Shown in pieces: positions 1 through 64,000 of a DNA stretch of 64,000 nt. Numbering within the stretch: the stretch's first letter is position 1; each line of letters begins with the position of its first letter. A model generated the notes under the pieces. The model was not told the DNA's origin. It was given only the letters and a program-made list of their open reading frames with translations, and made no database searches. The DNA is from Flavobacterium undicola (GTDB taxonomy: Bacteria; Bacteroidota; Bacteroidia; Flavobacteriales; Flavobacteriaceae): positions 62,001-126,000 of the forward strand of contig NZ_JAAAPM020000006.1 of the NCBI RefSeq assembly GCF_009909155.2, read 5' to 3'. The position numbers and the translations under genes are program-made.

Positions 1-27
1 GATGACTAAAACAAAACTCCTGTAAAA

Positions 28-246
28 ATGAACGCCTCAATAAGCCAAAAAATAATAGCCATTTGTAACGAAAAAATTGAAAAGAAAGGAGAAAACGTAG
101 GACTTTCATTTTATGCTTTTTTTGCTAATAAAAACGACAATCCCAAACTTTTAATGGAAGTGGCCGAGTGGTGGATTATGAAACATCAACTGGATCATTT
201 TGAAAAAGCAGTCAAAATTAGAGAAATGGTACAAAATGGATTGTAA
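28..246 (+). CDS. Small hypothetical protein (72 aa)
   Basis: A short intact reading frame encoding a soluble, charged protein with no signal peptide or membrane segment. Lysines and glutamates dominate the N-terminal third, and an aromatic stretch (AEWWIMKHQ, around residues 46-54) suggests a compact helical fold. I do not recognise a characterised family. It starts 19 nt after a possible upstream stop at 7-9, so it may be the last gene of an operon entering from the left edge. It is followed by a repeat-rich spacer and no co-directional gene within 300 nt. Coding confidence rests on codon use and composition, not on homology. Confidence 0.6.
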   Translation: MNASISQKIIAICNEKIEKKGENVGLSFYAFFANKNDNPKLLMEVAEWWIMKHQLDHFEKAVKIREMVQNGL

Positions 247-553
247 TTATTTTAACCGTAAAGATTTTTAAAAATTAATTCGTGAACCTGCCTGTCGGCA
301 GACAGGTTCGTGGCTAAAAAAGTTTAAACACAAAGTTCACAAAGCACAAAAATAATTTGCGACCCGAGCGATAGCGAATAGGCGAAGCAATCTGCGGTAA
401 AAAATTTAAACACAAAACTGTCTGCTGACAAGTAGAGATTACAAAGCGCAAAAAAATTTAAAAATAATCTGTGTTAATCCGTTTAATCTGTGTTATCCGT
501 GTTCCTTAACTTTTATTGATTTGAAAAACGAGTTTTTTTGCTAATTTTACCAA
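247..553. repeat. Repeat-rich intergenic spacer with palindrome and dispersed repeats
   Basis: No gene is supported here. Positions 284-309 form a hairpin-capable palindrome built on gaacctg...caggttc with an inner cctgtc/gacagg pairing, a type of short palindrome often seen between flavobacterial genes. Positions 466-505 carry the phrase aatctgtgttaatccg repeated in varied form, another common Bacteroidetes intergenic repeat. At 520-549 a TTTG and a TAATTTTA element 18 nt apart resemble a Bacteroidetes promoter. It would start transcription almost at the ATG of the next gene, implying a very short or absent leader. Confidence 0.55.
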
Positions 554-1327
554 ATGATTAAACTAAGTATTATTGGCTCTGGAAATGTAGCACAGCATCT
601 TATCACTACATTTCAAAACCTTGAAAAATCGAGCAGTGAAATTGAGTTAGTACAGGCGTTTTCCAGAAAACAGGAAGCGCTAACACATTTGCTTAGCCCG
701 GAACAAATTATCACAGAATATACTGATTTACAAGAAGCTGATTTGTATATCATTGCAGTTTCTGATGATGCTATCGAAAGTGTTGCTAGCCAACTCCCGT
801 TTAAAAATCGTTTGGTAGTGCATACTTCTGGTAGCGTGCCTTTAACGACTTTGCATGATGATAATCGAAAAGGCGTTTTTTATCCTTTACAAACTTTCAC
901 TAAAGGAAAGCCAGTCAATTTCGAGACGATTCCTATTTGCTTAGAAGCTGAAAATCCAACCGATTATCAAGTATTGGATAAGGTGGCCAAAAGCATTTCG
1001 GAAAAAGTTCACGCAATCAATTCAGAACAACGAAAAGCCTTGCATGTAGCAGCCGTTTTTGTCAATAATTTTACCAATCACCTCTATTCGATTGGAAATG
1101 AGATTTGCCAGAAAAACCGAATTCCGTTTGATATTTTAAAACCGATGATACAGGAAACGGTAGAAAAAATAATGACCCTTTCTCCAGATGAGGCACAAAC
1201 AGGACCGGCAATTCGCAATGACCAGAAAACAATTGCAGCTCACGAAGCGTTTTTAACCAATGGAAATCAATTAAACATATATAAAATCCTAACCCAATCC
1301 ATACAAGATAATGGCAAAAAGTTATAA
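554..1327 (+). CDS. Rossmann-fold DUF2520 domain protein (NAD(P)-binding oxidoreductase-like)
   Basis: The N-terminus has a clear dinucleotide-binding motif, GSGNVAQHL (residues 8-16), followed by a Rossmann fold to about residue 120. The C-terminal half is helical and matches the DUF2520 type, which resembles the dimerisation domain of F420- or NADP-dependent oxidoreductases and ketopantoate-reductase-like enzymes. The length of 257 aa is normal for the family, and the protein is cytoplasmic. The reaction is unknown for this family. The 3' end overlaps the next gene by 17 nt, so the two are probably co-transcribed, as is usual for this gene beside kdsC-like phosphatases in flavobacteria. The antisense frame at 1071-1556 is a shadow. 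Confidence 0.85.
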   Translation: MIKLSIIGSGNVAQHLITTFQNLEKSSSEIELVQAFSRKQEALTHLLSPEQIITEYTDLQEADLYIIAVSDDAIESVASQLPFKNRLVVHTSGSVPLTTLHDDNRKGVFYPLQTFTKGKPVNFETIPICLEAENPTDYQVLDKVAKSISEKVHAINSEQRKALHVAAVFVNNFTNHLYSIGNEICQKNRIPFDILKPMIQETVEKIMTLSPDEAQTGPAIRNDQKTIAAHEAFLTNGNQLNIYKILTQSIQDNGKKL

Positions 1328-1838
1328 AGAAATAATGAACGACATCACTACTTTTATTTTTGATGTTGATGGCGTACTTACTGATGGTTCCGTATTTGTA
1401 AACCCTGATGGCGAAATGTTGAGAACCATGAATATTCGCGATGGTTATGCGTTGAAAGCAGCGGTAGACAGTGGCTACAATGTTTGCATTATTTCGGGCG
1501 GAAGCAACGAAGGCGTGCGTGTGCGTTTGCGTAATCTGGGAATTACCGATATCCATTTAGGCACACCGGACAAGGTAGAAACCTTTGACGAATACATCGA
1601 TCTTTATCAAATAAAACAAGAACATATTTTATACATGGGTGATGATATTCCCGATTATCATGTGATGAAATTAGTCGCATTACCTACCTGCCCTCAGGAT
1701 GCCTGCCCTGAAATTAAAGGGATTTCTAAATACATTTCACATAAAAATGGCGGACAAGGTGCCGTTCGTGATGTGATTGAACAAGTCATGAAAGTACAAG
1801 GTAAATGGATGGAAAGTTTTGACGCAAAATACGACTAG
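1311..1838 (+). CDS. kdsC: KdsC-type HAD phosphatase (3-deoxy-D-manno-octulosonate 8-phosphate phosphatase family)
   Basis: A minimal, cap-less HAD hydrolase of 175 aa. Motif I is FDVDGVLTDG with the nucleophile Asp18 and general acid Asp20. Motif II is the IISGG segment at residues 60-64. Motif IV is GDDIPD with Asp111, Asp112 and Asp115. These match KdsC, which removes phosphate from KDO-8-P in lipopolysaccharide core synthesis and acts as a cytoplasmic tetramer. The start lies inside the preceding gene (17-nt overlap), which argues for translational coupling. Other HAD phosphatases share the motifs, so the exact substrate is inferred from length and the absence of a cap domain. Confidence 0.85.
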   Translation: MAKSYKEIMNDITTFIFDVDGVLTDGSVFVNPDGEMLRTMNIRDGYALKAAVDSGYNVCIISGGSNEGVRVRLRNLGITDIHLGTPDKVETFDEYIDLYQIKQEHILYMGDDIPDYHVMKLVALPTCPQDACPEIKGISKYISHKNGGQGAVRDVIEQVMKVQGKWMESFDAKYD

Positions 1839-2012
1839 AAGCGGGAAGCTGGAAGTTGGGAGTTGGAAGACAGATTTCAGAATATAGAATGTTCATTATA
1901 CATAAATTTTAGAAACTTCCATCTTCTAACTTCCAACTCCTAACCTCTAACTTCTAACTCCCAACTTCCAGCTCCCAGCTTCTAACTTCCAACTCCTAAC
2001 TTCCAACTTCAA
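1839..2012. repeat. Low-complexity dispersed repeat (ctaacttccaactc units) with inverted arms
   Basis: The whole spacer between kdsC and the prenyltransferase consists of variants of a 9-14 nt unit such as cttccaactc or cttctaactt. The first 30 nt (gaagctggaagttgggag and onwards) are complementary to the last third, so the transcript could fold into a long imperfect hairpin. Units of this type are scattered through flavobacterial genomes. It has no spacers of constant length and is not a CRISPR array. Confidence 0.7.
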
Positions 2013-2939
2013 ATGTTAAATCTCATTCGATATAAAAACCTATTGATACTTGCTTTAATGCAAATCATTTTCAGATATGGTTTTTTGAAATTACAAAATA
2101 TTGATTTGGCTCTGGCCGATTGGCAATATGGTTTATTGGTATTAAGTACGGTTTTAATTGCGGCGGCGGGTTATGTAATCAATGATATTTTTGATCAGGA
2201 AACCGACAACGAAAACAAACCCGATAAAGTAATTGTAGGCAAATTGATTTCTGAAAACAAAGCTTATACTATTTATGCCTTGTTAAATGTTAGCGGAGTT
2301 GCGATTGGATTTTATTTATCCAATGTGATTATGAGACCTAATTTTGCAGCCATCTTTGTTTTGACAGCTGCAACCTTATACATTTATGCTACGAGTTTAA
2401 AACAAATGCTGCTTTTGGGCAATATCGTTGTGGCTTTATTATTGTCATTAAGTGTTGTTATCATTGGAATTTTCGACCTGTTTCCGGCAACCAACGCTAC
2501 TAATCAGGAAGTAATGGCAACCCTGTTTTCAATACTTTTAGACTATGCTATTTTTGCTTTTATGATTAATTTGCTACGCGAAATTGTTAAAGATTTAGAA
2601 GATTTCGACGGCGATTTCAAGCAAGGAATGAGCACATTAGCGATTGTTTTAGGCGTTCAAAAAACGGCAAAGTTAGTTTTCGTTTTGAGTTTCGTTCCCA
2701 TAATTGCATTGCTTATTTATATCAACAATTATTTGGTTGCCCATAATTTGATAGCTGCCACTATTTATAGTTTTGTTTTTATTTTAGGGCCAATGCTTTA
2801 TTTTAGCATTAAAATTTGGACTGCACAATCAAAAACCGACTTTCAAATTTTAAGTAAAGTCCTGAAATGGATCTTATTTTTCGGAATTTTATCTATTCTA
2901 TTTATTACCTTAAATATAAAATACCATGCTTCGAAATAA
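2013..2939 (+). CDS. UbiA-family prenyltransferase, geranylgeranylglycerol-phosphate geranylgeranyltransferase-like
   Basis: A polytopic membrane protein of 308 aa with eight or nine hydrophobic segments. The first aspartate-rich motif is NDIFDQETD (around residues 57-65), and a second DLEDFDGD motif follows at about residues 191-198. These bind Mg-prenyl diphosphate in UbiA enzymes. Flavobacterial homologues are usually annotated as geranylgeranylglycerol-phosphate geranylgeranyltransferase-like, but the acceptor substrate in Bacteroidetes is not settled. Menaquinone or other prenylated products are possible. The gene overlaps maf by 14 nt, so they form an operon. Confidence 0.85.
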   Translation: MLNLIRYKNLLILALMQIIFRYGFLKLQNIDLALADWQYGLLVLSTVLIAAAGYVINDIFDQETDNENKPDKVIVGKLISENKAYTIYALLNVSGVAIGFYLSNVIMRPNFAAIFVLTAATLYIYATSLKQMLLLGNIVVALLLSLSVVIIGIFDLFPATNATNQEVMATLFSILLDYAIFAFMINLLREIVKDLEDFDGDFKQGMSTLAIVLGVQKTAKLVFVLSFVPIIALLIYINNYLVAHNLIAATIYSFVFILGPMLYFSIKIWTAQSKTDFQILSKVLKWILFFGILSILFITLNIKYHASK

Positions 2940-3510
2940 ATTAAAACCATACCAAATCATCCTAGCTTCGGGTTCACCCAGAAGACAGCAGTTTTTCAAA
3001 GATTTGGATATCGATTTTGAAATTCGATTAAAAGAAATTGAAGAAATTTTCCCTCCAGAATTAAAAAGAGAGGAAATCACTAATTATTTAGCCGAACTAA
3101 AAGCCGCAGCTTTCGATGGAGAATTAAACAATAACGAAATTCTCGTTACCAGCGATACCTTGGTTTGGCACAACCAAAAAGCTTTGGGAAAACCAAAAGA
3201 CAGCCAGGATGCTTTTGAAATTTTAAAATCATTATCGAATGCTACTCACGAAGTAATTACCTCGGTTTGCTTTAAAACGAACACTAAAACAGAAGTAATA
3301 TACGAAATAACCAAAGTTACTTTCAACGAATTAAGTGACGAAGCGATTGCTTATTATATCGAAAATTACAAACCTTTTGACAAAGCTGGTGCTTATGGAA
3401 TTCAGGAATGGATTGGTTTTATAGGAGTTAGAAAAATTGAAGGTTCTTATGCCAATGTTATCGGGCTTCCAGTAGACAAAGTATACCAATATTTGAGTAA
3501 TTTAGCTTAA
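2926..3510 (+). CDS. maf: Maf-family nucleotide pyrophosphatase
   Basis: The N-terminal LASGSPRR signature (residues 14-21) is the Maf substrate-binding loop. The TSDTLVWH segment carries the conserved catalytic aspartate, and DKAGAYGIQEW near residue 149 is the family's C-terminal signature. At 194 aa it has the usual length. Maf proteins hydrolyse dTTP/UTP or modified nucleotides to monophosphates, a house-cleaning role. The start overlaps the end of the prenyltransferase gene, consistent with translational coupling. Confidence 0.92.
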   Translation: MLRNKLKPYQIILASGSPRRQQFFKDLDIDFEIRLKEIEEIFPPELKREEITNYLAELKAAAFDGELNNNEILVTSDTLVWHNQKALGKPKDSQDAFEILKSLSNATHEVITSVCFKTNTKTEVIYEITKVTFNELSDEAIAYYIENYKPFDKAGAYGIQEWIGFIGVRKIEGSYANVIGLPVDKVYQYLSNLA

Positions 3511-3520
3511 AACAAAACAC

Positions 3521-4060
3521 ATGGATTTCTTTAATAATTTTACAAACGAATCAATTGCGACCGGTATAGTAGTATTAATTCTGATTATTTCACGAATTAT
3601 GTCTACGAAATTAGTACGCAAATTTGCAAAAAGCACTCATATCATTGAAAACAGAACCAATTTAGTTATTAAATACTTTCACCTACTGATAAATATTCTA
3701 GTAATTATTGCTTTGATTATTATTTGGGGAGTACGCCCAAAAGAAATTATTTCAGGCATTGCTTCGGTCGCTACTGTGATAGGTGTAGCCGGTGTTGTCA
3801 TGATTGCCCAATGGTCTATTTTGAGTAATATTACCTCAGGGGTTCTTTTATTCTTTTCCTTTCCCTTTAAAATAGGCGATGTGATCCAAATTCTAGACAA
3901 AGACTTTCCTATTATTGGCGAAATTGAAGATATTGGAGCTTTTCATGTAACCTTAAAAAACAAAGAAGGCGAAACGATTATTTACCCTAACAATCTATTT
4001 TTTCAAAAAGGGATTTCTATATTACCTAACCATTATGACGAAAAAGAATTCGTGGATTAA
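3521..4060 (+). CDS. Small mechanosensitive channel of the MscS family
   Basis: A 179-aa membrane protein with two N-terminal hydrophobic helices (about residues 12-28 and 50-70) and a glycine/alanine-rich pore helix (residues 78-105, GIASVATVIGVAGVV). The MscS beta domain signature follows (FSFPFKIGDVIQI, then GEIEDIGAFHVTLKNKEG). It lacks the long C-terminal alpha/beta vestibule of E. coli MscS, so it is a minimal version. It lies 10 nt after maf and is probably in the same transcript. The likely function is turgor-release ion conductance in the inner membrane. Confidence 0.88.
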   Translation: MDFFNNFTNESIATGIVVLILIISRIMSTKLVRKFAKSTHIIENRTNLVIKYFHLLINILVIIALIIIWGVRPKEIISGIASVATVIGVAGVVMIAQWSILSNITSGVLLFFSFPFKIGDVIQILDKDFPIIGEIEDIGAFHVTLKNKEGETIIYPNNLFFQKGISILPNHYDEKEFVD

Positions 4061-4148
4061 TTCCTATAAAAAGAATGGTTCATTTATTATTTTATAGTAA
4101 CTTTATAGAATAGGCTATTCTTCACAAAACCTTTTAAACAATTATATC

Positions 4149-5966
4149 ATGCTATTTAGTAATAAAATAATTGTTTTTGTCATAATTCTTCTGTGTTGTC
4201 AACTTTCTTTTTCACAAGATAAAACAACACCGAAAGACAGTAGCGCTGTACTTACTAGCATAGTAACTACGCCAAAAAACAAAACGGCTAAGTTTTTCCA
4301 TAAGTTAATATTCAAACCTACAAAGTCTAAAAAAGTCAATAAAAAGATTATTGTACCAAAGCATTTAAAGGTAGAAGGTAAAATTATTAGAAATATTATT
4401 ATTACTACACTCGATCCTTTTGGGTATTCTGAAAGTGATACTACTAAAATCCCTACGCAATGGTCAGAAAAAACAGGAAACTGGGCACATTTAAAATCAA
4501 AAAGAATAGCAATCAAAAATATGTTGCTTTTTTCCAAAAACAAGCCTTACAGCTTACTGGAAATAAAAGAATCTGAACGTATTTTAAGAAGTCAAAACTT
4601 TATCAATAGAGTAAGTATTACTGAAAAATTAGCGGCTCCAAAATCAGATTCAGTAGATGTTTTTGTACGGGTTTTGGACTCCTGGAGCTCAATTCCTAAA
4701 TTCAATATTTCTAACTCAAAAACAGGCCTCGGACTCAAAGAGCGCAATTTTTTCGGATTAGGACATCAATTGGATTATTACTACTCCAACCGAAAAAGTG
4801 ATGGAAAAGACGCTAATAATATGAGTTACCTGATTCCCAATATCAAAAATTCATTCATTAGAACCGAATTAAAATACAGTGTCGATTTTGATCGTTATTA
4901 TTCTAAAGGCATCACTATCGAGCGGCCTTTTTATTCTCCATTGTCTAAATGGGCAGCTGGAATTGCACTTAATCAAAATTATTTAAAAGACAGTATTCAG
5001 GATGTAGACGAAACCTATATTTCGCAAAATTTCAAATACAGCACTCATGATTTTTGGGCAGGAAGAGCTTTTCGCATTATCAAAGCAGATAGCATTACGG
5101 AGCGAACAACCAATTTGATTGTTTCTGCACGCTTCTTAAATATGAATTATCTAATTAAACCTTCAGAAACATTAGATCCCATACATTTTTATGATACTGA
5201 AAAATTACTATTAACCGGAATAGGAATCACCACCAGACAATTTGTTGAAGACCGTTACATTTTTAAAAACGGACAAACCGAAGACGTTCCTATAGGTAGA
5301 ATCTACGGAATAACGGGAGGCTATCAATACAAAAACTCCAAATGGCGTCCTTATATAGGAGCTCAAATTTCTTTTGGTAATTACCACCAATGGGGATTTT
5401 TAAGCACCAATTTTGAGATAGGCAGTTTTTTTAGACAATCAAAAACAGAACAAAGCGCCATCAGTTTTCAAGCAAATTATTTTACCAATCTCATCGAAAT
5501 TGGAAATTGGAAATTCAGACAATTCATCAAACCCCAAATAATTATTGGTATTAACAGAGAAAAAAGCTTAGGCGATTTATTAACGATCAACGAAAACAAT
5601 GGTATTCAAGGCTTCAACAGTGCTATTTATGGTACTCAAAAAATGATCTTGACCTTACAGACACAATCGTATTCACCAAAAGCAATTTGGGGATTTCGTT
5701 TCAATCCTTATTTTAATTATTCCATTGCAGTACTAGGCAATAAGAATAACCAAATCCACACGAACAAAACCTATTCAAAAATAGGAATTGGAGTCCTTAT
5801 TAACAATGATTATTTAGTATTTAGTTCCTTCCAATTATCATTAGCCTATTATCCTAATATTCCGTTTCAAGGGGATCATATTTTCAAAACTAACGCTTTT
5901 GAAACTACTGATTTTGGATTTCAAAATTTTGAATTAGCCAAACCTAAAATAGTACCTTTTAAATAA
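4149..5966 (+). CDS. Outer-membrane protein with POTRA-like domain and beta-barrel (BamA/TamA-like)
   Basis: The 605-aa protein begins with a signal peptide (cleavage probably near residue 22, after SFSQ). Residues 70-175 read as a POTRA-like domain (KHLKVEGKIIRNIIITTLDPF, then a helix with ILRSQNFI and a VDVFVRVLDSW strand). The rest alternates polar and aromatic residues as in an outer-membrane barrel, and includes a LKERNFFGLGHQLDYYYSN segment typical of Omp85-type first strands. I do not recognise a named member. A role in outer-membrane insertion or transport is inference from fold. It stands alone, 88 nt after the MscS gene. Confidence 0.7.
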   Translation: MLFSNKIIVFVIILLCCQLSFSQDKTTPKDSSAVLTSIVTTPKNKTAKFFHKLIFKPTKSKKVNKKIIVPKHLKVEGKIIRNIIITTLDPFGYSESDTTKIPTQWSEKTGNWAHLKSKRIAIKNMLLFSKNKPYSLLEIKESERILRSQNFINRVSITEKLAAPKSDSVDVFVRVLDSWSSIPKFNISNSKTGLGLKERNFFGLGHQLDYYYSNRKSDGKDANNMSYLIPNIKNSFIRTELKYSVDFDRYYSKGITIERPFYSPLSKWAAGIALNQNYLKDSIQDVDETYISQNFKYSTHDFWAGRAFRIIKADSITERTTNLIVSARFLNMNYLIKPSETLDPIHFYDTEKLLLTGIGITTRQFVEDRYIFKNGQTEDVPIGRIYGITGGYQYKNSKWRPYIGAQISFGNYHQWGFLSTNFEIGSFFRQSKTEQSAISFQANYFTNLIEIGNWKFRQFIKPQIIIGINREKSLGDLLTINENNGIQGFNSAIYGTQKMILTLQTQSYSPKAIWGFRFNPYFNYSIAVLGNKNNQIHTNKTYSKIGIGVLINNDYLVFSSFQLSLAYYPNIPFQGDHIFKTNAFETTDFGFQNFELAKPKIVPFK

Positions 5967-6053
5967 AATTAACCCTTATTAAATTGATTAATAAACAATT
6001 AATCAGTATATTTATACAAAAGAATCCTAATTTTTAATTTAAAACTTATAAGT

Positions 6054-6362
6054 ATGAGAAAACTAAACTTTTATTTGATGGTTATGATACTATCAATATG
6101 TGTACTACCTACAAGCACTTATGCAGCAGAAAAAAACTCTTCTGATACTCCAAAAGAAATTCCTGCAGAAGTTCAAACAATGATGAACCGATTAAATGAA
6201 ATTAAAAAAATGGACAAGTCTGAATTGTCCTCTTCTGAAAAAAAAGAATTAAGAACCGAAGTTAAAACCATTAAAAAGAATTTAAGATCATCTAATCAAG
6301 GTGTTTATTTATCTGTTGGAGCTATTATTATTATTGTTCTTTTATTAATCTTATTAGTTTAA
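6054..6362 (+). CDS. Small exported protein with C-terminal membrane anchor
   Basis: A 102-aa protein with a signal peptide (residues 1-24, ending in TSTYAAE), a charged helical middle (residues 30-80, coiled-coil-like with many Lys/Glu) and a very hydrophobic C-terminal helix (GVYLSVGAIIIIVLLLILLV). The topology suggests a periplasm-facing domain anchored in the inner membrane. Similar small proteins are common and uncharacterised in Flavobacterium. A hairpin terminator follows directly. Confidence 0.7.
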   Translation: MRKLNFYLMVMILSICVLPTSTYAAEKNSSDTPKEIPAEVQTMMNRLNEIKKMDKSELSSSEKKELRTEVKTIKKNLRSSNQGVYLSVGAIIIIVLLLILLV

Positions 6363-6384
6363 AAATCAACAAAATGCATTAAAC

Positions 6385-6420
6385 AAACAGCTCATTCCAA
6401 AAGGATGAGCTGTTTTGTTT
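6385..6420 (+). terminator. Rho-independent terminator after the small membrane protein
   Basis: A perfect 9-bp stem (acagctcat / atgagctgt) with a 9-nt loop and a following T-rich run (tgttttgttt) lies 23 nt after the stop codon at 6362. Confidence 0.85.
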
Positions 6421-6448
6421 AACTCAAAATTAAACATTGAATTGTTTT

Positions 6449-6467
6449 TTTGGCACAATAATTGGCT
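6449..6467 (+). promoter_or_regulatory. Sigma-54-like promoter, copy 1
   Basis: The element TTGGCACAATAATTGG has a GG pair (6452-6453) followed after exactly ten bases by TTGG, the -24/-12 spacing of RpoN promoters. The -24 part (TTGGCAC) is perfect, while the -12 part has GG instead of the consensus GC. The same arrangement precedes the two downstream paralogues. It lies 50 nt before the start codon at 6515. Confidence 0.6.
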
Positions 6468-6514
6468 TTTAGCTTATATCAATACATTTTAAATAACTTT
6501 AAAAACATAGAATT

Positions 6515-7021
6515 ATGAAAACATTAAAATTAATCGCAGCAGGAATTATATTATTAGTTACGAATGCAACAACTCAAGCTCAAGTTTCAGTAAATGTAAA
6601 TATCGGAGCTCCTCCAGCCTGGGGACCAGTTGGATATTCTAATATAGATTTTTACTACATCCCAGACATCCAAGTCTATTATGACATCCGTTATTCACAA
6701 TTTATTTATTTCGGTAATGGAAGATGGGTACGTTCAAGATATTTACCTAGACAATATAGAGATTACGACTTGTACCATGGTTATAAAGTAGTTTTACATG
6801 ATTATCACGGAAGAACACCTTATGTATACTATAAAAACCACAAGGCAAAATATTATAAAGGGTACAAAGGAAAACCACAAAAAAGCATAGGTTATAGAAA
6901 TGATAATAGACGTGACGATAAGCATGGTAACTATAATAATAGAGGAAACGATTATAACAAACACAATTCCGGAAATAATGACCACGATCGCGGAAATGGA
7001 AAAGGAAATAAAAAACATTAA
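6515..7021 (+). CDS. Tyrosine-rich secreted protein, paralogue 1
   Basis: A 168-aa protein with a signal peptide (residues 1-22, ending TQAQ). The mature domain is rich in Tyr, Arg and Asp, with the segment DFYYIPDIQVYYDIRYSQF (residues 45-63), W/R turns, and HDYHGRTPYVYYKNH. The C-terminal tail (residues 115-168) is low-complexity, basic and Asn/Gly/His-rich, and probably disordered. It shares about the whole mature domain with the genes at 7169-7621 (broken) and 7787-8320. The function is unknown; an envelope or cell-surface role is inferred from secretion. A terminator follows at 7041, so each copy is transcribed alone. Confidence 0.75.
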   Translation: MKTLKLIAAGIILLVTNATTQAQVSVNVNIGAPPAWGPVGYSNIDFYYIPDIQVYYDIRYSQFIYFGNGRWVRSRYLPRQYRDYDLYHGYKVVLHDYHGRTPYVYYKNHKAKYYKGYKGKPQKSIGYRNDNRRDDKHGNYNNRGNDYNKHNSGNNDHDRGNGKGNKKH

Positions 7022-7040
7022 ATTTTAATCTCTCAATACT

Positions 7041-7070
7041 AAAGAAACGCTAATTGCGTTTCTTTTTTTT
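7041..7070 (+). terminator. Rho-independent terminator after paralogue 1
   Basis: The stem agaaacgc / gcgtttct closes a 5-nt loop and is followed by eight T residues. It lies 20 nt after the stop codon. Confidence 0.88.
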
Positions 7071-7111
7071 AGCCCTTTTGCAAATGTTAAAAAAAAGTTA
7101 ACAAAATAACA

Positions 7112-7128
7112 TTGGCATATTAATTGGA
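7112..7128 (+). promoter_or_regulatory. Sigma-54-like promoter, copy 2 (before the pseudogene)
   Basis: TTGGCATATTAATTGG has the same GG-N10-GG spacing as copies 1 and 3. Upstream at 7097-7107 is agttaacaaaa, which recurs before copy 3 at 7691-7701 and could be an activator site. The promoter outlived the gene it served. Confidence 0.55.
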
Positions 7129-7168
7129 ATTAAATTTTAAAATTATAATAAATTAAAAAACAGGTAGC

Positions 7169-7621
7169 AGGAAAAACTTTAAAATTAATAGCAACAGGAA
7201 TTATTCTATTCTTAAGCAGCAATACGCATGCACAAGCATTCGTAAATATCAACATAGGAAACCCTCCTGCTTGGGGTTCTGTAGGATACACAAATGTTGA
7301 TTTTTATCACATCTCAGGTATATAATTCCATTATGATATTCGTCTGTCTCAATTTATTTATTTTGACGATGGAAGATGGATTCGTTCAAAAAACTACTAA
7401 AACACTAGACAAACTAGGATTTATATAATGGTTATAAAGTAGTGTTAAAAAATTATCATGGAAGAACTCTTTATGTATATTATAAAAATAACAAAGCAAA
7501 ATATTATAAAGGTTACAAAGGAAAACCACAAAAATAAATAGGTAAAAAACAAGATTTCCATTACGACGATAAAAAAAACAAGGGAAATCAAAAACATAAA
7601 AAAGGATGCAAAAAACATTAA
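7169..7621 (+). pseudogene. Decayed tyrosine-rich secreted protein, paralogue 2
   Basis: Reading from 7171 the frame gives GKTLKLIATGIILFLSSN followed by a mature region that matches paralogue 1 (AWGSVGYTNVDFYHI). The start codon is lost (gcagga in place of atg). In-frame stops occur at about 7322 (ggt ata taa) and 7398 (aac tac taa), and a frameshift near 7405-7420 moves the YNGYKV segment to another frame. A further stop follows the KGYKGKPQK segment near 7535. Downstream pieces stay recognisable (KNYHGRTLYVYYKN). The decay is recent enough for nearly full-length alignment. Confidence 0.85.
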
Positions 7622-7701
7622 TTTTAACGCTCCTAACAAAAAATAAAATAGCTATTCAATTTTATTTTTTCATTAAAAAAGTTAAAAATAAGTTAACAAA
7701 A

Positions 7702-7723
7702 TATTTTTGGCACAGTAGTTGAA
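7702..7723 (+). promoter_or_regulatory. Sigma-54-like promoter, copy 3
   Basis: TTTGGCACAGTAGTTGA has GG at 7709-7710 and the second TTG ending at 7721, the same 12-base register as in the two upstream copies. It lies 65 nt before the ATG at 7787. The -12 element reads TTGA rather than TTGC, so RpoN use is likely but unproven. Confidence 0.55.
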
Positions 7724-7786
7724 ATCAACCTAACATAATTATAAAAACAATTTAAAACCCCAAAATAACTTTAAAATATAGAAATT

Positions 7787-8320
7787 ATGAAAACTTTAAA
7801 ATTAATCGCAACAGGAATCATTTTATTTGCAGCTAGTACTTCACAAGCACAAGTTTCAATCAATGTAAACTTAGGAGCACCAGCAGTTATAGTTAGACCT
7901 ACTTGGGTACCTCAAAACCACGTAGATGTAGATTTTTATTACATCCCTGAAATTGAATCTTATTATGATGTAAACGCTTCATTATACGTTTATTTAGATA
8001 ACGGTAACTGGTGTCGTACACGATACGTTCCAGTACGATACAGAAATTACGATTTAAATCATGCTAATAGAATTGAGTTAAGAGGATACCACGGAAGCAG
8101 ACCTTATACTTACTACAACAATCATAACGTTAGATATGATAATAGAAATTATAATACTCGATATGTAGAAGGTCGTCGTTATTCAAACAACAATCGTTAT
8201 GCCGACAACCGTAGATCTAATGACAGATACGACAGAAATGATAGATATGACAGAAATGATCGATACGATAGAGATGACAAACACGATAGAGGAAATCATA
8301 ACGGTCACAAAAACCATTAA
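7787..8320 (+). CDS. Tyrosine-rich secreted protein, paralogue 3, with RYDRND tail repeats
   Basis: A 177-aa protein with a signal peptide nearly identical to that of paralogue 1 (MKTLKLIATGIILFAASTSQAQ). The core is shared too: DFYYIPEIESYYDVNASLY, then W/R, then YRNYDLNHANRIELRGYHG. The tail differs: from residue 140 it becomes Arg/Asp/Asn/Tyr-rich and contains four consecutive units close to DRYDRN, encoded by 15-nt DNA repeats at about 8220-8280. The tail is probably unstructured. No catalytic motif is visible. Tandem duplication with rapid tail divergence is the simplest history. Confidence 0.75.
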   Translation: MKTLKLIATGIILFAASTSQAQVSINVNLGAPAVIVRPTWVPQNHVDVDFYYIPEIESYYDVNASLYVYLDNGNWCRTRYVPVRYRNYDLNHANRIELRGYHGSRPYTYYNNHNVRYDNRNYNTRYVEGRRYSNNNRYADNRRSNDRYDRNDRYDRNDRYDRDDKHDRGNHNGHKNH

Positions 8321-8340
8321 TAAACAACTATAAAATAAAA

Positions 8341-8370
8341 AGGCGAATTTCAATTTGGAATTCGCCTTTC
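8341..8370 (+). terminator. Rho-independent terminator after paralogue 3
   Basis: A perfect 9-bp stem (aggcgaatt / aattcgcct) with a 9-nt loop, 20 nt after the stop codon, followed by a short T run. Confidence 0.85.
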
Positions 8371-8409
8371 TACTTTTAGGATACATTACTACAAAGAAAA
8401 TACGAATGA

Positions 8410-8441
8410 TTTTATTCCAAAAAAATTAATTACTACATTTG
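8410..8441 (+). promoter_or_regulatory. Bacteroidetes-type -7 element before the PIG-L gene
   Basis: TACATTTG at 8434-8441 matches the TAnnTTTG consensus and lies 19 nt before the ATG at 8460. The upstream -33 region is only T-rich (tttt at 8411), so the match is partial. Confidence 0.4.
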
Positions 8442-8459
8442 AGCTTATTGTGATAAATT

Positions 8460-10988
8460 ATGCAAAAAACACTTAAAAATAAAATTCTATTAATTTTCAT
8501 ATTCCAGTTGTTCTTTCAGTTTACATCAGCTCAAAAACCTCAAAAATTGAATGCTGTTGAAATTTACAACCAAATTCAGAAATTGAATTTTTTAGGAAGT
8601 GTACTTTATATTGCAGCGCATCCCGATGACGAAAACACGCGATTAATTTCCTATTTATCAAATGAAAAAAAGGCAAGAACTGCTTATTTATCATTGACAC
8701 GTGGCGATGGAGGACAGAATTTAATAGGACCCGAATTAAGAGAGTTATTAGGTGTAATTCGCACTCAGGAACTTATAGAAGCCAGAAAAATAGATGGTGG
8801 AGAACAGTTTTTTTCACGTGCCAATGATTTTGGCTTTTCTAAAAACCCAGATGAGACTTTCGAAATTTGGGATCGCGAAAAAGTATTAGCTGATGTAGTT
8901 TGGACAATTAGAAAATTCCAACCTGATGTAATCATCAATCGTTTTGACCATCGTACCTCAGGAACAACACATGGACATCATACTGCTTCGGCAATTTTAA
9001 GTAACGAAAGTTTTAAGTTATCCAACAATCCAAAACGTTTTCCAGAGCAATTAAAATGGCTTAGTCCGTGGCAACCTAAACGCTTATTCTTTAATACTTC
9101 TGTAAATTTTTACGGAAGTCAGGAAAAATTTGACCAGGCTGATAAATCTAAATTAATTAGCCTCGAAACGGGTGTCTATTATCCTGAATTAGGAAAATCC
9201 AATCAGGAAATTGCCGCTTTAAGTAGAAGTAATCACAAATCACAAGGTTTTGGAAGTACTGGAAGTCGTGGCAAAGAGACCGAATATTTAGAACTCATCA
9301 ACGGAGAAAAATTAAACAACAATTCAAATCTTTTTGATGGCATTGACACAAGCTGGAATCGCGTAAAAGGCGGAAAAGCTATTGGAGAATTACTTAGCCA
9401 AATAGAATCACAATACAATTTTTCTAATCCATCGGCTTCTATTCCTGATTTAATCAAGCTGTATCAGATGATTGTATCTTTAGACGAAAATCATTGGAAA
9501 CCAATAAAATTAGAAGAACTTAAAACCATTATTGCCAGCTGTACGGGATTGTATCTTGAAGCGGTTTCTAACGTACAACAAGCAACACCGGGAAGTACTA
9601 TCAAATTAAGATTAGAAGCCATTAACCGAAGTGCTGTTCCGATGGAATTAAGCAGCATAAACATTTTTCCGAATCAAAAAAACAGCGTTTTAAACAAACC
9701 ATTAAACAACAATATTGCAGAAAAAAATTCTATCGATTTAGAATTACCCGAAAATTTAGAATACAGCCAACCGTATTGGCTAAAAGACAAAGGAACAATA
9801 GGAATGTATCTGGTTTCAGAGCAAGAAAACATTGGAATTCCTGATATTATAAGAGACGTCAAAATACAATTTAATATTAAAATAAACGATGTAAACATTC
9901 CTTTTGAGCGCAATGTAGTCTATAAATACAATGACAAAGTAAAAGGAGAAATGTACAATTACCTTGATATTATACCTGAGGTAAGCACTCGAATTCTAGA
10001 TCAAATTTCCTTTTTTAATGATGGGAAGACAAAAAAAATGGCCGTTCAGGTCAAAGCAGGAAAAGACAATATTGATGGAAGTGTACAATTAGAATTAGGC
10101 GATAATTGGCAAGTATCTCCCGCAACAATTGCTTTTAACCTAGATAAAAAAGAAAGTGAAAAAACGGTATATTTTGACGTTACTCCTCCTGAAAACCCAT
10201 CAGAAATAACAGCCAAAAGCAACGTAATTATCAACAACAAAAAGCTCGAAAAAGAACAATTTATTATCAATTACGAACATATTTCAAAACAACAAGTTTT
10301 GATGCCTGCCGAAGCCAAATTTAAAAAACTGGATTTAAAAATCACCAATGAAAGAATTGGCTACATTATGGGAGCGGGCGATGAAGTTCCTGAATGTCTG
10401 AGCCAAATGGGCTATACTGTTAGCTTACTGACTCCTGAAGAAATTAACGCTAGAAGTTTAACCAATTTTGATGTAATTATAACTGGAATCCGCGCCTATA
10501 ACACCTTGCCTGGCTTAAAGAACAGACAACATTTATTGCTTGAATTTGTAAAAAAAGGAAAAACATTGATTGTGCAATACAATACTCCAGATGGAAACAT
10601 CCCTAATAATATTGCTCCCTACCCTTTGACTATCTCTCAAGACAGAGTAACTGATGAAAATGCAGCAGTGGAATTCCTTGTACCAAATCATGCTGTTTTA
10701 AATTATCCAAATCAAATTACTCCAAAAGATTTTAAAGGATGGACACAGGAACAGGGTTTATATTACCCAAATGAATTCGACGCAGCTTTCACTCCTATTT
10801 TCTCTTCACATGACAAAGGAGAAACTCCAAAAAAAGGAGCTTTATTAATAGCTACTTATGGAAAGGGACAATATATTTATACCGGTTTAAGTTTATTTAG
10901 AGAATTGCCTATGGGAGTCTCGGGAGCCTATCGATTAATGGCAAACATGATTGCGTTAAAAACTACTGAATCTGTTAATCCTGAATAA
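8460..10988 (+). CDS. Secreted PIG-L/LmbE-family N-deacetylase with long C-terminal extension
   Basis: The 842-aa protein has a signal peptide (residues 1-24, FTSAQ). A PIG-L domain covers roughly residues 45-290, with the zinc motif AHPDDE (residues 53-58) and the second metal motif HGHH (171-174). PIG-L enzymes remove N-acetyl groups from amino sugars or amino-sugar conjugates. The remaining 550 residues contain beta-sandwich-like segments and, from about residue 630, a Rossmann-like region (YIMGAGDEVPECLSQMGY, then FDVIITGIRAYNT) resembling a glutamine-amidotransferase-like ThuA fold. It is far longer than BshB-type enzymes. The next two genes encode a microprotein and a symporter, which suggests extracytoplasmic deacetylation coupled to import. 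The substrate is unknown. Confidence 0.85.
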   Translation: MQKTLKNKILLIFIFQLFFQFTSAQKPQKLNAVEIYNQIQKLNFLGSVLYIAAHPDDENTRLISYLSNEKKARTAYLSLTRGDGGQNLIGPELRELLGVIRTQELIEARKIDGGEQFFSRANDFGFSKNPDETFEIWDREKVLADVVWTIRKFQPDVIINRFDHRTSGTTHGHHTASAILSNESFKLSNNPKRFPEQLKWLSPWQPKRLFFNTSVNFYGSQEKFDQADKSKLISLETGVYYPELGKSNQEIAALSRSNHKSQGFGSTGSRGKETEYLELINGEKLNNNSNLFDGIDTSWNRVKGGKAIGELLSQIESQYNFSNPSASIPDLIKLYQMIVSLDENHWKPIKLEELKTIIASCTGLYLEAVSNVQQATPGSTIKLRLEAINRSAVPMELSSINIFPNQKNSVLNKPLNNNIAEKNSIDLELPENLEYSQPYWLKDKGTIGMYLVSEQENIGIPDIIRDVKIQFNIKINDVNIPFERNVVYKYNDKVKGEMYNYLDIIPEVSTRILDQISFFNDGKTKKMAVQVKAGKDNIDGSVQLELGDNWQVSPATIAFNLDKKESEKTVYFDVTPPENPSEITAKSNVIINNKKLEKEQFIINYEHISKQQVLMPAEAKFKKLDLKITNERIGYIMGAGDEVPECLSQMGYTVSLLTPEEINARSLTNFDVIITGIRAYNTLPGLKNRQHLLLEFVKKGKTLIVQYNTPDGNIPNNIAPYPLTISQDRVTDENAAVEFLVPNHAVLNYPNQITPKDFKGWTQEQGLYYPNEFDAAFTPIFSSHDKGETPKKGALLIATYGKGQYIYTGLSLFRELPMGVSGAYRLMANMIALKTTESVNPE

Positions 10989-11001
10989 TAAAAAACATAA
11001 A

Positions 11002-11109
11002 ATGGGACTAAAAAAAGACAAAAACTGGAAAATAAATTATACTTGGGTACTAATTGCAAATGCGATATACATCATGATTTTTTATTTAATAATGAAATTA
11101 TACTCTTAA
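11002..11109 (+). CDS. Membrane microprotein (35 aa) before the symporter gene
   Basis: An ATG at 11002 opens a 35-codon frame ending in TAA at 11107-11109, 13 nt after the PIG-L stop and 3 nt before the symporter ATG. The product begins with a basic stretch (MGLKKDKNWK) followed by one hydrophobic helix (about residues 15-33) and ends KLYS. The positive-inside rule predicts a cytoplasmic N-terminus. Its tight position between two longer genes argues that it is real. It may be a small accessory subunit of the symporter, as some SSS and TRAP carriers have. That role is inference. Confidence 0.7.
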   Translation: MGLKKDKNWKINYTWVLIANAIYIMIFYLIMKLYS

Positions 11110-11112
11110 GCC

Positions 11113-12828
11113 ATGCAATTATTTGATTGGATTGTACTTATTATCACCTTGCTCTTTATTGTATTTTATGGCTCTTGGAAAACCAAAGGAAGTAAAAACG
11201 TAGAAGATTTTATTTTGGGAAGCAACGAAACTCCCTGGCACACCGTTGGTCTTTCGGTAATGGCTACACAAGCCAGTGCCATTACCTTTCTTTCTACACC
11301 AGGACAAGCCTATCATGACGGAATGGGCTTTGTGCAATTTTATTTTGGACTCCCAATTGCTATGATTGTTATCTGTGTAACTTTTATTCCTATTTATCAT
11401 AAATACAAAGTTTTCACAGCTTATGAATATCTCGAAAAACGATTTGATTTAAGAACCCGCTCTCTGGCAGCTATACTTTTCTTAGTTCAAAGAGGTCTCG
11501 GTACAGGATTAACCATTTATGCTCCCGCCATTATTTTATCGGCATTATTGGGTTGGAATCTAACTTATATGAATATTGTAATTGGTATTTTAGTTATCAT
11601 TTACACAGTTTCAGGAGGAACTAAAGCGGTAAACGTAACCCAAAAACAACAGATGTTTGTGATTATGTCCGGAATGTTTATTACTTTTTTTCTCATACTC
11701 CACTTCTTACCTAATGATATGACTTTCACAAATGCGCTACATATTGCTGGTGCCAATGGCAAGATGGACATTGTTGATTTTTCTACTGATCCTGAAGAAA
11801 AATACACCTTTTGGAGCGGAATAACAGGTGGTTTTTTCCTGGCTTTGGCTTATTTTGGAACCGATCAATCTCAGGTTGGCCGTTATCTATCCGGGAAATC
11901 AGTACGTGAAAGTCAGATGGGATTAATCATGAATGGCTTCTTAAAAGTGCCAATGCAGTTCTTTATATTATTGACAGGTGTTATGGTTTTTGTCTTTTTC
12001 CAATTCAATCCTGTTCCTTTAAATTTCAATCCAAACAACAAGGCCATGATTGAAAAATCTCAATATAAAGACGAATACCATGCCTTAGAAAAAAAATTAG
12101 AACTCCTCTCCGAAGACAAAAAAGTAATCAATCTTTTGTATATCGATCAGTTGAATCAGGATTATGACAATCCTATTCTTAGAAAAGAATTGATTGCTAT
12201 TTCAACCAAAGAAAAAGACTTAAGAGATCATGCGAAAGATATTATTTTAAAAGCCGATAGCAGTAGCGAAACAAACGATAAAGACTATGTTTTCTTCCAT
12301 TTTATTCTGCATTATTTACCCAAAGGTTTAATTGGCTTATTGCTTGCGGTTATTATTTCGGCAGCCATGTCTTCAACAGCTTCGGGACTCACCGCCTTAG
12401 CTTCTACAACAGCCATAGACATTTATAAACGAAATTTGAAAGAACCTAAAACAGAAAAACATTATTTGAATGCTACTAAATTTTTCACTTTCTTTTGGGG
12501 AATTGTAGCCATTCTTTTTGCTTGTGTGGGAACACTTTTTGAAAATCTAATCCAATTAGTAAATATCATTGGGTCTATATTTTACGGAACCGTATTAGGG
12601 ATTTTCTTAGTTGGTTTTTACTTCAAATTTGTAAAAGCCAAAGCTATTTTTTATGCTGCTTTTATTACCCAATTGACCATTTTTATTATTTATTATTTCA
12701 CTATTTACATATACCCAAGTGGCGAAGAAAAACTAGGTTATTTATGGCTCAATTTTATCGGGGCAATTATGACGATAGTTCTTTCCTCATTACTACAGGC
12801 AACTATCTTTAAAAAAGTAAAAATATAA
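11113..12828 (+). CDS. Sodium:solute symporter (SSS family)
   Basis: A 571-aa integral membrane protein with about 13 hydrophobic helices. Family signatures include TQASAITFLSTPGQAYHDGMG (residues 53-73), the GTDQSQVGRYLSGKS segment (residues 253-267) and the C-terminal AAMSSTASGLTALAS motif near residue 420, all typical of SSS carriers. A hydrophilic, coiled-coil-like insertion of about 75 residues (roughly 315-390, rich in Lys/Glu/Leu) separates two helices and is longer than in standard members. Given the upstream deacetylase, the cargo could be an amino sugar or its conjugate, but the sequence does not show it. Confidence 0.88.
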   Translation: MQLFDWIVLIITLLFIVFYGSWKTKGSKNVEDFILGSNETPWHTVGLSVMATQASAITFLSTPGQAYHDGMGFVQFYFGLPIAMIVICVTFIPIYHKYKVFTAYEYLEKRFDLRTRSLAAILFLVQRGLGTGLTIYAPAIILSALLGWNLTYMNIVIGILVIIYTVSGGTKAVNVTQKQQMFVIMSGMFITFFLILHFLPNDMTFTNALHIAGANGKMDIVDFSTDPEEKYTFWSGITGGFFLALAYFGTDQSQVGRYLSGKSVRESQMGLIMNGFLKVPMQFFILLTGVMVFVFFQFNPVPLNFNPNNKAMIEKSQYKDEYHALEKKLELLSEDKKVINLLYIDQLNQDYDNPILRKELIAISTKEKDLRDHAKDIILKADSSSETNDKDYVFFHFILHYLPKGLIGLLLAVIISAAMSSTASGLTALASTTAIDIYKRNLKEPKTEKHYLNATKFFTFFWGIVAILFACVGTLFENLIQLVNIIGSIFYGTVLGIFLVGFYFKFVKAKAIFYAAFITQLTIFIIYYFTIYIYPSGEEKLGYLWLNFIGAIMTIVLSSLLQATIFKKVKI

Positions 12829-12842
12829 CAAGCCCCATAAAA

Positions 12843-12880
12843 ACAAGAAAGCCACTCCGTCATTGAAGTGGCTTTCTTGT
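12843..12880 (+). terminator. Strong terminator after the symporter gene
   Basis: A 14-bp stem (acaagaaagccact / agtggctttcttgt) with a 10-nt loop lies 15 nt after the stop codon. Confidence 0.9.
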
Positions 12881-12915
12881 ATTAACCGCGTTGCAAATAA
12901 GAATCTACATAATTA

Positions 12916-13019
12916 ATACCATTTAGAAATATAAAATAATCCGATTTTCCAACTCCCTCTCCTTTGGAGAGGGTTGGGGTGAGGTAAACAAAAAACTGTT
13001 TTATAATTCTAAATGGTAT
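12916..13019. repeat. 104-bp inverted-repeat element carrying the ctctcctttggagag repeat
   Basis: The ends are a perfect 13-bp inverted repeat (ataccatttagaa at 12916-12928 and ttctaaatggtat at 13007-13019). The centre holds ccctctcctttggagaggg followed by ttggggtgagg (about 12954-12985), itself partly palindromic. The layout resembles a short non-autonomous element. A close relative of the central block sits inside the GH3 coding region at 25306-25337. Apart from this element and the two terminators, the 437-nt gap between 12829 and 13265 shows no coding potential. Confidence 0.7.
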
Positions 13020-13205
13020 AAAACACTACCATTGACGTTTTTGTCTAAAAAATTGATTTTCAATTATTTAGACAAAACAATATATAAAAATAATACGTCA
13101 TTTTATATTGCATTTTTTTGTAAAAAAATTATACCTCGAACCGACGAATCCTTAACTTAACTACATTTCATTGAATAATAACAAATACAGTGACTAGATT
13201 AAAAC

Positions 13206-13248
13206 AAAAATCCCATTCGCACAATCTCTTGCTCGAATGGGATTTTTA
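13206..13248 (-). terminator. Terminator for the minus-strand DUF2911 gene
   Basis: Arms aaaaatcccattcg / cgaatgggattttt form a 14-bp stem around a 15-nt loop. It lies just beyond the minus-strand stop at 13266 and has T runs in both directions. Confidence 0.85.
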
Positions 13249-13265
13249 TAAAAAAATGAAATATC

Positions 13266-14108
13266 TTATTTACTCCATTCTTCTATACTTACTTTATTCA
13301 TTTCAACATATTCTTTATTTCCGGCAGCTTCAGCTGCTAAACTAGACAATTTTGCGGTTTCTATAGCTCCTTGTTTATCTCCTTGCTTCGCTTGGATTAA
13401 GGATTTTAATCTCAAATAATAAAACGGAACATTCTTAGATAACTCAATTGCTTTATCAATATAAATTTTTCCTTTTTCAATATCGCTATTAGACTGATAA
13501 TAATATTGAGAAGCTGTATAAAATTCTTCTGGTGTAGGGCCTGCTAATGTTTTTTCGATACTGGCAATAGCTATTTTTTTCGTAGGCACTTCAAATTTTA
13601 AAGAAACAAACGAATTCTCCCAGGAAATATCTAAAGTAGCCGAACTGGTATCTAAATTACCTATTGCTAATGTAAATGTTTCAACCGGTTTAGCCAAAGC
13701 TTCTTCATTTACTGTAGTTTTCAAAGCGACCTTAGCTTCGTCAAATTCTTTAGGTGCTCCCCAATTATCTGTTGCAGTATAAAACAATACTTCCCAACTT
13801 TGAATATTCGGAATAGTATACAAAGCATATTTTCCTTTTTTCAAAGTTTTACCATTAATAACCACATCATCACTAAAAGATATTGTTGAATTATCATTAG
13901 CCCCTGTTCTCCACAGTTGACCAAAAGGAACTAAATTACCCAAAACTGATCTTCCTCTGGCTGAAGGACGTGAATACACAATTTCAACATCTGTTAAACC
14001 TACCACTTGTTTTATAACAGCTTTCGGACTCATTTCAGGAATTCTAATCTGAGCTTCAACAGTAAAATGAGAAATAATAAGGGACAAAACAATCAATAAT
14101 ATTTTCAT
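13266..14108 (-). CDS. Secreted DUF2911 domain protein
   Basis: A 280-aa protein with a signal peptide (about residues 1-19, cleaved near TVEAQ). Residues 28-175 match the DUF2911 type: VEIVYSRPSARGR, then FGQLWRTGANDNSTI and KYALYTIPN. The C-terminal 90 residues are helical and TPR-like (ASQYYYQSNSDIEKGKIYIDK). Proteins of this kind are common in Bacteroidetes and uncharacterised. The neighbouring minus-strand gene ends 54 nt upstream, so a shared transcript is possible. Confidence 0.85.
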   Translation of the reverse strand: MKILLIVLSLIISHFTVEAQIRIPEMSPKAVIKQVVGLTDVEIVYSRPSARGRSVLGNLVPFGQLWRTGANDNSTISFSDDVVINGKTLKKGKYALYTIPNIQSWEVLFYTATDNWGAPKEFDEAKVALKTTVNEEALAKPVETFTLAIGNLDTSSATLDISWENSFVSLKFEVPTKKIAIASIEKTLAGPTPEEFYTASQYYYQSNSDIEKGKIYIDKAIELSKNVPFYYLRLKSLIQAKQGDKQGAIETAKLSSLAAEAAGNKEYVEMNKVSIEEWSK

Positions 14109-14162
14109 AAATTCTGTATTTTATTGGTTTTCAAATTTACAACTTCTAACTCCCTGCAACTG

Positions 14163-14837
14163 TTAATTATTGCATAATTTAGAATCCATATCTTTAACTG
14201 TAGCGTAATTTAATTCGTCAAAATGATTTACAATACTATCAGCTTCAGATAAATCCTGATTCTTAGAATGCAAACTATTGTATCCTATACACAAAATTCC
14301 TGCCGCTTTTGCTGCAATAATCCCATTGGTACTATCTTCAATCACAATACAATTCTCTTTTGGAGCTATTGATAAACTAGCAGCATGTTCAAAAATAGCC
14401 GGATGTGGTTTCGATTTTGGAAAATCTTCGCCACTTACTTTATGCGTAAAATAATCATGCAACTCAAAACGATTAAAAATTCGCTCGATAGTCACCTTTG
14501 AAGCCGATGAAGCTAAAATTAACTGAACTTGATTTTGATGTAAATCCTCAATTAAATTTCGAACTCCTTCTAATAATTCCAAATCTTTTTTGGTGTCAAA
14601 AGCGTCATTAAAAATGCTTCGTTTTCTTTGGATTAGATCTTCAACATCTTGTTCTAATTGGAAAATATCTTTTAGTTTTTGAAAAATATTTCGAGTTGAA
14701 TTCCCGGTAAAAGAAGTGTATAATTCTTCACTTACTTCAATATTTAATTCTTCAAATTGTTTGTAATAAGCATAACGGTGAACTGGTTCAGTGTCTACAA
14801 TTACACCATCCATATCAAAAATTACAGTTTTTATCAT
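14163..14837 (-). CDS. HAD-superfamily phosphatase/phosphoglucomutase-like
   Basis: A 224-aa HAD enzyme with motif I FDMDGVIVDTEP (nucleophile Asp8, acid/base Asp10), a helical C1 cap (residues 17-85), motif II LASSAS, motif III lysine in PKSKPHPAIF, and motif IV VIEDSTNGIIAA. This is the beta-phosphoglucomutase/phosphatase subgroup. In these enzymes motif I DxDG with a C1 cap acts on small sugar phosphates. The precise substrate cannot be told. It is separated from the TcdA gene by a repeat of cttagtaacttag type. Confidence 0.85.
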   Translation of the reverse strand: MIKTVIFDMDGVIVDTEPVHRYAYYKQFEELNIEVSEELYTSFTGNSTRNIFQKLKDIFQLEQDVEDLIQRKRSIFNDAFDTKKDLELLEGVRNLIEDLHQNQVQLILASSASKVTIERIFNRFELHDYFTHKVSGEDFPKSKPHPAIFEHAASLSIAPKENCIVIEDSTNGIIAAKAAGILCIGYNSLHSKNQDLSEADSIVNHFDELNYATVKDMDSKLCNN

Positions 14838-14850
14838 TTTGTTTTTTTTT

Positions 14851-14925
14851 AAGTTGCTTAGTTTCTAAGAAACTGAGATTCTAAGTTTTTTTCAGTTACG
14901 AACTTAGTAACTTAGATTCTTAGTA
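14851..14925. repeat. Dispersed aacttagtaacttag-type intergenic repeat
   Basis: The spacer consists of variants of cttagtttctaag and cttagtaacttagattcttag in both orientations, so it can pair with itself. This resembles other low-complexity repeats in flavobacterial spacers and contains no gene. Confidence 0.6.
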
Positions 14926-14932
14926 TCTCTAT

Positions 14933-15652
14933 TTACTCTTTTTTAAGAATATAACGAATTACCGTTTCGGCTGCATGTAAACCAAACAAACCAGGCATAT
15001 AACTATTCGTTCCATAAAAAGACTTTTTAAAATTAGATCCATCAGTCATTTTCAAACTCCCTTCATCTGGTTTTTCTAAAGAAAATACGGCTTTCACTCC
15101 TTTATTCACTCCCATTTTTTTCAAACGCTTACGTACCACTTTTGCTAAAGGACACACTTCTGTTTTACTAATATCTTTAACAACTACTTTGCTAGCAATC
15201 ATCTTTCCACCAGCGCCCATATTTGAAACAATTTTCACGCCTTTTTTCTTAGCTCCTACAATCAAGTTTAATTTTGGAGTGATGCTATCAATACAATCTA
15301 AAACATAATCAAAGTCTTTAGTTACAATTTCAAAAGCACGTTCAGGAGAAAGAAATTCTTGCACGCGAATTAATTGTAAAGCAGGGTTAATATCCATTAA
15401 TCTATCGCCTACAATAGTAATTTTAGCTTGCCCAATAGTAGAATGCAAGGCTGGTAGTTGTCTGTTAATATTAGTAATATCAACTACATCACCGTCAACA
15501 ATAGTCATTTTGCCCACTCCTGCTCTAGCTAAAAATTCGGCTGCAAAAGATCCTACACCACCTAATCCTACTACAAGAATGTGTGCATTTTGCAATTTTT
15601 CTAATCCTTCTTTTCTAAATAATAATTCCGCTCTTTCTGTCCATTCAGCCAT
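14933..15652 (-). CDS. tcdA: tRNA threonylcarbamoyladenosine dehydratase (ThiF/MoeB-like)
   Basis: A 239-aa E1-like enzyme. The ATP-binding GLGGVGSFAAE loop lies at residues 29-39, followed by the DxxxxxNxNRQ motif (DITNINRQLPAL). CsdL/TcdA converts t6A37 in tRNA to the cyclic ct6A with ATP. The length and the PGLFGLHAAETVIRYIL C-terminus fit TcdA rather than ThiF or MoeB. The TatD-like and DUF1684 genes lie immediately upstream on the same strand. Confidence 0.9.
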   Translation of the reverse strand: MAEWTERAELLFRKEGLEKLQNAHILVVGLGGVGSFAAEFLARAGVGKMTIVDGDVVDITNINRQLPALHSTIGQAKITIVGDRLMDINPALQLIRVQEFLSPERAFEIVTKDFDYVLDCIDSITPKLNLIVGAKKKGVKIVSNMGAGGKMIASKVVVKDISKTEVCPLAKVVRKRLKKMGVNKGVKAVFSLEKPDEGSLKMTDGSNFKKSFYGTNSYMPGLFGLHAAETVIRYILKKE

Positions 15653-15678
15653 AATAAAGTATTCGTTAATTTGGTAAT

Positions 15679-16326
15679 TTATTTATTAAAAACGGCATTG
15701 AAATTATTTGAAATAATTTGTTGCAATTCCGTTACTGTTATTTTTTTATATTTTGCTGCCAAAGCATACACTTCCTCAATAGTTTCTTCTGAAGTATCTG
15801 TTTCCAAGAAAAACCGATTCTCAGGAACACTATTAAAAACCGATTCTAATTCGGGATTTCTCAGTAGATATTTTCCAAAAGAAAGATAAAATCCGTTATT
15901 CAATAATTGAGCAGCCAATTGTTGATTTTTAGAAAAACCATGAATCACTATAGGAACTGTAATTTGCAATTGATTCTTGATTTCGACCAATTCCTGAAAA
16001 GCAGCCACACAATGAATCACTACCGGTTTCTTGTATTTTTCGGCCAAAAGCAATTGTTTTTCAAAAACCGTTTTTTGCAAATCCATCGGAATTTCGATGC
16101 GTTTATCTAAACCACATTCACCAACAGCGAGACAATTTTGCAAAGACAATTTGTTTTCTATAACCGCTAAATCAGCAGCAATTCTCTCTTCAACTATATG
16201 CCAAGGATGAATTCCTATCGAATAATTGGTTATTGACGAATCAAATTCCCAAGGATATTGATTGACTAATTCCAGAATAGATTCCTGATTTTTAAACTGA
16301 TGCGTATGTAAATTAAAATACTGCAT
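15679..16326 (-). CDS. TatD-family metal-dependent hydrolase (short form)
   Basis: A 215-aa protein, shorter than the usual 255-aa TatD DNase. It keeps NLHTHQF (metal-binding HxH), SIGIHPWH, VGECGLD, VIHCVAAFQELVEI, VIHGFSKN and the terminal FLETDTSEE motif. These place metal ligands in an amidohydrolase barrel. TatD proteins act as nucleases in DNA turnover or repair. Its start codon shares one base with the stop of the upstream DUF1684 gene (TAATG), a sign of translational coupling. Confidence 0.85.
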   Translation of the reverse strand: MQYFNLHTHQFKNQESILELVNQYPWEFDSSITNYSIGIHPWHIVEERIAADLAVIENKLSLQNCLAVGECGLDKRIEIPMDLQKTVFEKQLLLAEKYKKPVVIHCVAAFQELVEIKNQLQITVPIVIHGFSKNQQLAAQLLNNGFYLSFGKYLLRNPELESVFNSVPENRFFLETDTSEETIEEVYALAAKYKKITVTELQQIISNNFNAVFNK

Positions 16327-16928
16327 TAGTCGTGAAATTTTTTAACTCCTGCGCGAATAGCCACTTTTAAATCGTTTTTCAAAGGCACTTTCGGGCAAGA
16401 ATAACGATGACTGTAAGCACAATACGGATTGTATGATGTATTAAAATCAATCGCAATTGTATTTCCTTTTGGGATTTTTAAATCGATGTATTTTCCACCC
16501 ATGTAACTTTCCTTGCCTGAAGTTTCATCAAAAAAAGGCAAAAACAAATCGTCTTTGTATTTTGGAATTTTAGAAAATTCAACACTTTGGTAAACATTCA
16601 AATGCTGTTTTTTTCCATCAATTTCAAAAATAACCTCTCCATACTTAACAAACATTGGTTGTCTATCTGTCGAGGTTTTCATCTTGAATGGTTTCTCTTT
16701 TGGAGTTCTCACCAACTTAGCTATAACAAAATATTTTTCACTTATTGGATAGAAATCTAAGCTTTTAAAAGAGCTAAAATCTTCAGCCAGCAAAGGACTC
16801 GTTTCTCTATTAGCATATTCTTTATTCAATTCTTGCTGATACTTCTTGGCCGCAGCCCAATCAAATTTTTCCTGGCTAAAGCCAAAAACACTTTGCATCA
16901 AAATAACAACTAATAGAATATACCTCAT
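16326..16928 (-). CDS. Secreted DUF1684 domain protein
   Basis: I place the start at the ATG at 16926-16928, which gives a normal signal peptide (MRYILLVVILMQSVFGFSQ) and about 200 aa. A longer frame reaches 16988 but adds an unlikely hydrophobic prefix. The domain includes LDFYPISEKYFVIAKLV, GEVIFEIDGKKQHL, and a YIDLKIPKGNTIAIDFNTSYNPYCAY stretch (split here only as a description), with a Cys/His-rich end (CAYSHRYSCPKVPLKNDL). This matches DUF1684, a family of unknown biochemical function. It is first in a minus-strand group with tatD and tcdA. Confidence 0.85.
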   Translation of the reverse strand: MRYILLVVILMQSVFGFSQEKFDWAAAKKYQQELNKEYANRETSPLLAEDFSSFKSLDFYPISEKYFVIAKLVRTPKEKPFKMKTSTDRQPMFVKYGEVIFEIDGKKQHLNVYQSVEFSKIPKYKDDLFLPFFDETSGKESYMGGKYIDLKIPKGNTIAIDFNTSYNPYCAYSHRYSCPKVPLKNDLKVAIRAGVKKFHD

Positions 16929-17013
16929 CTTCAAAATTTTATGCAAAAATAGCGTAAAAGTTATAAAGCCACAAAGACTAAGGCTCATATTATTTTAACC
17001 TCTAAATCTTTAA

Positions 17014-17070
17014 AACTAAAAAATTAGTTAAATAACTATTAAAATAGTTTCATAACTAAAAATATAGTTA
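17014..17070. promoter_or_regulatory. Three phased BlaI-type operator dyads
   Basis: Three dyads of the form aacta-N6-tagtt lie at 17014-17029, 17034-17049 and 17053-17070. Their centres (17021.5, 17041.5, 17061.5) are exactly 20 bp apart, about two helical turns. Each pair of ACTA/TAGT half-sites has the same 6-nt gap. A TATAATTG -7-like element follows at 17071-17078, so bound repressor would cover the promoter of the downstream blaI-like gene. The site also faces the minus-strand DUF1684 gene. Related MecI/BlaI operators are short dyads of similar form. Confidence 0.75.
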
Positions 17071-17096
17071 TATAATTGTATTCAAATTAAACAACT

Positions 17097-17453
17097 ATGG
17101 AAAAGTTAACCAACAAAGAAGAAGAAATAATGCAAATTTTATGGAAGCTGGAAAAAGCTTTTGTGAAAGAAGTTATGGCCGAAATCAAGGACGAAAAGCC
17201 GCATTACAACACCCTTTCAACCATTATTAGAAATCTGGAAGAAAAAGGATATGTTTCTTATAATGCCTTTGGGAAAACACATCAATATTTCCCAATTGTA
17301 AAAATGGAAGACTATCGAAAAAAATTCATGAATACAGCCATTGACACCTATTTTAATAGTTCTTATAAAAATATGGTTAGCTTTTTTGCCAAAGAAGAGA
17401 AAATATCTGCTGAAGAATTACGAGAAATTTTAGCCATGATTGAAAAAAAATAA
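17097..17453 (+). CDS. BlaI/MecI/CopY-family transcriptional repressor
   Basis: A 118-aa winged-helix regulator. Residues 1-75 match the BlaI domain: LTNKEEEIMQILWKLEKAF, then NTLSTIIRNLEEKGYV, with the wing at YNAFGKTHQYFP. The C-terminus is a dimerisation helix, ending with ELREILAMIEKK. Such repressors are cleaved by a cognate M56 membrane peptidase, encoded here immediately downstream. Three phased dyads precede it, so autoregulation is expected. The effector signal is unknown and need not be a beta-lactam. Confidence 0.92.
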   Translation: MEKLTNKEEEIMQILWKLEKAFVKEVMAEIKDEKPHYNTLSTIIRNLEEKGYVSYNAFGKTHQYFPIVKMEDYRKKFMNTAIDTYFNSSYKNMVSFFAKEEKISAEELREILAMIEKK

Positions 17454-17457
17454 TAGT

Positions 17458-19344
17458 ATGGAAAATGGATTCGTTTACCTCATCAAAGCAAGTGGCTTAA
17501 TTGCATTATTTTATTTTGCCTACTTTTTGTTATTGCGAAAAGAAACCTTCTTTTCTGCAAATCGATGGTTTTTACTATTGGGATTAATCACCTCAAGCGT
17601 TTTACCCTTATTTTTTATCACAAAAATAATTTGGATAGAACCAACTACAGATTCATTTGATTGGTCCAATATTCCTGTGACAACTTCAATAGCTACTCCA
17701 GAACCGGAAATCGACTGGTATTTAATTCTGGGCTATGTTTATTTTATAGGAATTGCCATTTCGTTACTAAAATTAGTTTTTGATTTTAAAAGTCTAATCC
17801 AATTATTAAAAGGAAAAACGATTCAACAGCAAGGAAACTTCAAATTAATTGACCTTGCCGAAAACATTGCTCCTTTCTCCTATTTCAATTACATCGTGTA
17901 CAATTCGTCTTTATATACTGTTGTCGAATTAGAAAATATCTTAGAACATGAAAAAGTACACAGCCAGCAAAAACACAGCCTTGATGTATTAATTTCAAGA
18001 TTGTTTTGTGTCTTTTTTTGGTTCAATCCACTGATTTGGTTGTACAAAAAAGCGATTGCTCAAAATCTGGAATTCATTGCCGATAGCGAAGCGGCTAAAA
18101 AAATAACTGATAAAAAAGCCTATCAATTGACCTTATTAAAAATAACTACACAGGAAAATTGTGTAGCTCTTACCAATCATTTCTATCAATCATTAATCAA
18201 AAAACGAATTGTTATGCTAAACAAAAACCAATCAAAAAAATGGAATTCCTGGAAGTATATTACAGTATTTCCTGCACTTGTTGCCTTTGTATTTTTATTT
18301 CAAATTGAAGTAGTTGCACAGGAAAAAGTAGCTCCAAAACAAGAAAATGAAACAAAATCAGAATCTATTAAATTGACATCATTTAAAATTAGAAAAGATT
18401 TAAAATCCTTAGCTAAAGGGAAAGAAATTTATATTAATGGGGAAAAATCAACCAAAGACGATTTAGCGAAGTTAGACCCTAAAGAAATTGAATCTATAGA
18501 TATTGCTAAAATTAATAATAAAGAAGCCATTCTGATTACTCCTAAAAACCTAATCAAACCAGTTAATATCACCGAAAAAACTATATACATTGATGGTGTA
18601 AAATCAACTAATGATGAATTTTCAAAATTAGATAAAAATAGCATTGACAAAATAGATGTTAATACCTTCGAAAATAGTGTTAGAATAGCAACTAAAAAAA
18701 CAAAGGAATTCAAATCAACTAATGAAAATAAAGAAAATGGTAAAAATAAAGTTGTTGAAGAAAATACCACAGGCTATACAACTCCAGCTTTTGATTACAA
18801 GAAAGCCCTAATTCTAATTGACGGAAAAGAAAGCAATTATGAAACTTTTCTACAAATAAAGTCCGAAAAAATTAAAATAGTAAATGTTGGTCCTTTTGAG
18901 AGTGCATCAGAAGAAATGAAAAAAAACATTCTCGCAAAATATGGGGAAAAAGCTCGAAACGGAGTTTTAGAAGCTTATACTTATAATAAGAATGATGAAA
19001 ACGTATTAAAATCTCTTCCTCACAAAACTGTCAAAGGATTTCAAATATTAAAACAAGACCAGAAAGTTAATGAATGGAAAGTTGAAGCAATCCCCGTAAC
19101 AACTAATCTGAAGGAATTCATTATTGAAGATAAAAATACAGACTATAACAAAGCGGTTGTCATTATCGATGGAAAAGTTAGTACTTCAAAGGTTTTAAAC
19201 AAATTAAATCCTAATGAAATTGCTTCGATAAGTGTTCGAAAAATAACAGATGCATCACAAAAAGAGAAAGAAGCAGTCATCCAAAAATATGGAGAGAATG
19301 CAATTAATGGTGTCGTTGAGATTCATACAAAAAATATCAAATAA
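17458..19344 (+). CDS. BlaR1/MecR1-like M56 membrane metallopeptidase with TonB-plug-like repeats
   Basis: The start at 17458 gives MENGFVYLIK, 4 nt after the blaI-like stop; a frame from 17440 would overlap it. Membrane helices occupy about residues 8-27, 36-56 and 86-106, with another near 270. The zinc peptidase motif HEKVH (164-168) is intact, followed by EFIADSEAA. Instead of a penicillin-binding sensor, the C-terminal 330 residues hold four repeats with the pattern IYIDGxxST...LxxxxIxxIxV. The last two end KYGEKARNGVLEAYT and KYGENAINGVVEIHT, which resemble the plug domain of TonB-dependent receptors. The architecture recurs in Bacteroidetes, but its ligand is unknown. Confidence 0.88.
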   Translation: MENGFVYLIKASGLIALFYFAYFLLLRKETFFSANRWFLLLGLITSSVLPLFFITKIIWIEPTTDSFDWSNIPVTTSIATPEPEIDWYLILGYVYFIGIAISLLKLVFDFKSLIQLLKGKTIQQQGNFKLIDLAENIAPFSYFNYIVYNSSLYTVVELENILEHEKVHSQQKHSLDVLISRLFCVFFWFNPLIWLYKKAIAQNLEFIADSEAAKKITDKKAYQLTLLKITTQENCVALTNHFYQSLIKKRIVMLNKNQSKKWNSWKYITVFPALVAFVFLFQIEVVAQEKVAPKQENETKSESIKLTSFKIRKDLKSLAKGKEIYINGEKSTKDDLAKLDPKEIESIDIAKINNKEAILITPKNLIKPVNITEKTIYIDGVKSTNDEFSKLDKNSIDKIDVNTFENSVRIATKKTKEFKSTNENKENGKNKVVEENTTGYTTPAFDYKKALILIDGKESNYETFLQIKSEKIKIVNVGPFESASEEMKKNILAKYGEKARNGVLEAYTYNKNDENVLKSLPHKTVKGFQILKQDQKVNEWKVEAIPVTTNLKEFIIEDKNTDYNKAVVIIDGKVSTSKVLNKLNPNEIASISVRKITDASQKEKEAVIQKYGENAINGVVEIHTKNIK

Positions 19345-19360
19345 ACAACTAAAGTAATAA

Positions 19361-19391
19361 AAGACGGTTCCTTATCAAGACCGTCTTTTTT
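19361..19391 (+). terminator. Terminator after the blaR1-like gene
   Basis: Stem aagacggt / accgtctt with an 11-nt loop and a run of Ts (ttttttg) lies 17 nt after the stop codon. Confidence 0.88.
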
Positions 19392-19412
19392 GTATCTTTG
19401 AAAAAAGCACTA

Positions 19413-19553
19413 ATGTTTAAAATTCTTGCCAAAATCAACAAACTCATTTTGCCTAGTTTCACTAAACAAGGACTGGATTTGGCTAAAGCCAAGAAATGGC
19501 AATTGGCTATTATTGGGTACCGCTATTATGTTACTTCGAGAGCATTAGACTAA
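19413..19553 (+). CDS. Small conserved-type basic protein (46 aa)
   Basis: An ATG at 19413 opens a 46-codon frame ending at 19553. The product begins MFKILAKINKLILPSFTKQ, continues with an AKAKKWQLAIIGYRYYV segment and ends TSRALD. It is basic with a mildly hydrophobic middle. I recall very similar short flavobacterial proteins listed under the label SsrA-binding protein, but it lacks the SmpB fold length, so I do not adopt that name. Its stop codon overlaps the apt stop codon on the opposite strand, so the two genes converge with overlapping ends. Confidence 0.6.
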   Translation: MFKILAKINKLILPSFTKQGLDLAKAKKWQLAIIGYRYYVTSRALD

Positions 19554-20062
19554 TAGGTCACCGCTGCAAAAATATCGTATTCTTTTATTTTTTCTCTTCC
19601 TTTAAGGAAAGTCAGCTCCATCAGGAAATTCAACTGTACAATTTCGCCACCTAATTTTTCTACTAATTCACAAACCGCCTTAGCCGTTCCTCCTGTAGCC
19701 AGTACATCATCGTGAATAAGGACTTTATCTCCTTTTTGGATAGCATCTTTATGAATTTCTAAAGTATCTGTTCCGTATTCTAAGGCGTAAGATGCCGAAA
19801 TAGTTTCATACGGCAATTTGTTAGGTTTACGCACAGGTACAAAACCAGCATTTAATTCTTGTGCCAATAACATTCCGAACAAAAAACCTCTACTTTCAGC
19901 GCCAACAACCTTATTTATTTTTTGCCCTTTTAATGATTCTACTAAAATTTTAAGACATTCATGAGTTGCCTTAGCATCATTTAATAGCGGAGTTATATCT
20001 TTAAACAAAATTCCTTCTTTTGGAAAACCCTGAATATCACGGATATAATTTTCTAACTTCAT
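19550..20062 (-). CDS. apt: Adenine phosphoribosyltransferase
   Basis: A 170-aa type I phosphoribosyltransferase. The PRPP-binding loop VLIHDDVLATGGTAKA (residues 112-127) carries the acidic pair and GGT of the family. The N-terminal IRDIQGFPKEGILFKDITPL and VGAESRGFLFG motifs are specific for Apt. It salvages adenine to AMP in the cytoplasm. It is transcribed away from the tRNA-Arg promoter and converges with the small gene at 19413-19553. Confidence 0.95.
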   Translation of the reverse strand: MKLENYIRDIQGFPKEGILFKDITPLLNDAKATHECLKILVESLKGQKINKVVGAESRGFLFGMLLAQELNAGFVPVRKPNKLPYETISASYALEYGTDTLEIHKDAIQKGDKVLIHDDVLATGGTAKAVCELVEKLGGEIVQLNFLMELTFLKGREKIKEYDIFAAVTY

Positions 20063-20090
20063 TTTTTTTAGTATTTATTGAAATTTATGC

Positions 20091-20120
20091 TTGCAAGTTA
20101 CACATTTATCCCTATATTTG
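20091..20120 (+). promoter_or_regulatory. Promoter of tRNA-Arg
   Basis: TTG at 20091-20093 and TATATTTG at 20113-20120 are separated by exactly 19 nt, an almost perfect Bacteroidetes housekeeping promoter. The predicted start is about 30 nt before the mature tRNA at 20156. Confidence 0.8.
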
Positions 20121-20155
20121 CACCCGCAATCACGTTTACAAAACGACTGCAAAAT

Positions 20156-20229
20156 GGCCTTGTGGCGCAACTGAATAGCGCACTTGATTACGGCTCAAGA
20201 GGTTACTGGTTTGAATCCAGTCAAGGTCA
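20156..20229 (+). tRNA. tRNA-Arg (anticodon ACG)
   Basis: The acceptor arms GGCCTTG and CAAGGTC pair (one G-U), with discriminator A at 20229 and no encoded CCA. The D arm has GCGC/GCGC and the anticodon stem is CTTGA/TCAAG. The seven-base loop TTACGGC places ACG at the anticodon, which after A34-to-I editing reads CGN arginine codons. The T arm is ACTGG-TTTGAAT-CCAGT. The 3' half also encodes, antisense, the end of a recombinase fragment, marking a likely integration target. Confidence 0.93.
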
Positions 20230-21128
20230 CTTCACGGGACAAAGAAGAAAAAGCTTCTTTTGTCCCGTTTTTTTCATCACCTAACTCACTGTTAATTAAA
20301 TAGATACGGCCTGCAACTTCATTGACTCGGGCGGTTTGGAATTGATTATTTCGAAACGTAAAGTTTTCGGGGTAAATTAAACCAATTAGATCTCTAGCTT
20401 CTGATAAGTTTGCGTTTGCATAAGCAAAATTAAGCTGAATTAGCCTGTCAATCCCCATATTTAGTAGCCCCTCAACACTTTGCTTATCATCCGAAATATT
20501 ATTAAGCTTAATCTCCAGTCGATTTATAATTTGGCCATACTCACTTTTCATTTTTTGATAATCATCCGAATCTATTTGTTGAGTAACAAGAAGCTCTCTA
20601 GCATTTGACAATCTCTTTTCATAATTTGTTATTTGAGTTAACAATTCGCTTTTTTCTTCTTTAGCAACACTTGTATTACTATTATATGATTCTAAAATCA
20701 GTGACATATACAATTTTTTCACAGCCTGAACTGGAGCGAACACATTTAAATTCGATATAAATTTTTCGTTTGCCTCCTCTGAATTAATTCTATACTTACA
20801 ACTGCTCTCACAATGATAATAGTAATAGTAATAGTATTTACTTCTTCCTTTACACTTACTGGCAGTAAGTTTTTTTAGAGTATTTCGGACAAAGAAAAAA
20901 GCCTCTTAAAGGATATTCATCTATAGTTTCTATTTTAGGACGATATACCCGTGCTCTACCATCTAAAACATCTTGTACTTCATAATAAAGTTCTTCAGAA
21001 ATTATAGCCTCATGTTGTCCCCTTACAAAGTGACCATTTTCATCTTTATACTTAGGTACAAATCTTTTGCTGCAGTACAAATGATTTTTTAGCATAACCC
21101 CGAAACCACTTTTAGTAAAGCAAGTCCT
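20195..21128 (-). pseudogene. Serine recombinase remnant (recombinase and zinc-ribbon domains), frameshifted
   Basis: Two minus-strand frames join into one recombinase fragment. The upstream frame (21128 to about 20858) reads through LYCSKRFVPKYKDENGHFV, QHEAIISEELYYEVQDVL and RGFFLCPKYSKK, the Recombinase domain and the start of the zinc ribbon. At a run of seven A/T near 20868-20876 a one-base shift moves into the frame KLTASKCKGRSKYYYYYY, HCESSCKYRINSEEANEKF. This continues into the frame ending at 20195, a coiled-coil plus C-terminal region (NEVAGRIYLINSELG). The N-terminal resolvase catalytic domain is absent: an in-frame stop lies at 21129-21131. The last residues (LTGFKPVTS) are read from the antisense of tRNA-Arg. 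Confidence 0.85.
20234..20275 (+). terminator. Terminator of the tRNA-Arg transcript
   Basis: Arms acgggacaaagaag and cttcttttgtcccgt form a long stem around a short A-rich loop, followed by at least seven Ts, beginning five bases after the tRNA. The antisense recombinase frame crosses this hairpin. Confidence 0.88.
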
Positions 21129-21218
21129 TTACTTTTTAGCTAAATAATTCAAGTTGCCAAGCGATAGTGAAATTATCCTAACAGCTATTGTTTCATCGAT
21201 TAGTTTTTATGGTAATCA

Positions 21219-21467
21219 TTGTTTGCTATAAAATTTATGAAGCAATTTGGATTTATTCCCAATATGCTTGATAAGAGTATATTTAACAGGTGTTTGCATA
21301 AAATAGCTAAGCTTCTCTATGAATTGTTTGAGATTGTAAGTTCTTATTTTAAAGATTTTTGTTCTGAAATATTTCCAAGACCAATATATCCAGTTACATT
21401 GGAAGGTTTTCTAATTAAACTCACTTTGTTTGTCTTTGGACTACAATTAAATAAAGCTATTAATTAG
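21219..21467 (+). pseudogene. IS982-like transposase fragment
   Basis: The 82-aa frame contains MLDKSIFNRCLHKIAKLLYE followed by LFEIVSSYFKDFCSE, which resembles the early region of IS982-family transposases (a KSRFNRRLH type motif). After about residue 50 the resemblance ends, and the expected DSFPV catalytic block is missing, so this is a short 5' fragment joined to unrelated sequence. No terminal inverted repeats or target duplication are visible. Family assignment is from memory of the motif only. Confidence 0.55.
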
Positions 21468-21592
21468 CAACTTGAATTAATTACATTTTCCAAATTATTA
21501 AAGTAATTATAAGATTGCAAATTGATGATTTAGTATCAATCCTAAAAATGAAAAAAATATATTTTTACATTATTCTAAGTAATACTCATATC

Positions 21593-22690
21593 ATGCTTTT
21601 AAAAAAACGGCTCTTATTTTTATTTTTTTTTCTTAACGTATTTTGTCATGCCCAAAAATGTGAAACAAAAAATGCTTTCCATTATTCAGGAAGAGTCGAA
21701 AAGCTAAGCGGTGACAAAGTCTATTTGGCAGGTTCAGCTTCGTCCGTTTCATTTAATTTTAAAGGAAATTCCTGTGTTATTTCTTTACAAAGTATCGATT
21801 CCTGGGAACACCACAACTATGTCTCCCTTGAACTTGACGGTGAATATATAGGTCGCCTGAAAATAGAAAAAGGCCCTTTACAATTTTTCCCAATTGTCGT
21901 TTCTAAAAATAAAAACATACACACCCTTACAATTTACAAAGCTACAGAAGCTTCGAACGGACTGGTGTTGTTTGCAGGAACCACGGCAAAACTATGTAAA
22001 ACCACTACTAAAAAGAAAAAGAAAATCGAATTCATAGGAGACTCCATTACCTGTGGGATGGGAAATGATGCGACTATAACCCCTTGCGGGATTGGTGAAT
22101 GGTTCGACCAACACAATGCATATCTGGCATATGGTCCAGTAGTTTCACGTGCTTTGAATGCTGATTTTATATTGAGCTCTGTTTCGGGAATCGGGATGTA
22201 CCGTAACTGGAATGACGAACATAAAGACGAAGCCATCATGCCTGATGTGTATGAAAATCTTTATTTGAATAACACTGCCAATAAAAAACCGTATGATTTT
22301 ACTTTTCAACCGGATTTGGTAAGCATTTGTTTAGGAACCAATGACTTTTCCGAAGGAGACGGCAAAAAAGAACGACTAGCCTTTAATGAGGAAAAATACG
22401 TGTCCAACTACATCCATTTTATCAAAACTGTCTACAAACACGCTCCCAATACCAGAATTGTTTTGTTGAACAGTCCGATGGTTTCGGGAGACCGAAATAT
22501 AACTTTTGTAAAATGCTTAAAAAAAGTGATTCAAGCTTTTGAAAACGATACAGCTCACAAGCCAATTGCCTTGTTTGAATTCCAACCGATGAATCCAAAG
22601 GGATGTGGGTACCATCCAGACATTGCCGATGATCAAAACATGGCCAATCAATTGACCCCTTTCTTTAAAAAATTACTAGATGAAAAATAA
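21593..22690 (+). CDS. CE2-like SGNH esterase (acetyl-mannan/xylan esterase)
   Basis: The ATG at 21593 gives a regular signal peptide (MLLKKRLLFLFFFLNVFCHA, then QK); the frame open from 21515 has an implausible prefix. Residues 25-135 form the N-terminal beta-sandwich seen in CE2 esterases. The SGNH domain then has the nucleophile Ser151 in FIGDSITCG, the GTNDFSEGD block, and the catalytic His in GCGYHPDIADDQN. CE2 enzymes remove O-acetyl groups from plant mannans and xylans. The gene overlaps the next esterase gene by 11 nt and sits at the left end of a mannan locus, so acetylated glucomannan is the best guess. Confidence 0.85.
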   Translation: MLLKKRLLFLFFFLNVFCHAQKCETKNAFHYSGRVEKLSGDKVYLAGSASSVSFNFKGNSCVISLQSIDSWEHHNYVSLELDGEYIGRLKIEKGPLQFFPIVVSKNKNIHTLTIYKATEASNGLVLFAGTTAKLCKTTTKKKKKIEFIGDSITCGMGNDATITPCGIGEWFDQHNAYLAYGPVVSRALNADFILSSVSGIGMYRNWNDEHKDEAIMPDVYENLYLNNTANKKPYDFTFQPDLVSICLGTNDFSEGDGKKERLAFNEEKYVSNYIHFIKTVYKHAPNTRIVLLNSPMVSGDRNITFVKCLKKVIQAFENDTAHKPIALFEFQPMNPKGCGYHPDIADDQNMANQLTPFFKKLLDEK

Positions 22691-24059
22691 TATAATTGCG
22701 TTTGTTTTATTTTTGACACTTTCTAATACCGCTATTGCAAATGTTACGCTACCTAATATCTTTTCGGATAATATGGTTTTACAACGCAATAGTATAATTA
22801 CAATCTGGGGCTGGGCAAATCCACAGGAAGAAGTAACGATTACTCCGAGTTGGAATAATCAAGCGTATTCAATCAAAGCCAGCAATCAGGCCAAGTGGGA
22901 AATTAATATACCTACTCCAAAAGAAGGAGGTCCTTATACCATTGCAATAAAAGGATACAATGAAATTGTGTTGAAAAACATTTTGATTGGCGAAGTCTGG
23001 ATTTGCTCCGGACAATCTAATATGGAAATGTCTGCTAGTTGGGGCATTGAGAATGGTGACGAAGCAGTAAAAAAAGCAGCAAATCCAAATATTCGTTTTT
23101 TTTCGGTTCCAAAATTAACCGCCACCACACCACAAAATAATTTGTCAGGAAACTGGACAGCATGCACACCGGAGACAATGAAATATTTTAGCGCCGTTGG
23201 TTATTTTTTTGCCACGCGTTTGCAGGAAGAATTGAAAAATGTGCCTATCGGTTTGATTGGTTCCAATTGGGGAGGAACACCGGCCGAGATTTGGATACCA
23301 GAAGAAGTCATTAGGGAAGATGCCGTTTTATTGGAATCCGCCAAAACAAGAAAAGAAGAATCGTATGGGCCAAACCAACCGGGACGTGCTTTTAATGCCA
23401 TGATTGCTCCATTTGTAGGATTTAAAATTGCGGGTGTGATTTGGTATCAAGGTGAAAGTAATGTAGGTTCCTCGGTTTATGATAAAACTCTTTCAGCTTT
23501 AATCACTTCCTGGAGAAAATTATGGGAACATGAGTTTCCGTTTTATTATGTCCAGATTGCGCCTTATCAATATGGGGACAATCATTTTGGAGGTGTCGAA
23601 ATTAGAAATGCGCAGCGAAAAGTTTTAGATAAAATTACTAATAGCGGAATGATTATTACGAGCGATATTTCACCCATTGATGACATCCACCCAAAAGACA
23701 AAAAATCGGTTGGAATACGTTTGGCAAATTTGGCGTTAGTGAATACCTACAAAACCAATACAGCATTGGTAAACGGCCCTCTTTATAAAGGCATAACAAT
23801 CGATAAAAACAAAATAGTGGTTTCTTTTGATTACGCTATAGGCTTGCATTTTGCAACCAATAAATCAAATCAATTTGAAATTTCCGGTAACGACAATGTG
23901 TTTTATATAGCAGATGCCATAATCAAAAACAATGCAATAATTTTAAAATCAACTAAAGTGCCACATCCTAAGAAAGTCCGTTTTGCATGGAAAAACACGG
24001 CTCAATCAGACTTGTTTAATAAAGCGAATTTGCCTGCATCTTCATTTTTATCAGAGTAA
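22680..24059 (+). CDS. Sialate O-acetylesterase-like (SASA family) acetyl esterase
   Basis: A 459-aa protein with a signal peptide (residues 1-20, NTAIA). The SASA/SGNH motifs are ICSGQSNMEM with Ser113, GSNWGGTPAEIW, VIWYQGESN and DIHPKDKKSVGIRLANL, which carries the catalytic Asp-x-x-His pair. Bacteroidetes place such enzymes in polysaccharide loci where they remove acetyl groups from hemicelluloses rather than sialic acid. It overlaps the CE2-like gene and precedes GH3 by 21 nt, forming a three-gene operon. A complementary regioselectivity to the CE2 enzyme is plausible but not shown. Confidence 0.85.
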   Translation: MKNNIIAFVLFLTLSNTAIANVTLPNIFSDNMVLQRNSIITIWGWANPQEEVTITPSWNNQAYSIKASNQAKWEINIPTPKEGGPYTIAIKGYNEIVLKNILIGEVWICSGQSNMEMSASWGIENGDEAVKKAANPNIRFFSVPKLTATTPQNNLSGNWTACTPETMKYFSAVGYFFATRLQEELKNVPIGLIGSNWGGTPAEIWIPEEVIREDAVLLESAKTRKEESYGPNQPGRAFNAMIAPFVGFKIAGVIWYQGESNVGSSVYDKTLSALITSWRKLWEHEFPFYYVQIAPYQYGDNHFGGVEIRNAQRKVLDKITNSGMIITSDISPIDDIHPKDKKSVGIRLANLALVNTYKTNTALVNGPLYKGITIDKNKIVVSFDYAIGLHFATNKSNQFEISGNDNVFYIADAIIKNNAIILKSTKVPHPKKVRFAWKNTAQSDLFNKANLPASSFLSE

Positions 24060-24080
24060 CGGTTAAAAAGAATTTTAAAT

Positions 24081-26399
24081 ATGAACATAAAAAAAAATAT
24101 CACAACAGGAATTTATATACTGATAACCATTGGAACTATGAATGCACAAAAAAAACTATATTTAGACAAAACAAAATCAATTGAGGAACGAATAGATTTA
24201 TTGATAAAACAAATGACCTTAGAGGAAAAGGTTGGCCAAATGAACCAATATAACGGTTTTTGGGAAGTAACAGGCCCAACACCAAAAGGAGGTAATGCTG
24301 CTTTGAAATATGAACATTTAAGAAATGGATGGGTGGGTTCTATGCTTTCTGTTCGTGGTGTAAAAGAAGTTCGAGCTGTCCAAAAAATTGCAGTGGAGGA
24401 AACCCGCTTGGGAATTCCGTTAATAATAGGATTTGATGTGATTCACGGATATAAAACCTTGAGTCCGATTCCGTTGGCGGAAGCGGCAAGTTGGGATATG
24501 GAAGCCATAAAGAAATCGGCTCAAGTGGCGGCAGATGAGGCTTCGGCAGTGGGAATTAACTGGACCTTTGGGCCCAATGTAGATATTTCGAATGATGCGC
24601 GTTGGGGTCGTGTGATGGAAGGTGCAGGAGAAGATCCTTATTTGGGCAGCAAGGTGGCAATAGCCAGAGTAAAAGGGTTTCAAGGCGATACGAAAGCTGA
24701 TTTAGCTAAAGTAAACACAATTGCGGCTTGTGCTAAACATTTTGCTGCATACGGTTTTGCTGAATCCGGCAGGGATTATAACACGGTAGACATTAGCAAT
24801 TCTAAATTATATAACACCGTTTTACCTCCTTTTGAAGCGGCTGCAAATGCTGGAGTTCGTACGTTTATGAACTCGTTCAATATTCTGAATGGTATTCCGG
24901 CAACGGGAAACAGTTTTCTGCAAAGAGACATTTTGAAAGGGAAATGGCAGTTTGATGGATTTGTGGTATCTGACTGGGCTTCGGTTCGTGAAATGATTGC
25001 ACACGGTTACGCAAAAGATGGAGCGGAAGCAACACAAAAAGCTGTAACGGCAGGTTCAGATATGGACATGGAGTCGTATTTGTATGTGAATGAATTGGCA
25101 AAATTAGTCAAGGAAGGAAAAGTAAGTGAAGCCCTGATTGATGATGCAGTTCGCCGAGTGTTGAGAGTGAAATTTGAGTTGGGATTATTTGATAATCCTT
25201 ATAGATATTGTGACGAAAAACGTGAAAAAGCAACAATTGGAAACAAAGCCAATAATGACGGGGTTTTGGATATGGCAAAAAAATCGATCGTGTTGTTGAA
25301 AAACGCTCCCTCTCCTTTGGGGAGGGCTGGGGAGGGGTTACTTCCGCTACAAAAATCAGGACAAAAAATTGCTTTGATTGGGGCTTTGGCAAACGACAAA
25401 AATAGCCCATTGGGAAGCTGGAGAATTGCAGCCGATGACAACACGGCCGTTTCAGTTCTGGAAGGAATGCAACAGTACAAAGGCAATCAATTGACTTTTG
25501 AAAGAGGAGCCGATTTAACGATAGGAAAAACGACTTTTGTAGATGAATTGGTTTTCAATACCACAGATAAAAGCGGATTTGATGCTGCCAAAAAAGTAGC
25601 TGCGAGTGCCGATGTCGTGGTGATGGTTTTAGGAGAACACGGTTTCCAGTCGGGAGAAGGACGCAGCAGAACGCATCTTGATTTACCTGGTGTTCAACAG
25701 GAGTTATTGGAAGAAATCTATAAGGTGAATCCAAATATTGTTTTGGTTTTAAATAACGGAAGACCATTGGCTTTGCCTTGGGCGGCAGAACATATCCCTT
25801 CAATTGTTGAAGCTTGGCATTTGGGAACGCAAACTGGAAATGCCGTAGCACAAGTCTTGTATGGTGACTACAACCCAAGCGGAAAATTACCAATGTCCTT
25901 CCCGAGAAATGTAGGTCAATGTCCAATTTATTATAATAATTACAGCACAGGAAGACCTTCTAACAGTGAAAAAAATGTATTTTGGTCCCATTATACTGAT
26001 GTAGAAAAAACGCCTCTATATCCTTTCGGATACGGCTTGAGTTATACAACTTTCGATTATAAAAATTTGCACCTAAATAAAACCGCTTTCGCAAAAGGGG
26101 AGTCGGTTTTGGTTTCTGTTGATGTGACCAATTCTGGGAATTATGATGGAAAAGAGGTTGTTCAGTTGTACATTCATGATCATGCAGCGAGTTTGGCCAG
26201 ACCAGTAAAAGAATTGAAAGGATTTGAATTAGTTCATTTGAAAAAAGGAGAAACGAAAACGGTTACTTTGATTTTAACGGAAAAAGAACTTGGTTTTTAT
26301 GATAATGAAGGGAATTATTTGGTAGAAGCCGGAACTTTTAAAATCATGGTAGGCGGTAGCTCTGACAAAGGATTGGAAAGTGAATTTGAGTTGGAATAA
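24081..26399 (+). CDS. bglX: GH3 beta-glucosidase (BglX-type)
   Basis: A 772-aa exported GH3 enzyme (signal peptide to about residue 22). The N-terminal barrel includes EEKVGQMNQY, the substrate segment MEGAGEDPYLGS, KHFAAYG, and the nucleophile Asp298 in FVVSDWASV. The C-terminal domain has GEHGFQSGEGRSR with the acid/base Glu, and a fibronectin-III-like domain ends the protein (VSVDVTNSG, GKEVVQLYI). It removes terminal beta-glucosyl residues, fitting glucomannan oligosaccharides. It has an odd insertion: at residues 409-419 an APSPLGRAGEG peptide, encoded by a dispersed palindromic DNA repeat, sits between VLLKN and LLPL where relatives have two or three residues. The frame is preserved. 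Confidence 0.93.
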   Translation: MNIKKNITTGIYILITIGTMNAQKKLYLDKTKSIEERIDLLIKQMTLEEKVGQMNQYNGFWEVTGPTPKGGNAALKYEHLRNGWVGSMLSVRGVKEVRAVQKIAVEETRLGIPLIIGFDVIHGYKTLSPIPLAEAASWDMEAIKKSAQVAADEASAVGINWTFGPNVDISNDARWGRVMEGAGEDPYLGSKVAIARVKGFQGDTKADLAKVNTIAACAKHFAAYGFAESGRDYNTVDISNSKLYNTVLPPFEAAANAGVRTFMNSFNILNGIPATGNSFLQRDILKGKWQFDGFVVSDWASVREMIAHGYAKDGAEATQKAVTAGSDMDMESYLYVNELAKLVKEGKVSEALIDDAVRRVLRVKFELGLFDNPYRYCDEKREKATIGNKANNDGVLDMAKKSIVLLKNAPSPLGRAGEGLLPLQKSGQKIALIGALANDKNSPLGSWRIAADDNTAVSVLEGMQQYKGNQLTFERGADLTIGKTTFVDELVFNTTDKSGFDAAKKVAASADVVVMVLGEHGFQSGEGRSRTHLDLPGVQQELLEEIYKVNPNIVLVLNNGRPLALPWAAEHIPSIVEAWHLGTQTGNAVAQVLYGDYNPSGKLPMSFPRNVGQCPIYYNNYSTGRPSNSEKNVFWSHYTDVEKTPLYPFGYGLSYTTFDYKNLHLNKTAFAKGESVLVSVDVTNSGNYDGKEVVQLYIHDHAASLARPVKELKGFELVHLKKGETKTVTLILTEKELGFYDNEGNYLVEAGTFKIMVGGSSDKGLESEFELE
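25306..25337 (+). repeat. Palindromic dispersed repeat inserted in-frame in GH3
   Basis: The 32 nt beginning ctccctctcctttgg and ending tggggagggg differ from the intergenic copy at about 12952-12985 by only a few bases. The block translates as APSPLGRAGEG in the sense frame. It lies at the junction loop between the two GH3 domains, where an insertion would do least harm. Confidence 0.85.
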
Positions 26400-26401
26400 A
26401 A

Positions 26402-26460
26402 AAAGAAACACGAATTTCACGATTTTGTACTAATTAATTGGTGAAAATTAGTGAAATTGC
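26402..26460. repeat. cacgaatttcacga-type dispersed intergenic repeat
   Basis: The spacer after GH3 has aaacacgaatttcacgat followed by attggtgaaaattagtgaaatt, an imperfect inverted repeat of a form often seen in Bacteroidetes spacers. It could fold into a hairpin and end the GH3 transcript, although no T run follows. Confidence 0.5.
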
Positions 26461-26579
26461 TTAATAATATTGATGCGTTGGGGAATATAGAGTTCTCTTA
26501 AGCGGAATTGGACAAGATTGAAACTATTTTAGCAACTGTGAAAATCTGGATGTTGTGTGTCAGTTTAAAAAGACAACTA

Positions 26580-27332
26580 ATGAAACCAATTAGGACATTA
26601 TTAATAATATTGACTTTGAACGTAATTACTTCTTGCGGGCAAGGCCTAGATAATAATAAATCTTTAGAAAAAATTGCAGTTGACACTAAAGCTTTACCAA
26701 GTAACGAGATTATAAACCAACAAAGACATCATTTTGACACAACTTTTGTTGTTAACAAACAAACATTCAAATTTGTAATTAATGATATTGAGGATGAAGT
26801 TACAATGACATTTATTAGAAATTCAAAAAAGATAAAAACAGATACATTGCAGTCAGTCGGACTAGGAGGCTTTGAGTTTACGGACTTTAATAAAGACGGA
26901 AATCTTGACATTCTTATTACTTATTTAGGTAATAATTCATCTTATGACCTTTATTTATTCGATAACAGTATCAATGAGTTTAAAGATTTAGAAGGTTTTG
27001 ATAGATTTCCAGAAGCAATTCAACTTAAGACTAATCCAAATTATTATTATTCTTATCACAGAGCAGGGTGTGCTGATATGGATTGGGTAAGTGATTTATT
27101 CTACATTGACAATTTTAAAACAATTCAAGTTGGGCATATTTATGGACAAGGTTGTGACTTTGAAGTAAAAGAAAATCCCCAAGTAATTGCTATATACAAA
27201 GTTTTGGCAAACAGTGAAGAAAATAAAATGCTGATTAAAAAACTTCCTTATATAAAAAATATTCCCAAATTTGGCGACAAATGGAATTTTATTGAAAAGT
27301 ACTGGAACAATAACTATGAAAAATTTAATTAG
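26580..27332 (+). CDS. Putative lipoprotein, XAC2610-like, of unknown function
   Basis: The ATG at 26580 gives a lipoprotein signal (LLIILTLNVITSCGQG, lipidated Cys); a frame open from 26508 adds an unlikely prefix. The roughly 250-residue protein contains an EF-hand-like FTDFNKDGNLDILITYLGN loop, then a YDLYLFDN strand and two Cys-containing blocks (RAGCADMDWVSD, YGQGCDFEVKENP). The pattern resembles XAC2610-type proteins, which have no firm function. It is not an obvious glycan-degrading protein and may be a passenger inside the locus. It converges with the GH5 gene. Confidence 0.65.
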   Translation: MKPIRTLLIILTLNVITSCGQGLDNNKSLEKIAVDTKALPSNEIINQQRHHFDTTFVVNKQTFKFVINDIEDEVTMTFIRNSKKIKTDTLQSVGLGGFEFTDFNKDGNLDILITYLGNNSSYDLYLFDNSINEFKDLEGFDRFPEAIQLKTNPNYYYSYHRAGCADMDWVSDLFYIDNFKTIQVGHIYGQGCDFEVKENPQVIAIYKVLANSEENKMLIKKLPYIKNIPKFGDKWNFIEKYWNNNYEKFN

Positions 27333-27350
27333 AATAAATCATTAAACTAC

Positions 27351-27384
27351 AAAAAGGAGCAAATCTAAATTCGCTCCCTTTTTT
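27351..27384. terminator. Bidirectional terminator between lipoprotein and GH5 genes
   Basis: Arms aaaaaggagc and gctccctttttt around a 12-nt loop have A/T runs on both sides and sit between two converging stop codons (27332 and 27388). Confidence 0.85.
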
Positions 27385-27387
27385 AGT

Positions 27388-28680
27388 TTATTTCAGTTTA
27401 CAATTGTATTTTTTCACAATTTTTAAAGTCGATTTATCACTAGAAAAAACCGAATTTAACCCTTGTGGTTCCTGTGGAGGGTCGGTTGTTAAAGGATCAC
27501 CCGGATTCCATTTTCCTGTGTCGTTTACCGGTTTTCCTTCACCGCCAAATCCCCAAAAATTCGCTGCCTGCAACGGACCTTTATTAGCTACACTTTCAGC
27601 AACCCTGCTAAAAATATAATTGTAAAAAACATCTCTGTTTGCAACAGATGAACTATTTAGTAAACTTTCATTTTCTCTTGGTAAACCAAATTCTTCAATG
27701 ATAATTGGACGTTTTAAATCATTTGCCACCTTTACATGTTTGTCGATATAAATCCCGGCATTTTCTAAAGTCGTAGGTAAAGTTTTTTCGGCATTATCTG
27801 CTTTAAACCAATTCCAGTTTTTTGGCCAGATGTGCATTGTTAAATAATCGATATTCGGATTTTGATGTGTTCTCTCAAAAATTTCCATGCTGTCATTTGA
27901 GCTGTTTAAGCCTTCAGAACCGGTAGAAATCAAGTGATTTTTATCTAAACTGTCCATTAAATTTACAATGTTATTTAGCCAAATAGTGAATTTTTCTTCG
28001 TTTTCTACCGTAAAAAGTCTAGGCTCATTACCAACCTGCCACGCCATAATCGTGTTATCTTCGGTATATTTCTTTTTAGTATATGAGTTTGTTCTTCCCA
28101 TAATAAACTTCACATGATTTTCTAAACCTTTCATACAAGGCTCACAGCTGTGAAATTGCTCTGTGTATGACATAAATTGAGGCCATGTATTTGGTGCGAT
28201 TGCCGGTACAGGAATTGGTCCTTTACCATTCCATTCCAAATATTGCGACATTCCGCCTGACCATTCCCAGTTATTCGTCAAATACAAAACTGCGTACATT
28301 TTGCGCTTGTTCATTTCATTAATCAGGAAATCCAGACCATCAAGTAAATCTTCATCATATTTTCCCTGTTCGTATTGCAAAGCAGGTCGCACCGTGAAAT
28401 CATATTTTCCACCATCGGCACCAACCAAAATTCGTAAGTTGTCAATCTTGTTTTTTTTCATTAAATCAAGTTCGCGAAGTAATCTTTTGCGATCTCCAAT
28501 TTTTTTTGAAGCCAGTAAACTCCCATACCAATAATTTGTTCCAATGTAGGAATATGGTTTATCACCTTTATAAAATTGCGTTCCTTTTACGGTAATTTTT
28601 GGAAGCTCTTGTTGTGCCTGGCTATTTAAATTCGCTAAGCAAAAGACAAACACAATTAATTTTGAAATAGAATTTTTCAT
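27388..28680 (-). CDS. GH5 (subfamily 7-like) endo-beta-1,4-mannanase
   Basis: I choose the ATG at 28678-28680, giving MKNSISKLIVFVFCLANLNS and a clean signal peptide (430 aa); the longer frame to 28722 overlaps the upstream stop. The barrel shows GTNYWYGSLLA, the acid/base Glu219 in WQVGNEPR, THQNPNIDYLTMHIWP, and the nucleophile Glu330 in IIIEEFGLPRE. These match bacterial GH5_7 mannanases. It would cut mannan or glucomannan chains in the periplasm or after secretion (no lipid anchor). It is last in a minus-strand group after the clan GH-A lipoprotein (20 nt gap). Confidence 0.9.
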   Translation of the reverse strand: MKNSISKLIVFVFCLANLNSQAQQELPKITVKGTQFYKGDKPYSYIGTNYWYGSLLASKKIGDRKRLLRELDLMKKNKIDNLRILVGADGGKYDFTVRPALQYEQGKYDEDLLDGLDFLINEMNKRKMYAVLYLTNNWEWSGGMSQYLEWNGKGPIPVPAIAPNTWPQFMSYTEQFHSCEPCMKGLENHVKFIMGRTNSYTKKKYTEDNTIMAWQVGNEPRLFTVENEEKFTIWLNNIVNLMDSLDKNHLISTGSEGLNSSNDSMEIFERTHQNPNIDYLTMHIWPKNWNWFKADNAEKTLPTTLENAGIYIDKHVKVANDLKRPIIIEEFGLPRENESLLNSSSVANRDVFYNYIFSRVAESVANKGPLQAANFWGFGGEGKPVNDTGKWNPGDPLTTDPPQEPQGLNSVFSSDKSTLKIVKKYNCKLK

Positions 28681-28699
28681 GGTTTTATAAATTGATGAT

Positions 28700-30427
28700 T
28701 TATTTTTTTTCAATAACAACAAAAACAGAAGAACGAGCTGGCAATGTTATATTTGTCCCTTTTGTCGTTTCAGCTGAAAATGGTTTTAAAGAGGCATAAT
28801 TAGTTGGTCCTCCAGCTACTAAACTCGGACCTGTTCCGTTTATGATTACTTTTCTTGAAAATTCACCGTTATCAGTATCACCAACTAAAGTGTACCAAAA
28901 CATTCGTTTTCCGGTAAGGAAATTATTAAGTTTTACTTTTATGTTAATTGCAGTTGTTGCTTTGTTTACAAAGGCCAGACCTACTTTTCCATCAGAAAAG
29001 GAAGAGGCATATACTTCGTAATTTCCGTTAGCATCTTTATTGGCTTCGATCAAACGATCTCCCATATATTTTTGAAAATAATACATATGATAGAATGCCG
29101 GTCGGGGTGTGCCTTTAGGAATATTTGGTTCGTCCCCGTTGCTAAATGTTCCGTGATCATCTCCGTTTGACCATCCATTTGCTAAATCCCAACGTGCTGC
29201 AAGACCAATTTTGTTTTTTAAAACTTCTCCCAAAATCAATACTGCGTGCATTCCGTTTATATGCGAAACCTGCTGTTTGCTTCCGGTCGAGAAGATATTC
29301 CATTCATCTAATGCAAAAGGTTTGATTTCATTGCTTGTTGCAGTTAATTCACTTTTACAAAAAGTCATCATTTCGGCAGTTACTTTTTTAGGGGTTTCTA
29401 AAATTTCAGCTGCAGGTGCATTTGTATTATAGTTGGTGTAATAATTATGAATCACATAATAATCCGCATTACCATTGATATTGCTAAGCAATTTATTATT
29501 CCATGTTTTATAACAATCAGGGACATAGCTGGCAGGAGTATTTTCGACCATTACAGCTCCAATTTTGATGTTTGTGTTTCCAACTGCTACTGCAGCTGTA
29601 CGCATGGCGGCTGCTATTATTTTAAAATGTTCGGCATATAATTTTCCGTTTAAAAGTTCTGGCTGACCATCTTTATTGTTTGCGGTATTGATTCTGTAAC
29701 TTGCTTCCCAATCAGCATAAACTTCATTGCCAATTTCCCAATATTGTGTTCTTCCATTATCATAAGTTACCCAGTCTGCAGCTAGTTTTGCAGCATCTTG
29801 AACAGGATTTGCACCAGTTCCATATCTGGCATAACCATAATTTACAGTAATAATTCCTTTACTATTGGTCGATTGCAAAAGTTGATAATAATTATCTAAT
29901 GAAATTGTCCAGTCACCGTCATTTTTCCCAAACCAAAAGCCGGATTCTACTTCAGTACCATCGGCTTTTATTAATTTTGAAGGAGCAGTTGAAGGAGCAT
30001 TTAGTGCATTCCAAAAATAAACATCACTAATGCTTCCGCCGGGAAATCTGATGATATTAGGCTTCAGATTGGTTATGTCATTTACCAGAGTTGTATTGGT
30101 AATCATTTTTCCGGACCATAAATTGGCATTGTTTCCGTAAATGGAGCTGGGAATCTTAGTAATTACATTGGCATAATCAATAGTAACAGTAGAAGTTGTT
30201 ACCTCAGAAACAGCAGCATCAGTATAACTGGTTGGAGAGGTTAAGCTTTTAGATGTCCAATTATCCAGAAAAAAACCAATTGTATTTGATACCAAAGGAT
30301 CTGTTTGTGGTTTTATTACAGGGTCTTCCGGTGTTGGTGTTGGTTCAGGAGAATTGTCATCTTGTTTTGAGCAAGAAGAAAATTGTAATAAAAGAATACT
30401 AACTGTAATGAGGATTAATTTTTTCAT
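28700..30427 (-). CDS. Surface lipoprotein glycoside hydrolase, clan GH-A, family not assigned (arabinofuranosidase-like)
   Basis: A 575-aa lipoprotein (LLLQFSSCSK, lipidated Cys19) with a Pro/Asp/Thr linker (PEPTPTPEDP). The barrel has NIIRFPGGSISDVYFWN (residues 124-140), a putative acid/base Glu235 in YWEIGNEVYADW, HNYYTNYN, and a putative nucleophile Glu375 in FALDEWNIFSTG. A beta-sandwich domain ends the protein (LPARSSVFVVIEKK). The RFPGG and GNE layout recalls GH51/GH39/GH79-like clan GH-A members, often labelled alpha-L-arabinofuranosidase. The acid/base context is not the one I know from GH51 (GNEMDG). In this locus it may be a surface endo-mannanase or a debranching enzyme. The family is left open. 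Confidence 0.75.
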   Translation of the reverse strand: MKKLILITVSILLLQFSSCSKQDDNSPEPTPTPEDPVIKPQTDPLVSNTIGFFLDNWTSKSLTSPTSYTDAAVSEVTTSTVTIDYANVITKIPSSIYGNNANLWSGKMITNTTLVNDITNLKPNIIRFPGGSISDVYFWNALNAPSTAPSKLIKADGTEVESGFWFGKNDGDWTISLDNYYQLLQSTNSKGIITVNYGYARYGTGANPVQDAAKLAADWVTYDNGRTQYWEIGNEVYADWEASYRINTANNKDGQPELLNGKLYAEHFKIIAAAMRTAAVAVGNTNIKIGAVMVENTPASYVPDCYKTWNNKLLSNINGNADYYVIHNYYTNYNTNAPAAEILETPKKVTAEMMTFCKSELTATSNEIKPFALDEWNIFSTGSKQQVSHINGMHAVLILGEVLKNKIGLAARWDLANGWSNGDDHGTFSNGDEPNIPKGTPRPAFYHMYYFQKYMGDRLIEANKDANGNYEVYASSFSDGKVGLAFVNKATTAINIKVKLNNFLTGKRMFWYTLVGDTDNGEFSRKVIINGTGPSLVAGGPTNYASLKPFSAETTKGTNITLPARSSVFVVIEKK

Positions 30428-30429
30428 AA

Positions 30430-31611
30430 TTATTCTTTTGGTAATTGGTATATTTTTGGCAAGCTGTACAACAATGCTGATTTTTGTTTTTTGGTAAATT
30501 CTATAAAATCTGCAGTATCAGGCATGTTGGGTTGCGGAATAAAATAAGCTTCTTCGTTATTTTCCCAAAACATAACATAGGAAATGGATACATCATTTGT
30601 TGTTAAAGCATTATAAATATGTTTAGAAAAAAAGCCTTCGATAGGATTTTTAGTAAACGTGATTTGGTATCCTGTCTCGGTCATTGCCGCTATTTTATTT
30701 CTTTCTTTTGCTAAATCAGAAAGTATCTTTAGTTTTGAATTGGCTGTCTTGGATCCCTCCTCCCCTTTGTTGTCAAAATCTCCGTAATTGTCCATTCCTA
30801 AAATATCTACATGGGAATCACCAGGATATCTTTGTAAATATTCTGCTTCAGTATTGAATTGATTGTCTGGAGAAAATGCATAAAGAAAATTTGTAATTTC
30901 TTTAGTATCCCTCAAGTAATCTACCGTAAAAGTATAGAGCTCTTTGTATTCTTCGGCTGAACAATAGTTCGCTCCCCACCAAAACCAATTCCCGTCAAAC
31001 TCATGAAATGGTCTAAAAATAATAGGGATTAATTTTCCATCACTTCCTTTCATTTTTTTAGCAACCTCAGCTATTCTATCTAATTTTCTTTTATAATATT
31101 CGTGATTTTCCCCAGCTGCCAAAATACTTTTCACCCTGTTTTTTTCCTTGTCTGCTAACTTATCAGTATAAAAATCTCCCCCTTTGTATGGGTCTCTAAA
31201 ATGCCAGGAGAACGTAACGATCATCCCTTGGTCATATGCTTTTTTGGCATCGGAAATTATTTTTTGTTCTTGTTGAAAATACCAATTATCAGCCTTTTCC
31301 GTGTTTTTATCATCAGTTATATCCGAAAAGTCCAAACCAATAATTGCAGGATCGTAACCGGTTGTTTTCTTGACATCTGATTTCCCTTTTATATTATAAA
31401 AGAAACTGTTGAATGCATTTTGTTGCCCTATTGCAAAAGCTGTTTGAGATAGCTTTTTTAAATTATAAAAAAGGGCAAGCGTCTCTGTGGTTGCCTTTTT
31501 TTTAGCGACTACAAAATCGGAAATATTTTTAGTGTTTAGTTCTTGCTTTTCTGCTTGACAAAAACCAATTTGAAACACTAGAATAATTGCCATGAACAGT
31601 ACATTTTTCAT
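30430..31611 (-). CDS. GH26 beta-mannanase, exported
   Basis: A 393-aa protein with a signal peptide (residues 1-20, GFCQA). GH26 motifs are complete: FSWHFRDPYKGG, the acid/base Glu204 in FRPFHEFDGNWFWWG, and the nucleophile Glu312 in AAMTETGYQ. GH26 enzymes are mostly endo-1,4-beta-mannanases or mannobiohydrolases. It lies 2 nt after the clan GH-A lipoprotein start on the coding strand, so the pair is tightly coupled, and the double-CBM gene is upstream. It has no lipid anchor, unlike the second GH26 of the locus. Confidence 0.93.
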   Translation of the reverse strand: MKNVLFMAIILVFQIGFCQAEKQELNTKNISDFVVAKKKATTETLALFYNLKKLSQTAFAIGQQNAFNSFFYNIKGKSDVKKTTGYDPAIIGLDFSDITDDKNTEKADNWYFQQEQKIISDAKKAYDQGMIVTFSWHFRDPYKGGDFYTDKLADKEKNRVKSILAAGENHEYYKRKLDRIAEVAKKMKGSDGKLIPIIFRPFHEFDGNWFWWGANYCSAEEYKELYTFTVDYLRDTKEITNFLYAFSPDNQFNTEAEYLQRYPGDSHVDILGMDNYGDFDNKGEEGSKTANSKLKILSDLAKERNKIAAMTETGYQITFTKNPIEGFFSKHIYNALTTNDVSISYVMFWENNEEAYFIPQPNMPDTADFIEFTKKQKSALLYSLPKIYQLPKE

Positions 31612-31641
31612 TTTTTTATTTTTAATCGGATGTCATCGGGG

Positions 31642-32673
31642 CTATTCGTTTACCATTACAATTTGTAAATCATCTGCCAATAGTGTTCCGGTACAAGCAC
31701 TCAAAGCCAAGATAATCCTATATTTTTGGGTGTCAGAAGGAATTTGAATACTTTTCTTAAAATACGTCCAATCTGTAGTGGCAGTAACTGTCCCTATTAA
31801 TTGATCGTCTATCGTTTTTATTTTTCCATCACGAGTTAATTCGATAATAAACAAACCATTGTTCCAAGGATCTTTTCCTTGTTTGATGTCTTTGGCTTTG
31901 AGCCAACCCGAAACTTCAATTGTTTTTGCTCCGTTTAATATATCAGCCGTTTGGTCTATTGCTGTCCATTCGTTAACTGTTGATGTTATGGATGCTGCTG
32001 AATTACCTTCTTTTTTATCTGTTGTAGAAACAAGTCCTGAACCATTCCAATTTTTTAAGCCTGATTCAAAATTTGCATTTTCAAATATTTTTGGCATTCC
32101 TTCTTTCGTTATTGCTTCCGCTTTTTTTGCCATTACTTCCGTTTGCATTATTTTTAGATACTCCTCTTCGGTTACAGTAATGGCTTTAATATCATCAAAA
32201 AAAACAGTACCCGGTGTACTTTGCAAAGCAATCAATATTTTAACTGTTTTAGATCCTTCAGGTACAAGAACTGTTTTTGTATATAATTTCCAATCGACAG
32301 TTTCTTTGACTTGTGCAATATTTTCCGAAATGATTTGCTTATTAGCACCATTTAGAAATTCCGCATTTAATATTCCAGCACCATAACTTTCCCCACCTTG
32401 AATTGCGTCAGCTTTTATATAGGCACTAAAAGTAATGGCATAAGTACCTTTAGGGATATTTATTTTTTGATCCCCTCCTTTCCATTCTTTACCGACATAT
32501 TGCACAATCATACAAGAGCCAGAGCCTATTTTTTTTATAAAACCATTTTGAGTTAGATTATCAGCCCACCAATTATCAGTATTTTGATCAAAACCACCAT
32601 TAAGCACAAGGTTTTTTTGAGAAAACATAATAGAGCTAATAAGAAAGACGGAAAATAAAAGTATTGATTTCAT
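31642..32673 (-). CDS. Exported protein with two tandem carbohydrate-binding (CBM4/9-like) modules
   Basis: A 343-aa protein, signal peptide to about residue 18. Two beta-sandwich modules follow: residues 20-170 (NLVLNGGFDQNTDNWWADN to GTVFFDDIKAI) and 195-343 (FENANFESGLKNWNGSG to GTLLADDLQIV). Each has the N-terminal GFE/NWW and C-terminal FFDDI-like pattern of CBM4/9-like families. No catalytic domain is visible. It may hold mannan at the cell surface or be secreted as a binding protein. It is the first gene of the four-gene minus-strand group, preceded by a terminator for the genes upstream. Confidence 0.8.
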   Translation of the reverse strand: MKSILLFSVFLISSIMFSQKNLVLNGGFDQNTDNWWADNLTQNGFIKKIGSGSCMIVQYVGKEWKGGDQKINIPKGTYAITFSAYIKADAIQGGESYGAGILNAEFLNGANKQIISENIAQVKETVDWKLYTKTVLVPEGSKTVKILIALQSTPGTVFFDDIKAITVTEEEYLKIMQTEVMAKKAEAITKEGMPKIFENANFESGLKNWNGSGLVSTTDKKEGNSAASITSTVNEWTAIDQTADILNGAKTIEVSGWLKAKDIKQGKDPWNNGLFIIELTRDGKIKTIDDQLIGTVTATTDWTYFKKSIQIPSDTQKYRIILALSACTGTLLADDLQIVMVNE

Positions 32674-32754
32674 AAGATGTATTTTTTTTAATTCCTCTGT
32701 GGTTAGTTACTACTTTTTATGTTTTTTTTTGAATTTTGTTTTTATGTATTAAAA

Positions 32755-32786
32755 TTTGAAAGCATCAGCTAATTATCGCTTTCAAA
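32755..32786 (-). terminator. Terminator separating the two minus-strand mannan operons
   Basis: Arms ttgaaagc / gctttcaa around a 14-nt loop lie beyond the minus-strand stop of the epimerase gene, with T-rich sequence on the minus strand. The CBM gene therefore probably has its own promoter at about 32680-32750. Confidence 0.65.
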
Positions 32787-32801
32787 AATTTTAACATCCT
32801 G

Positions 32802-33998
32802 TTATTGAATATTTCCTATTCTGGAAATCAATTCAATACATGCTCTACCATTGTGATACGGACATTTCCAAAAACCGGCTTTGTCTTTTGGCATCAAAGA
32901 ATAATCAGCATTTAAGCCCCAATACCATTCGCCGTTTTTGGTATCAAGAATATATTTCTTTACAAACGCCCAGTTTTTCAATACAACATCCAAATAAATT
33001 TCTTTAGCCGTCAATTGGTATGAATTATAAAAACCAATTATCAATTCTGCTTGTGGCCACCAGTGTTTTTCAGTAACTAGTTCAGAGGTTTTAAGGTCAT
33101 ATTCATACCAAAGTCCGCCATCATTATCAATACCTTCAAAAGTAGCATCTGTTATCTGGATGGCATATTTTGTATAATTATCTATCAATTTTTGATTGCC
33201 GACAATTTCAGCGCATTGCAATAGTAACCATGAGGCTTCAATATCATGTCCGTATGAAATTACATCTGGTTTCTCTGTCCAGTTTTCGTCAAAGAACAGT
33301 TTTAAATGCCCTGTTGCTTCATTTATAAAATGGGTTTCTATAACTTCTAACAATTCAACAATTACGTTTCGTAAGTTTTCATTTTTCCAAACTTTATACA
33401 AATTGGCATAACCTTCAACAATATGCAAATGCGTGTTCATTGTCTTTTTTTCATTAGCATCTTTGTCACTCAGACGTAAATCATCAATGTTTTTCCATTC
33501 ACGTGTAAAAGCTTCCAAATAGCCTTTATTAACAGGATCGTAACAGTATTCTTGTATTTTTTGATATAAATTAATGGCTATTTCCAATGCTTTTTCCTCT
33601 TTGGAAATAGCATAATATTCGGTCATGCCATAAATCACAAAAGCAATAGCGTAGATTTGGTTTTTAGTGTCTTTTGGAGTTCCATCGTAATGGACACTCC
33701 AAAAAACACCACCAAATTCAGTATCATAAAAGTGGTTTACAATATAGTCAAACGCTCTTTTTGCAATGCATTTATGTTCTTCCTTTTTGGTTAGCTGATA
33801 GGCTGCAGAAAATGTCCAAAGGATTCGCGCATTTAAAACTGAACCTTTTTCAGCTTGGTAATTTATATGGTCATTAGAATCTATTTGACCAATAAATCCC
33901 TCTTTTTTGGTGTCAATAGTAAACTTCGACCAATAATCAAGGATGTTATTGAGTTCCGTTGTCAGTTCTGATTGCAGCTGCTTTAATTGTTTTGACAC
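32802..33998 (-). CDS. Mannobiose/cellobiose 2-epimerase (AGE family)
   Basis: A 398-aa cytoplasmic protein without signal peptide, with the (alpha/alpha)6 barrel pattern of the N-acylglucosamine 2-epimerase family. Recognisable segments are NARILWTFSAAYQLT, DTEFGGVFWSVHYDG, MNTHLHIVEGYANLYKVW, YGHDIEASWLLLQCAE and KHWWPQAELIIGFYN, which supply the catalytic histidines. Such enzymes convert beta-1,4-mannobiose to mannosylglucose. The adjacent GH130 phosphorylase uses exactly this product, and the stop of one gene is 2 nt from the start of the next. The context makes mannobiose the likely substrate, although cellobiose is also accepted by family members. Confidence 0.92.
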   Translation of the reverse strand: MSKQLKQLQSELTTELNNILDYWSKFTIDTKKEGFIGQIDSNDHINYQAEKGSVLNARILWTFSAAYQLTKKEEHKCIAKRAFDYIVNHFYDTEFGGVFWSVHYDGTPKDTKNQIYAIAFVIYGMTEYYAISKEEKALEIAINLYQKIQEYCYDPVNKGYLEAFTREWKNIDDLRLSDKDANEKKTMNTHLHIVEGYANLYKVWKNENLRNVIVELLEVIETHFINEATGHLKLFFDENWTEKPDVISYGHDIEASWLLLQCAEIVGNQKLIDNYTKYAIQITDATFEGIDNDGGLWYEYDLKTSELVTEKHWWPQAELIIGFYNSYQLTAKEIYLDVVLKNWAFVKKYILDTKNGEWYWGLNADYSLMPKDKAGFWKCPYHNGRACIELISRIGNIQ

Positions 33999-33999
33999 C

Positions 34000-35193
34000 T
34001 TATGAAATTGTTTTGTTTTTGTTTACCTGTTCGATAATTGTATTCACAGAACCAGCTGAAGTAAAAGTGTCTTTTGGAGAATTTATTACATAGTCAATCA
34101 GTTTTTCAACAGAAGAAACAGCCACGTGCATTCTGGTATCCGAAGAAGCATAATAGATGTAAACTGTTCCATCTTTGTCTTCAATCCAACCATTTGAAAA
34201 TAATACATTCGAGACATCACCTACTCTTTCGATTCCTTCTGGAGCCATAAAATGTCCTGCAGGTATGTGCGTAACTTTTGAAATATCATTCAAGTCCGTC
34301 ATAAACATATATAAAGTATATCGCAATCCTGCAGCGGTATTTCTAACACCGTGGGCCAAATGCAACCATCCTTTTTCTGTTTTGATTGGAGCGGGGCCTA
34401 ATCCGTTTTTCAATTCATAAATAGTATGGTATTGTTTTCCATAAATGATTTTCTCATCTTGAACCACAGGGTTTGTCATATCATCTACAAAACCAAGACC
34501 GATTCCACCACCGTTCCCAACATCAATGAATCCATCTTGCGGACGTGTATATAGCGCATATTTTCCATTAACAAATTCAGGGTGCATCACTACATTACGC
34601 TGTTGTCCTGTTTTTGAAATTAAATCAGGTAAACGTTCCCAAGTTAGTAAATCTTTGGTGCGAACGATTCCTGCATTAGCTATAGCCGAACTGGTATCTC
34701 CTGAAGCTGCTTTGGGATCTTTTCTTTCCGTACAAAAAATACCGTATATCCAACCATCTTCGTGATTTGTTAAACGCATATCATAGACATTGGTATCTGT
34801 TTCTTCAGTTTGGGGAATGACACAAGGTTTATCCCAAAATCTAAAATTGTCAATCCCATTTGGACTTTCAGCTATAGCAAAAAAAGATTTTCTATCTATT
34901 CCTTCAATTCGAGCAACAAGGATATAGCTGTCTTTCCATTTCATTGCGCCTGCATTGAATACTGCATTTATACCAATTCGCTCCATTAAAAAGGGATTGG
35001 TAGCTTCGTTTAAGTCGTAACGCCATTCAACAGGAGTATGATTTCTAGTCAAAACAGGATATTTGTATCGACTAAATATACCATTTCCAACAACAGATTG
35101 AGTATCATTTTTTCTCACAATCAATTCTTGAAATTCTTTTTCAATTTCAATATTTCTTTTTTCAAAATCTGTAAGTATTACTTTTGTGTTCAT
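34000..35193 (-). CDS. GH130 4-O-beta-D-mannosyl-D-glucose phosphorylase
   Basis: A 397-aa cytoplasmic protein. GH130_1 signatures are NHTPVEWRYDLNEATNPF, the catalytic Asp138 in TNVYDMRLTNHEDGW, RNVVMHPEFVNGKYALYTRP, and GLGPAPIKTEKGWLHLAHGV. The enzyme uses inorganic phosphate to split mannosylglucose into mannose 1-phosphate and glucose. It saves ATP in mannan catabolism. It is between the transporter and the epimerase genes in a minus-strand operon, which supports this assignment over mannosyl-1,4-GlcNAc or mannan-oligosaccharide phosphorylases. Confidence 0.93.
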   Translation of the reverse strand: MNTKVILTDFEKRNIEIEKEFQELIVRKNDTQSVVGNGIFSRYKYPVLTRNHTPVEWRYDLNEATNPFLMERIGINAVFNAGAMKWKDSYILVARIEGIDRKSFFAIAESPNGIDNFRFWDKPCVIPQTEETDTNVYDMRLTNHEDGWIYGIFCTERKDPKAASGDTSSAIANAGIVRTKDLLTWERLPDLISKTGQQRNVVMHPEFVNGKYALYTRPQDGFIDVGNGGGIGLGFVDDMTNPVVQDEKIIYGKQYHTIYELKNGLGPAPIKTEKGWLHLAHGVRNTAAGLRYTLYMFMTDLNDISKVTHIPAGHFMAPEGIERVGDVSNVLFSNGWIEDKDGTVYIYYASSDTRMHVAVSSVEKLIDYVINSPKDTFTSAGSVNTIIEQVNKNKTIS

Positions 35194-35217
35194 AATTGAT
35201 TAAATATAAATCGGATA

Positions 35218-36609
35218 TTAATTAGCTATATTTCTTTTATTATTGAGATCTTGTTCTATCGTTTGTAATTTTTTTTCCGTAAGCGGATAGAATAGGATAA
35301 ACAGGACTGAAATTACTGCTGCTATGGCAGGAAGAATACTTAACATCAATTGGATTCCATTTTGAGTCACTTCAGTTTGCTCTATGTTTGCCTGAAAACC
35401 ATAAAAACCCAGAAGCCATCCGGTGGTAGCACCACCTATTGTCCATCCAAATTTTTGGGACATTGAAGAAGCAGAAAACACTAAACCGGTAGCCCGTCTT
35501 CCCTGTTTCCATTCAGAATAATCAGCACTATCAGCATACATCGACCATATTAACGGAAAGATACAGCCAGCACAAATACTGATCAATACCTGGAAAACCA
35601 TAATCAGCAATACATCTTCTTTTCCGAAGAAATAAAAAATCACACTTAAAATGGCCGCCAATAGCATTGATCCAAAAAAGGTGTTTTTTTTGCCAATTTT
35701 GTTGGCTATAGGTGTCGCTGCAATCACTCCAATTATGTTGGCGGCTTGACCCAAAATCAAGTAAAGAGAGGTATGGGTCATATTAAAAGTTTCTCCAAAG
35801 AGGTTAAAACTATAGTTTACGGTATCGCTTACATAGTATTTAAAGTAATAGACTGCTGCTCCATCACGAATCGAATTGAATACTAAAGCACCAATTCCTG
35901 CTCCAAGTAAAATCCACCATGGTTTATTTTTTAATAGATCTTTAAGGTCTTCTTTTAAATTAGTTTGCTCATCAGAAATTGGTTTTACTCTTTCTTTTGT
36001 GAAGAAAAAACAACCCCAGAAAAAAGCTGTAGTTATAACTCCGAATACTGAAATAGTTGCCAGCCAGCCTGTTTTTGAGCTAAGGCTTCCTCCGAAATAA
36101 TTCACTAAAGGCTCAATTAACCAAAGAGCCAAAAGGCTTCCTCCAAAAGCAAAAACCATTCTGTATGAAGAAAGTGTTGTTCTTTCTTTTCTGTCAGACG
36201 ACATTACACCCAAAAGTGATGCATACGGTACATTGATTAGTGAATAAATCATCATCATTGAGGAATAGGTAACATAGGCATATATTATTTTTCCTTTTTC
36301 ATCAAAATCCGGTGTATAAAAAGTCAATACTCCAATTACGGCAAAAGGAACAGCTACCCATAATAAATAAGGTCTGAATTTCCCCCAACGTGTTTTTGTA
36401 CGGTCTGCAATAATTCCTACCAAGGGATCAAAACAGGAATCCCAGATTCTTGTGATCAGGAACATAGTTCCTACAACGGCAGGTGCCAAACCGAAAACAT
36501 CGGTATAGAAAAACAGGAGGTACATACTAAAAATCTTCCAGAACATGGATGAAGCAGCATCTCCCAGACCGTAACCAACTTTCTCTTTTATACTTATTTT
36601 ATTGTGCAT
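35218..36609 (-). CDS. GPH-type MFS sugar:cation symporter
   Basis: The start is placed at the ATG at 36607-36609 (MHNKISIKEKVGYGLGDAAS); the frame reaches 36699 but would overlap the upstream GH26 gene with an unlikely basic prefix. It has 463 aa and twelve hydrophobic segments. The glycoside-pentoside-hexuronide signatures GYGLGDAASSMFW and TRIWDSCFDPLVGIIADRT are clear. It probably brings mannobiose or mannosylglucose from the periplasm into the cytoplasm, feeding the epimerase and GH130 encoded immediately downstream. Confidence 0.9.
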   Translation of the reverse strand: MHNKISIKEKVGYGLGDAASSMFWKIFSMYLLFFYTDVFGLAPAVVGTMFLITRIWDSCFDPLVGIIADRTKTRWGKFRPYLLWVAVPFAVIGVLTFYTPDFDEKGKIIYAYVTYSSMMMIYSLINVPYASLLGVMSSDRKERTTLSSYRMVFAFGGSLLALWLIEPLVNYFGGSLSSKTGWLATISVFGVITTAFFWGCFFFTKERVKPISDEQTNLKEDLKDLLKNKPWWILLGAGIGALVFNSIRDGAAVYYFKYYVSDTVNYSFNLFGETFNMTHTSLYLILGQAANIIGVIAATPIANKIGKKNTFFGSMLLAAILSVIFYFFGKEDVLLIMVFQVLISICAGCIFPLIWSMYADSADYSEWKQGRRATGLVFSASSMSQKFGWTIGGATTGWLLGFYGFQANIEQTEVTQNGIQLMLSILPAIAAVISVLFILFYPLTEKKLQTIEQDLNNKRNIAN

Positions 36610-36643
36610 TTTTTTGTTGTTTAAAAATCTAAAGACTAATTCG

Positions 36644-37789
36644 TTATTTTTTATATAGGTTTTCTTTCGCAGCTTCTTTTTCGAATAAAATTTTGTCAAG
36701 ATTATAAAAATCTACAAAGTCTTTTTCACTCAACTGTCCTTTGTAAGGGGCATAATAATGCATTTTTTGTTCTTTTTCCTGCCATCCATGGTTTCTCCAA
36801 ACTAATATATAGGAAATTTTATAATCCCCGATGGCTTTCATAAGCGTGTCTGTCCACCATTTATCATAAGGAATTGCCTCATACCCTGTTTCGGCAAAAG
36901 CCATAATCTTACTTTGCTCTTTGGCAACTTCATCCATTATTTTGAATTGTCTTTGGCAATTTTCAATAAAGGAATTGTCTTTTGTAGGATCGCTGTGTTG
37001 ATACTTGTCAAAACTCAAAATATCTGCATAATTTGGACCAGGATAGTATTCCAAAAATTCTTCTTTCGTTTTGAAATCTGCGGTATTGTACACGTATATT
37101 AAATTATGAACACCCTTTTTTTGCAAATAATCAATGGTGAATTTCCATAAAATCTTAAATTCCTCAGGGCTTCCATTGTTTTTGCACCACCAAAACCAGT
37201 TTCCTGTAAGTTCATGAAAGGGGCGATACAGCATCGGAATTGGTTTTCCGTTTTCATCTTTTAAAGTTAAAATATATTTTGCTGCTTCATCTAACCAAGA
37301 TTTAAATTTTTCATGACTTTCTCCTCCTGGTAAAGCCGAAGCCAACGATTTTGGAGTGGTGTCCCAAGCATTTTTTCCAGTCAAAGGATTATCAAAATGC
37401 GAGCTTAGTGTTATAATACCTCCTCTTGCATGAGCTTCTTTAATAAATTGTCTCATTTTGTCAAAAGGAATGCCATCAATATTGTTAGCTGATTTTTTTT
37501 CCAGTCCTGCTAAATCCCATCCATAAACGGCAGGATAATCTCCGGTAACATCTTTTACATCGCTTCTTCCAGCTTCATATTTCCAGTTTACTCCGTAAGC
37601 CAGATCATCCTGATGTCCAAAAAGTATTCCTTTCTGAGCCAATTGTGTCATTTTTTTGTATAAAATTATTGTTTCTTTAGTTGCTTTTTTATCAGAAACA
37701 GACAATTTAGTATCATTTGATGGGACTTTTGAAGAACAGGACACTCCAATGCAAAAAAGGGTTAGAAGTGCGGAAATAGTCTTTTTCAT
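36644..37789 (-). CDS. GH26 beta-mannanase, lipoprotein form
   Basis: A 381-aa lipoprotein (LTLFCIGVSCSS, lipidated Cys18). The catalytic barrel has ILFGHQDDLAYG, ITLSSHFDNPLTG, the acid/base Glu193 in YRPFHELTGNWFWW, and the nucleophile Glu300 in MAFAETGYEA. The GHQDDLAYG and WRNH parts resemble mannan-exo/mannobiohydrolase-like GH26 proteins. It may be tethered to the outer or inner face of the outer membrane to release mannobiose. As the first gene of the minus-strand operon leading to transporter, GH130 and epimerase, it fits a mannobiose pipeline. Confidence 0.92.
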   Translation of the reverse strand: MKKTISALLTLFCIGVSCSSKVPSNDTKLSVSDKKATKETIILYKKMTQLAQKGILFGHQDDLAYGVNWKYEAGRSDVKDVTGDYPAVYGWDLAGLEKKSANNIDGIPFDKMRQFIKEAHARGGIITLSSHFDNPLTGKNAWDTTPKSLASALPGGESHEKFKSWLDEAAKYILTLKDENGKPIPMLYRPFHELTGNWFWWCKNNGSPEEFKILWKFTIDYLQKKGVHNLIYVYNTADFKTKEEFLEYYPGPNYADILSFDKYQHSDPTKDNSFIENCQRQFKIMDEVAKEQSKIMAFAETGYEAIPYDKWWTDTLMKAIGDYKISYILVWRNHGWQEKEQKMHYYAPYKGQLSEKDFVDFYNLDKILFEKEAAKENLYKK

Positions 37790-38065
37790 GTTAATAATGG
37801 TTAATTGTATAATTATTAAAAGAGTACTGTGCTCAAAATTTGGGTTAAAAAAGTTTAATTATCAGGATTCTTAAAAAGAAACTATTTTGTGAATGTAATT
37901 ATCAAAACTTTAAAAATAGTAAGTAATAAAAATGATTCTTCTTTATTATTGATATTGTTTTAAAAAAATTAATAAATCTATTTTTCAAAGGTAATTGGAT
38001 CACTCACTGTTAATTAATATTATTTTATCAATATTATATCATATTTTTGCAAATAAAAAAACGAT
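37790..38065. promoter_or_regulatory. Divergent regulatory region between lipoprotein GH26 and AraC genes
   Basis: The 276-nt spacer separates the minus-strand mannan operon from the plus-strand regulator. A TATTTTTG -7-like element lies at 38042-38049, only 17 nt before the AraC ATG, without a clear -33 element. AT-rich half-palindromes (aatatt at about 38015 and 38031) could be binding sites, but none is decisive. Confidence 0.4.
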
Positions 38066-38944
38066 ATGGGTAATTTAAAAAAATTTTACAGAGAAATACC
38101 TCCACTTTCTTCGGGGGACAGTTTTTTAGTTATGGACAGGCTAAAAGACAGTTTTGATTTTCCAGTACACTATCATCCTGAATTTGAGATCAATTTTATT
38201 ATAAACGGCAAAGGGGTAAAACGAGTTGTAGGGGATAATATAGAAGAAATAGACAATGTTGAGTTGGTATTAATTGGACCTAATTTATATCATGGTTGGG
38301 AGCTAAATAAATGCTCTAATAAACAAATTCATGAGATAACCATTCAATTTCATAACGATTTATTTCACGAATCTTTATTAACGAGAAGAATAATGAGCCC
38401 TATTAAAGACATGTTTAACCGGTCGATACATGGTATTTTATTTTCAAAAAAAACGGCAGAAGAGCTTTCGTCAAGACTGATTAAAATTTCAAAATTGGAT
38501 GGAATGGATTATTTTTTAGAGATTGTCTCTATATTATATGATCTTGCTAATTCCAGGAACCAAAGACTTTTGTCCACTTTTACAGTCGATAATGATACGT
38601 TTGAAGATTATGACAAAATGAAATTGGTTTATGAGTATGTACAAAAAAACTTTGCCGAGAAAATAACTTTGGAAGAGGTTTCCAGTGTGGCCAGCATGAC
38701 CAGTATTTCCTTTAATAGGTTTATCAAAAAGCGTACAGGAAAAACTTTTGTCAATTATATCAATGATATACGAATTGGTTATGCCGCCAGATGGCTGGTG
38801 GAAAAAGATTTAAGCATTTCAGAAATTGCATTCAAATCCGGCTTCAATAACATCGCTAATTTTAATCGAAGTTTCAAGACTATAAAAAAATGTACTCCCA
38901 GTCAATATAGAGAAGATTTCTCAGGATTGAAACGAATATTGTAG
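38066..38944 (+). CDS. AraC-family regulator of the mannan locus
   Basis: A 292-aa protein. The N-terminal half is a cupin-like sensor (VHYHPEFEINFIINGKGVKRV, residues about 35-55). The C-terminal 100 residues carry two helix-turn-helix motifs (ITLEEVSSVASMTSISFNRF and LSISEIAFKSGFNNIANFNR), followed by the CTPSQYR AraC signature. It sits between the two oppositely directed halves of the locus, so it is the natural candidate to sense a mannan-derived sugar and activate both. No hybrid two-component or ECF sigma regulator was found in the locus. Confidence 0.92.
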   Translation: MGNLKKFYREIPPLSSGDSFLVMDRLKDSFDFPVHYHPEFEINFIINGKGVKRVVGDNIEEIDNVELVLIGPNLYHGWELNKCSNKQIHEITIQFHNDLFHESLLTRRIMSPIKDMFNRSIHGILFSKKTAEELSSRLIKISKLDGMDYFLEIVSILYDLANSRNQRLLSTFTVDNDTFEDYDKMKLVYEYVQKNFAEKITLEEVSSVASMTSISFNRFIKKRTGKTFVNYINDIRIGYAARWLVEKDLSISEIAFKSGFNNIANFNRSFKTIKKCTPSQYREDFSGLKRIL

Positions 38945-39267
38945 CATTATTTATGTACCATCTTTTTTATCTAAACAAATGCGAAATCGTTTGAATCACT
39001 TGTTTTCACTGACTTTGCAATTATTCTTATCGTAATTTATTAAGGATTAAAATAGATATAACATAAATATAAGCAGTTTAATTTATGTATTTATGATAGT
39101 TGTTCGTGAAAAAGTAAAAATATGATCATTAAATGATATAATACTATTAATTTGATGTTTAGTTCTATTCTAAATTTGTTAATTATAATTCAGAATAATT
39201 AATGCCTATTTAGTTTCTGATTTTTTTATATCAGAAATTGGCAATATTAACTAACTAAACATTTATT
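38945..39267 (+). promoter_or_regulatory. Regulatory spacer and leader hairpin before susC
   Basis: This 323-nt stretch has no coding potential. A short dyad (atcatt-a-aatgat) lies at about 39125-39137 and may be a regulator site. A perfect 8-bp hairpin (tttctgat at 39214-39221, atcagaaa at 39230-39237) lies 30 nt before the susC ATG in the probable mRNA leader. It could serve post-transcriptional control, as RNA leaders do for some SusC genes, or merely be a structural feature. Confidence 0.45.
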
Positions 39268-42200
39268 ATGAAAAAACTATTGTCAAATTTAATTCATTGG
39301 AAAGTCAACCACAGATCGATTCCTTTGATTTTGTTTTTATTATTATCCTGCAATTACATTGCAGCACAAACGAAAGTGCAGGGAGTTGTAAAAGATGATA
39401 AAGGACTTACTATTCCTGGTGCAAATATCACTGTTGCAGGTTCGGGAAAATCAGTTTCAACTGACTTTGATGGAAAATTCACTATCGATGCTCCTTCAAA
39501 TGCGACATTATCGTTCTCTTTTGTCGGATTTTATACGCAAAAAATTGCTGTTGATGGGAGAACAACTATAAACGTAATCTTAAAATCTAGTGCTGAAGAT
39601 TTAAAAGATGTAGTAGTAATTGGTTACGGAACTGTAAAAAGAAAAGACGTAAACAGTTCTATTTCTAGTATTAGCTCAAAAGATATCGAAAATATAAAAG
39701 TCGCTTCTTTTGATCAAATGATGCAAGGCAAGGCCGCTGGTGTTGTTGTAAATAATAATTCAGGTGAGCCAGGAGGAAATGTTTCTGTAAAAATTAGAGG
39801 TGCTTCTTCTTTGACAGGTACAAATGAGCCTTTATATGTAATTGATGGAGTGCCAGTTTCCGGAGATGCTAGAAATTCATCTACATCTGGAAGAAATGCA
39901 TCTGGAAATTCTAATTTTTCTAATGCAGGAAATATTACATATAGCCCTTTATCTCTAATAAATCCTAGTGATATAGAATCAATTGATATTCTTAAGGATG
40001 CTTCTGCTACTGCTATTTATGGTTCACGCGGTGCTAACGGAGTTGTTATTGTAACTACAAAAACAGGTAAAAAAGGAACTGGAAAATTATCTTTCGAGAA
40101 TTCTTATTCTATCAGTAATTTACCTAAACAATTACCTTCAATGAATTTGCAGCAATATGCAAGTCATCAAAATGCTTTAGCAACTGTATATGGTATTGGT
40201 CTTAGACCTGAATTTGCTCATCCAGAGTTTTTAGGAGCTGGTACAGATTGGCAGAAAGAAATTTATCAAACAGGGATTATGAAATCGAATCAATTGTCTT
40301 TTTCAGGCGGGAAAGATGGTGTGAATTATTATATCTCTGGAGGAGTGTTGAATCAAGAAGGTATTGTAATTGAATCAGGATTCAAAAGATATAATTTTAG
40401 ATCTAACATAGATGCCAAAGTAAATAAATTTATAAAAGTTGGTGCCAATGTAAGTGGTGCAATCACAGATGAAAAATTAACTTTAAACGGTCAGTTTAAT
40501 GGAGTAGTTGCTACTTCTTTATTATCGACTCCGGATGTTGCAGTTAGAGAATTGTCAGGATCTTTTGCAGGCCCACCAGTAGGAGGAGCAACTTCATTCG
40601 TCAACCCTGTAGCAACTTCTTTATTAGGGTCTAATACATTGGTTAGAAAAAATTATTCAGGAAATTTTTATACGCAAATTGATTTGTTCAAAGGATTGGA
40701 TTATCGTTTTGAGGTGGGTGGATATATCTATGACAATTTAGGACAGCAATATGACCCAATGTATTCTTTAGGGAATGCTGTAAAAAGCTATGCTAATTTA
40801 TATTACAATCCATCTTCAGGTAACTCATGGAACTTAAAAAACATGCTTACTTATAGAAATACTATTGGAAAACACAATTTTACAGTTTTGGCAGTACAAG
40901 AATCTAATAGAGCACATTGGGAAGGGCATTCTATTAATGCAACTGGTTTTAAAGACAATAGTCATCATGAACTTGCGTATTCTGATTTGTCTAAATCAAT
41001 CTTAAGCAGTCCATACGAAGGAGAGCAAACATTATCTTCTTATTTAGGAAGGGTTGTTTATGATTATGGAAATAAATATGGGATTTCTGGAGCAGTTAGA
41101 ACAGATGGATCTTCAAAGTTTGACATAGGTAAAAAATGGGGTGTTTTTGGTTCATTTGGGGCTTCTTGGAAACTTTCTAATGAGACTTTCATGGAAAGTA
41201 CTAAAAAGTATGTTGATGATATAAAATTTAGATTTGGTTGGGGACAAACGGGTAACAATCAAATTCCTAATAATTTATATGATTCTAACTTACATTTGGT
41301 TAATAGTTCAATGGGGAATTCTTATTTACCATCAAACACAAATAACGCAAATTTAAAATGGGAAACTCAGGAGCAAACTAATTTAGGTTTAGATTTTACA
41401 ATGTTTGATTCTAAACTAACTGCTTCTGTAGATGTTTATAATAAAGTTTCTAAAAACTTCTTGTATCAAGTTCCTTTGCCAAACTTTCTTTCTGGTGGTG
41501 GAGATTATGAAGGGGGTGTAAATCCTCCATATTTTAATCTTGGAAGCATGCAAAACAGAGGAATCGAGGTTGCACTTGGTTATTCTCATAACTTTACTGA
41601 AAACTTTTCATGGAATGCTAGTTTGAATTTATCTAAGTATGTAAATGAGGTAACTGATATGGCAGGATTAAACATTGTTAAAACAATGAATACACTTGCT
41701 TATAGTACAGTTACTGTTTCCAGAACAATGGAAGGTTTGCCAATAGGGTCATTTGTTGGTTATCAAGCTGAAGGCATTTATAGAACAGATGATGATTTAT
41801 TGACTTATGGACATGATAATGGCAGTACTAAAGTGCCTTTGAAAAATGGAACCAATTCATTATTACCAAATTTTAAAAAAGGAGATGTAATTTACAAAGA
41901 TGTAAATAATGATGGTATTATCGATTCGAAAGATTTAGTTCCGATTGGAAATCCAAATCCAAAATTAACTTACGGATTTACCAATAATTTTAAATATAAA
42001 AATGTTGATTTGTCAATTTTCCTTCAAGGAACTGCCGGGAATAAATTAATGAATTTAACCCGTGCATCTGGTACAATGAACAATGGTGTTGGAACAAATT
42101 ATTTAACTGAAGCGGCAGATTTTTATTCAGCTGGCAATTTAGATGCTGCTCTCCCAAGACCTTCAGCTTATGATGATATAAATAATGCAGTATCGTCTCG

Positions 42201-42459
42201 TTTTATTGAGGATGGATCTTATTTAAGAATTCAAAATGTAACTTTAGGGTATTCTTTGCCGTCTAATATTATTTCTAAAATTAAATTATCAAGATTGAGA
42301 TTTTATGCCTCTGCGCAAAACCTATATACTTTTACCAAATACAAAGGTTATGATCCTGAAGTAGGTTCTTATAACCAAGATGCATTATTATCAGGTATTG
42401 ATAATGGTCGTTATCCTACACCTAGACAGATAACTTTTGGTTTTAATGTTGAATTTTAA
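39268..42459 (+). CDS. susC: SusC-like TonB-dependent outer-membrane transporter
   Basis: A 1063-aa protein, exported (signal to about residue 33). The N-terminal CarboxypepD_reg-like domain (GVVKDDKGLTIPGANITVAG to INVILKSSAEDLK) is followed by the TonB-box region (DVVVIGYGTVKRKDV), the plug (IRGASSLTGTNEPLYVIDGV, ILKDASATAIYGSRGANGVV) and the beta-barrel ending in FGFNVEF. It imports mannan oligosaccharides across the outer membrane with its SusD partner, encoded 12 nt downstream. Length and motifs are normal. Confidence 0.96.
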   Translation: MKKLLSNLIHWKVNHRSIPLILFLLLSCNYIAAQTKVQGVVKDDKGLTIPGANITVAGSGKSVSTDFDGKFTIDAPSNATLSFSFVGFYTQKIAVDGRTTINVILKSSAEDLKDVVVIGYGTVKRKDVNSSISSISSKDIENIKVASFDQMMQGKAAGVVVNNNSGEPGGNVSVKIRGASSLTGTNEPLYVIDGVPVSGDARNSSTSGRNASGNSNFSNAGNITYSPLSLINPSDIESIDILKDASATAIYGSRGANGVVIVTTKTGKKGTGKLSFENSYSISNLPKQLPSMNLQQYASHQNALATVYGIGLRPEFAHPEFLGAGTDWQKEIYQTGIMKSNQLSFSGGKDGVNYYISGGVLNQEGIVIESGFKRYNFRSNIDAKVNKFIKVGANVSGAITDEKLTLNGQFNGVVATSLLSTPDVAVRELSGSFAGPPVGGATSFVNPVATSLLGSNTLVRKNYSGNFYTQIDLFKGLDYRFEVGGYIYDNLGQQYDPMYSLGNAVKSYANLYYNPSSGNSWNLKNMLTYRNTIGKHNFTVLAVQESNRAHWEGHSINATGFKDNSHHELAYSDLSKSILSSPYEGEQTLSSYLGRVVYDYGNKYGISGAVRTDGSSKFDIGKKWGVFGSFGASWKLSNETFMESTKKYVDDIKFRFGWGQTGNNQIPNNLYDSNLHLVNSSMGNSYLPSNTNNANLKWETQEQTNLGLDFTMFDSKLTASVDVYNKVSKNFLYQVPLPNFLSGGGDYEGGVNPPYFNLGSMQNRGIEVALGYSHNFTENFSWNASLNLSKYVNEVTDMAGLNIVKTMNTLAYSTVTVSRTMEGLPIGSFVGYQAEGIYRTDDDLLTYGHDNGSTKVPLKNGTNSLLPNFKKGDVIYKDVNNDGIIDSKDLVPIGNPNPKLTYGFTNNFKYKNVDLSIFLQGTAGNKLMNLTRASGTMNNGVGTNYLTEAADFYSAGNLDAALPRPSAYDDINNAVSSRFIEDGSYLRIQNVTLGYSLPSNIISKIKLSRLRFYASAQNLYTFTKYKGYDPEVGSYNQDALLSGIDNGRYPTPRQITFGFNVEF

Positions 42460-42470
42460 TACATATTAAT

Positions 42471-44078
42471 ATGAAAAATATAATAAAAAGAAGCAGTGTT
42501 GTTGCTATGACATTAATGTTGTTGGTTTCATCTTCTTGTTCTCAGGATTTTATAGATGTGCCAGCACAGGGAACACCTACTTTAACGAACTATTATGACT
42601 CAGATTTGAAATTAGATAATGCAGCTAATGGATTATATGGTCTGGTGTGGTTTAATATGAACAAAGCTGGTTATTATGGTATTACTGATGTGATTTCTGG
42701 TAATATGTATGCCGCTCCGTATAATGATTTTGGTAAATTCACCGATTTGAGTTTTACCAATACTGCATCATATATCTCTGATTCATGGAGATCATGTTAT
42801 GGTGCTATTGCAAATTCTAATGCTTTTATTAATGGTTTGCCTACTGGTGTTGGACCAAATGTTAGTAAGGAAGCATTAAATAATGCATTAGGAGAAGCAC
42901 ATTTTATCAGAGCTTTTTCTTATTTCTTCTTGGTAAGATTGTGGGGTAATGTGCCTATTATTGAAAACACTGCTGATTATTCTGCGAATTTTGTTATTCC
43001 TAGTAATCCTGTTGAAGATGTTTATAAATTTATAGAGAATGATTTAAAATTTGCGGCTGCTAATTTAAGGACTAAAGTTAGAGGTTCTAATTATGCTGCT
43101 AATGCGCATGTATCAAGCGGATCTGCTAAGGCTTTTTTAGCAAAAGTATATTTATATGAGAAAAAATATGACCTTGCTAAAGCTATGGCTTTGGAAGTAA
43201 TTAATAGCGGAGAGTTTAAGTTATTAGGTGGAGATGAATTGCCTTCAAAATCTTTTGCTGATTTATTTTTGCAGATGAACAATAATAATGAAGAGTCAAT
43301 CTTTGCATGGCAATGGACAGGGACGGGGACTTATTTTGATGGTAACTTCTCTAATACAACATTCGCTCCAGAAAATAGATTAGTAGAAACTAGTTATTCT
43401 GCTCAGATTGCACCATCTCAGGATTTAATTAAGAACGCTTTTGAAAATGGAGACAGAAGAAGAAAAGAGACGTTTATGCTTCCTGGGGATTATTATCCAA
43501 ATTTAACTTATGCGGCAACACTTGCTGTAGATTCACCTTATCTATTAGGATACACATTTAATTTAACTGATGTGCCAAATGGAGTTCAAAATTCTGGAGC
43601 AGGATTAAAAAAATACGTAATAGGAAAAGAAAATTTACCTGTTACAGGGAAGTTTAACAAACCTTTTAATGGGGAAAGCAGTATGAATACTTATCAAATG
43701 CGTTATGCAGAGTTATTATTAATTCATGCAGAGGCTGTTATAGGTTCACAAACAGGTAGTACTACTGATGCATTGGCTCTTAAATCGTATAATGCAGTTC
43801 GTAAAAGAGCTGGTTTGGCAACAAAGACATCAATTACTTTTGATGATGTATTTAGAGAAAGACGTGCGGAATTAGCTTGTGAAGGAGATTACTATTTTGA
43901 TCTGGGACGTTTGCCTTTTGCTAAAGCTAAAGCAATATTAGAAGCACAAGATAGAGGAGATAAAGACACTCCAAAACATATTGTAATCACTGCTACAAGT
44001 CTTTTATTGCCTTATCCTTCGGATGATTTGATTAAAAATCCAAAATTGACAGAAGTAGCTCCGTATACTTTTAAATAA
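42471..44078 (+). CDS. susD: SusD/RagB-like surface glycan-binding lipoprotein
   Basis: A 535-aa lipoprotein (LLVSSSCSQDF). The SusD pattern is complete: ALGEAHFIRAFSYFFLVRLWG (TPR-like helix), a SSGSAKAFLAKVYLYEKKYD block, and the C-terminal YAELLLIHAEAV and FDDVFRERRAELACEGDYYF segments. It forms the lid on the SusC barrel. The gene follows susC by 11 nt and precedes the IPT/TIG glycan-binding gene, the standard susCD-SGBP order. Confidence 0.96.
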   Translation: MKNIIKRSSVVAMTLMLLVSSSCSQDFIDVPAQGTPTLTNYYDSDLKLDNAANGLYGLVWFNMNKAGYYGITDVISGNMYAAPYNDFGKFTDLSFTNTASYISDSWRSCYGAIANSNAFINGLPTGVGPNVSKEALNNALGEAHFIRAFSYFFLVRLWGNVPIIENTADYSANFVIPSNPVEDVYKFIENDLKFAAANLRTKVRGSNYAANAHVSSGSAKAFLAKVYLYEKKYDLAKAMALEVINSGEFKLLGGDELPSKSFADLFLQMNNNNEESIFAWQWTGTGTYFDGNFSNTTFAPENRLVETSYSAQIAPSQDLIKNAFENGDRRRKETFMLPGDYYPNLTYAATLAVDSPYLLGYTFNLTDVPNGVQNSGAGLKKYVIGKENLPVTGKFNKPFNGESSMNTYQMRYAELLLIHAEAVIGSQTGSTTDALALKSYNAVRKRAGLATKTSITFDDVFRERRAELACEGDYYFDLGRLPFAKAKAILEAQDRGDKDTPKHIVITATSLLLPYPSDDLIKNPKLTEVAPYTFK

Positions 44079-44086
44079 TTTTTAAA

Positions 44087-45148
44087 ATGAAAAATATGAA
44101 AAATATAAAAATTGTTACGTTAACAGCATGTATTGCATTGATGTTATCTTTAATGCTTTTTAGTTCATGCTCCGATGATGCTAATACTTCAGATAGTGCT
44201 GGACCTCCAGTTATAGAATCGGTAATGCCATCAGGTTATACTAAAGATGGCAGTGTTTTGCCATTAACTCCAGTTACTAAGGGAGATCCTAAAAGTTATT
44301 ACATTATTCATGGAAAAGGATTGCTCACAACAGAGAAAGTCTACTTTAATGATTATGACACTTATTTTAGACCAACTTTTATAACTGATACTGATATAGT
44401 TATATTGATTGATGAAAATACGCCTTATTCAAACTCTTCTAATAAATTGAAGGTAGTTACCAGTTATGGCACTGTTCTTTATGACTTTGTCACTGCGCCG
44501 CCACCTCCAACTTTTAATTGGTTCAATTCAATAAATGCTGCAACAGGAGATATAGTTACAATCGATGGAAAGTATTTTTTAAATCCTATTGTAACAGTTG
44601 GAACTCAGCAAGCTACTGTAGTTTCTTCTACATTGACAGAGATTAAATTTAAGATGCCTGCCAATTCTGCTGATAAATTGGTGACTGTTTCAAACATTAC
44701 AGGTACTGCTGCTTCTAGTTTGGCGGTTGGCGCAGCATTATATGACGATGTGGTACAAGGTGATGCAGGACATTGGACATGGGATGGCAGCCCTTTTATT
44801 ACAGATTATGCTGTAGATAAAGCGCAAGGTAATGCAGCAATTAAATTAGTTTTTGGAGGCTGGAGCGGTGCCGACATGAAGTTTAATTCTAGAAATGTTT
44901 CAAAATATAAAGCATTTAGAGTTAAGATTAAAAGTGTCTCTGCAAATCCTGATGCTAAGTTAACTTTTGTTTTTGGAGGATGGGCTTATACAGTACAAAA
45001 ATCAATAAATACATCATGGACTACTATTGAAATTCCATTTTCAGCGATTGGAAATCCTACTACTTTTGATCAATTGACATTTCAAGAATCCGGTAATTTT
45101 GGCGGTAATACCATATTAATGGATGAGATGGGATTTGTATTGAAATAA
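44087..45148 (+). CDS. Surface glycan-binding lipoprotein with IPT/TIG domains
   Basis: A 353-aa lipoprotein (MLFSSCSDDANTS). Two IPT/TIG-like beta domains lie at about residues 40-130 and 133-210 (PPPPTFNWFNSINAATGDIV). The C-terminal module is aromatic (DAGHWTWDGSPFITD, FGGWSGADM, VFGGWAYTV) and looks like a sugar-binding face. This matches the surface glycan-binding protein class that follows SusD in Bacteroidetes loci. Two Met codons (44087, 44096) could start translation; either leaves the lipobox intact. Confidence 0.85.
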   Translation: MKNMKNIKIVTLTACIALMLSLMLFSSCSDDANTSDSAGPPVIESVMPSGYTKDGSVLPLTPVTKGDPKSYYIIHGKGLLTTEKVYFNDYDTYFRPTFITDTDIVILIDENTPYSNSSNKLKVVTSYGTVLYDFVTAPPPPTFNWFNSINAATGDIVTIDGKYFLNPIVTVGTQQATVVSSTLTEIKFKMPANSADKLVTVSNITGTAASSLAVGAALYDDVVQGDAGHWTWDGSPFITDYAVDKAQGNAAIKLVFGGWSGADMKFNSRNVSKYKAFRVKIKSVSANPDAKLTFVFGGWAYTVQKSINTSWTTIEIPFSAIGNPTTFDQLTFQESGNFGGNTILMDEMGFVLK

Positions 45149-45168
45149 AATTATTATTTTGAGTTAGT

Positions 45169-45211
45169 TTAAAATATTCCCTAGTTTAAAAATTAGGGAA
45201 TATTTTTTTTA
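45169..45211 (+). terminator. Terminator after the susCD-SGBP operon
   Basis: Arms aaatattccctagttt / aattagggaatattt form a long stem with a short A-rich loop, followed by at least eight Ts, 20 nt after the stop codon. Confidence 0.9.
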
Positions 45212-45358
45212 CGGCAGTTTTTGTCAGCTTAAATTTGAAATGCTCAAATTCTCTATTGTGCCGTTTTTTTTAAGTGGATTATGAAAAAAAAAGTATCAAT
45301 ATACTTGACTTCTATTCATTATTTTTGAGAGTAAAACTTTTGACAAACCTTTTTATAA

Positions 45359-48232
45359 ATGTTAATGAAAAATTTCAAAACATTCCTTTTTTTATTCCTG
45401 ATTTCTTTTAGTTTTTCTGTTTTTTCGCAATCAGCTTCGAATAATTCTTCTAGAGAACATATTTCGTTAGACAAAGATTGGAAATTTGCTTTTGGTCATC
45501 CATCAGATACCAAGAAGGATTTTAATACAAGAACGGCTTATTTTTCTTATTTGGCAAAAGCGGGTTTTGGTGACGGCGCTTCCAATGCTTCTTTTGATGA
45601 CCGTTCTTGGCGAAAATTAGATCTTCCCCATGATTGGGCAGTAGAACAAGGTTTTAGCAGTGAAGCTAGTTTTAGTCACGGATTCAAAGCAATTGGCCAA
45701 AATTTCCCAGACAAAAGCATCGGTTGGTACCGCAAAAAAATAACTATACCTGCAAGTGATTTGGGAAGACGGATTCATATCGCATTCGATGGTGTTTTTC
45801 GTAATTCCATTGTTTGGGTAAACGGTCATTATTTAGGAAATCATGACAGCGGTTATTTGGGTTTTGAATATGATATCACTGATTATATTAATTATGGAGG
45901 CGAAAATACAATTGCCGTTCGGGCAGATGCGACTATGGAAGAAGGCTGGTTTTATGAAGGAGCAGGAATTTATCGTCATGTTTGGCTTAATAAAACCAAT
46001 GAACTTCATGTACCGGATAACGGCACTTTTGTGAAAACAAAAACAAAAGACAATACAACCGAAATTAGCGCACTAGTCACACTTACAAACGACGGTAAAG
46101 GGTCAAAATCGTTCAAAATAAACCAAACTATTTTGGATGCCACTGGTAAAACTGTTTCCGAAAAAACAATAAATTCCTGTACTTTAAATCCAAGAGAAAC
46201 CAAAGATTTTTCTGCAGATTTAACAGTGCAGAATGCTACACTTTGGTCGCTTGAAAATCCTTATTTGTACAAAATAATTACTTCTGTTTATGAAGAGGAG
46301 AAATTAGTTGATATTTTTCAAACTACTTTCGGAATCCGAACGATCCGTTTTGATGCCAATGAAGGTTTTTTTCTTAACGGAAAACATGTTAAAATAAAAG
46401 GAACAAACAATCATCAGGATCATGCTGGAGTAGGAACAGTCATGCCAGATGCTTTACAGGATTTCAGAATAAAAACCTTAAAATCCTTCGGGAGCAATGC
46501 CTATCGCTGTTCTCATAACCCGCCTACACCCGAGTTATTGGATGCTTGTGACCGTTTAGGAATGCTGGTAATTGACGAAAACCGTTTAATGGGAAGTACA
46601 CAAACTCAATTAGACGATGTAAAAAAAATGATTGAACGAGACAGAAACCATCCTTCCGTTATAAGCTGGAGCATCGGAAACGAAGAATGGGGAATTGAAA
46701 ATGACATTGTAGGCGCTAGAATTGCGAGTTCCATGCAGTCTTATGTGAAATCTATAGATGCCACCAGGCCTGCGACTGCTGCTTTTAGCGGTGGGATTGG
46801 CAGTAACGGGATCACAACGGTTATGGATCTGTTGGGAATTAATTATATCGTGAATAAAAGCACTGACGAACAGCATAAATTATTTCCAAATCAATCCATT
46901 TGGGGAACCGAGGAAGGAAGTACCAATGCTACTCGAGGCGAATATTATCGCGACAATCAAAAACACATCATGCCGGCTTATGATAAAGCGCCAAGCCCCA
47001 GTTTTATTAGTATAGAAAAAGGCTGGAAACATTATAATTCCCGTCCGTATCTGTCAGGAATGTTCATTTGGACAGGATTTGATTATCGTGGTGAGCCAAC
47101 CCCTTTCGAATATCCTTCTACAGGTTCTTATTTCGGAATGGTGGATCAATGCGGATTTTATAAAGACGATGCTTGGTATCTAAAGTCATGGTGGCAGGAC
47201 GAACCAGTGCTGCATCTTTTGCCTCACTGGAATTGGACTGGAAAGGAAAATCAAAGTATTGAAGTTTGGGCGTACAGCAATTGTGACGAAGTAGAGCTTT
47301 TTTTAAATAAGAAAAGTTTAGGCAAAAAAACAATGGAAAAAGACGGGCATCTCGAATGGAATGTCAATTATACTCCCGGAACGCTTGAAGCAATCGGGTA
47401 CAAAAACGGAAAGAAAATTATAACCGATGTCGTGAAAACTACTGGTGTAGCCACCGTTTTAAATTTAGCATCCGATAAAAATAGTATTGAGGCTGCCAAA
47501 AATGATATTGCAATGATTACAGTCAGTGCCAAGGACAAATCGGGACTTTCTGTACCAATCGCGGATAATGAAGTTGTCTTTTCAATCACTGGTCCAGGAA
47601 AAATTATCGGTGTTGGAAACGGAAACCCAACCTCACTTGAAGCCGATCAATATTTAGAAACCAACACTGTTTTGAATATTGAAAATCTAAAAGAAAAAAT
47701 AGTAGCCGATATCAATGTTTCAGAAGAAACACAGGGAAATGTAGCAACCGAGTCTTGGCAAAAAGCCTTTATAGACGACAGAGACACCATTTTTGGTAAA
47801 AAAGTAAAAGCAGTCGTTTATAGAACCGAGTTCGAACTGCCGGCGAATTACAACGAAACAGCAATCAGTTTGTTCTATAACAGTCTTGGTAAAAAACAAT
47901 CCATTTTTATTAACGGACATAAAATTAGCAATGAAATACCCGAAAACAAAAAAGGAGACACCTTTGTATTGGACAAAAAAATACTGCATTCAGGGAAAAA
48001 CACCATTGCAATTATCGCCCAGCCCTTATTAAAAAAATACAAATGGGATGTGGTCAATCAAAACCCGGGAACGATTCAGATTATTACCAAAGCCAAAAAT
48101 TACAAGCGCAAATTATTTAACGGTTTGGCTCAGGTTATCATTCAAACCACTGGCGAAACGGGCGAAATTACGCTGACCGCCACCAGTAACGGACTCAAAA
48201 AAGCTGAAATAATAATTAATGCAGTAAAATAA
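45359..48232 (+). CDS. GH2 glycosidase (beta-galactosidase GalB-like or beta-mannosidase) with an extra nested domain
   Basis: A 957-aa exported protein (signal peptide to about residue 23). GH2 domains run in order: sugar-binding (REHISLDKDWKFAFG to NTIAVRADA), immunoglobulin-like, and TIM barrel with acid/base Glu442 in WSIGNEEWG and nucleophile Glu579 in FDYRGEPTPFEYPS. A DUF4982-like domain (VEVWAYSNCDEVELFLN) and a Big-like end (GLAQVIIQTTGETGEITLTA) follow. Between the last two, about residues 768-905, an extra beta-sandwich resembling a GH2 N-terminal module is inserted (YRTEFELPANYNETAISLFY). The barrel is GalB-like, so beta-galactosidase is likelier than beta-mannosidase, but context suggests activity on mannan side or main chains. 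Confidence 0.85.
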   Translation: MLMKNFKTFLFLFLISFSFSVFSQSASNNSSREHISLDKDWKFAFGHPSDTKKDFNTRTAYFSYLAKAGFGDGASNASFDDRSWRKLDLPHDWAVEQGFSSEASFSHGFKAIGQNFPDKSIGWYRKKITIPASDLGRRIHIAFDGVFRNSIVWVNGHYLGNHDSGYLGFEYDITDYINYGGENTIAVRADATMEEGWFYEGAGIYRHVWLNKTNELHVPDNGTFVKTKTKDNTTEISALVTLTNDGKGSKSFKINQTILDATGKTVSEKTINSCTLNPRETKDFSADLTVQNATLWSLENPYLYKIITSVYEEEKLVDIFQTTFGIRTIRFDANEGFFLNGKHVKIKGTNNHQDHAGVGTVMPDALQDFRIKTLKSFGSNAYRCSHNPPTPELLDACDRLGMLVIDENRLMGSTQTQLDDVKKMIERDRNHPSVISWSIGNEEWGIENDIVGARIASSMQSYVKSIDATRPATAAFSGGIGSNGITTVMDLLGINYIVNKSTDEQHKLFPNQSIWGTEEGSTNATRGEYYRDNQKHIMPAYDKAPSPSFISIEKGWKHYNSRPYLSGMFIWTGFDYRGEPTPFEYPSTGSYFGMVDQCGFYKDDAWYLKSWWQDEPVLHLLPHWNWTGKENQSIEVWAYSNCDEVELFLNKKSLGKKTMEKDGHLEWNVNYTPGTLEAIGYKNGKKIITDVVKTTGVATVLNLASDKNSIEAAKNDIAMITVSAKDKSGLSVPIADNEVVFSITGPGKIIGVGNGNPTSLEADQYLETNTVLNIENLKEKIVADINVSEETQGNVATESWQKAFIDDRDTIFGKKVKAVVYRTEFELPANYNETAISLFYNSLGKKQSIFINGHKISNEIPENKKGDTFVLDKKILHSGKNTIAIIAQPLLKKYKWDVVNQNPGTIQIITKAKNYKRKLFNGLAQVIIQTTGETGEITLTATSNGLKKAEIIINAVK

Positions 48233-48242
48233 TAAAAGTTAG

Positions 48243-48345
48243 TTGGGCGTGTTCGCCGTGGCGAATCGGGCTGTACGTTCCCGCTTCCCGATGAAAAATC
48301 GGGAGAGCTCCATTGCCATCCCTCACGCAAATCCTGCAAAACAAG
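48243..48345. repeat. ttgggcgtg-type dispersed repeat
   Basis: The block begins gttgggcgtgttcgc and continues cgggctgtacgttcccgc, then a hairpin cttcccgatgaaaaatcgggag, then ccatccctcacgcaa. It is notably G+C-rich against its surroundings. Elements with this start and end are familiar in flavobacterial genomes. No open frame of weight is present. Confidence 0.65.
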
Positions 48346-48398
48346 AAATTTGTGTTAAAAATAGAAAACACTAAAATGAAAAATAGTGAATTAATTAT

Positions 48399-48465
48399 GC
48401 CTAACAGGTTGAAAGAAGCCTGTTAGGAAACGTACAATCCTAACAGGTCTCCAAGACCTGTTAGG
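48399..48465. repeat. Two cctaacagg/cctgttagg palindromes
   Basis: Hairpins at 48399-48427 (cctaacagg-N10-cctgttagg) and 48439-48465 (cctaacaggtct-cca-agacctgttagg) lie side by side upstream of the GH27 gene. The same palindrome type is widespread in Bacteroidetes spacers. They could end or attenuate the GH2 transcript. Confidence 0.75.
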
Positions 48466-48509
48466 TATTATTTCGACAGCTTCGTATGACTTTTAAAAAA
48501 AATAAAAAA

Positions 48510-49748
48510 ATGAAAAAATTACTTCTCAGCCTACTTTTAGGCGGTATGACATTTCAAGGATTCTCACAAGGAAATGTTTACAAGCAAGAAACAGGAAAAT
48601 TTGAAGGTTTGGCTATGACACCGCCAATGGGCTGGAACTCTTGGAACACTTTTGAAACCAACATCGACGAAAAACTCGTAAAAGAAACCGCCGATATTAT
48701 GGTTTCTACCGGAATGGTGGCAGCAGGCTACAATTATATTGTACTCGACGATGGCTGGATGACCAAAGAAAGAGATAAAGATGGAAATTTAGTTCCGGAT
48801 CCAATAAAATTTCCAAGCGGAATGAAAGCTTTAATTGAATACGTTCATTCCAAAGGACTAAAGTTTGGTTTGTACAATTGTGCAGGAACACACACTTGTG
48901 CAGGTTATCCAGGTACAAGGGGTTATGAATACCAAGATGCCCGTTTTTATGCCAATTTAGGAATTGATTTCTTAAAATACGATTGGTGCAACACCGCTGG
49001 AATCAATGCTCCGGAAGCCTATGCAACAATGAGCAACGCGCTAAAAACAGCTGGAAGACCTATCGTTTTCAGTCTTTGCGAATGGGGCGATAATAAACCT
49101 TGGGATTGGGGAAAACCTATTGGGAATCTTTGGAGAATTTCGGGAGATATTTACCCCTGTTTTGATTGTGAATTCCACCACGAAGAAGGAAATTGGTCGT
49201 CATGGGGATTTATGAAAATTGCTGAAATGCGCAAAGACATCCGTAAATTTTCAGGTCCTGATCATTGGAATGATTTTGACATGATGGAAGTGGGTGACGG
49301 AATGACCAATACTGAAGATAAAACTCATTTTGCCATGTGGTGTATGATGGCTTCCCCTTTAATTGCCGGAAATGATTTCAGAAAAATGTCAAAGGAAACC
49401 TTGGCTATTTTAACCAACAAAGAACTGATTGCTGTAAATCAGGATAAATTAGGAATTCAAGGATTCAAACTTTCTGCCGAAGACGGATTGGAAGTTTGGG
49501 TAAAACCGCTATCCGACGGGAATTGGGCAATCACATTTTTGAATAGAACAGACGCTCCTAAAAAAATCAATTTCGAATGGAAAAAACACACGATAAAAGA
49601 TATCGATTTCAATTTGGAAGCTAATCTTAATACAACTGTTTATAAGATAAAAGACCTTTGGAAAAATGTAACTATAGGCACCACTAAAAAAGCTTTCCGT
49701 TCTGAAATAACTTCTCATGATGTTATTACTTTGAAATTGATTAAGTAA
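48510..49748 (+). CDS. GH27 alpha-galactosidase
   Basis: The ATG at 48510 gives MKKLLLSLLLGGMTFQGFSQ and 412 aa; an in-frame ATG at 48486 adds a basic prefix. GH27 motifs are MTPPMGWNSWNTFETNI, YIVLDDGWM, the nucleophile Asp158 in DFLKYDWCN, the acid/base Asp213 in WRISGDIY, and HWNDFDMMEVG. The enzyme removes alpha-1,6-galactosyl branches from galactomannan. A C-terminal beta domain ends the protein. It is the last functional gene of the mannan locus. Confidence 0.95.
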   Translation: MKKLLLSLLLGGMTFQGFSQGNVYKQETGKFEGLAMTPPMGWNSWNTFETNIDEKLVKETADIMVSTGMVAAGYNYIVLDDGWMTKERDKDGNLVPDPIKFPSGMKALIEYVHSKGLKFGLYNCAGTHTCAGYPGTRGYEYQDARFYANLGIDFLKYDWCNTAGINAPEAYATMSNALKTAGRPIVFSLCEWGDNKPWDWGKPIGNLWRISGDIYPCFDCEFHHEEGNWSSWGFMKIAEMRKDIRKFSGPDHWNDFDMMEVGDGMTNTEDKTHFAMWCMMASPLIAGNDFRKMSKETLAILTNKELIAVNQDKLGIQGFKLSAEDGLEVWVKPLSDGNWAITFLNRTDAPKKINFEWKKHTIKDIDFNLEANLNTTVYKIKDLWKNVTIGTTKKAFRSEITSHDVITLKLIK

Positions 49749-49886
49749 ACTACACATTGTATAATATATCATAAATAGAAAGAGAATTTACCCGAGATTG
49801 TAAAACAATAATACTTAAAAATAGTAATTGCAATTAATAATTATAAAGATGATACAACAGTATCTACTAAAGAATAAAAACACATA

Positions 49887-49941
49887 AAATGTTTGTTACT
49901 ATGAACAAAAACACTGTTTTTGTTCATAGTAACAAACATTT
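49887..49941. repeat. 55-nt perfect palindrome
   Basis: Positions 49887-49913 and 49915-49941 are exact reverse complements (27 nt each) around a single C at 49914. The core reads gtttgttactatgaacaaa. It ends 6 nt before the ATG of a broken HipB-like gene, so it may be the operator and autoregulatory site of that gene, or a cruciform-forming element. Confidence 0.9.
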
Positions 49942-49947
49942 AGTAAG

Positions 49948-50120
49948 ATGAATAGAAAAAAACAAAACATTTTCCCTAAGCACCAAATGATATTAGAACA
50001 GATGGGAGAAAAACATAAAGCTAGCTAGGAAAAGAAGAAAGCTAACTACTATTCAAGTAGCAGAAAGAGCTGATATTATTAGGACTACTTTATCAAATAG
50101 AAAAAGGCAGCCCTCATAAT
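49948..50120 (+). pseudogene. Decayed XRE/HipB-like antitoxin or regulator gene
   Basis: From the ATG at 49948 the frame begins MNRKKQNIFPKHQ and reaches LEQMGEK, then an extra C shifts it. In the corrected frame it continues IKLARKRRKLTTIQVAERAD and IIRTTLSN, a clear helix-turn-helix of the HipB/XRE type. A second shift precedes IEKGSPH, the usual next motif. The frame then ends and no C-terminal part or hipA follows. The protein is dead. Confidence 0.75.
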
Positions 50121-50125
50121 AATTT

Positions 50126-50669
50126 TTAACTATTCCTTTGATACTCGCGGTAAAGTCCTTTTAAATTAATCCTATTTGGTCAAATTAACCATAATATTAA
50201 AAGCAAGCAAAAAACAAAGTACTCCTGAAATAGCAATCCAAAAATTGGCGGTTTCCGCTGTGTGTTTAACAAAAACACTTTTCTTTTTGATGGCAACCAT
50301 ATTCAACTTCAAAATCTCAAAAATATTTTGACGAATTTGGCTTTTCAAGCTTTCATCAGCCTGGTTTTTTTTCAAAGCATTAAAACTACTCTGCAGATTA
50401 TAGGTCACTTTATCTTCACCAACTTCTGTAATATTCCCCATTTGTTTGGTAAGATTGGTTTCGAATACTACTATTGCTTTTTCCTTATTCGAGTTAATTT
50501 CATCTAACGAAAGAAGCATATTTCTAGAATACTCGAGCGTGTTATAATTGGCTTTCAAAATATTTTCAGTATCATTTTCAATCGAAAAATTACTGTACGC
50601 ACTCACCAATGAAAGGATGATTATCATTAGAAAAAGTAGACCAACTTTTAAGTTTAATTTGATTTTCAT
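50126..50669 (-). pseudogene. Truncated sensor histidine kinase (N-terminal sensor region only)
   Basis: The intact minus-strand frame 50669-50172 encodes a 165-aa protein with a first membrane helix (residues 9-26), a periplasmic four-helix-like region with many Lys/Asn, and a second membrane helix (residues 143-160, ISGVLCFLLAFNIMVNLTK). Beyond the stop, the minus strand down to about 50126 can still be read with small shifts as IxKDFTASIKGI, which resembles the region after the second helix of flavobacterial sensor kinases. HAMP, kinase and ATPase domains are gone. The fragment may still be translated, but signal transduction is lost. Confidence 0.7.
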
Positions 50670-50976
50670 TTTTTAATTTTTTATGTACTTTCAGCGTTAT
50701 CTCGTTATTAGTTATTGATGTAGAATATTGATTTCCAATACATTTTTAATAGGTTCTAATTTACAACTCTTAACTTTTAAATCCTAATTTACAAGCACAT
50801 TAAGGTGTTCTTTATTGAAATCTTTATAAAATCTTTATACTTTACGGTTTTTATAATATAAAACACTTAAATCAGATACTTTAAATTTACACTATAAATC
50901 ATACACAAATGAAAAATATCTTAAAACATTCGGAATATAGAAACCAGTATCTTATAAGCATACTTTCAGTAAACAA
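50670..50976. other. Gene-free spacer
   Basis: This 307-nt AT-rich region between the dead sensor kinase and the cupin-CMD gene shows no credible gene. A plus-strand ATG frame at 50909 runs only into the antisense of the next gene. No strong terminator hairpin is visible. It could hold the promoter of the truncated kinase gene. Confidence 0.5.
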
Positions 50977-52233
50977 TTATTTCATTGGCAATACTTCATT
51001 CAAACACGCAATGGCATTCAATGTTCGGGGATAACCCACATAAGGAATGAGCTGTGTCATCAGATTAATAAGCGTTTGTCTGTCGTTACCAACATTAGCA
51101 TTGTCTTGAATATGTCCTTTAATTTGACTTTCGGTTCCGCCCATTGCAATAAGGAAAGAAAGTGTAACCATTTCTCTTGTCTTTACATCCAATCCGTTTC
51201 TTGTAATGTAATCCCCAAAACAATTGGCAGATAAATATTCTTGAATGTGCAATAAATCTTTAGGTGCATTTTTATACAGATCCTCTACTCTATTACCAAT
51301 GATTTCTTTTTGTTTTGCCAAACCTTTTTCCTTTCTGGTTTCAGCTGTGGTCGTAGATTGATTTTCGAGAGGTAATGAAATATTTCGTTCGATAAATATC
51401 TCGTTGGTTGCGTTTATAAAATCAATCACTTTAGAAATCCCCACATAAGGTACCGCTTGGTAAAGGACTTCTTTGATTGCTGTTGGTGAAACTCCAACAT
51501 TTAATGACGCATTAACAAACATCTTATATTCGGTTAAAGCCTGACTACCAATAGTCGAAGCCAGAATCAAAAGCGTTCTTGTTTTAACATCCATTTTATC
51601 GTGACTAATCACCACATCAAAAGCAAAGTTGTCAAACACTTCTATCAATTCCGGATCGGTTTCTTTAATTTTCGAAATAGCATTAGGCCACAATTCTTCG
51701 TGATTCATTATCGCTGCCGCTGTTAAACTGTTCTCTACTTCATACACTGGAGCTTTAAAACTATTGTATTCCACCTCGCTTACAGGCTCTAACCATTCCG
51801 TTTTATCCTTATCAAATTCGGGTACAAGAGCAATATGGCGCATCATGCTGCCGTGCGAAGCTCCATGCCAATGTTTTACATCTTTTGGAATTTTAATCAC
51901 ATCTCCTTTTTGAATCAATTGAATGGATTTGCCTTTTTCCTGATAATAGCCAATTCCCTCAATTACAAATAATATTTGTCCGCTACTGTGAGTGTGCCAA
52001 TTGGTTCTTGCTTTGGGTTCAAAAGTTACGGTTCCCATATTGATGTTATACCCCTCATCAGGTTTTACATTCATATTTACCCATACGGTTCCTGTAAAAT
52101 AAGCTGCGGGTGCTGCTATTCCTTTTTCTGTAAATGATGTCATACTGTTTGATTTTATCTTTTGCTGTGCCGATGCTAACTGATTAAACAGGACTAAAAG
52201 AATGATTGCTGTAAAATATTTGATGATTTTCAT
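50977..52233 (-). CDS. Cupin-carboxymuconolactone decarboxylase fusion, exported
   Basis: A 418-aa protein with a signal peptide (residues 1-22, QLASAQ). Residues 40-145 form a cupin: WHTHSSGQILFVIEGIGYYQ, then PKDVKHWHGASH, with metal-binding His residues. Two carboxymuconolactone decarboxylase (AhpD-like) domains follow at about 175-270 and 315-415 (KMDVKTRTLLILASTIGSQ and LDVKTREMVTLSFLIAMGG). The AhpD-type Cys-x-x-Cys is absent, so peroxidase activity is doubtful. The combination is found in Bacteroidetes and proteobacteria beside oxidoreductases. Its substrate is unknown. Confidence 0.85.
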   Translation of the reverse strand: MKIIKYFTAIILLVLFNQLASAQQKIKSNSMTSFTEKGIAAPAAYFTGTVWVNMNVKPDEGYNINMGTVTFEPKARTNWHTHSSGQILFVIEGIGYYQEKGKSIQLIQKGDVIKIPKDVKHWHGASHGSMMRHIALVPEFDKDKTEWLEPVSEVEYNSFKAPVYEVENSLTAAAIMNHEELWPNAISKIKETDPELIEVFDNFAFDVVISHDKMDVKTRTLLILASTIGSQALTEYKMFVNASLNVGVSPTAIKEVLYQAVPYVGISKVIDFINATNEIFIERNISLPLENQSTTTAETRKEKGLAKQKEIIGNRVEDLYKNAPKDLLHIQEYLSANCFGDYITRNGLDVKTREMVTLSFLIAMGGTESQIKGHIQDNANVGNDRQTLINLMTQLIPYVGYPRTLNAIACLNEVLPMK

Positions 52234-52402
52234 TTTATGTTTAGCCCATTTATATCTTTAACAAAGGTCTGATGAATTCACAAATGCATCAGTATACAGA
52301 TTACGGTGTTACTTACCATTTTTACGGATTGTTTAAAATCTGTCACCAATAAAAAAAGTTTGTCTGAAAATTGCTTGCAGATAAACCTTATTTTGTTTTA
52401 AT

Positions 52403-53470
52403 TTATTTCAAATTCTCCTTGAAAAACTGCTTGAGTTTATCAAAAGGAATTACATCAACTTTATCATACAAATCAACGTGAACTGCATTGGGTATAATCA
52501 TCAATTCTTTTGGCTCCAATGCAACTTTATAAATGTCTTCGCTGAAATATCTTGAATGTGCCTTTTCGCCAGCAATCAAAAGCATGGGTCTTGGCGAAAT
52601 CTCTTTTACATAAGTCAACAATGGCATATTCATAAACGAAATCGCATTGGTAATCAACCAAGCTCCATTTGAGTTCACAGAATTCGGATGAAAACCACGA
52701 GGCGTTCTGTAATAATCAAAATATTCTTTTACAAATTGAGGTTCGTCGCCTTTCAAACTTTCCGGTAAGTTGCGTGGACCATCGGCTGGTTTTCCGTTTT
52801 CGAAATCTTTCCAACGTTGTTCACTCAATCCTTCCAAAGTTTTGGTTCGTTGTTCTAATGTCACCGAATCATTATATCCTTTCGACATTACTCTTGTCAT
52901 ATCATACAAACTTGTCGTTGCAACGGCTTTCACTCGTTTATCAACCGCAGTGGCATTCAAAGCAAATCCACCAAAACCACAAATCCCAATGATTCCAATT
53001 TTATTTCTATCTACATTTTTTTGAAGACCTAAAAAATCAACCGCAGCGCTAAAATCTTCGGTATTGATTTCTGGTGAAGCTAAGTTTCTTGGTTCACCAC
53101 TACTTTCACCTGTGTAAGATGGATCGAATGCCAATGCGGCAAAACCACGTTCTGCCATTTGGTTGGCATACAATCCGGATGATTGTTGTTTCACTGCTCC
53201 AAAAGGTCCGCTGATGGCAAGTGAAGCTAATTTTTCGCTTCCACGATCTTTAGGAAGATACAAATCGCCCGATAATGTAATTCCATAACGGTTTTTAAAA
53301 GTCACTTTTTGACGGGTTACTTTATCGCTTAATTTGAATGTGTATTGCTCTTTTTGTTCTGTTGTTATCATTTTCTTTAAATTTTTATCTGATAATTTCT
53401 GTTTTGTCTGTGCCGATAATTGTCCTAAAGACAATACTATTGCAGCGATTATTAAGGTGATTTTCTTCAT
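52403..53470 (-). CDS. Exported alpha/beta hydrolase with Cys nucleophile (dienelactone-hydrolase-like)
   Basis: A 355-aa protein with a signal peptide (to residue 20, QLSA). The alpha/beta hydrolase elements are AISGPFGAVKQQSSG (oxyanion region), FDPSYTGESSGEPR, a nucleophile elbow GICGFGGFA with Cys164 where most members have Ser, and the His in PNAVHVDLYDK. A Cys in the elbow is known in dienelactone hydrolases. It is in a minus-strand cluster with the cupin-CMD protein and an acetyltransferase. Confidence 0.85.
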   Translation of the reverse strand: MKKITLIIAAIVLSLGQLSAQTKQKLSDKNLKKMITTEQKEQYTFKLSDKVTRQKVTFKNRYGITLSGDLYLPKDRGSEKLASLAISGPFGAVKQQSSGLYANQMAERGFAALAFDPSYTGESSGEPRNLASPEINTEDFSAAVDFLGLQKNVDRNKIGIIGICGFGGFALNATAVDKRVKAVATTSLYDMTRVMSKGYNDSVTLEQRTKTLEGLSEQRWKDFENGKPADGPRNLPESLKGDEPQFVKEYFDYYRTPRGFHPNSVNSNGAWLITNAISFMNMPLLTYVKEISPRPMLLIAGEKAHSRYFSEDIYKVALEPKELMIIPNAVHVDLYDKVDVIPFDKLKQFFKENLK

Positions 53471-53504
53471 TTTATCTGAATTTATTATTATTTACATTGC
53501 TGTT

Positions 53505-54074
53505 TTAATCAATTGATTTAATGATTTTAGCCGGAATTCCACCCATAATTACATTATCAGGAACATCTTTAGAAACTACTGCTCCAGCTGCAATTATCGA
53601 ATTTTCACCAACAGTAACTCCTGGTAAAATAGTAGCTCCTGCCCCTATCCAGGCTCTTCTTTTGATTAGGATGGGTTTTGTAATTAAAGCTCTTCTGTCG
53701 TTGGGATCTATTGGATGATTTTCGGTAATGAGATTGGCTTTCGGGCCAATTAACACCTCATCTTCTATCGTAATTCCACCCATATCAAGGAATGAACAGG
53801 CGTGATTGATAAATACGTTTTTTCCAATGGCAATGAACTTTCCGAAATTGGTGTAAAATGGAGGAAAAACTGTTGTGCTTTCCTCTATTTTTGTTCCTAT
53901 AATTTCACTCAACAATTCCCGAACAGCATCAATATTATCCGAAACATTTAATTGTTGAGAAAGTTTAATGGTTCTGCTAACGATCTCATTTATTTTATAA
54001 TATTCGGGGTCATTTAAACGAATTGGTTCTCCTGATTTTAGTCTTTCTAATATATCTGTTTCTAAATTTATCAT
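53505..54074 (-). CDS. Hexapeptide-repeat acetyltransferase (maltose/galactoside O-acetyltransferase type)
   Basis: A 189-aa left-handed beta-helix protein. An N-terminal helical cap (LKSGEPIRLNDPEYYK) precedes hexapeptide repeats (IEDEVLIGPKANLITENHPID, RRAWIGAGATILPGVTVGE, NSIIAAGAVVSKDVPDNVIMG). The motif ENHPID contains the catalytic His of the maltose acetyltransferase class. It uses acetyl-CoA to acetylate a sugar or related small molecule in the cytoplasm. The acceptor cannot be read from sequence. Confidence 0.88.
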   Translation of the reverse strand: MINLETDILERLKSGEPIRLNDPEYYKINEIVSRTIKLSQQLNVSDNIDAVRELLSEIIGTKIEESTTVFPPFYTNFGKFIAIGKNVFINHACSFLDMGGITIEDEVLIGPKANLITENHPIDPNDRRALITKPILIKRRAWIGAGATILPGVTVGENSIIAAGAVVSKDVPDNVIMGGIPAKIIKSID

Positions 54075-54107
54075 ACTGCATTTTAGCTAAATTGTATGAA
54101 GCAAATT

Positions 54108-54143
54108 TAAAAACAAAGCCTCGCAACGACGTTGTTGCAAGGC
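54108..54143 (-). terminator. Terminator for the SnoaL-like gene (minus strand)
   Basis: Arms gcctcgcaac / gttgcaaggc (one mismatch) close a 6-nt loop and are followed on the minus strand by a T-rich run (tttgttttt). Confidence 0.8.
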
Positions 54144-54173
54144 TCAAACATTCTTTCTGAGAAGCTCAATAAT

Positions 54174-54614
54174 TTATGACGAAATAGGTCTCGATTCAAT
54201 GATTAGAAAATATCCGATACGCTCTTTTATCAGCCATTTACCATTTTGAAGGACATAGGTGTCATCATATTTCACACTATAATCGGTTAAAACATCTTTT
54301 CCTTCCACTTCTCTAATCATTTTAATTTGAGTGAAGGAAATACCAGTAGCCGTATCGGCATCAATTTTTACGGTATGCTGTCCGTTTAGGGTAAAATAGG
54401 TTTTTACCTGAGAAGCATGACCATTGAAGTCTTTTTCCATATTTTCTCTTCCGAAAACATCAGCTACTAAAGCGCCACCCATGTACACTTTATAAGCAAC
54501 ATCTGGCGTAAATAGATCCATCACCTCTGCTATTTTTTTGTCATCACTTAAATAAGCATAATTGTCAATTAAGTTTCTAAGTTCTTCTTTTGTTTTTAAA
54601 ATTTCTAGTGTCAT
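54174..54614 (-). CDS. SnoaL/NTF2-like family protein
   Basis: A 146-aa cytoplasmic protein with the NTF2-like cone fold pattern: LRNLIDNYAYLSDDKKIAEVMDLF, then VMFTPDVAYKVYMGG-like strand (DLFTPDVAYKVYMGG) and a C-terminal YDDTYVLQNGKWLIKERIG. Such proteins are small-molecule isomerases, hydratases or binding proteins. It is transcribed divergently from the HxlR gene with a dyad between them, so HxlR probably controls it. Confidence 0.82.
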   Translation of the reverse strand: MTLEILKTKEELRNLIDNYAYLSDDKKIAEVMDLFTPDVAYKVYMGGALVADVFGRENMEKDFNGHASQVKTYFTLNGQHTVKIDADTATGISFTQIKMIREVEGKDVLTDYSVKYDDTYVLQNGKWLIKERIGYFLIIESRPISS

Positions 54615-54696
54615 TATTTTACTTTTTTAATTAATACTGAAAAATATTTTTGTTATTATTATTCAACAAAACTATAGTATATTTGATAACAATTTA

Positions 54697-54725
54697 TTAG
54701 TCGTTACCTAAAGGTTAGTGACTAA
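54697..54725. promoter_or_regulatory. Operator-like dyad between SnoaL-like and HxlR genes
   Basis: The segment ttagtcgttacc...ggttagtgactaa has matching ends (ttagtc/gactaa) and inner halves (ttacc/ggtta), a 29-nt dyad with one offset. It begins 43 nt before the HxlR ATG. A TATATTTG -7-like element lies at 54678-54685. The placement fits autorepression by the HxlR protein and control of the divergent gene. Confidence 0.6.
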
Positions 54726-54739
54726 CAAAAATCCAACTA

Positions 54740-55138
54740 ATGGCAGTAGTAAAAGAAAATCAAACAGATAACAAAGCATTTACAGAAGAATGCAACGCAG
54801 TTTTAATGGCAGTTTCAGACGCATTATACGCCATTGGTGGCAAATGGAAATTGATGATTATCATTGCTATGGCGAGAGGAAACAAACGTTTTACTGAAAT
54901 TCAACGACAAGTAAATGGCATTTCGGCAAGGGTACTTTCGAGCGAATTGAAAGAATTGGAACTAAACGGATTCATCATCAAAAAAGTGGCTGTTGGTTAT
55001 CCCGTAAGTATTGAATATGAATTGCTACCGTATAGTCAAACTCTGGAAGAAGTTGTGGGAGCTATGACAAAATGGGGAATGCAACACCGCCAGAAGATTA
55101 GAGATGAAAGCTCTTTGGAGTCGTCATCTAAAAAATAG
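54740..55138 (+). CDS. HxlR-family winged-helix transcriptional regulator
   Basis: A 132-aa protein with the HxlR signature: ALYAIGGKWKLMIIIAMARG, RFTEIQRQVNGISARVLSSE and LKELELNGFI, then PYSQTLEEVVGAMTKWG. HxlR proteins sense electrophiles, disulfide stress or small metabolites and usually regulate the neighbouring gene. Here the divergent SnoaL-like gene and perhaps the downstream minus-strand cluster are candidates. It converges with the AraC gene at 55155, and a shared gcctacg/cgtaggc hairpin (55143-55170) separates them. Confidence 0.92.
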   Translation: MAVVKENQTDNKAFTEECNAVLMAVSDALYAIGGKWKLMIIIAMARGNKRFTEIQRQVNGISARVLSSELKELELNGFIIKKVAVGYPVSIEYELLPYSQTLEEVVGAMTKWGMQHRQKIRDESSLESSSKK

Positions 55139-55154
55139 AATTGCCTACGAAATT

Positions 55155-55982
55155 TTAAACTTCCGTAGGCGAAATTCCATATTGTTTTTTAAAGGCTGTA
55201 GAAAAATGCGACGGGTTTTTAAACCCCACTTCCACATACACATCCTGTACTTTTTTACCTTCTTCTTTCAGTTTAAAATAGGCCACTTCAAGACGTTTTT
55301 TAATTAACCATTTTTGAGGAGTCAGGTTACTTATTTTCTTGAAATCTCTTTTAAAGGTTGCTAAACTTCTTCCTGTGAAAGATGCAATTTGTTCCATTGT
55401 TAGTTCATCCTGATAATTTTCATTTAGGAATTCCAGAATATCGACTTTCCAGGGTTCAGCAAAATCGAACAGTATTGGATATAATAATTCATTACTATTT
55501 AATAAAGTATAAATTCCTTCTAGTAATTTCAGATGCGTTACTCCTTCAGTCGGTTTTACATTGCTGTCAAAATAAGGGTTCAGCGATTGAAACAGACTTT
55601 CTATTGCTGGCGTTTGCTTTAGTTTAAAAACATTTTCATCCGTAAGAACAATATTCTTCGGAATTTCAGCCTTATCCATTTTGCTGTAGAACTCGCGCAA
55701 AACATTTCGTTTAAAAGTTAATGAAATGCCTTTGTACAAATCTTCGCCTTTGCTGTTTTTGTACATTTTTAAACGATGATCTCGTTTGATAAAAGCACAT
55801 TCGCCTGCCTGAAGAACTATTTTTTCGTTCCGGTCTTCAATCACTTGCTCTCCCGAATACAGATAGACCAAAACGTGTTCTGGCGTAGCGTGAATACACT
55901 TTTCGCTATAATCGGAGTAGCAAGACAAAAATATGCCTGAATAACTTATGGTTTTCAACTTATCTGTTTGTTCGGCTGTCAT
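55155..55982 (-). CDS. AraC-family regulator
   Basis: A 275-aa protein. The N-terminal part is a cupin-type sensor (ATPEHVLVYLYSGEQVIEDR, then LQAGECAFIKRDHRLKMY). The C-terminal region has the two helix-turn-helix motifs (LTMEQIASFTGRSLATFKRD and VQDVYVEVGFKNPSHFSTAF) and KQYGISPTEV. A TAATTTTG -7-like element reads out of 56022-56015 on the minus strand, 33 nt from the start. The nearest upstream gene is the quinone-reductase-like gene on the same strand. Confidence 0.92.
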   Translation of the reverse strand: MTAEQTDKLKTISYSGIFLSCYSDYSEKCIHATPEHVLVYLYSGEQVIEDRNEKIVLQAGECAFIKRDHRLKMYKNSKGEDLYKGISLTFKRNVLREFYSKMDKAEIPKNIVLTDENVFKLKQTPAIESLFQSLNPYFDSNVKPTEGVTHLKLLEGIYTLLNSNELLYPILFDFAEPWKVDILEFLNENYQDELTMEQIASFTGRSLATFKRDFKKISNLTPQKWLIKKRLEVAYFKLKEEGKKVQDVYVEVGFKNPSHFSTAFKKQYGISPTEV

Positions 55983-56108
55983 ATTTTACTGTTCTGATGG
56001 AGATTATAATCTAACAAAATTAACGATTAACTTTTAGCTAAACTTTATTTTGAAGCTCATTTTTCTTTGCTCAGAAGCTCATCTCGTATAAAATAGCATA
56101 CGTTTTAT

Positions 56109-56714
56109 TTACAATCCGAAAACTTTTTCTAAATGTTTCGGATAATTTTCAAGGTCTTTAGCAATGTCTTCATTTTTAAAAATATCGAAACAATTATAAT
56201 CAGGTAAAATTTCAACACCGCAAAAACGGTAATTACTGCTAATGTTTAAAAATAAATCTGATGTACTTTTCCCTTGCATCAATTGTTGTGCAGGATTATC
56301 AAAAGCTTCAGCCGGAGCATTCCAAGTGGCAGAAATCATAAACTTTTTGCCTTGTAAATGACCACCTGTTCCATATTGTTTGGTCATATCTTCTCTTGTT
56401 CTTCCGTCGTCCGAAAGAAACTTTTTGCTTAACAAACCGCTGTTGAAAACTTCGTCCACATATTTTTTATAAATCCAGGGTGCACCAAACCAGTTTACAG
56501 GAGTTTGTAACATCACAATATCTGCTTCGAGGTGTTTATCTACTTCTTCGTCAGCATTATACCCTTCTTCAATTTTTGTTTCTAAAATTTCAAAGTCTTT
56601 TGCTTCGAAAAAATCTTTTGCTTTTTGAATAAAGGAATTATTTAGTGTTCCTTCGGTCCAATTTGGATAAGTTAAATGGGTATTGATAAGCAATACTTTT
56701 TTTGTTTTTTTCAT
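56109..56714 (-). CDS. Flavodoxin-like NAD(P)H oxidoreductase (MdaB type)
   Basis: The ATG at 56712-56714 gives MKKTKKVLLINTHLTYPNWT and 201 aa; an open frame up to 56795 adds a hydrophobic prefix. Motifs are NTHLTYPNWTEG, ADIVMLQTPVNWFGAPWIYK and FMISATWNAPAEAF, which match the MdaB/KefF-like flavin-dependent quinone reductases. These reduce quinones or electrophiles with NAD(P)H. A strong TATCTTTG -7 element sits at 56744-56737 on the minus strand, 23 nt before the start. Confidence 0.9.
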   Translation of the reverse strand: MKKTKKVLLINTHLTYPNWTEGTLNNSFIQKAKDFFEAKDFEILETKIEEGYNADEEVDKHLEADIVMLQTPVNWFGAPWIYKKYVDEVFNSGLLSKKFLSDDGRTREDMTKQYGTGGHLQGKKFMISATWNAPAEAFDNPAQQLMQGKSTSDLFLNISSNYRFCGVEILPDYNCFDIFKNEDIAKDLENYPKHLEKVFGL

Positions 56715-56807
56715 TGTATGATTATTAATTATCAAACAAAGATATAGTCTAAAGAAAAGACAGAAAGAAACAGAATACCAATAAAAAAGAAACAAATTAC
56801 TGATAAT

Positions 56808-56832
56808 AAAAAACGCCTTGTTAAAGGCGTTT
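56808..56832 (-). terminator. Terminator for the AraC gene at 56841
   Basis: Arms aaacgcctt / aaaggcgttt with a 3-nt loop lie just beyond the minus-strand stop and are followed by T-rich sequence on the minus strand. Confidence 0.82.
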
Positions 56833-56840
56833 CATTGAGT

Positions 56841-57701
56841 TTAATTTTTATGGATTGCTTGCAATCGGTATTCTTTTGGAGTGAGATTCACCTGCTTCTT
56901 AAAGAATTTCGAAAAGTAATTCGGGTATTCAAAACCCAGTTCATAAGCCACTTCGGTAGTGTTTAAGGTTTTATTTTCTACCAATAGTTCTTTTGCTTTT
57001 TTAATTACAAAATCGTGAATGTTTTCAAGAGCCGATTTTTGTGTAAAATGTTTTACAATATCGCCCAAATAATTGGCTGTCAATCCCAGTTTATCAGCAA
57101 AATACTGCACATTGGGAAGTTGGGAAACAGGCTGTTTGTAATAATCAATTAGACTTTGTTGAAAATCCGATACAATTCGATTGTACTCTTTGGGGTCAGT
57201 TAAAAACTGTCTTTTATAAAATGCTTCCACCAACGAAACCAACACATTTACATAAGACAAAAGCACATTAAAATTTTGTTTTTCACTTTCATAATATTTC
57301 ATCATCAATTTAAAAACAATACTCACTTCTTCCACTTCATCCTCTGTTAAATACAAGGCTTCGTGTTGACCATAATCCAGATAAGTTTTGAACAAGAATC
57401 TGTTTTCTTCAATAATTTTTTTAGAAAGTTGCAGATACATTCCAGTGTAATTTGGGTCAACATCCCATCCAACAGGTATTTCTGGACTATTGAAAAATAC
57501 GGCGTTTACTGGTTTTGCATTTGAGACAAATTTATCTCTATACCCTGCTTTTATAGAAATTCTGTAAAAATCTACCGCAACAGCTTCAGACTTCAAAAGC
57601 ATATTAGGCGGGTCATAATAACCCACATCGATATCATTGTCCAAAGGCTTTGTCAAGCCTATGTATTCGTTATATGAAGCGAAGTCATTGAATATTTTCA
57701 T
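56841..57701 (-). CDS. AraC-family regulator
   Basis: A 286-aa protein with an N-terminal cupin-like sensor (residues 25-140, for example SIKAGYRDKFVSNAKPVNAVF) and a C-terminal double helix-turn-helix: VQYFADKLGLTANYLGDIVK, KTLNTTEVAYELGFEYPNYF, then KKQVNLTPKEYR. It is similar in layout and in the DNA-binding half to the AraC protein at 62347 (LHLSPNYFGDLIK), so the two are paralogues. The likely targets are the redox genes on either side. Confidence 0.92.
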   Translation of the reverse strand: MKIFNDFASYNEYIGLTKPLDNDIDVGYYDPPNMLLKSEAVAVDFYRISIKAGYRDKFVSNAKPVNAVFFNSPEIPVGWDVDPNYTGMYLQLSKKIIEENRFLFKTYLDYGQHEALYLTEDEVEEVSIVFKLMMKYYESEKQNFNVLLSYVNVLVSLVEAFYKRQFLTDPKEYNRIVSDFQQSLIDYYKQPVSQLPNVQYFADKLGLTANYLGDIVKHFTQKSALENIHDFVIKKAKELLVENKTLNTTEVAYELGFEYPNYFSKFFKKQVNLTPKEYRLQAIHKN

Positions 57702-57839
57702 TTGATAAAGATATAAATTTTACATTTCACTAAATGGTTTGGCATAATCGGTATTTTTTTGTTTGAGAAATAGAAGTCGTATTGTTTTGTTGCGCTTTAA
57801 TCTAAACTTAGTATTTTTTTTTAAAACTTTAGCTGTTGT

Positions 57840-58415
57840 TTAATTTTCATTTTGTTTAAATAGGTGATTGGGAACAAACCAAGACAAGGACGTCAGTATT
57901 AGAATTATAAAAGCTGTTTTCGGAAAATCGATCAGCGATAAAAAGATGGCTACACAATTCAAACCAAGGCTGAAATACGATTTTTTATGACCTTTGAAGG
58001 TGTTGGAAAAAGAGGAATCTTTACCGTGTAATTGGCAAAGTTGATTCACTAAAAGTAGATAAACAATTATACTTACAGTGAGCAGGCTTGCATAAATGGT
58101 AACCGTAATCGCTTTAAAATCATTTTCACCCATTGTTGCCGTTGCAAAAGGAACAAGGGAGAGAATAAACAGGTTGAGCATATTGATCCAAAGTACTTTA
58201 TTGTCCACTTTGGAAACGGTTTGAAACAAATGATGGTGGCTGGCCCAATTTAATCCCACGAAAAGAAAACTAACGCCATAGCTTATGAATACAGGCCACA
58301 TTGCTACAAAACTATCTAAAGTAGGATTATGTGGAACTTTAAGTTCTAATACCATTATGGTAATGATAATGGCATAAACTCCATCGGTGAACGCTTCAAT
58401 TCTATTTTTTTCCAT
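57840..58415 (-). CDS. TMEM175-family (DUF1211) potassium channel-like membrane protein
   Basis: A 191-aa membrane protein with six hydrophobic segments. The first helix holds the family signature (AFTDGVYAIIITIMVLEL, residues 9-26), which lines the ion pore in bacterial TMEM175 channels, and GLNWASHHHLFQ follows. Bacterial members conduct potassium. It lies 10 nt from the NAD(P)-binding gene, so they share a transcript. Confidence 0.85.
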   Translation of the reverse strand: MEKNRIEAFTDGVYAIIITIMVLELKVPHNPTLDSFVAMWPVFISYGVSFLFVGLNWASHHHLFQTVSKVDNKVLWINMLNLFILSLVPFATATMGENDFKAITVTIYASLLTVSIIVYLLLVNQLCQLHGKDSSFSNTFKGHKKSYFSLGLNCVAIFLSLIDFPKTAFIILILTSLSWFVPNHLFKQNEN

Positions 58416-58425
58416 ATTCCACTTT

Positions 58426-58998
58426 TTAAGGTTTACTAATTCCTAAATTTTCGTTTTTATGTAATTCTGAATTCTCAACAAGAGTTGCCACAAAAGCAGC
58501 GATACTTTTTCTGGAAATGGCTGAACCTGTTTCAGGTGTACCTTTTTGGGTGATGGTATAATCAATTTCGTTGCCATTGGTAAACCAGTCGGGACGTAAA
58601 ATGGTATAATCTAGTCCCGAACTTTCTATGACATCCGCTAATTTTCGGTAAGGCACTAAAACGGGTTTTAAGGGCGTTTCATAAATACCGATGGAACTGA
58701 TGGCAATAATTCTTTTCACGCCAGTTTCCTGCATTGCCTTTACAATGTTTTTGGTCATAGCTTCCAAATTTCCGGCAAGGTTTACATATACGAAGTCTTG
58801 TCCTTTGACAGCATTTTCAACCTCATCATAATTCATTACATCACTTTCGACGATGATACAACCTTCGGATGTACTTTTTGATAATCGGGTTTTGTTTCTT
58901 AAAAATAAAGTGAGTTCAATATTTGTTAGTTGCTGTAGTGCTTCAATCACATATTTTGCAAGACCTCCACTAGCTCCGATGATGAGTACTTTTTTCAT
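58426..58998 (-). CDS. NAD(P)-binding protein of the SDR/NmrA-like type
   Basis: A 190-aa protein with a glycine-rich dinucleotide motif (VLIIGASGGLAKYVIEAL, residues 4-21), a DFVYVNLAGNL strand, ISSIGIYE and a YTILRPDWFTNG segment. It lacks the full SDR Tyr-x-x-x-Lys context, so it is nearer to the NmrA-like atypical SDR group that sense NAD(P) state or reduce small compounds. It sits 11 nt downstream of the aldo/keto reductase gene. Confidence 0.85.
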   Translation of the reverse strand: MKKVLIIGASGGLAKYVIEALQQLTNIELTLFLRNKTRLSKSTSEGCIIVESDVMNYDEVENAVKGQDFVYVNLAGNLEAMTKNIVKAMQETGVKRIIAISSIGIYETPLKPVLVPYRKLADVIESSGLDYTILRPDWFTNGNEIDYTITQKGTPETGSAISRKSIAAFVATLVENSELHKNENLGISKP

Positions 58999-59009
58999 AT
59001 TTTCAATAT

Positions 59010-60002
<993 letters not shown>

Positions 60003-60386
60003 TTAAAATGTGGTGGCAACCGATTTCAGGATAATCCATTCGCCATTGCGTTTTTCAAGCTGCATTGTTTGTTGCAAACGCCAGTTGTTTCGTGTTCCCC
60101 AAATTCTGGCATCAAGAAGATTTTGACCAACAAATGTGGCTTTATCTTCCTCTATTTTCAGGGATGTTTTTACTTCTTTATATGAATAGTATTTCATTCG
60201 CTCGCTTTCAATCTCATCGAACCATTCGGCTTTTGACTGTACATAGCCCGTAATATGCGTGAGCATGAAATGTGTATCTAAAATCTTGTTCATTGCTGTC
60301 GTGTTCTTGTCAATCATCAACTGAGTCAGTTGGCGAGTTACCTCCAATACTTGTGATTTATCATCCTCTATATTATCCATTTTCAT
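60003..60386 (-). CDS. SnoaL/DUF4440-like small protein, cytoplasmic
   Basis: I choose the ATG at 60384-60386 (MKMDNIEDDKSQVLEVTRQL); another Met follows two codons later, and the open frame up to 60449 would overlap the upstream gene. The approximately 127-aa protein has an NTF2-like pattern: LTQLMIDKNTTAMNKILDTHF, HITGYVQSKAEWFDEIE and a C-terminal RNGEWIILKSVATTF. It is close in type to the exported protein at 60418-60897, so the two may be duplicates with different location. Confidence 0.82.
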   Translation of the reverse strand: MKMDNIEDDKSQVLEVTRQLTQLMIDKNTTAMNKILDTHFMLTHITGYVQSKAEWFDEIESERMKYYSYKEVKTSLKIEEDKATFVGQNLLDARIWGTRNNWRLQQTMQLEKRNGEWIILKSVATTF

Positions 60387-60417
60387 AGTAGTAATAATTG
60401 AGTATATTTTGTTTTTC

Positions 60418-60897
60418 TTATTTCTGAATCTGATGAGTATCTCGAACACTGCTGAATGTTAAAGCTAATAATTTCCATTCTTTTCCTTGTTTTTGATACG
60501 TTTCTGTTACAGTAAATTCAGTCACTACTTCACTTCCTCGAACTATAGCCTCTAGTGTAATTCGGTTCCATAAAATGGCTGTTTTTCCAAAAAGTTCTAC
60601 TGCTACATCATGTACTTTAGCATTCTTGTACCAAATTCTTCCTGTTTTTATAATATCGAGTTCCTCGTCTTTTTTCCAAGTACCACTCATGTGAACAAAT
60701 TTTGATTTGTTATCAAAGAGAAGCTTCAGTTTGTCTACATTTTTATCGGCCATCCACTGCCATTTATCTTTAGATAATTGAATAACTTCTTGCTCAGCAG
60801 CTGTGTAACTCGTAGCAGCCGGATTAGTTTTATTTTCTTGAGCAAAGGAATATTGGAAACTTGCTACAGCTATGAGACTCATAATTAATGTTTTCAT
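60418..60897 (-). CDS. SnoaL/DUF4440-like protein, exported
   Basis: A 159-aa protein with a signal peptide (to residue 19, QYSFAQ). The NTF2-like core has LSKDKWQWMADKNVDKLKLL, HMSGTWKKDEELDIIKTG and VTETYQKQGKEWKLLALTF. It lies between the cytoplasmic relative and the Tat-exported aldo/keto reductase on the same strand, which suggests they work together in the periplasm. Function unknown. Confidence 0.85.
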   Translation of the reverse strand: MKTLIMSLIAVASFQYSFAQENKTNPAATSYTAAEQEVIQLSKDKWQWMADKNVDKLKLLFDNKSKFVHMSGTWKKDEELDIIKTGRIWYKNAKVHDVAVELFGKTAILWNRITLEAIVRGSEVVTEFTVTETYQKQGKEWKLLALTFSSVRDTHQIQK

Positions 60898-60943
60898 TTG
60901 GAAATAATTTAAAGTTAAATTGTGATTGTAATTTTTAATTTTA

Positions 60944-62092
<1,149 letters not shown>

Positions 62093-62346
62093 AATTATAT
62101 TTTTGTTAGATAAATGTTTCGATTAATAATAGTAACTCTTTGGTTATTATTCCGATAAACATAAAAGTGCTTTATTCTATCTTGCTCCTTGTTTTCTTTA
62201 GAATGGTACAAAGTTCCTGCTAGAACCGTTGTTGTTTGGTATACATATTACGGATGTTAATACCATTATTACTGATTTAGATAAGCGAGCTAACTTCTTA
62301 ACAATCTGAGTGCTATATTTGTATTATAAATTTAAAGAATGCGAAG
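62093..62346 (+). promoter_or_regulatory. Divergent region between Tat aldo/keto reductase and AraC genes
   Basis: A TATATTTG element at 62314-62321 matches the Bacteroidetes -7 box and lies 25 nt before the AraC start. No clear -33 box is found at the standard distance. No gene is supported in the remaining 220 nt. Confidence 0.5.
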
Positions 62347-63243
62347 ATGGATACTATTATAAAACTCGAAAAAATTGATCAATACAATAAACTGAAAGGT
62401 ATTGAAACGCTACATCCTTTAATCAGTGTTTTTGATAATACAGATACCGAAAACCTACCTAATAATAGCCGTATACACTTTGGTTTATATGCCATATTCT
62501 TAAAAGCCGGACACTGTGGAGAGTTGAGATATGGTCGTAACAACTACGATTATGATGAAGGAACTTTGGTTTTTGTTGCACCGGGACAAGTTTTGGAAGT
62601 TAACAATACTGATAATTACAAACCTACCGGATTGGCACTGCTTTTTCATCCTGATTTAATAAAAGGAACCACATTAGGGAAGCAAATGAGTCAGTACTCC
62701 TTCTTTTCTTATGATTCGCATGAGGCGCTTCATTTGTCTTTGAAAGAACAACAAATTATAAAAGATTTATTTAGCAAATTAGAATATGAACTAAGTCAGT
62801 CTATTGACAAACACAGCAAAAGCATTATAACGAATAACATCGAGCTGCTATTAAATTACTGCGTTCGATTTTATGACAGGCAGTTTGTAACCCGTGAAAA
62901 CATCAATACTGATATTTTATCAAAATTTGAAAACTTATTGAATGACTATTTCCTGTCTGAAAACCCACAGGATATAGGACTTCCATCCGTTGGTTATTTT
63001 GCGGATTGTTTGCATCTTTCTCCTAATTATTTTGGTGATTTAATCAAAAAAGAAACCGGAAAAACCGCTCAGGAACACATTCAATTGAAATTAATCGATT
63101 TGGCCAAAGAACGCATTTTTGACACGGAAAAATCGGTTAGCCAAATTGCCTTTGAATTAGGATTTAAATATCCACAGCATTTTAATCGAATGTTTAAAAA
63201 GAATACAGGTTATACTCCTAATGAATATAGAAGTTTAAATTAG
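62347..63243 (+). CDS. AraC-family regulator
   Basis: A 298-aa protein with a cupin-type sensor (IFLKAGHCGELRYGRNNYDY, then GTLVFVAPGQVLEV) and a C-terminal double helix-turn-helix: VGYFADCLHLSPNYFGDLIK, KSVSQIAFELGFKYPQHF, NRMFKKNTGYTPNEYR. It is related to the AraC protein at 56841-57701. It is divergent from the exported aldo/keto reductase, its most likely target. Confidence 0.93.
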   Translation: MDTIIKLEKIDQYNKLKGIETLHPLISVFDNTDTENLPNNSRIHFGLYAIFLKAGHCGELRYGRNNYDYDEGTLVFVAPGQVLEVNNTDNYKPTGLALLFHPDLIKGTTLGKQMSQYSFFSYDSHEALHLSLKEQQIIKDLFSKLEYELSQSIDKHSKSIITNNIELLLNYCVRFYDRQFVTRENINTDILSKFENLLNDYFLSENPQDIGLPSVGYFADCLHLSPNYFGDLIKKETGKTAQEHIQLKLIDLAKERIFDTEKSVSQIAFELGFKYPQHFNRMFKKNTGYTPNEYRSLN

Positions 63244-63579
63244 GGATCCTTAATTAGGATTATCTTTTTTTAACGACACTTTCGGTAACACGAATAACTA
63301 ATTAGCTTATTCTTTTTTTTCATTTACACAACTAAACAAATACTTTAATACTAACGCTTAATCAATTACATATCAATAATATAAATATACACACCTATAC
63401 TATTTATTTAGATTAAATTTTCATTTTAAGAGCAACATAATGAGAATACAAAATACTTATTAGCAATAGTCGATGTTACTTAAAAAACAATACAGCCAAA
63501 TTAAAAAAACAAAAAATAATTCTGAAATGCTTGTTTCAGAATTAAAATAACTATATCTTTGCCCTTCAAATTAAATCTT
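63244..63579 (+). promoter_or_regulatory. TetR operator and promoter in the final spacer
   Basis: Positions 63517-63544 form a perfect dyad with 11-nt arms (taattctgaaa / tttcagaatta) around tgcttg. The TTG inside it (63531-63533) stands 20 nt before TATCTTTG (63554-63561), a near-ideal Bacteroidetes promoter, so the operator covers the -33 box. The ATG of the tetR gene is at 63580. The preceding 270 nt are AT-rich and hold no gene that I can support. Confidence 0.75.
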
Positions 63580-64000
63580 ATGGCTCGCTGTGTAGAATTT
63601 AACGAGGTTGAAAAAATTGAAAAAGCAATGAATGTCTTTTGGGAAAAAGGATATAATGCTACTTCAATGCAAGACCTTGTGGATGCTATGCAGATCAACC
63701 GAAGCAGTTTGTATAATACCATTGGCGACAAGCATCAATTATTTATGAAATGCATTGGCAATTATTTCGATAATGCGATGCAGGAAGTGAAAGAAAAAGT
63801 GGCTAAGGAAACATCTGCTAAAGCAGCACTAATTAAGATTATTACTGATAAAGCAAGTTGGATTGTAGACTGTGAGAAAGGATGTCTGGGAATGAAAACG
63901 ATTTTCGAAATTGCTCCGGATGATTGCACTGTTCGAAATCAGATGAGTAAAAACAATGACATTTTCATCGAATTTATGGCTACAGTAGTTCAAAAAGCGA
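63580..64000 (+). CDS. TetR/AcrR-family regulator, truncated by the window edge
   Basis: The open frame from the ATG at 63580 runs to the window end without a stop. The N-terminal helix-turn-helix is plain: VEKIEKAMNVFWEKGYNATSM, then QDLVDAMQINRSSLYNTIGD and KHQLFMKCI. The visible 140 codons continue into the ligand-binding helices (CEKGCLGMKTIFEIAPDD). A perfect dyad overlapping its promoter argues for autorepression. The family resembles regulators of efflux or reductase genes, but the target lies beyond this window. Confidence 0.88.
   Translation, partial: MARCVEFNEVEKIEKAMNVFWEKGYNATSMQDLVDAMQINRSSLYNTIGDKHQLFMKCIGNYFDNAMQEVKEKVAKETSAKAALIKIITDKASWIVDCEKGCLGMKTIFEIAPDDCTVRNQMSKNNDIFIEFMATVVQKA

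Follow-up and report, generated by a model that had tools for sequence, protein, structure and literature searches.

A palindromic insert in a GH3 beta-glucosidase gene

The 64,000-nucleotide stretch of Flavobacterium undicola DNA analyzed here (the window) contains, on the forward strand at positions 24081-26399, a GH3 beta-glucosidase gene whose 772-aa product exceeds the NCBIfam cut-off for BglX and contains GH3 N-terminal, C-terminal and Fn3-like domains. On the same strand, at 25305-25337, this gene carries an in-frame insert of 33 nt, a solo REP-like palindrome that is read as APSPLGRAGEG (residues 409-419, A409 to G419) and falls at the start of the Glyco_hydro_3_C domain (403-655). The sequence CTCCCTCTCCTTTGGGGAGGGCTGGGGAGGGG occupies exactly 25306-25337, and the preceding G completes the in-frame 33 nt; the palindromic core, CCCTCTCC-TTT-GGGGAGGG (25308-25326, forward strand), has a stem with one G-U wobble. 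An earlier note on this DNA had proposed that a dispersed repeat entered this coding sequence in frame as the peptide given above, and the frame is indeed unbroken over all 772 aa; the palindromic repeat in GH3 is a real in-frame insertion that leaves the gene intact. The description of the repeat as ‘domesticated’ is not supported: the insert is seen in one lineage only, no sign of a function was found, and its hairpin is no more stable than those of shuffled sequences (z -0.70).

A three-residue turn (VLLKN-[DE]KN-LLPL or similar) takes the place of the insert in 28 of 30 aligned Flavobacterium GH3 loci; one locus of the 30 (L035) has a different, nine-residue turn, and the insert is absent from all 29 of the other loci in this alignment. 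Among 80 named GH3 orthologues, 74 have the three-residue turn, five have a nine-residue turn of the ACPPGRKEN type that is not clearly repeat-like, and one was left unscored by the regular expression used, so that the insert is missing from all 79 that were scored. The orthologue comparison suggested in the earlier note thus places the insert in the window's gene alone among these loci, and the outcome that the note had named as contrary to an insertion, the same peptide encoded by unrelated codons in orthologues, was not found among them. The closest orthologue (L266, 90% identity) has GAAAAAAAC in place of the window's 33 nt, from which it follows that 9 nt were swapped for 33, a net gain of eight residues; comparison of the insert edges with this orthologue revealed no obvious target duplication.

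In a tree of 104 GH3 orthologues, built with the turn excluded from the alignment and leaving out L034, L276 and identical rows, the seven long turns represent seven separate and scattered changes. Longer turns, unrelated to the insert, are also found in the two solved GH3 homologues shown; alignments to solved homologues were used because the predicted GH3 structure (from a 23-sequence alignment) had a mean pLDDT of 41 and was unusable. The place of insertion is a turn that tolerates changes in length. The nine-residue turns (L267, L291, L303, L309 and L337) have very similar DNA, occur in scattered lineages and coincide exactly in position with the window's insert, and the turn of L035 looks related to them. 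A reading of the nine-residue turn as a decayed copy of the repeat was rejected, since 76 of 2000 shuffles were equally good in the best case and up to 1016 in others; no dispersal of this turn was found in the five genomes searched, and the identity of its flanks gave no clear sign of recent exchange.

A dispersed repeat family with stop-free frames

The earlier note had also reported that 32 nt within GH3 nearly equal an intergenic element, and this resemblance was confirmed, with 28 of 32 positions identical to an intergenic copy of the palindrome at 12953-12984 (forward strand). A search with the 19-nt core, allowing up to three mismatches, gave three matches in the window, two of which are both strands of this intergenic palindrome, where shuffled sequences predict 0.01. 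Across the genome from which the window is taken (G000), 50 places match with up to two mismatches, compared to none for a reversed-pattern control, and single copies from three other species (L234, L247 and L261) equal the GH3 copy at 31 of 32 positions.

The intergenic copy sits in the middle of a MITE-like element of 104 bp (12916-13019, unstranded) with perfect 13-bp inverted ends (ATACCATTTAGAA). Elements with a similar flank pattern number 13 in G000, the window's own and L002, L003, L004, L007, L015, L019, L022, L030, L071, L074, L080 and L083. The window also contains an array of TTGGAAGTTAGGAGTT-type units at 1836-2013 and, at 49887-49941, a perfect inverted repeat with 27-nt arms and one base between them.

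Aligned copies give the repeat unit a consensus of NCTCCCTCTCC-TTT-GGAGAGGG-YTGGGG[TA]GAGG, with variants. Units whose tail contains A (GGGGAGAGG or GGGGAGGGG) have no stop codon in any of the six reading frames, and those with T are free of stops in five. In G000, A-tail copies lie directly before a start codon in seven of 15 cases (among them L024, L028, L065, L070 and L079), compared to three of 24 for T-tail copies (Fisher p 0.027, one test), and may supply a Shine-Dalgarno-like AGAGGA at these positions. RNA folding gave a z of -1.54 against shuffles for the intergenic copy and -2.88 for the left palindrome of the leuS element described below; the second leuS piece that was folded (L081:1455-1500) misses the palindrome core and so says nothing about it.

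In-frame copies in other genes

The claim of the earlier note that this family can invade genes is supported by in-frame copies in genes of this and related genomes. In G000 these lie in valS and in the genes for RNase HII and a P-type ATPase, in addition to GH3; G028 has them in the genes for D-Tyr-tRNA deacylase (Dtd) and a dehydrogenase of the E1 type; and the position of the G000 valS copy is occupied in G007 by a related insert. Aligned with solved ValRS, RNase HII and Dtd, the corresponding proteins have additional residues where the copies lie. Further copies in G000 lie close to the N-termini of prephenate dehydrogenase, prephenate dehydratase and phosphoribosylanthranilate isomerase, where they may be untranslated. 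Within the in-frame palindrome of the G000 P-type ATPase gene (L077) there is a small second palindrome, CCCGAAGCGTCGGGA.

When 122 copies from seven genomes (those fetched, a subset of each genome's copies) were classified, 10 were internal to genes, two of these being the flanks of the leuS nuclease, eight were N-terminal, four were C-terminal, 29 lay in open extensions upstream of genes and 71 were intergenic; the corresponding numbers for G000 are five internal, five near an N-terminus, none near a C-terminus, nine in upstream open extensions and 30 intergenic. The G000 valS insert is an inverted pair of palindromes with 10 nt between them and no nuclease, about 75 nt in all by reading. 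Of the two ends of the full element described in the next section, the valS insert contains both, correctly oriented, and the GH3 insert contains one.

A DUF559 nuclease domain between inverted palindromes

In leuS of G000, a DUF559 (Vsr-like) nuclease domain lies in frame between two inverted copies of the palindrome, and in the LeuRS chains shown, the adjacent residues 237 and 238 face each other across the insert. The palindromes of this element differ from the solo type in having the loop GCT, not TTT, and a longer stem. At a stand-alone DUF559 gene in G000 only one side has palindromes, and these are of another type. A full element bearing precisely the solo sequence was not found in this genome; G028 contains a full element with the solo core. 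In G016, a single leuS frame contains two DUF559 inserts at different sites (L101 and L151).

Searches for DUF559 were positive for 30 of 61 Flavobacterium genomes, for 182 of 395 from the Bacteroidia and for 170 of 296 sampled from the phylum. Among the matches listed, frames of at least 300 aa hold 22 of the 37 Flavobacterium matches of at least 78 bits and 81 of the 150 Bacteroidia matches. The hosts of the domain that could be named with NCBIfam are leuS, metH, ileS, recG, a RecB-like helicase and hsdR. This naming took in 25 proteins: 23 with the domain in frames of at least 300 aa, two of which had no other family match, plus L144 (451 aa) and L128, which is a neighbouring frame without the domain. 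FGAM synthase (purL) was considered as a host and rejected, since the domain ends nine residues before the end of the frame (L133) and is therefore terminal; in L144 the leuS frame continues for only 20 residues past the domain, and both L133 and L144 are counted among the 42 embedded domains analyzed below.

The flanks of 57 DUF559 domains, from which five further domains of less than 50 bits had been removed beforehand, were analyzed by aligning the reverse complement of the left 200 nt with the right 200 nt and comparing the result to shuffled controls. Inverted flanks above the 99th percentile of the shuffles were found for 32 of the 42 domains embedded in frames of at least 300 aa and for nine of the 15 stand-alone domains; for the other 10 embedded and six stand-alone domains no clear inverted flanks were seen. 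Most of the aligned pieces are palindromes built like the GH3 insert, and the two ends of one element resemble each other more closely (median flank alignment score 33) than do mismatched pairs (18). In other classes of the phylum, eight of 10 further DUF559 loci also had such flanks, and six of the 10 are in long frames. A catalytic motif is retained in its loose form by 39 of the 42 embedded domains and in its stricter form by 34. The domain has a dN/dS of 0.06-0.19 in the seven of 10 pairs for which it was computable, and is under purifying selection.

Empty sites and clustering by insertion site

Comparisons across related genomes revealed filled and empty versions of the same sites. For metH, seven of 30 loci are filled, 22 are empty and one was unscored; for leuS, five of 30 are filled, 10 are empty and 15 were unscored, one of the latter holding two inserts. 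G047 and G036, which are sisters on the host tree (support 93), differ at the metH site, filled in G047 and empty in G036; the two proteins are 94-96% identical on either side of the site, where the G047 element stands, by eye, in place of about 24 nt. L191 was excluded from the metH tree.

On a tree of the 57 DUF559 domains, the labels of the host sites require 17 changes, compared to 36.8 when shuffled, and the domains largely cluster by insertion site. The ten rows of one metH site (metH-A), which come from four families, form one group (support 81/86) with L091, an insert at a different metH site. Labels elsewhere on the tree are less orderly, with seven changes for the 12 rows of leuS site 1 and a split recG group, and many forks of this tree are unresolved because the domain is short.

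Origin and mobility of the palindrome

The 33 bp in GH3 are probably a solo end of this palindrome-DUF559-palindrome family, lodged in a turn of variable length, with the nuclease as the presumed agent. In its full form the element consists of the reverse complement of the palindrome, the DUF559 nuclease and the palindrome. The DUF559 protein, with its Vsr-like PD-(D/E)XK fold, would cut conserved sites in genes or the palindromes themselves, and repair of the break would then copy in the whole element or one of its ends. A few host bases appear to be swapped out on insertion (9 nt in the case of GH3 and about 24 nt for the metH gene of G047), and a target duplication is not evident. The solo palindromes would be partial copies, or would have been moved in trans. 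The GH3 insert would survive because a palindrome with a GGGGAGAGG or GGGGAGGGG tail is free of stops in six frames and because the turn is variable in length.

The DUF559 nuclease is the best candidate for the enzyme involved and is presumed to act on the palindromes; we know of no activity of DUF559 on such sequences. The repeat is present in 17 of the 24 Flavobacterium genomes with a strong DUF559 match and in six of the 37 others (p 3e-5), and at least eight copies occur in 11 of the 24 compared to two of the 37, both being comparisons that ignore phylogeny and count the copies that flank DUF559. The six genomes with the repeat and no strong match include G005, which has 14 copies and no DUF559 match. 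These genomes speak against the nuclease as partner, as do the palindromes at the two DUF559 loci of G000, which are not of the solo type, the embedded and stand-alone domains without clear inverted flanks, and the single end in GH3; the failure to find a full element of exactly the solo type in G000 lowers our confidence in the partnership somewhat.

A first alternative, which we consider unlikely, is that the palindrome is an ordinary REP mobilized by a RAYT (REP-associated tyrosine transposase) and that DUF559 merely lies between two REPs. RAYTs score above the NCBIfam cut-off in 22 of the 61 Flavobacterium genomes, including G000 (80.4 bits), and RAYT-type families are known to include REPs that lie within genes (PMC3733652, PMC6006769). 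However, none of the 18 RAYT loci examined contains the core with fewer than six mismatches (the best has six), and in 11 of the 12 loci analyzed from this set the RAYT has its own inverted flanks of other sequence, for example GGGCACGGATTGCAAATCCGCGCTATC. The GT[AG]G tag is missing at the foot of the hairpin, and the association across genomes is weak: the repeat is present in 11 of 22 genomes with a RAYT and 12 of 39 without (p 0.17, ignoring phylogeny), which is no clear association. The palindrome does not lie beside the RAYT loci examined, and a RAYT was rejected as its partner, even though such enzymes exist in the genome.

Slightly less likely again is that no dedicated enzyme exists and that errors of replication or repair, such as template switching at hairpins or ectopic repair of breaks, spread palindromes that loops then tolerate. 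The leuS turn does host other in-frame sequences, namely simple repeats (L155, L160 and L171) that look similar to the window's TTGGAAGTTAGGAGTT-type array and, in L168 (G017), another palindrome, GTCATTGCGAACGAAGTGAAGCAATCTC; yet the matched inverted ends around a conserved nuclease, and the clustering by insertion site, suggest an element. It is improbable that an IS200/IS605-type transposase mobilizes the palindrome, as a gene of this type that lies 122 bp from one G000 copy (C33) might suggest: by reading, this gene seems to have landed in a repeat-holding MITE-like element and its own ends look different, and the window's copy of a like element has no such gene. Finally, a GC-rich loop of ancestral or convergent origin, to which the longer turns of six other Flavobacterium rows and of solved homologues might point, is very improbable and largely refuted by the match of the insert to repeat copies of other species at 31 of 32 positions, those turns being weakly or not repeat-like (76 to 1016 of 2000 shuffles equal) and the nine-residue turn undispersed in five genomes.

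Beyond the attribution of the GH3 insert to a DUF559 element, we tentatively propose a new class of mobile element in the Bacteroidota, in which a Vsr-like DUF559 nuclease between inverted REP-like palindromes, themselves free of stops in nearly every frame, homes into conserved sites of essential genes such as leuS, metH, ileS and recG, persists there as an unspliced extra domain, and seeds solo palindromes that add short peptides to other proteins, the GH3 insert being debris of this process. Taken alone, the GH3 insert is a real, tolerated intragenic palindrome of ordinary size. What looks new is a widespread nuclease element with REP-like ends that lies in frame in essential genes.

Relationship to known systems

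Rickettsia palindromic elements (RPE) occur in frame in many proteins, are usually tolerated and are about 100-150 nt long, and we know of no nuclease-type partner gene for them. The comparison with these elements in the earlier note stands in so far as both insert in frame into unrelated protein genes. It does not extend to length, the inserts described here being shorter (33 nt in GH3, about 75 nt by reading for the valS pair), or to the presence of a candidate partner gene, DUF559. The note had also likened the insertion to an exon, and nothing points to splicing.

Homing endonuclease genes and inteins place a nuclease at conserved sites in genes, have empty alleles and cluster by site across taxa. 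The DUF559 inserts in leuS and metH, as distinct from the GH3 insert, resemble them in occupying fixed sites with empty alleles in relatives, and in that their relatives group by site over host taxon, with exceptions. Unlike inteins, a DUF559 insert is translated as a continuous part of the host protein and has palindromic ends, and the one product scanned with Pfam, that of G000 leuS, showed DUF559 and synthetase domains and no intein domain (other hosts were analyzed with NCBIfam).

The repeat family also has properties of REP/REPIN systems, including short imperfect palindromes, many dispersed copies (the 50 places in G000), inverted pairs, and copies in frame within genes, tRNA synthetase genes among them. 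REPs within genes have been described, some in tRNA synthetase genes (PMC3733652, which also mentions Rickettsia palindromic elements), as have in-frame REPs within RAYT genes (PMC6006769). RAYTs are the known partners of REPs (PMC6006769), and GTAG- and CGTC-tagged REPs are among the REP/REPIN systems with a RAYT (PMC3733652, PMC6006769). In contrast, copies of the repeat read in both orientations have no GTAG, GTGG or CGTC tag, the foot being NCTCCC and the other side YTGGGG[TA]GAGG; the repeat does not lie near any of the 18 RAYT loci examined, and the palindrome flanks a nuclease of the PD-(D/E)XK type, not an HuH enzyme.

DUF559 itself is known from VsrA of Caulobacter, a protein of the PD-(D/E)XK superfamily that is a predicted mismatch-repair endonuclease and is linked to DNA damage in cells without a cytosine methyltransferase (PMC12907096). 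The elements share this domain with VsrA, and the excerpts of the VsrA account that we draw on contain no mention of palindromic ends or insertion into genes (PMC12907096). Segments with a transposase and DUF559 have been described as recombination hotspots (PMC12308824). In the literature searched (open full texts, mostly as titles and abstracts), we recognized no account that connects DUF559 with palindromic repeats or with its insertion in frame into housekeeping genes.

Implications

Palindromes in frame within genes are known from Rickettsia and from some REP-rich genomes, and their source is mostly not obvious. The elements described here provide a candidate source, namely a nuclease element whose ends are built in the same way, which occurs in essential enzymes across the Bacteroidota and whose sites are empty in close relatives. 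If the proposal is true, it would describe a spreading element that spares its host gene through translatability instead of splicing, and it would account for some of the loops and additional domains that tRNA synthetases and metabolic enzymes have in particular lineages. DUF559 would also acquire a testable role; it is still listed as a ‘protein of unknown function’ in Pfam.
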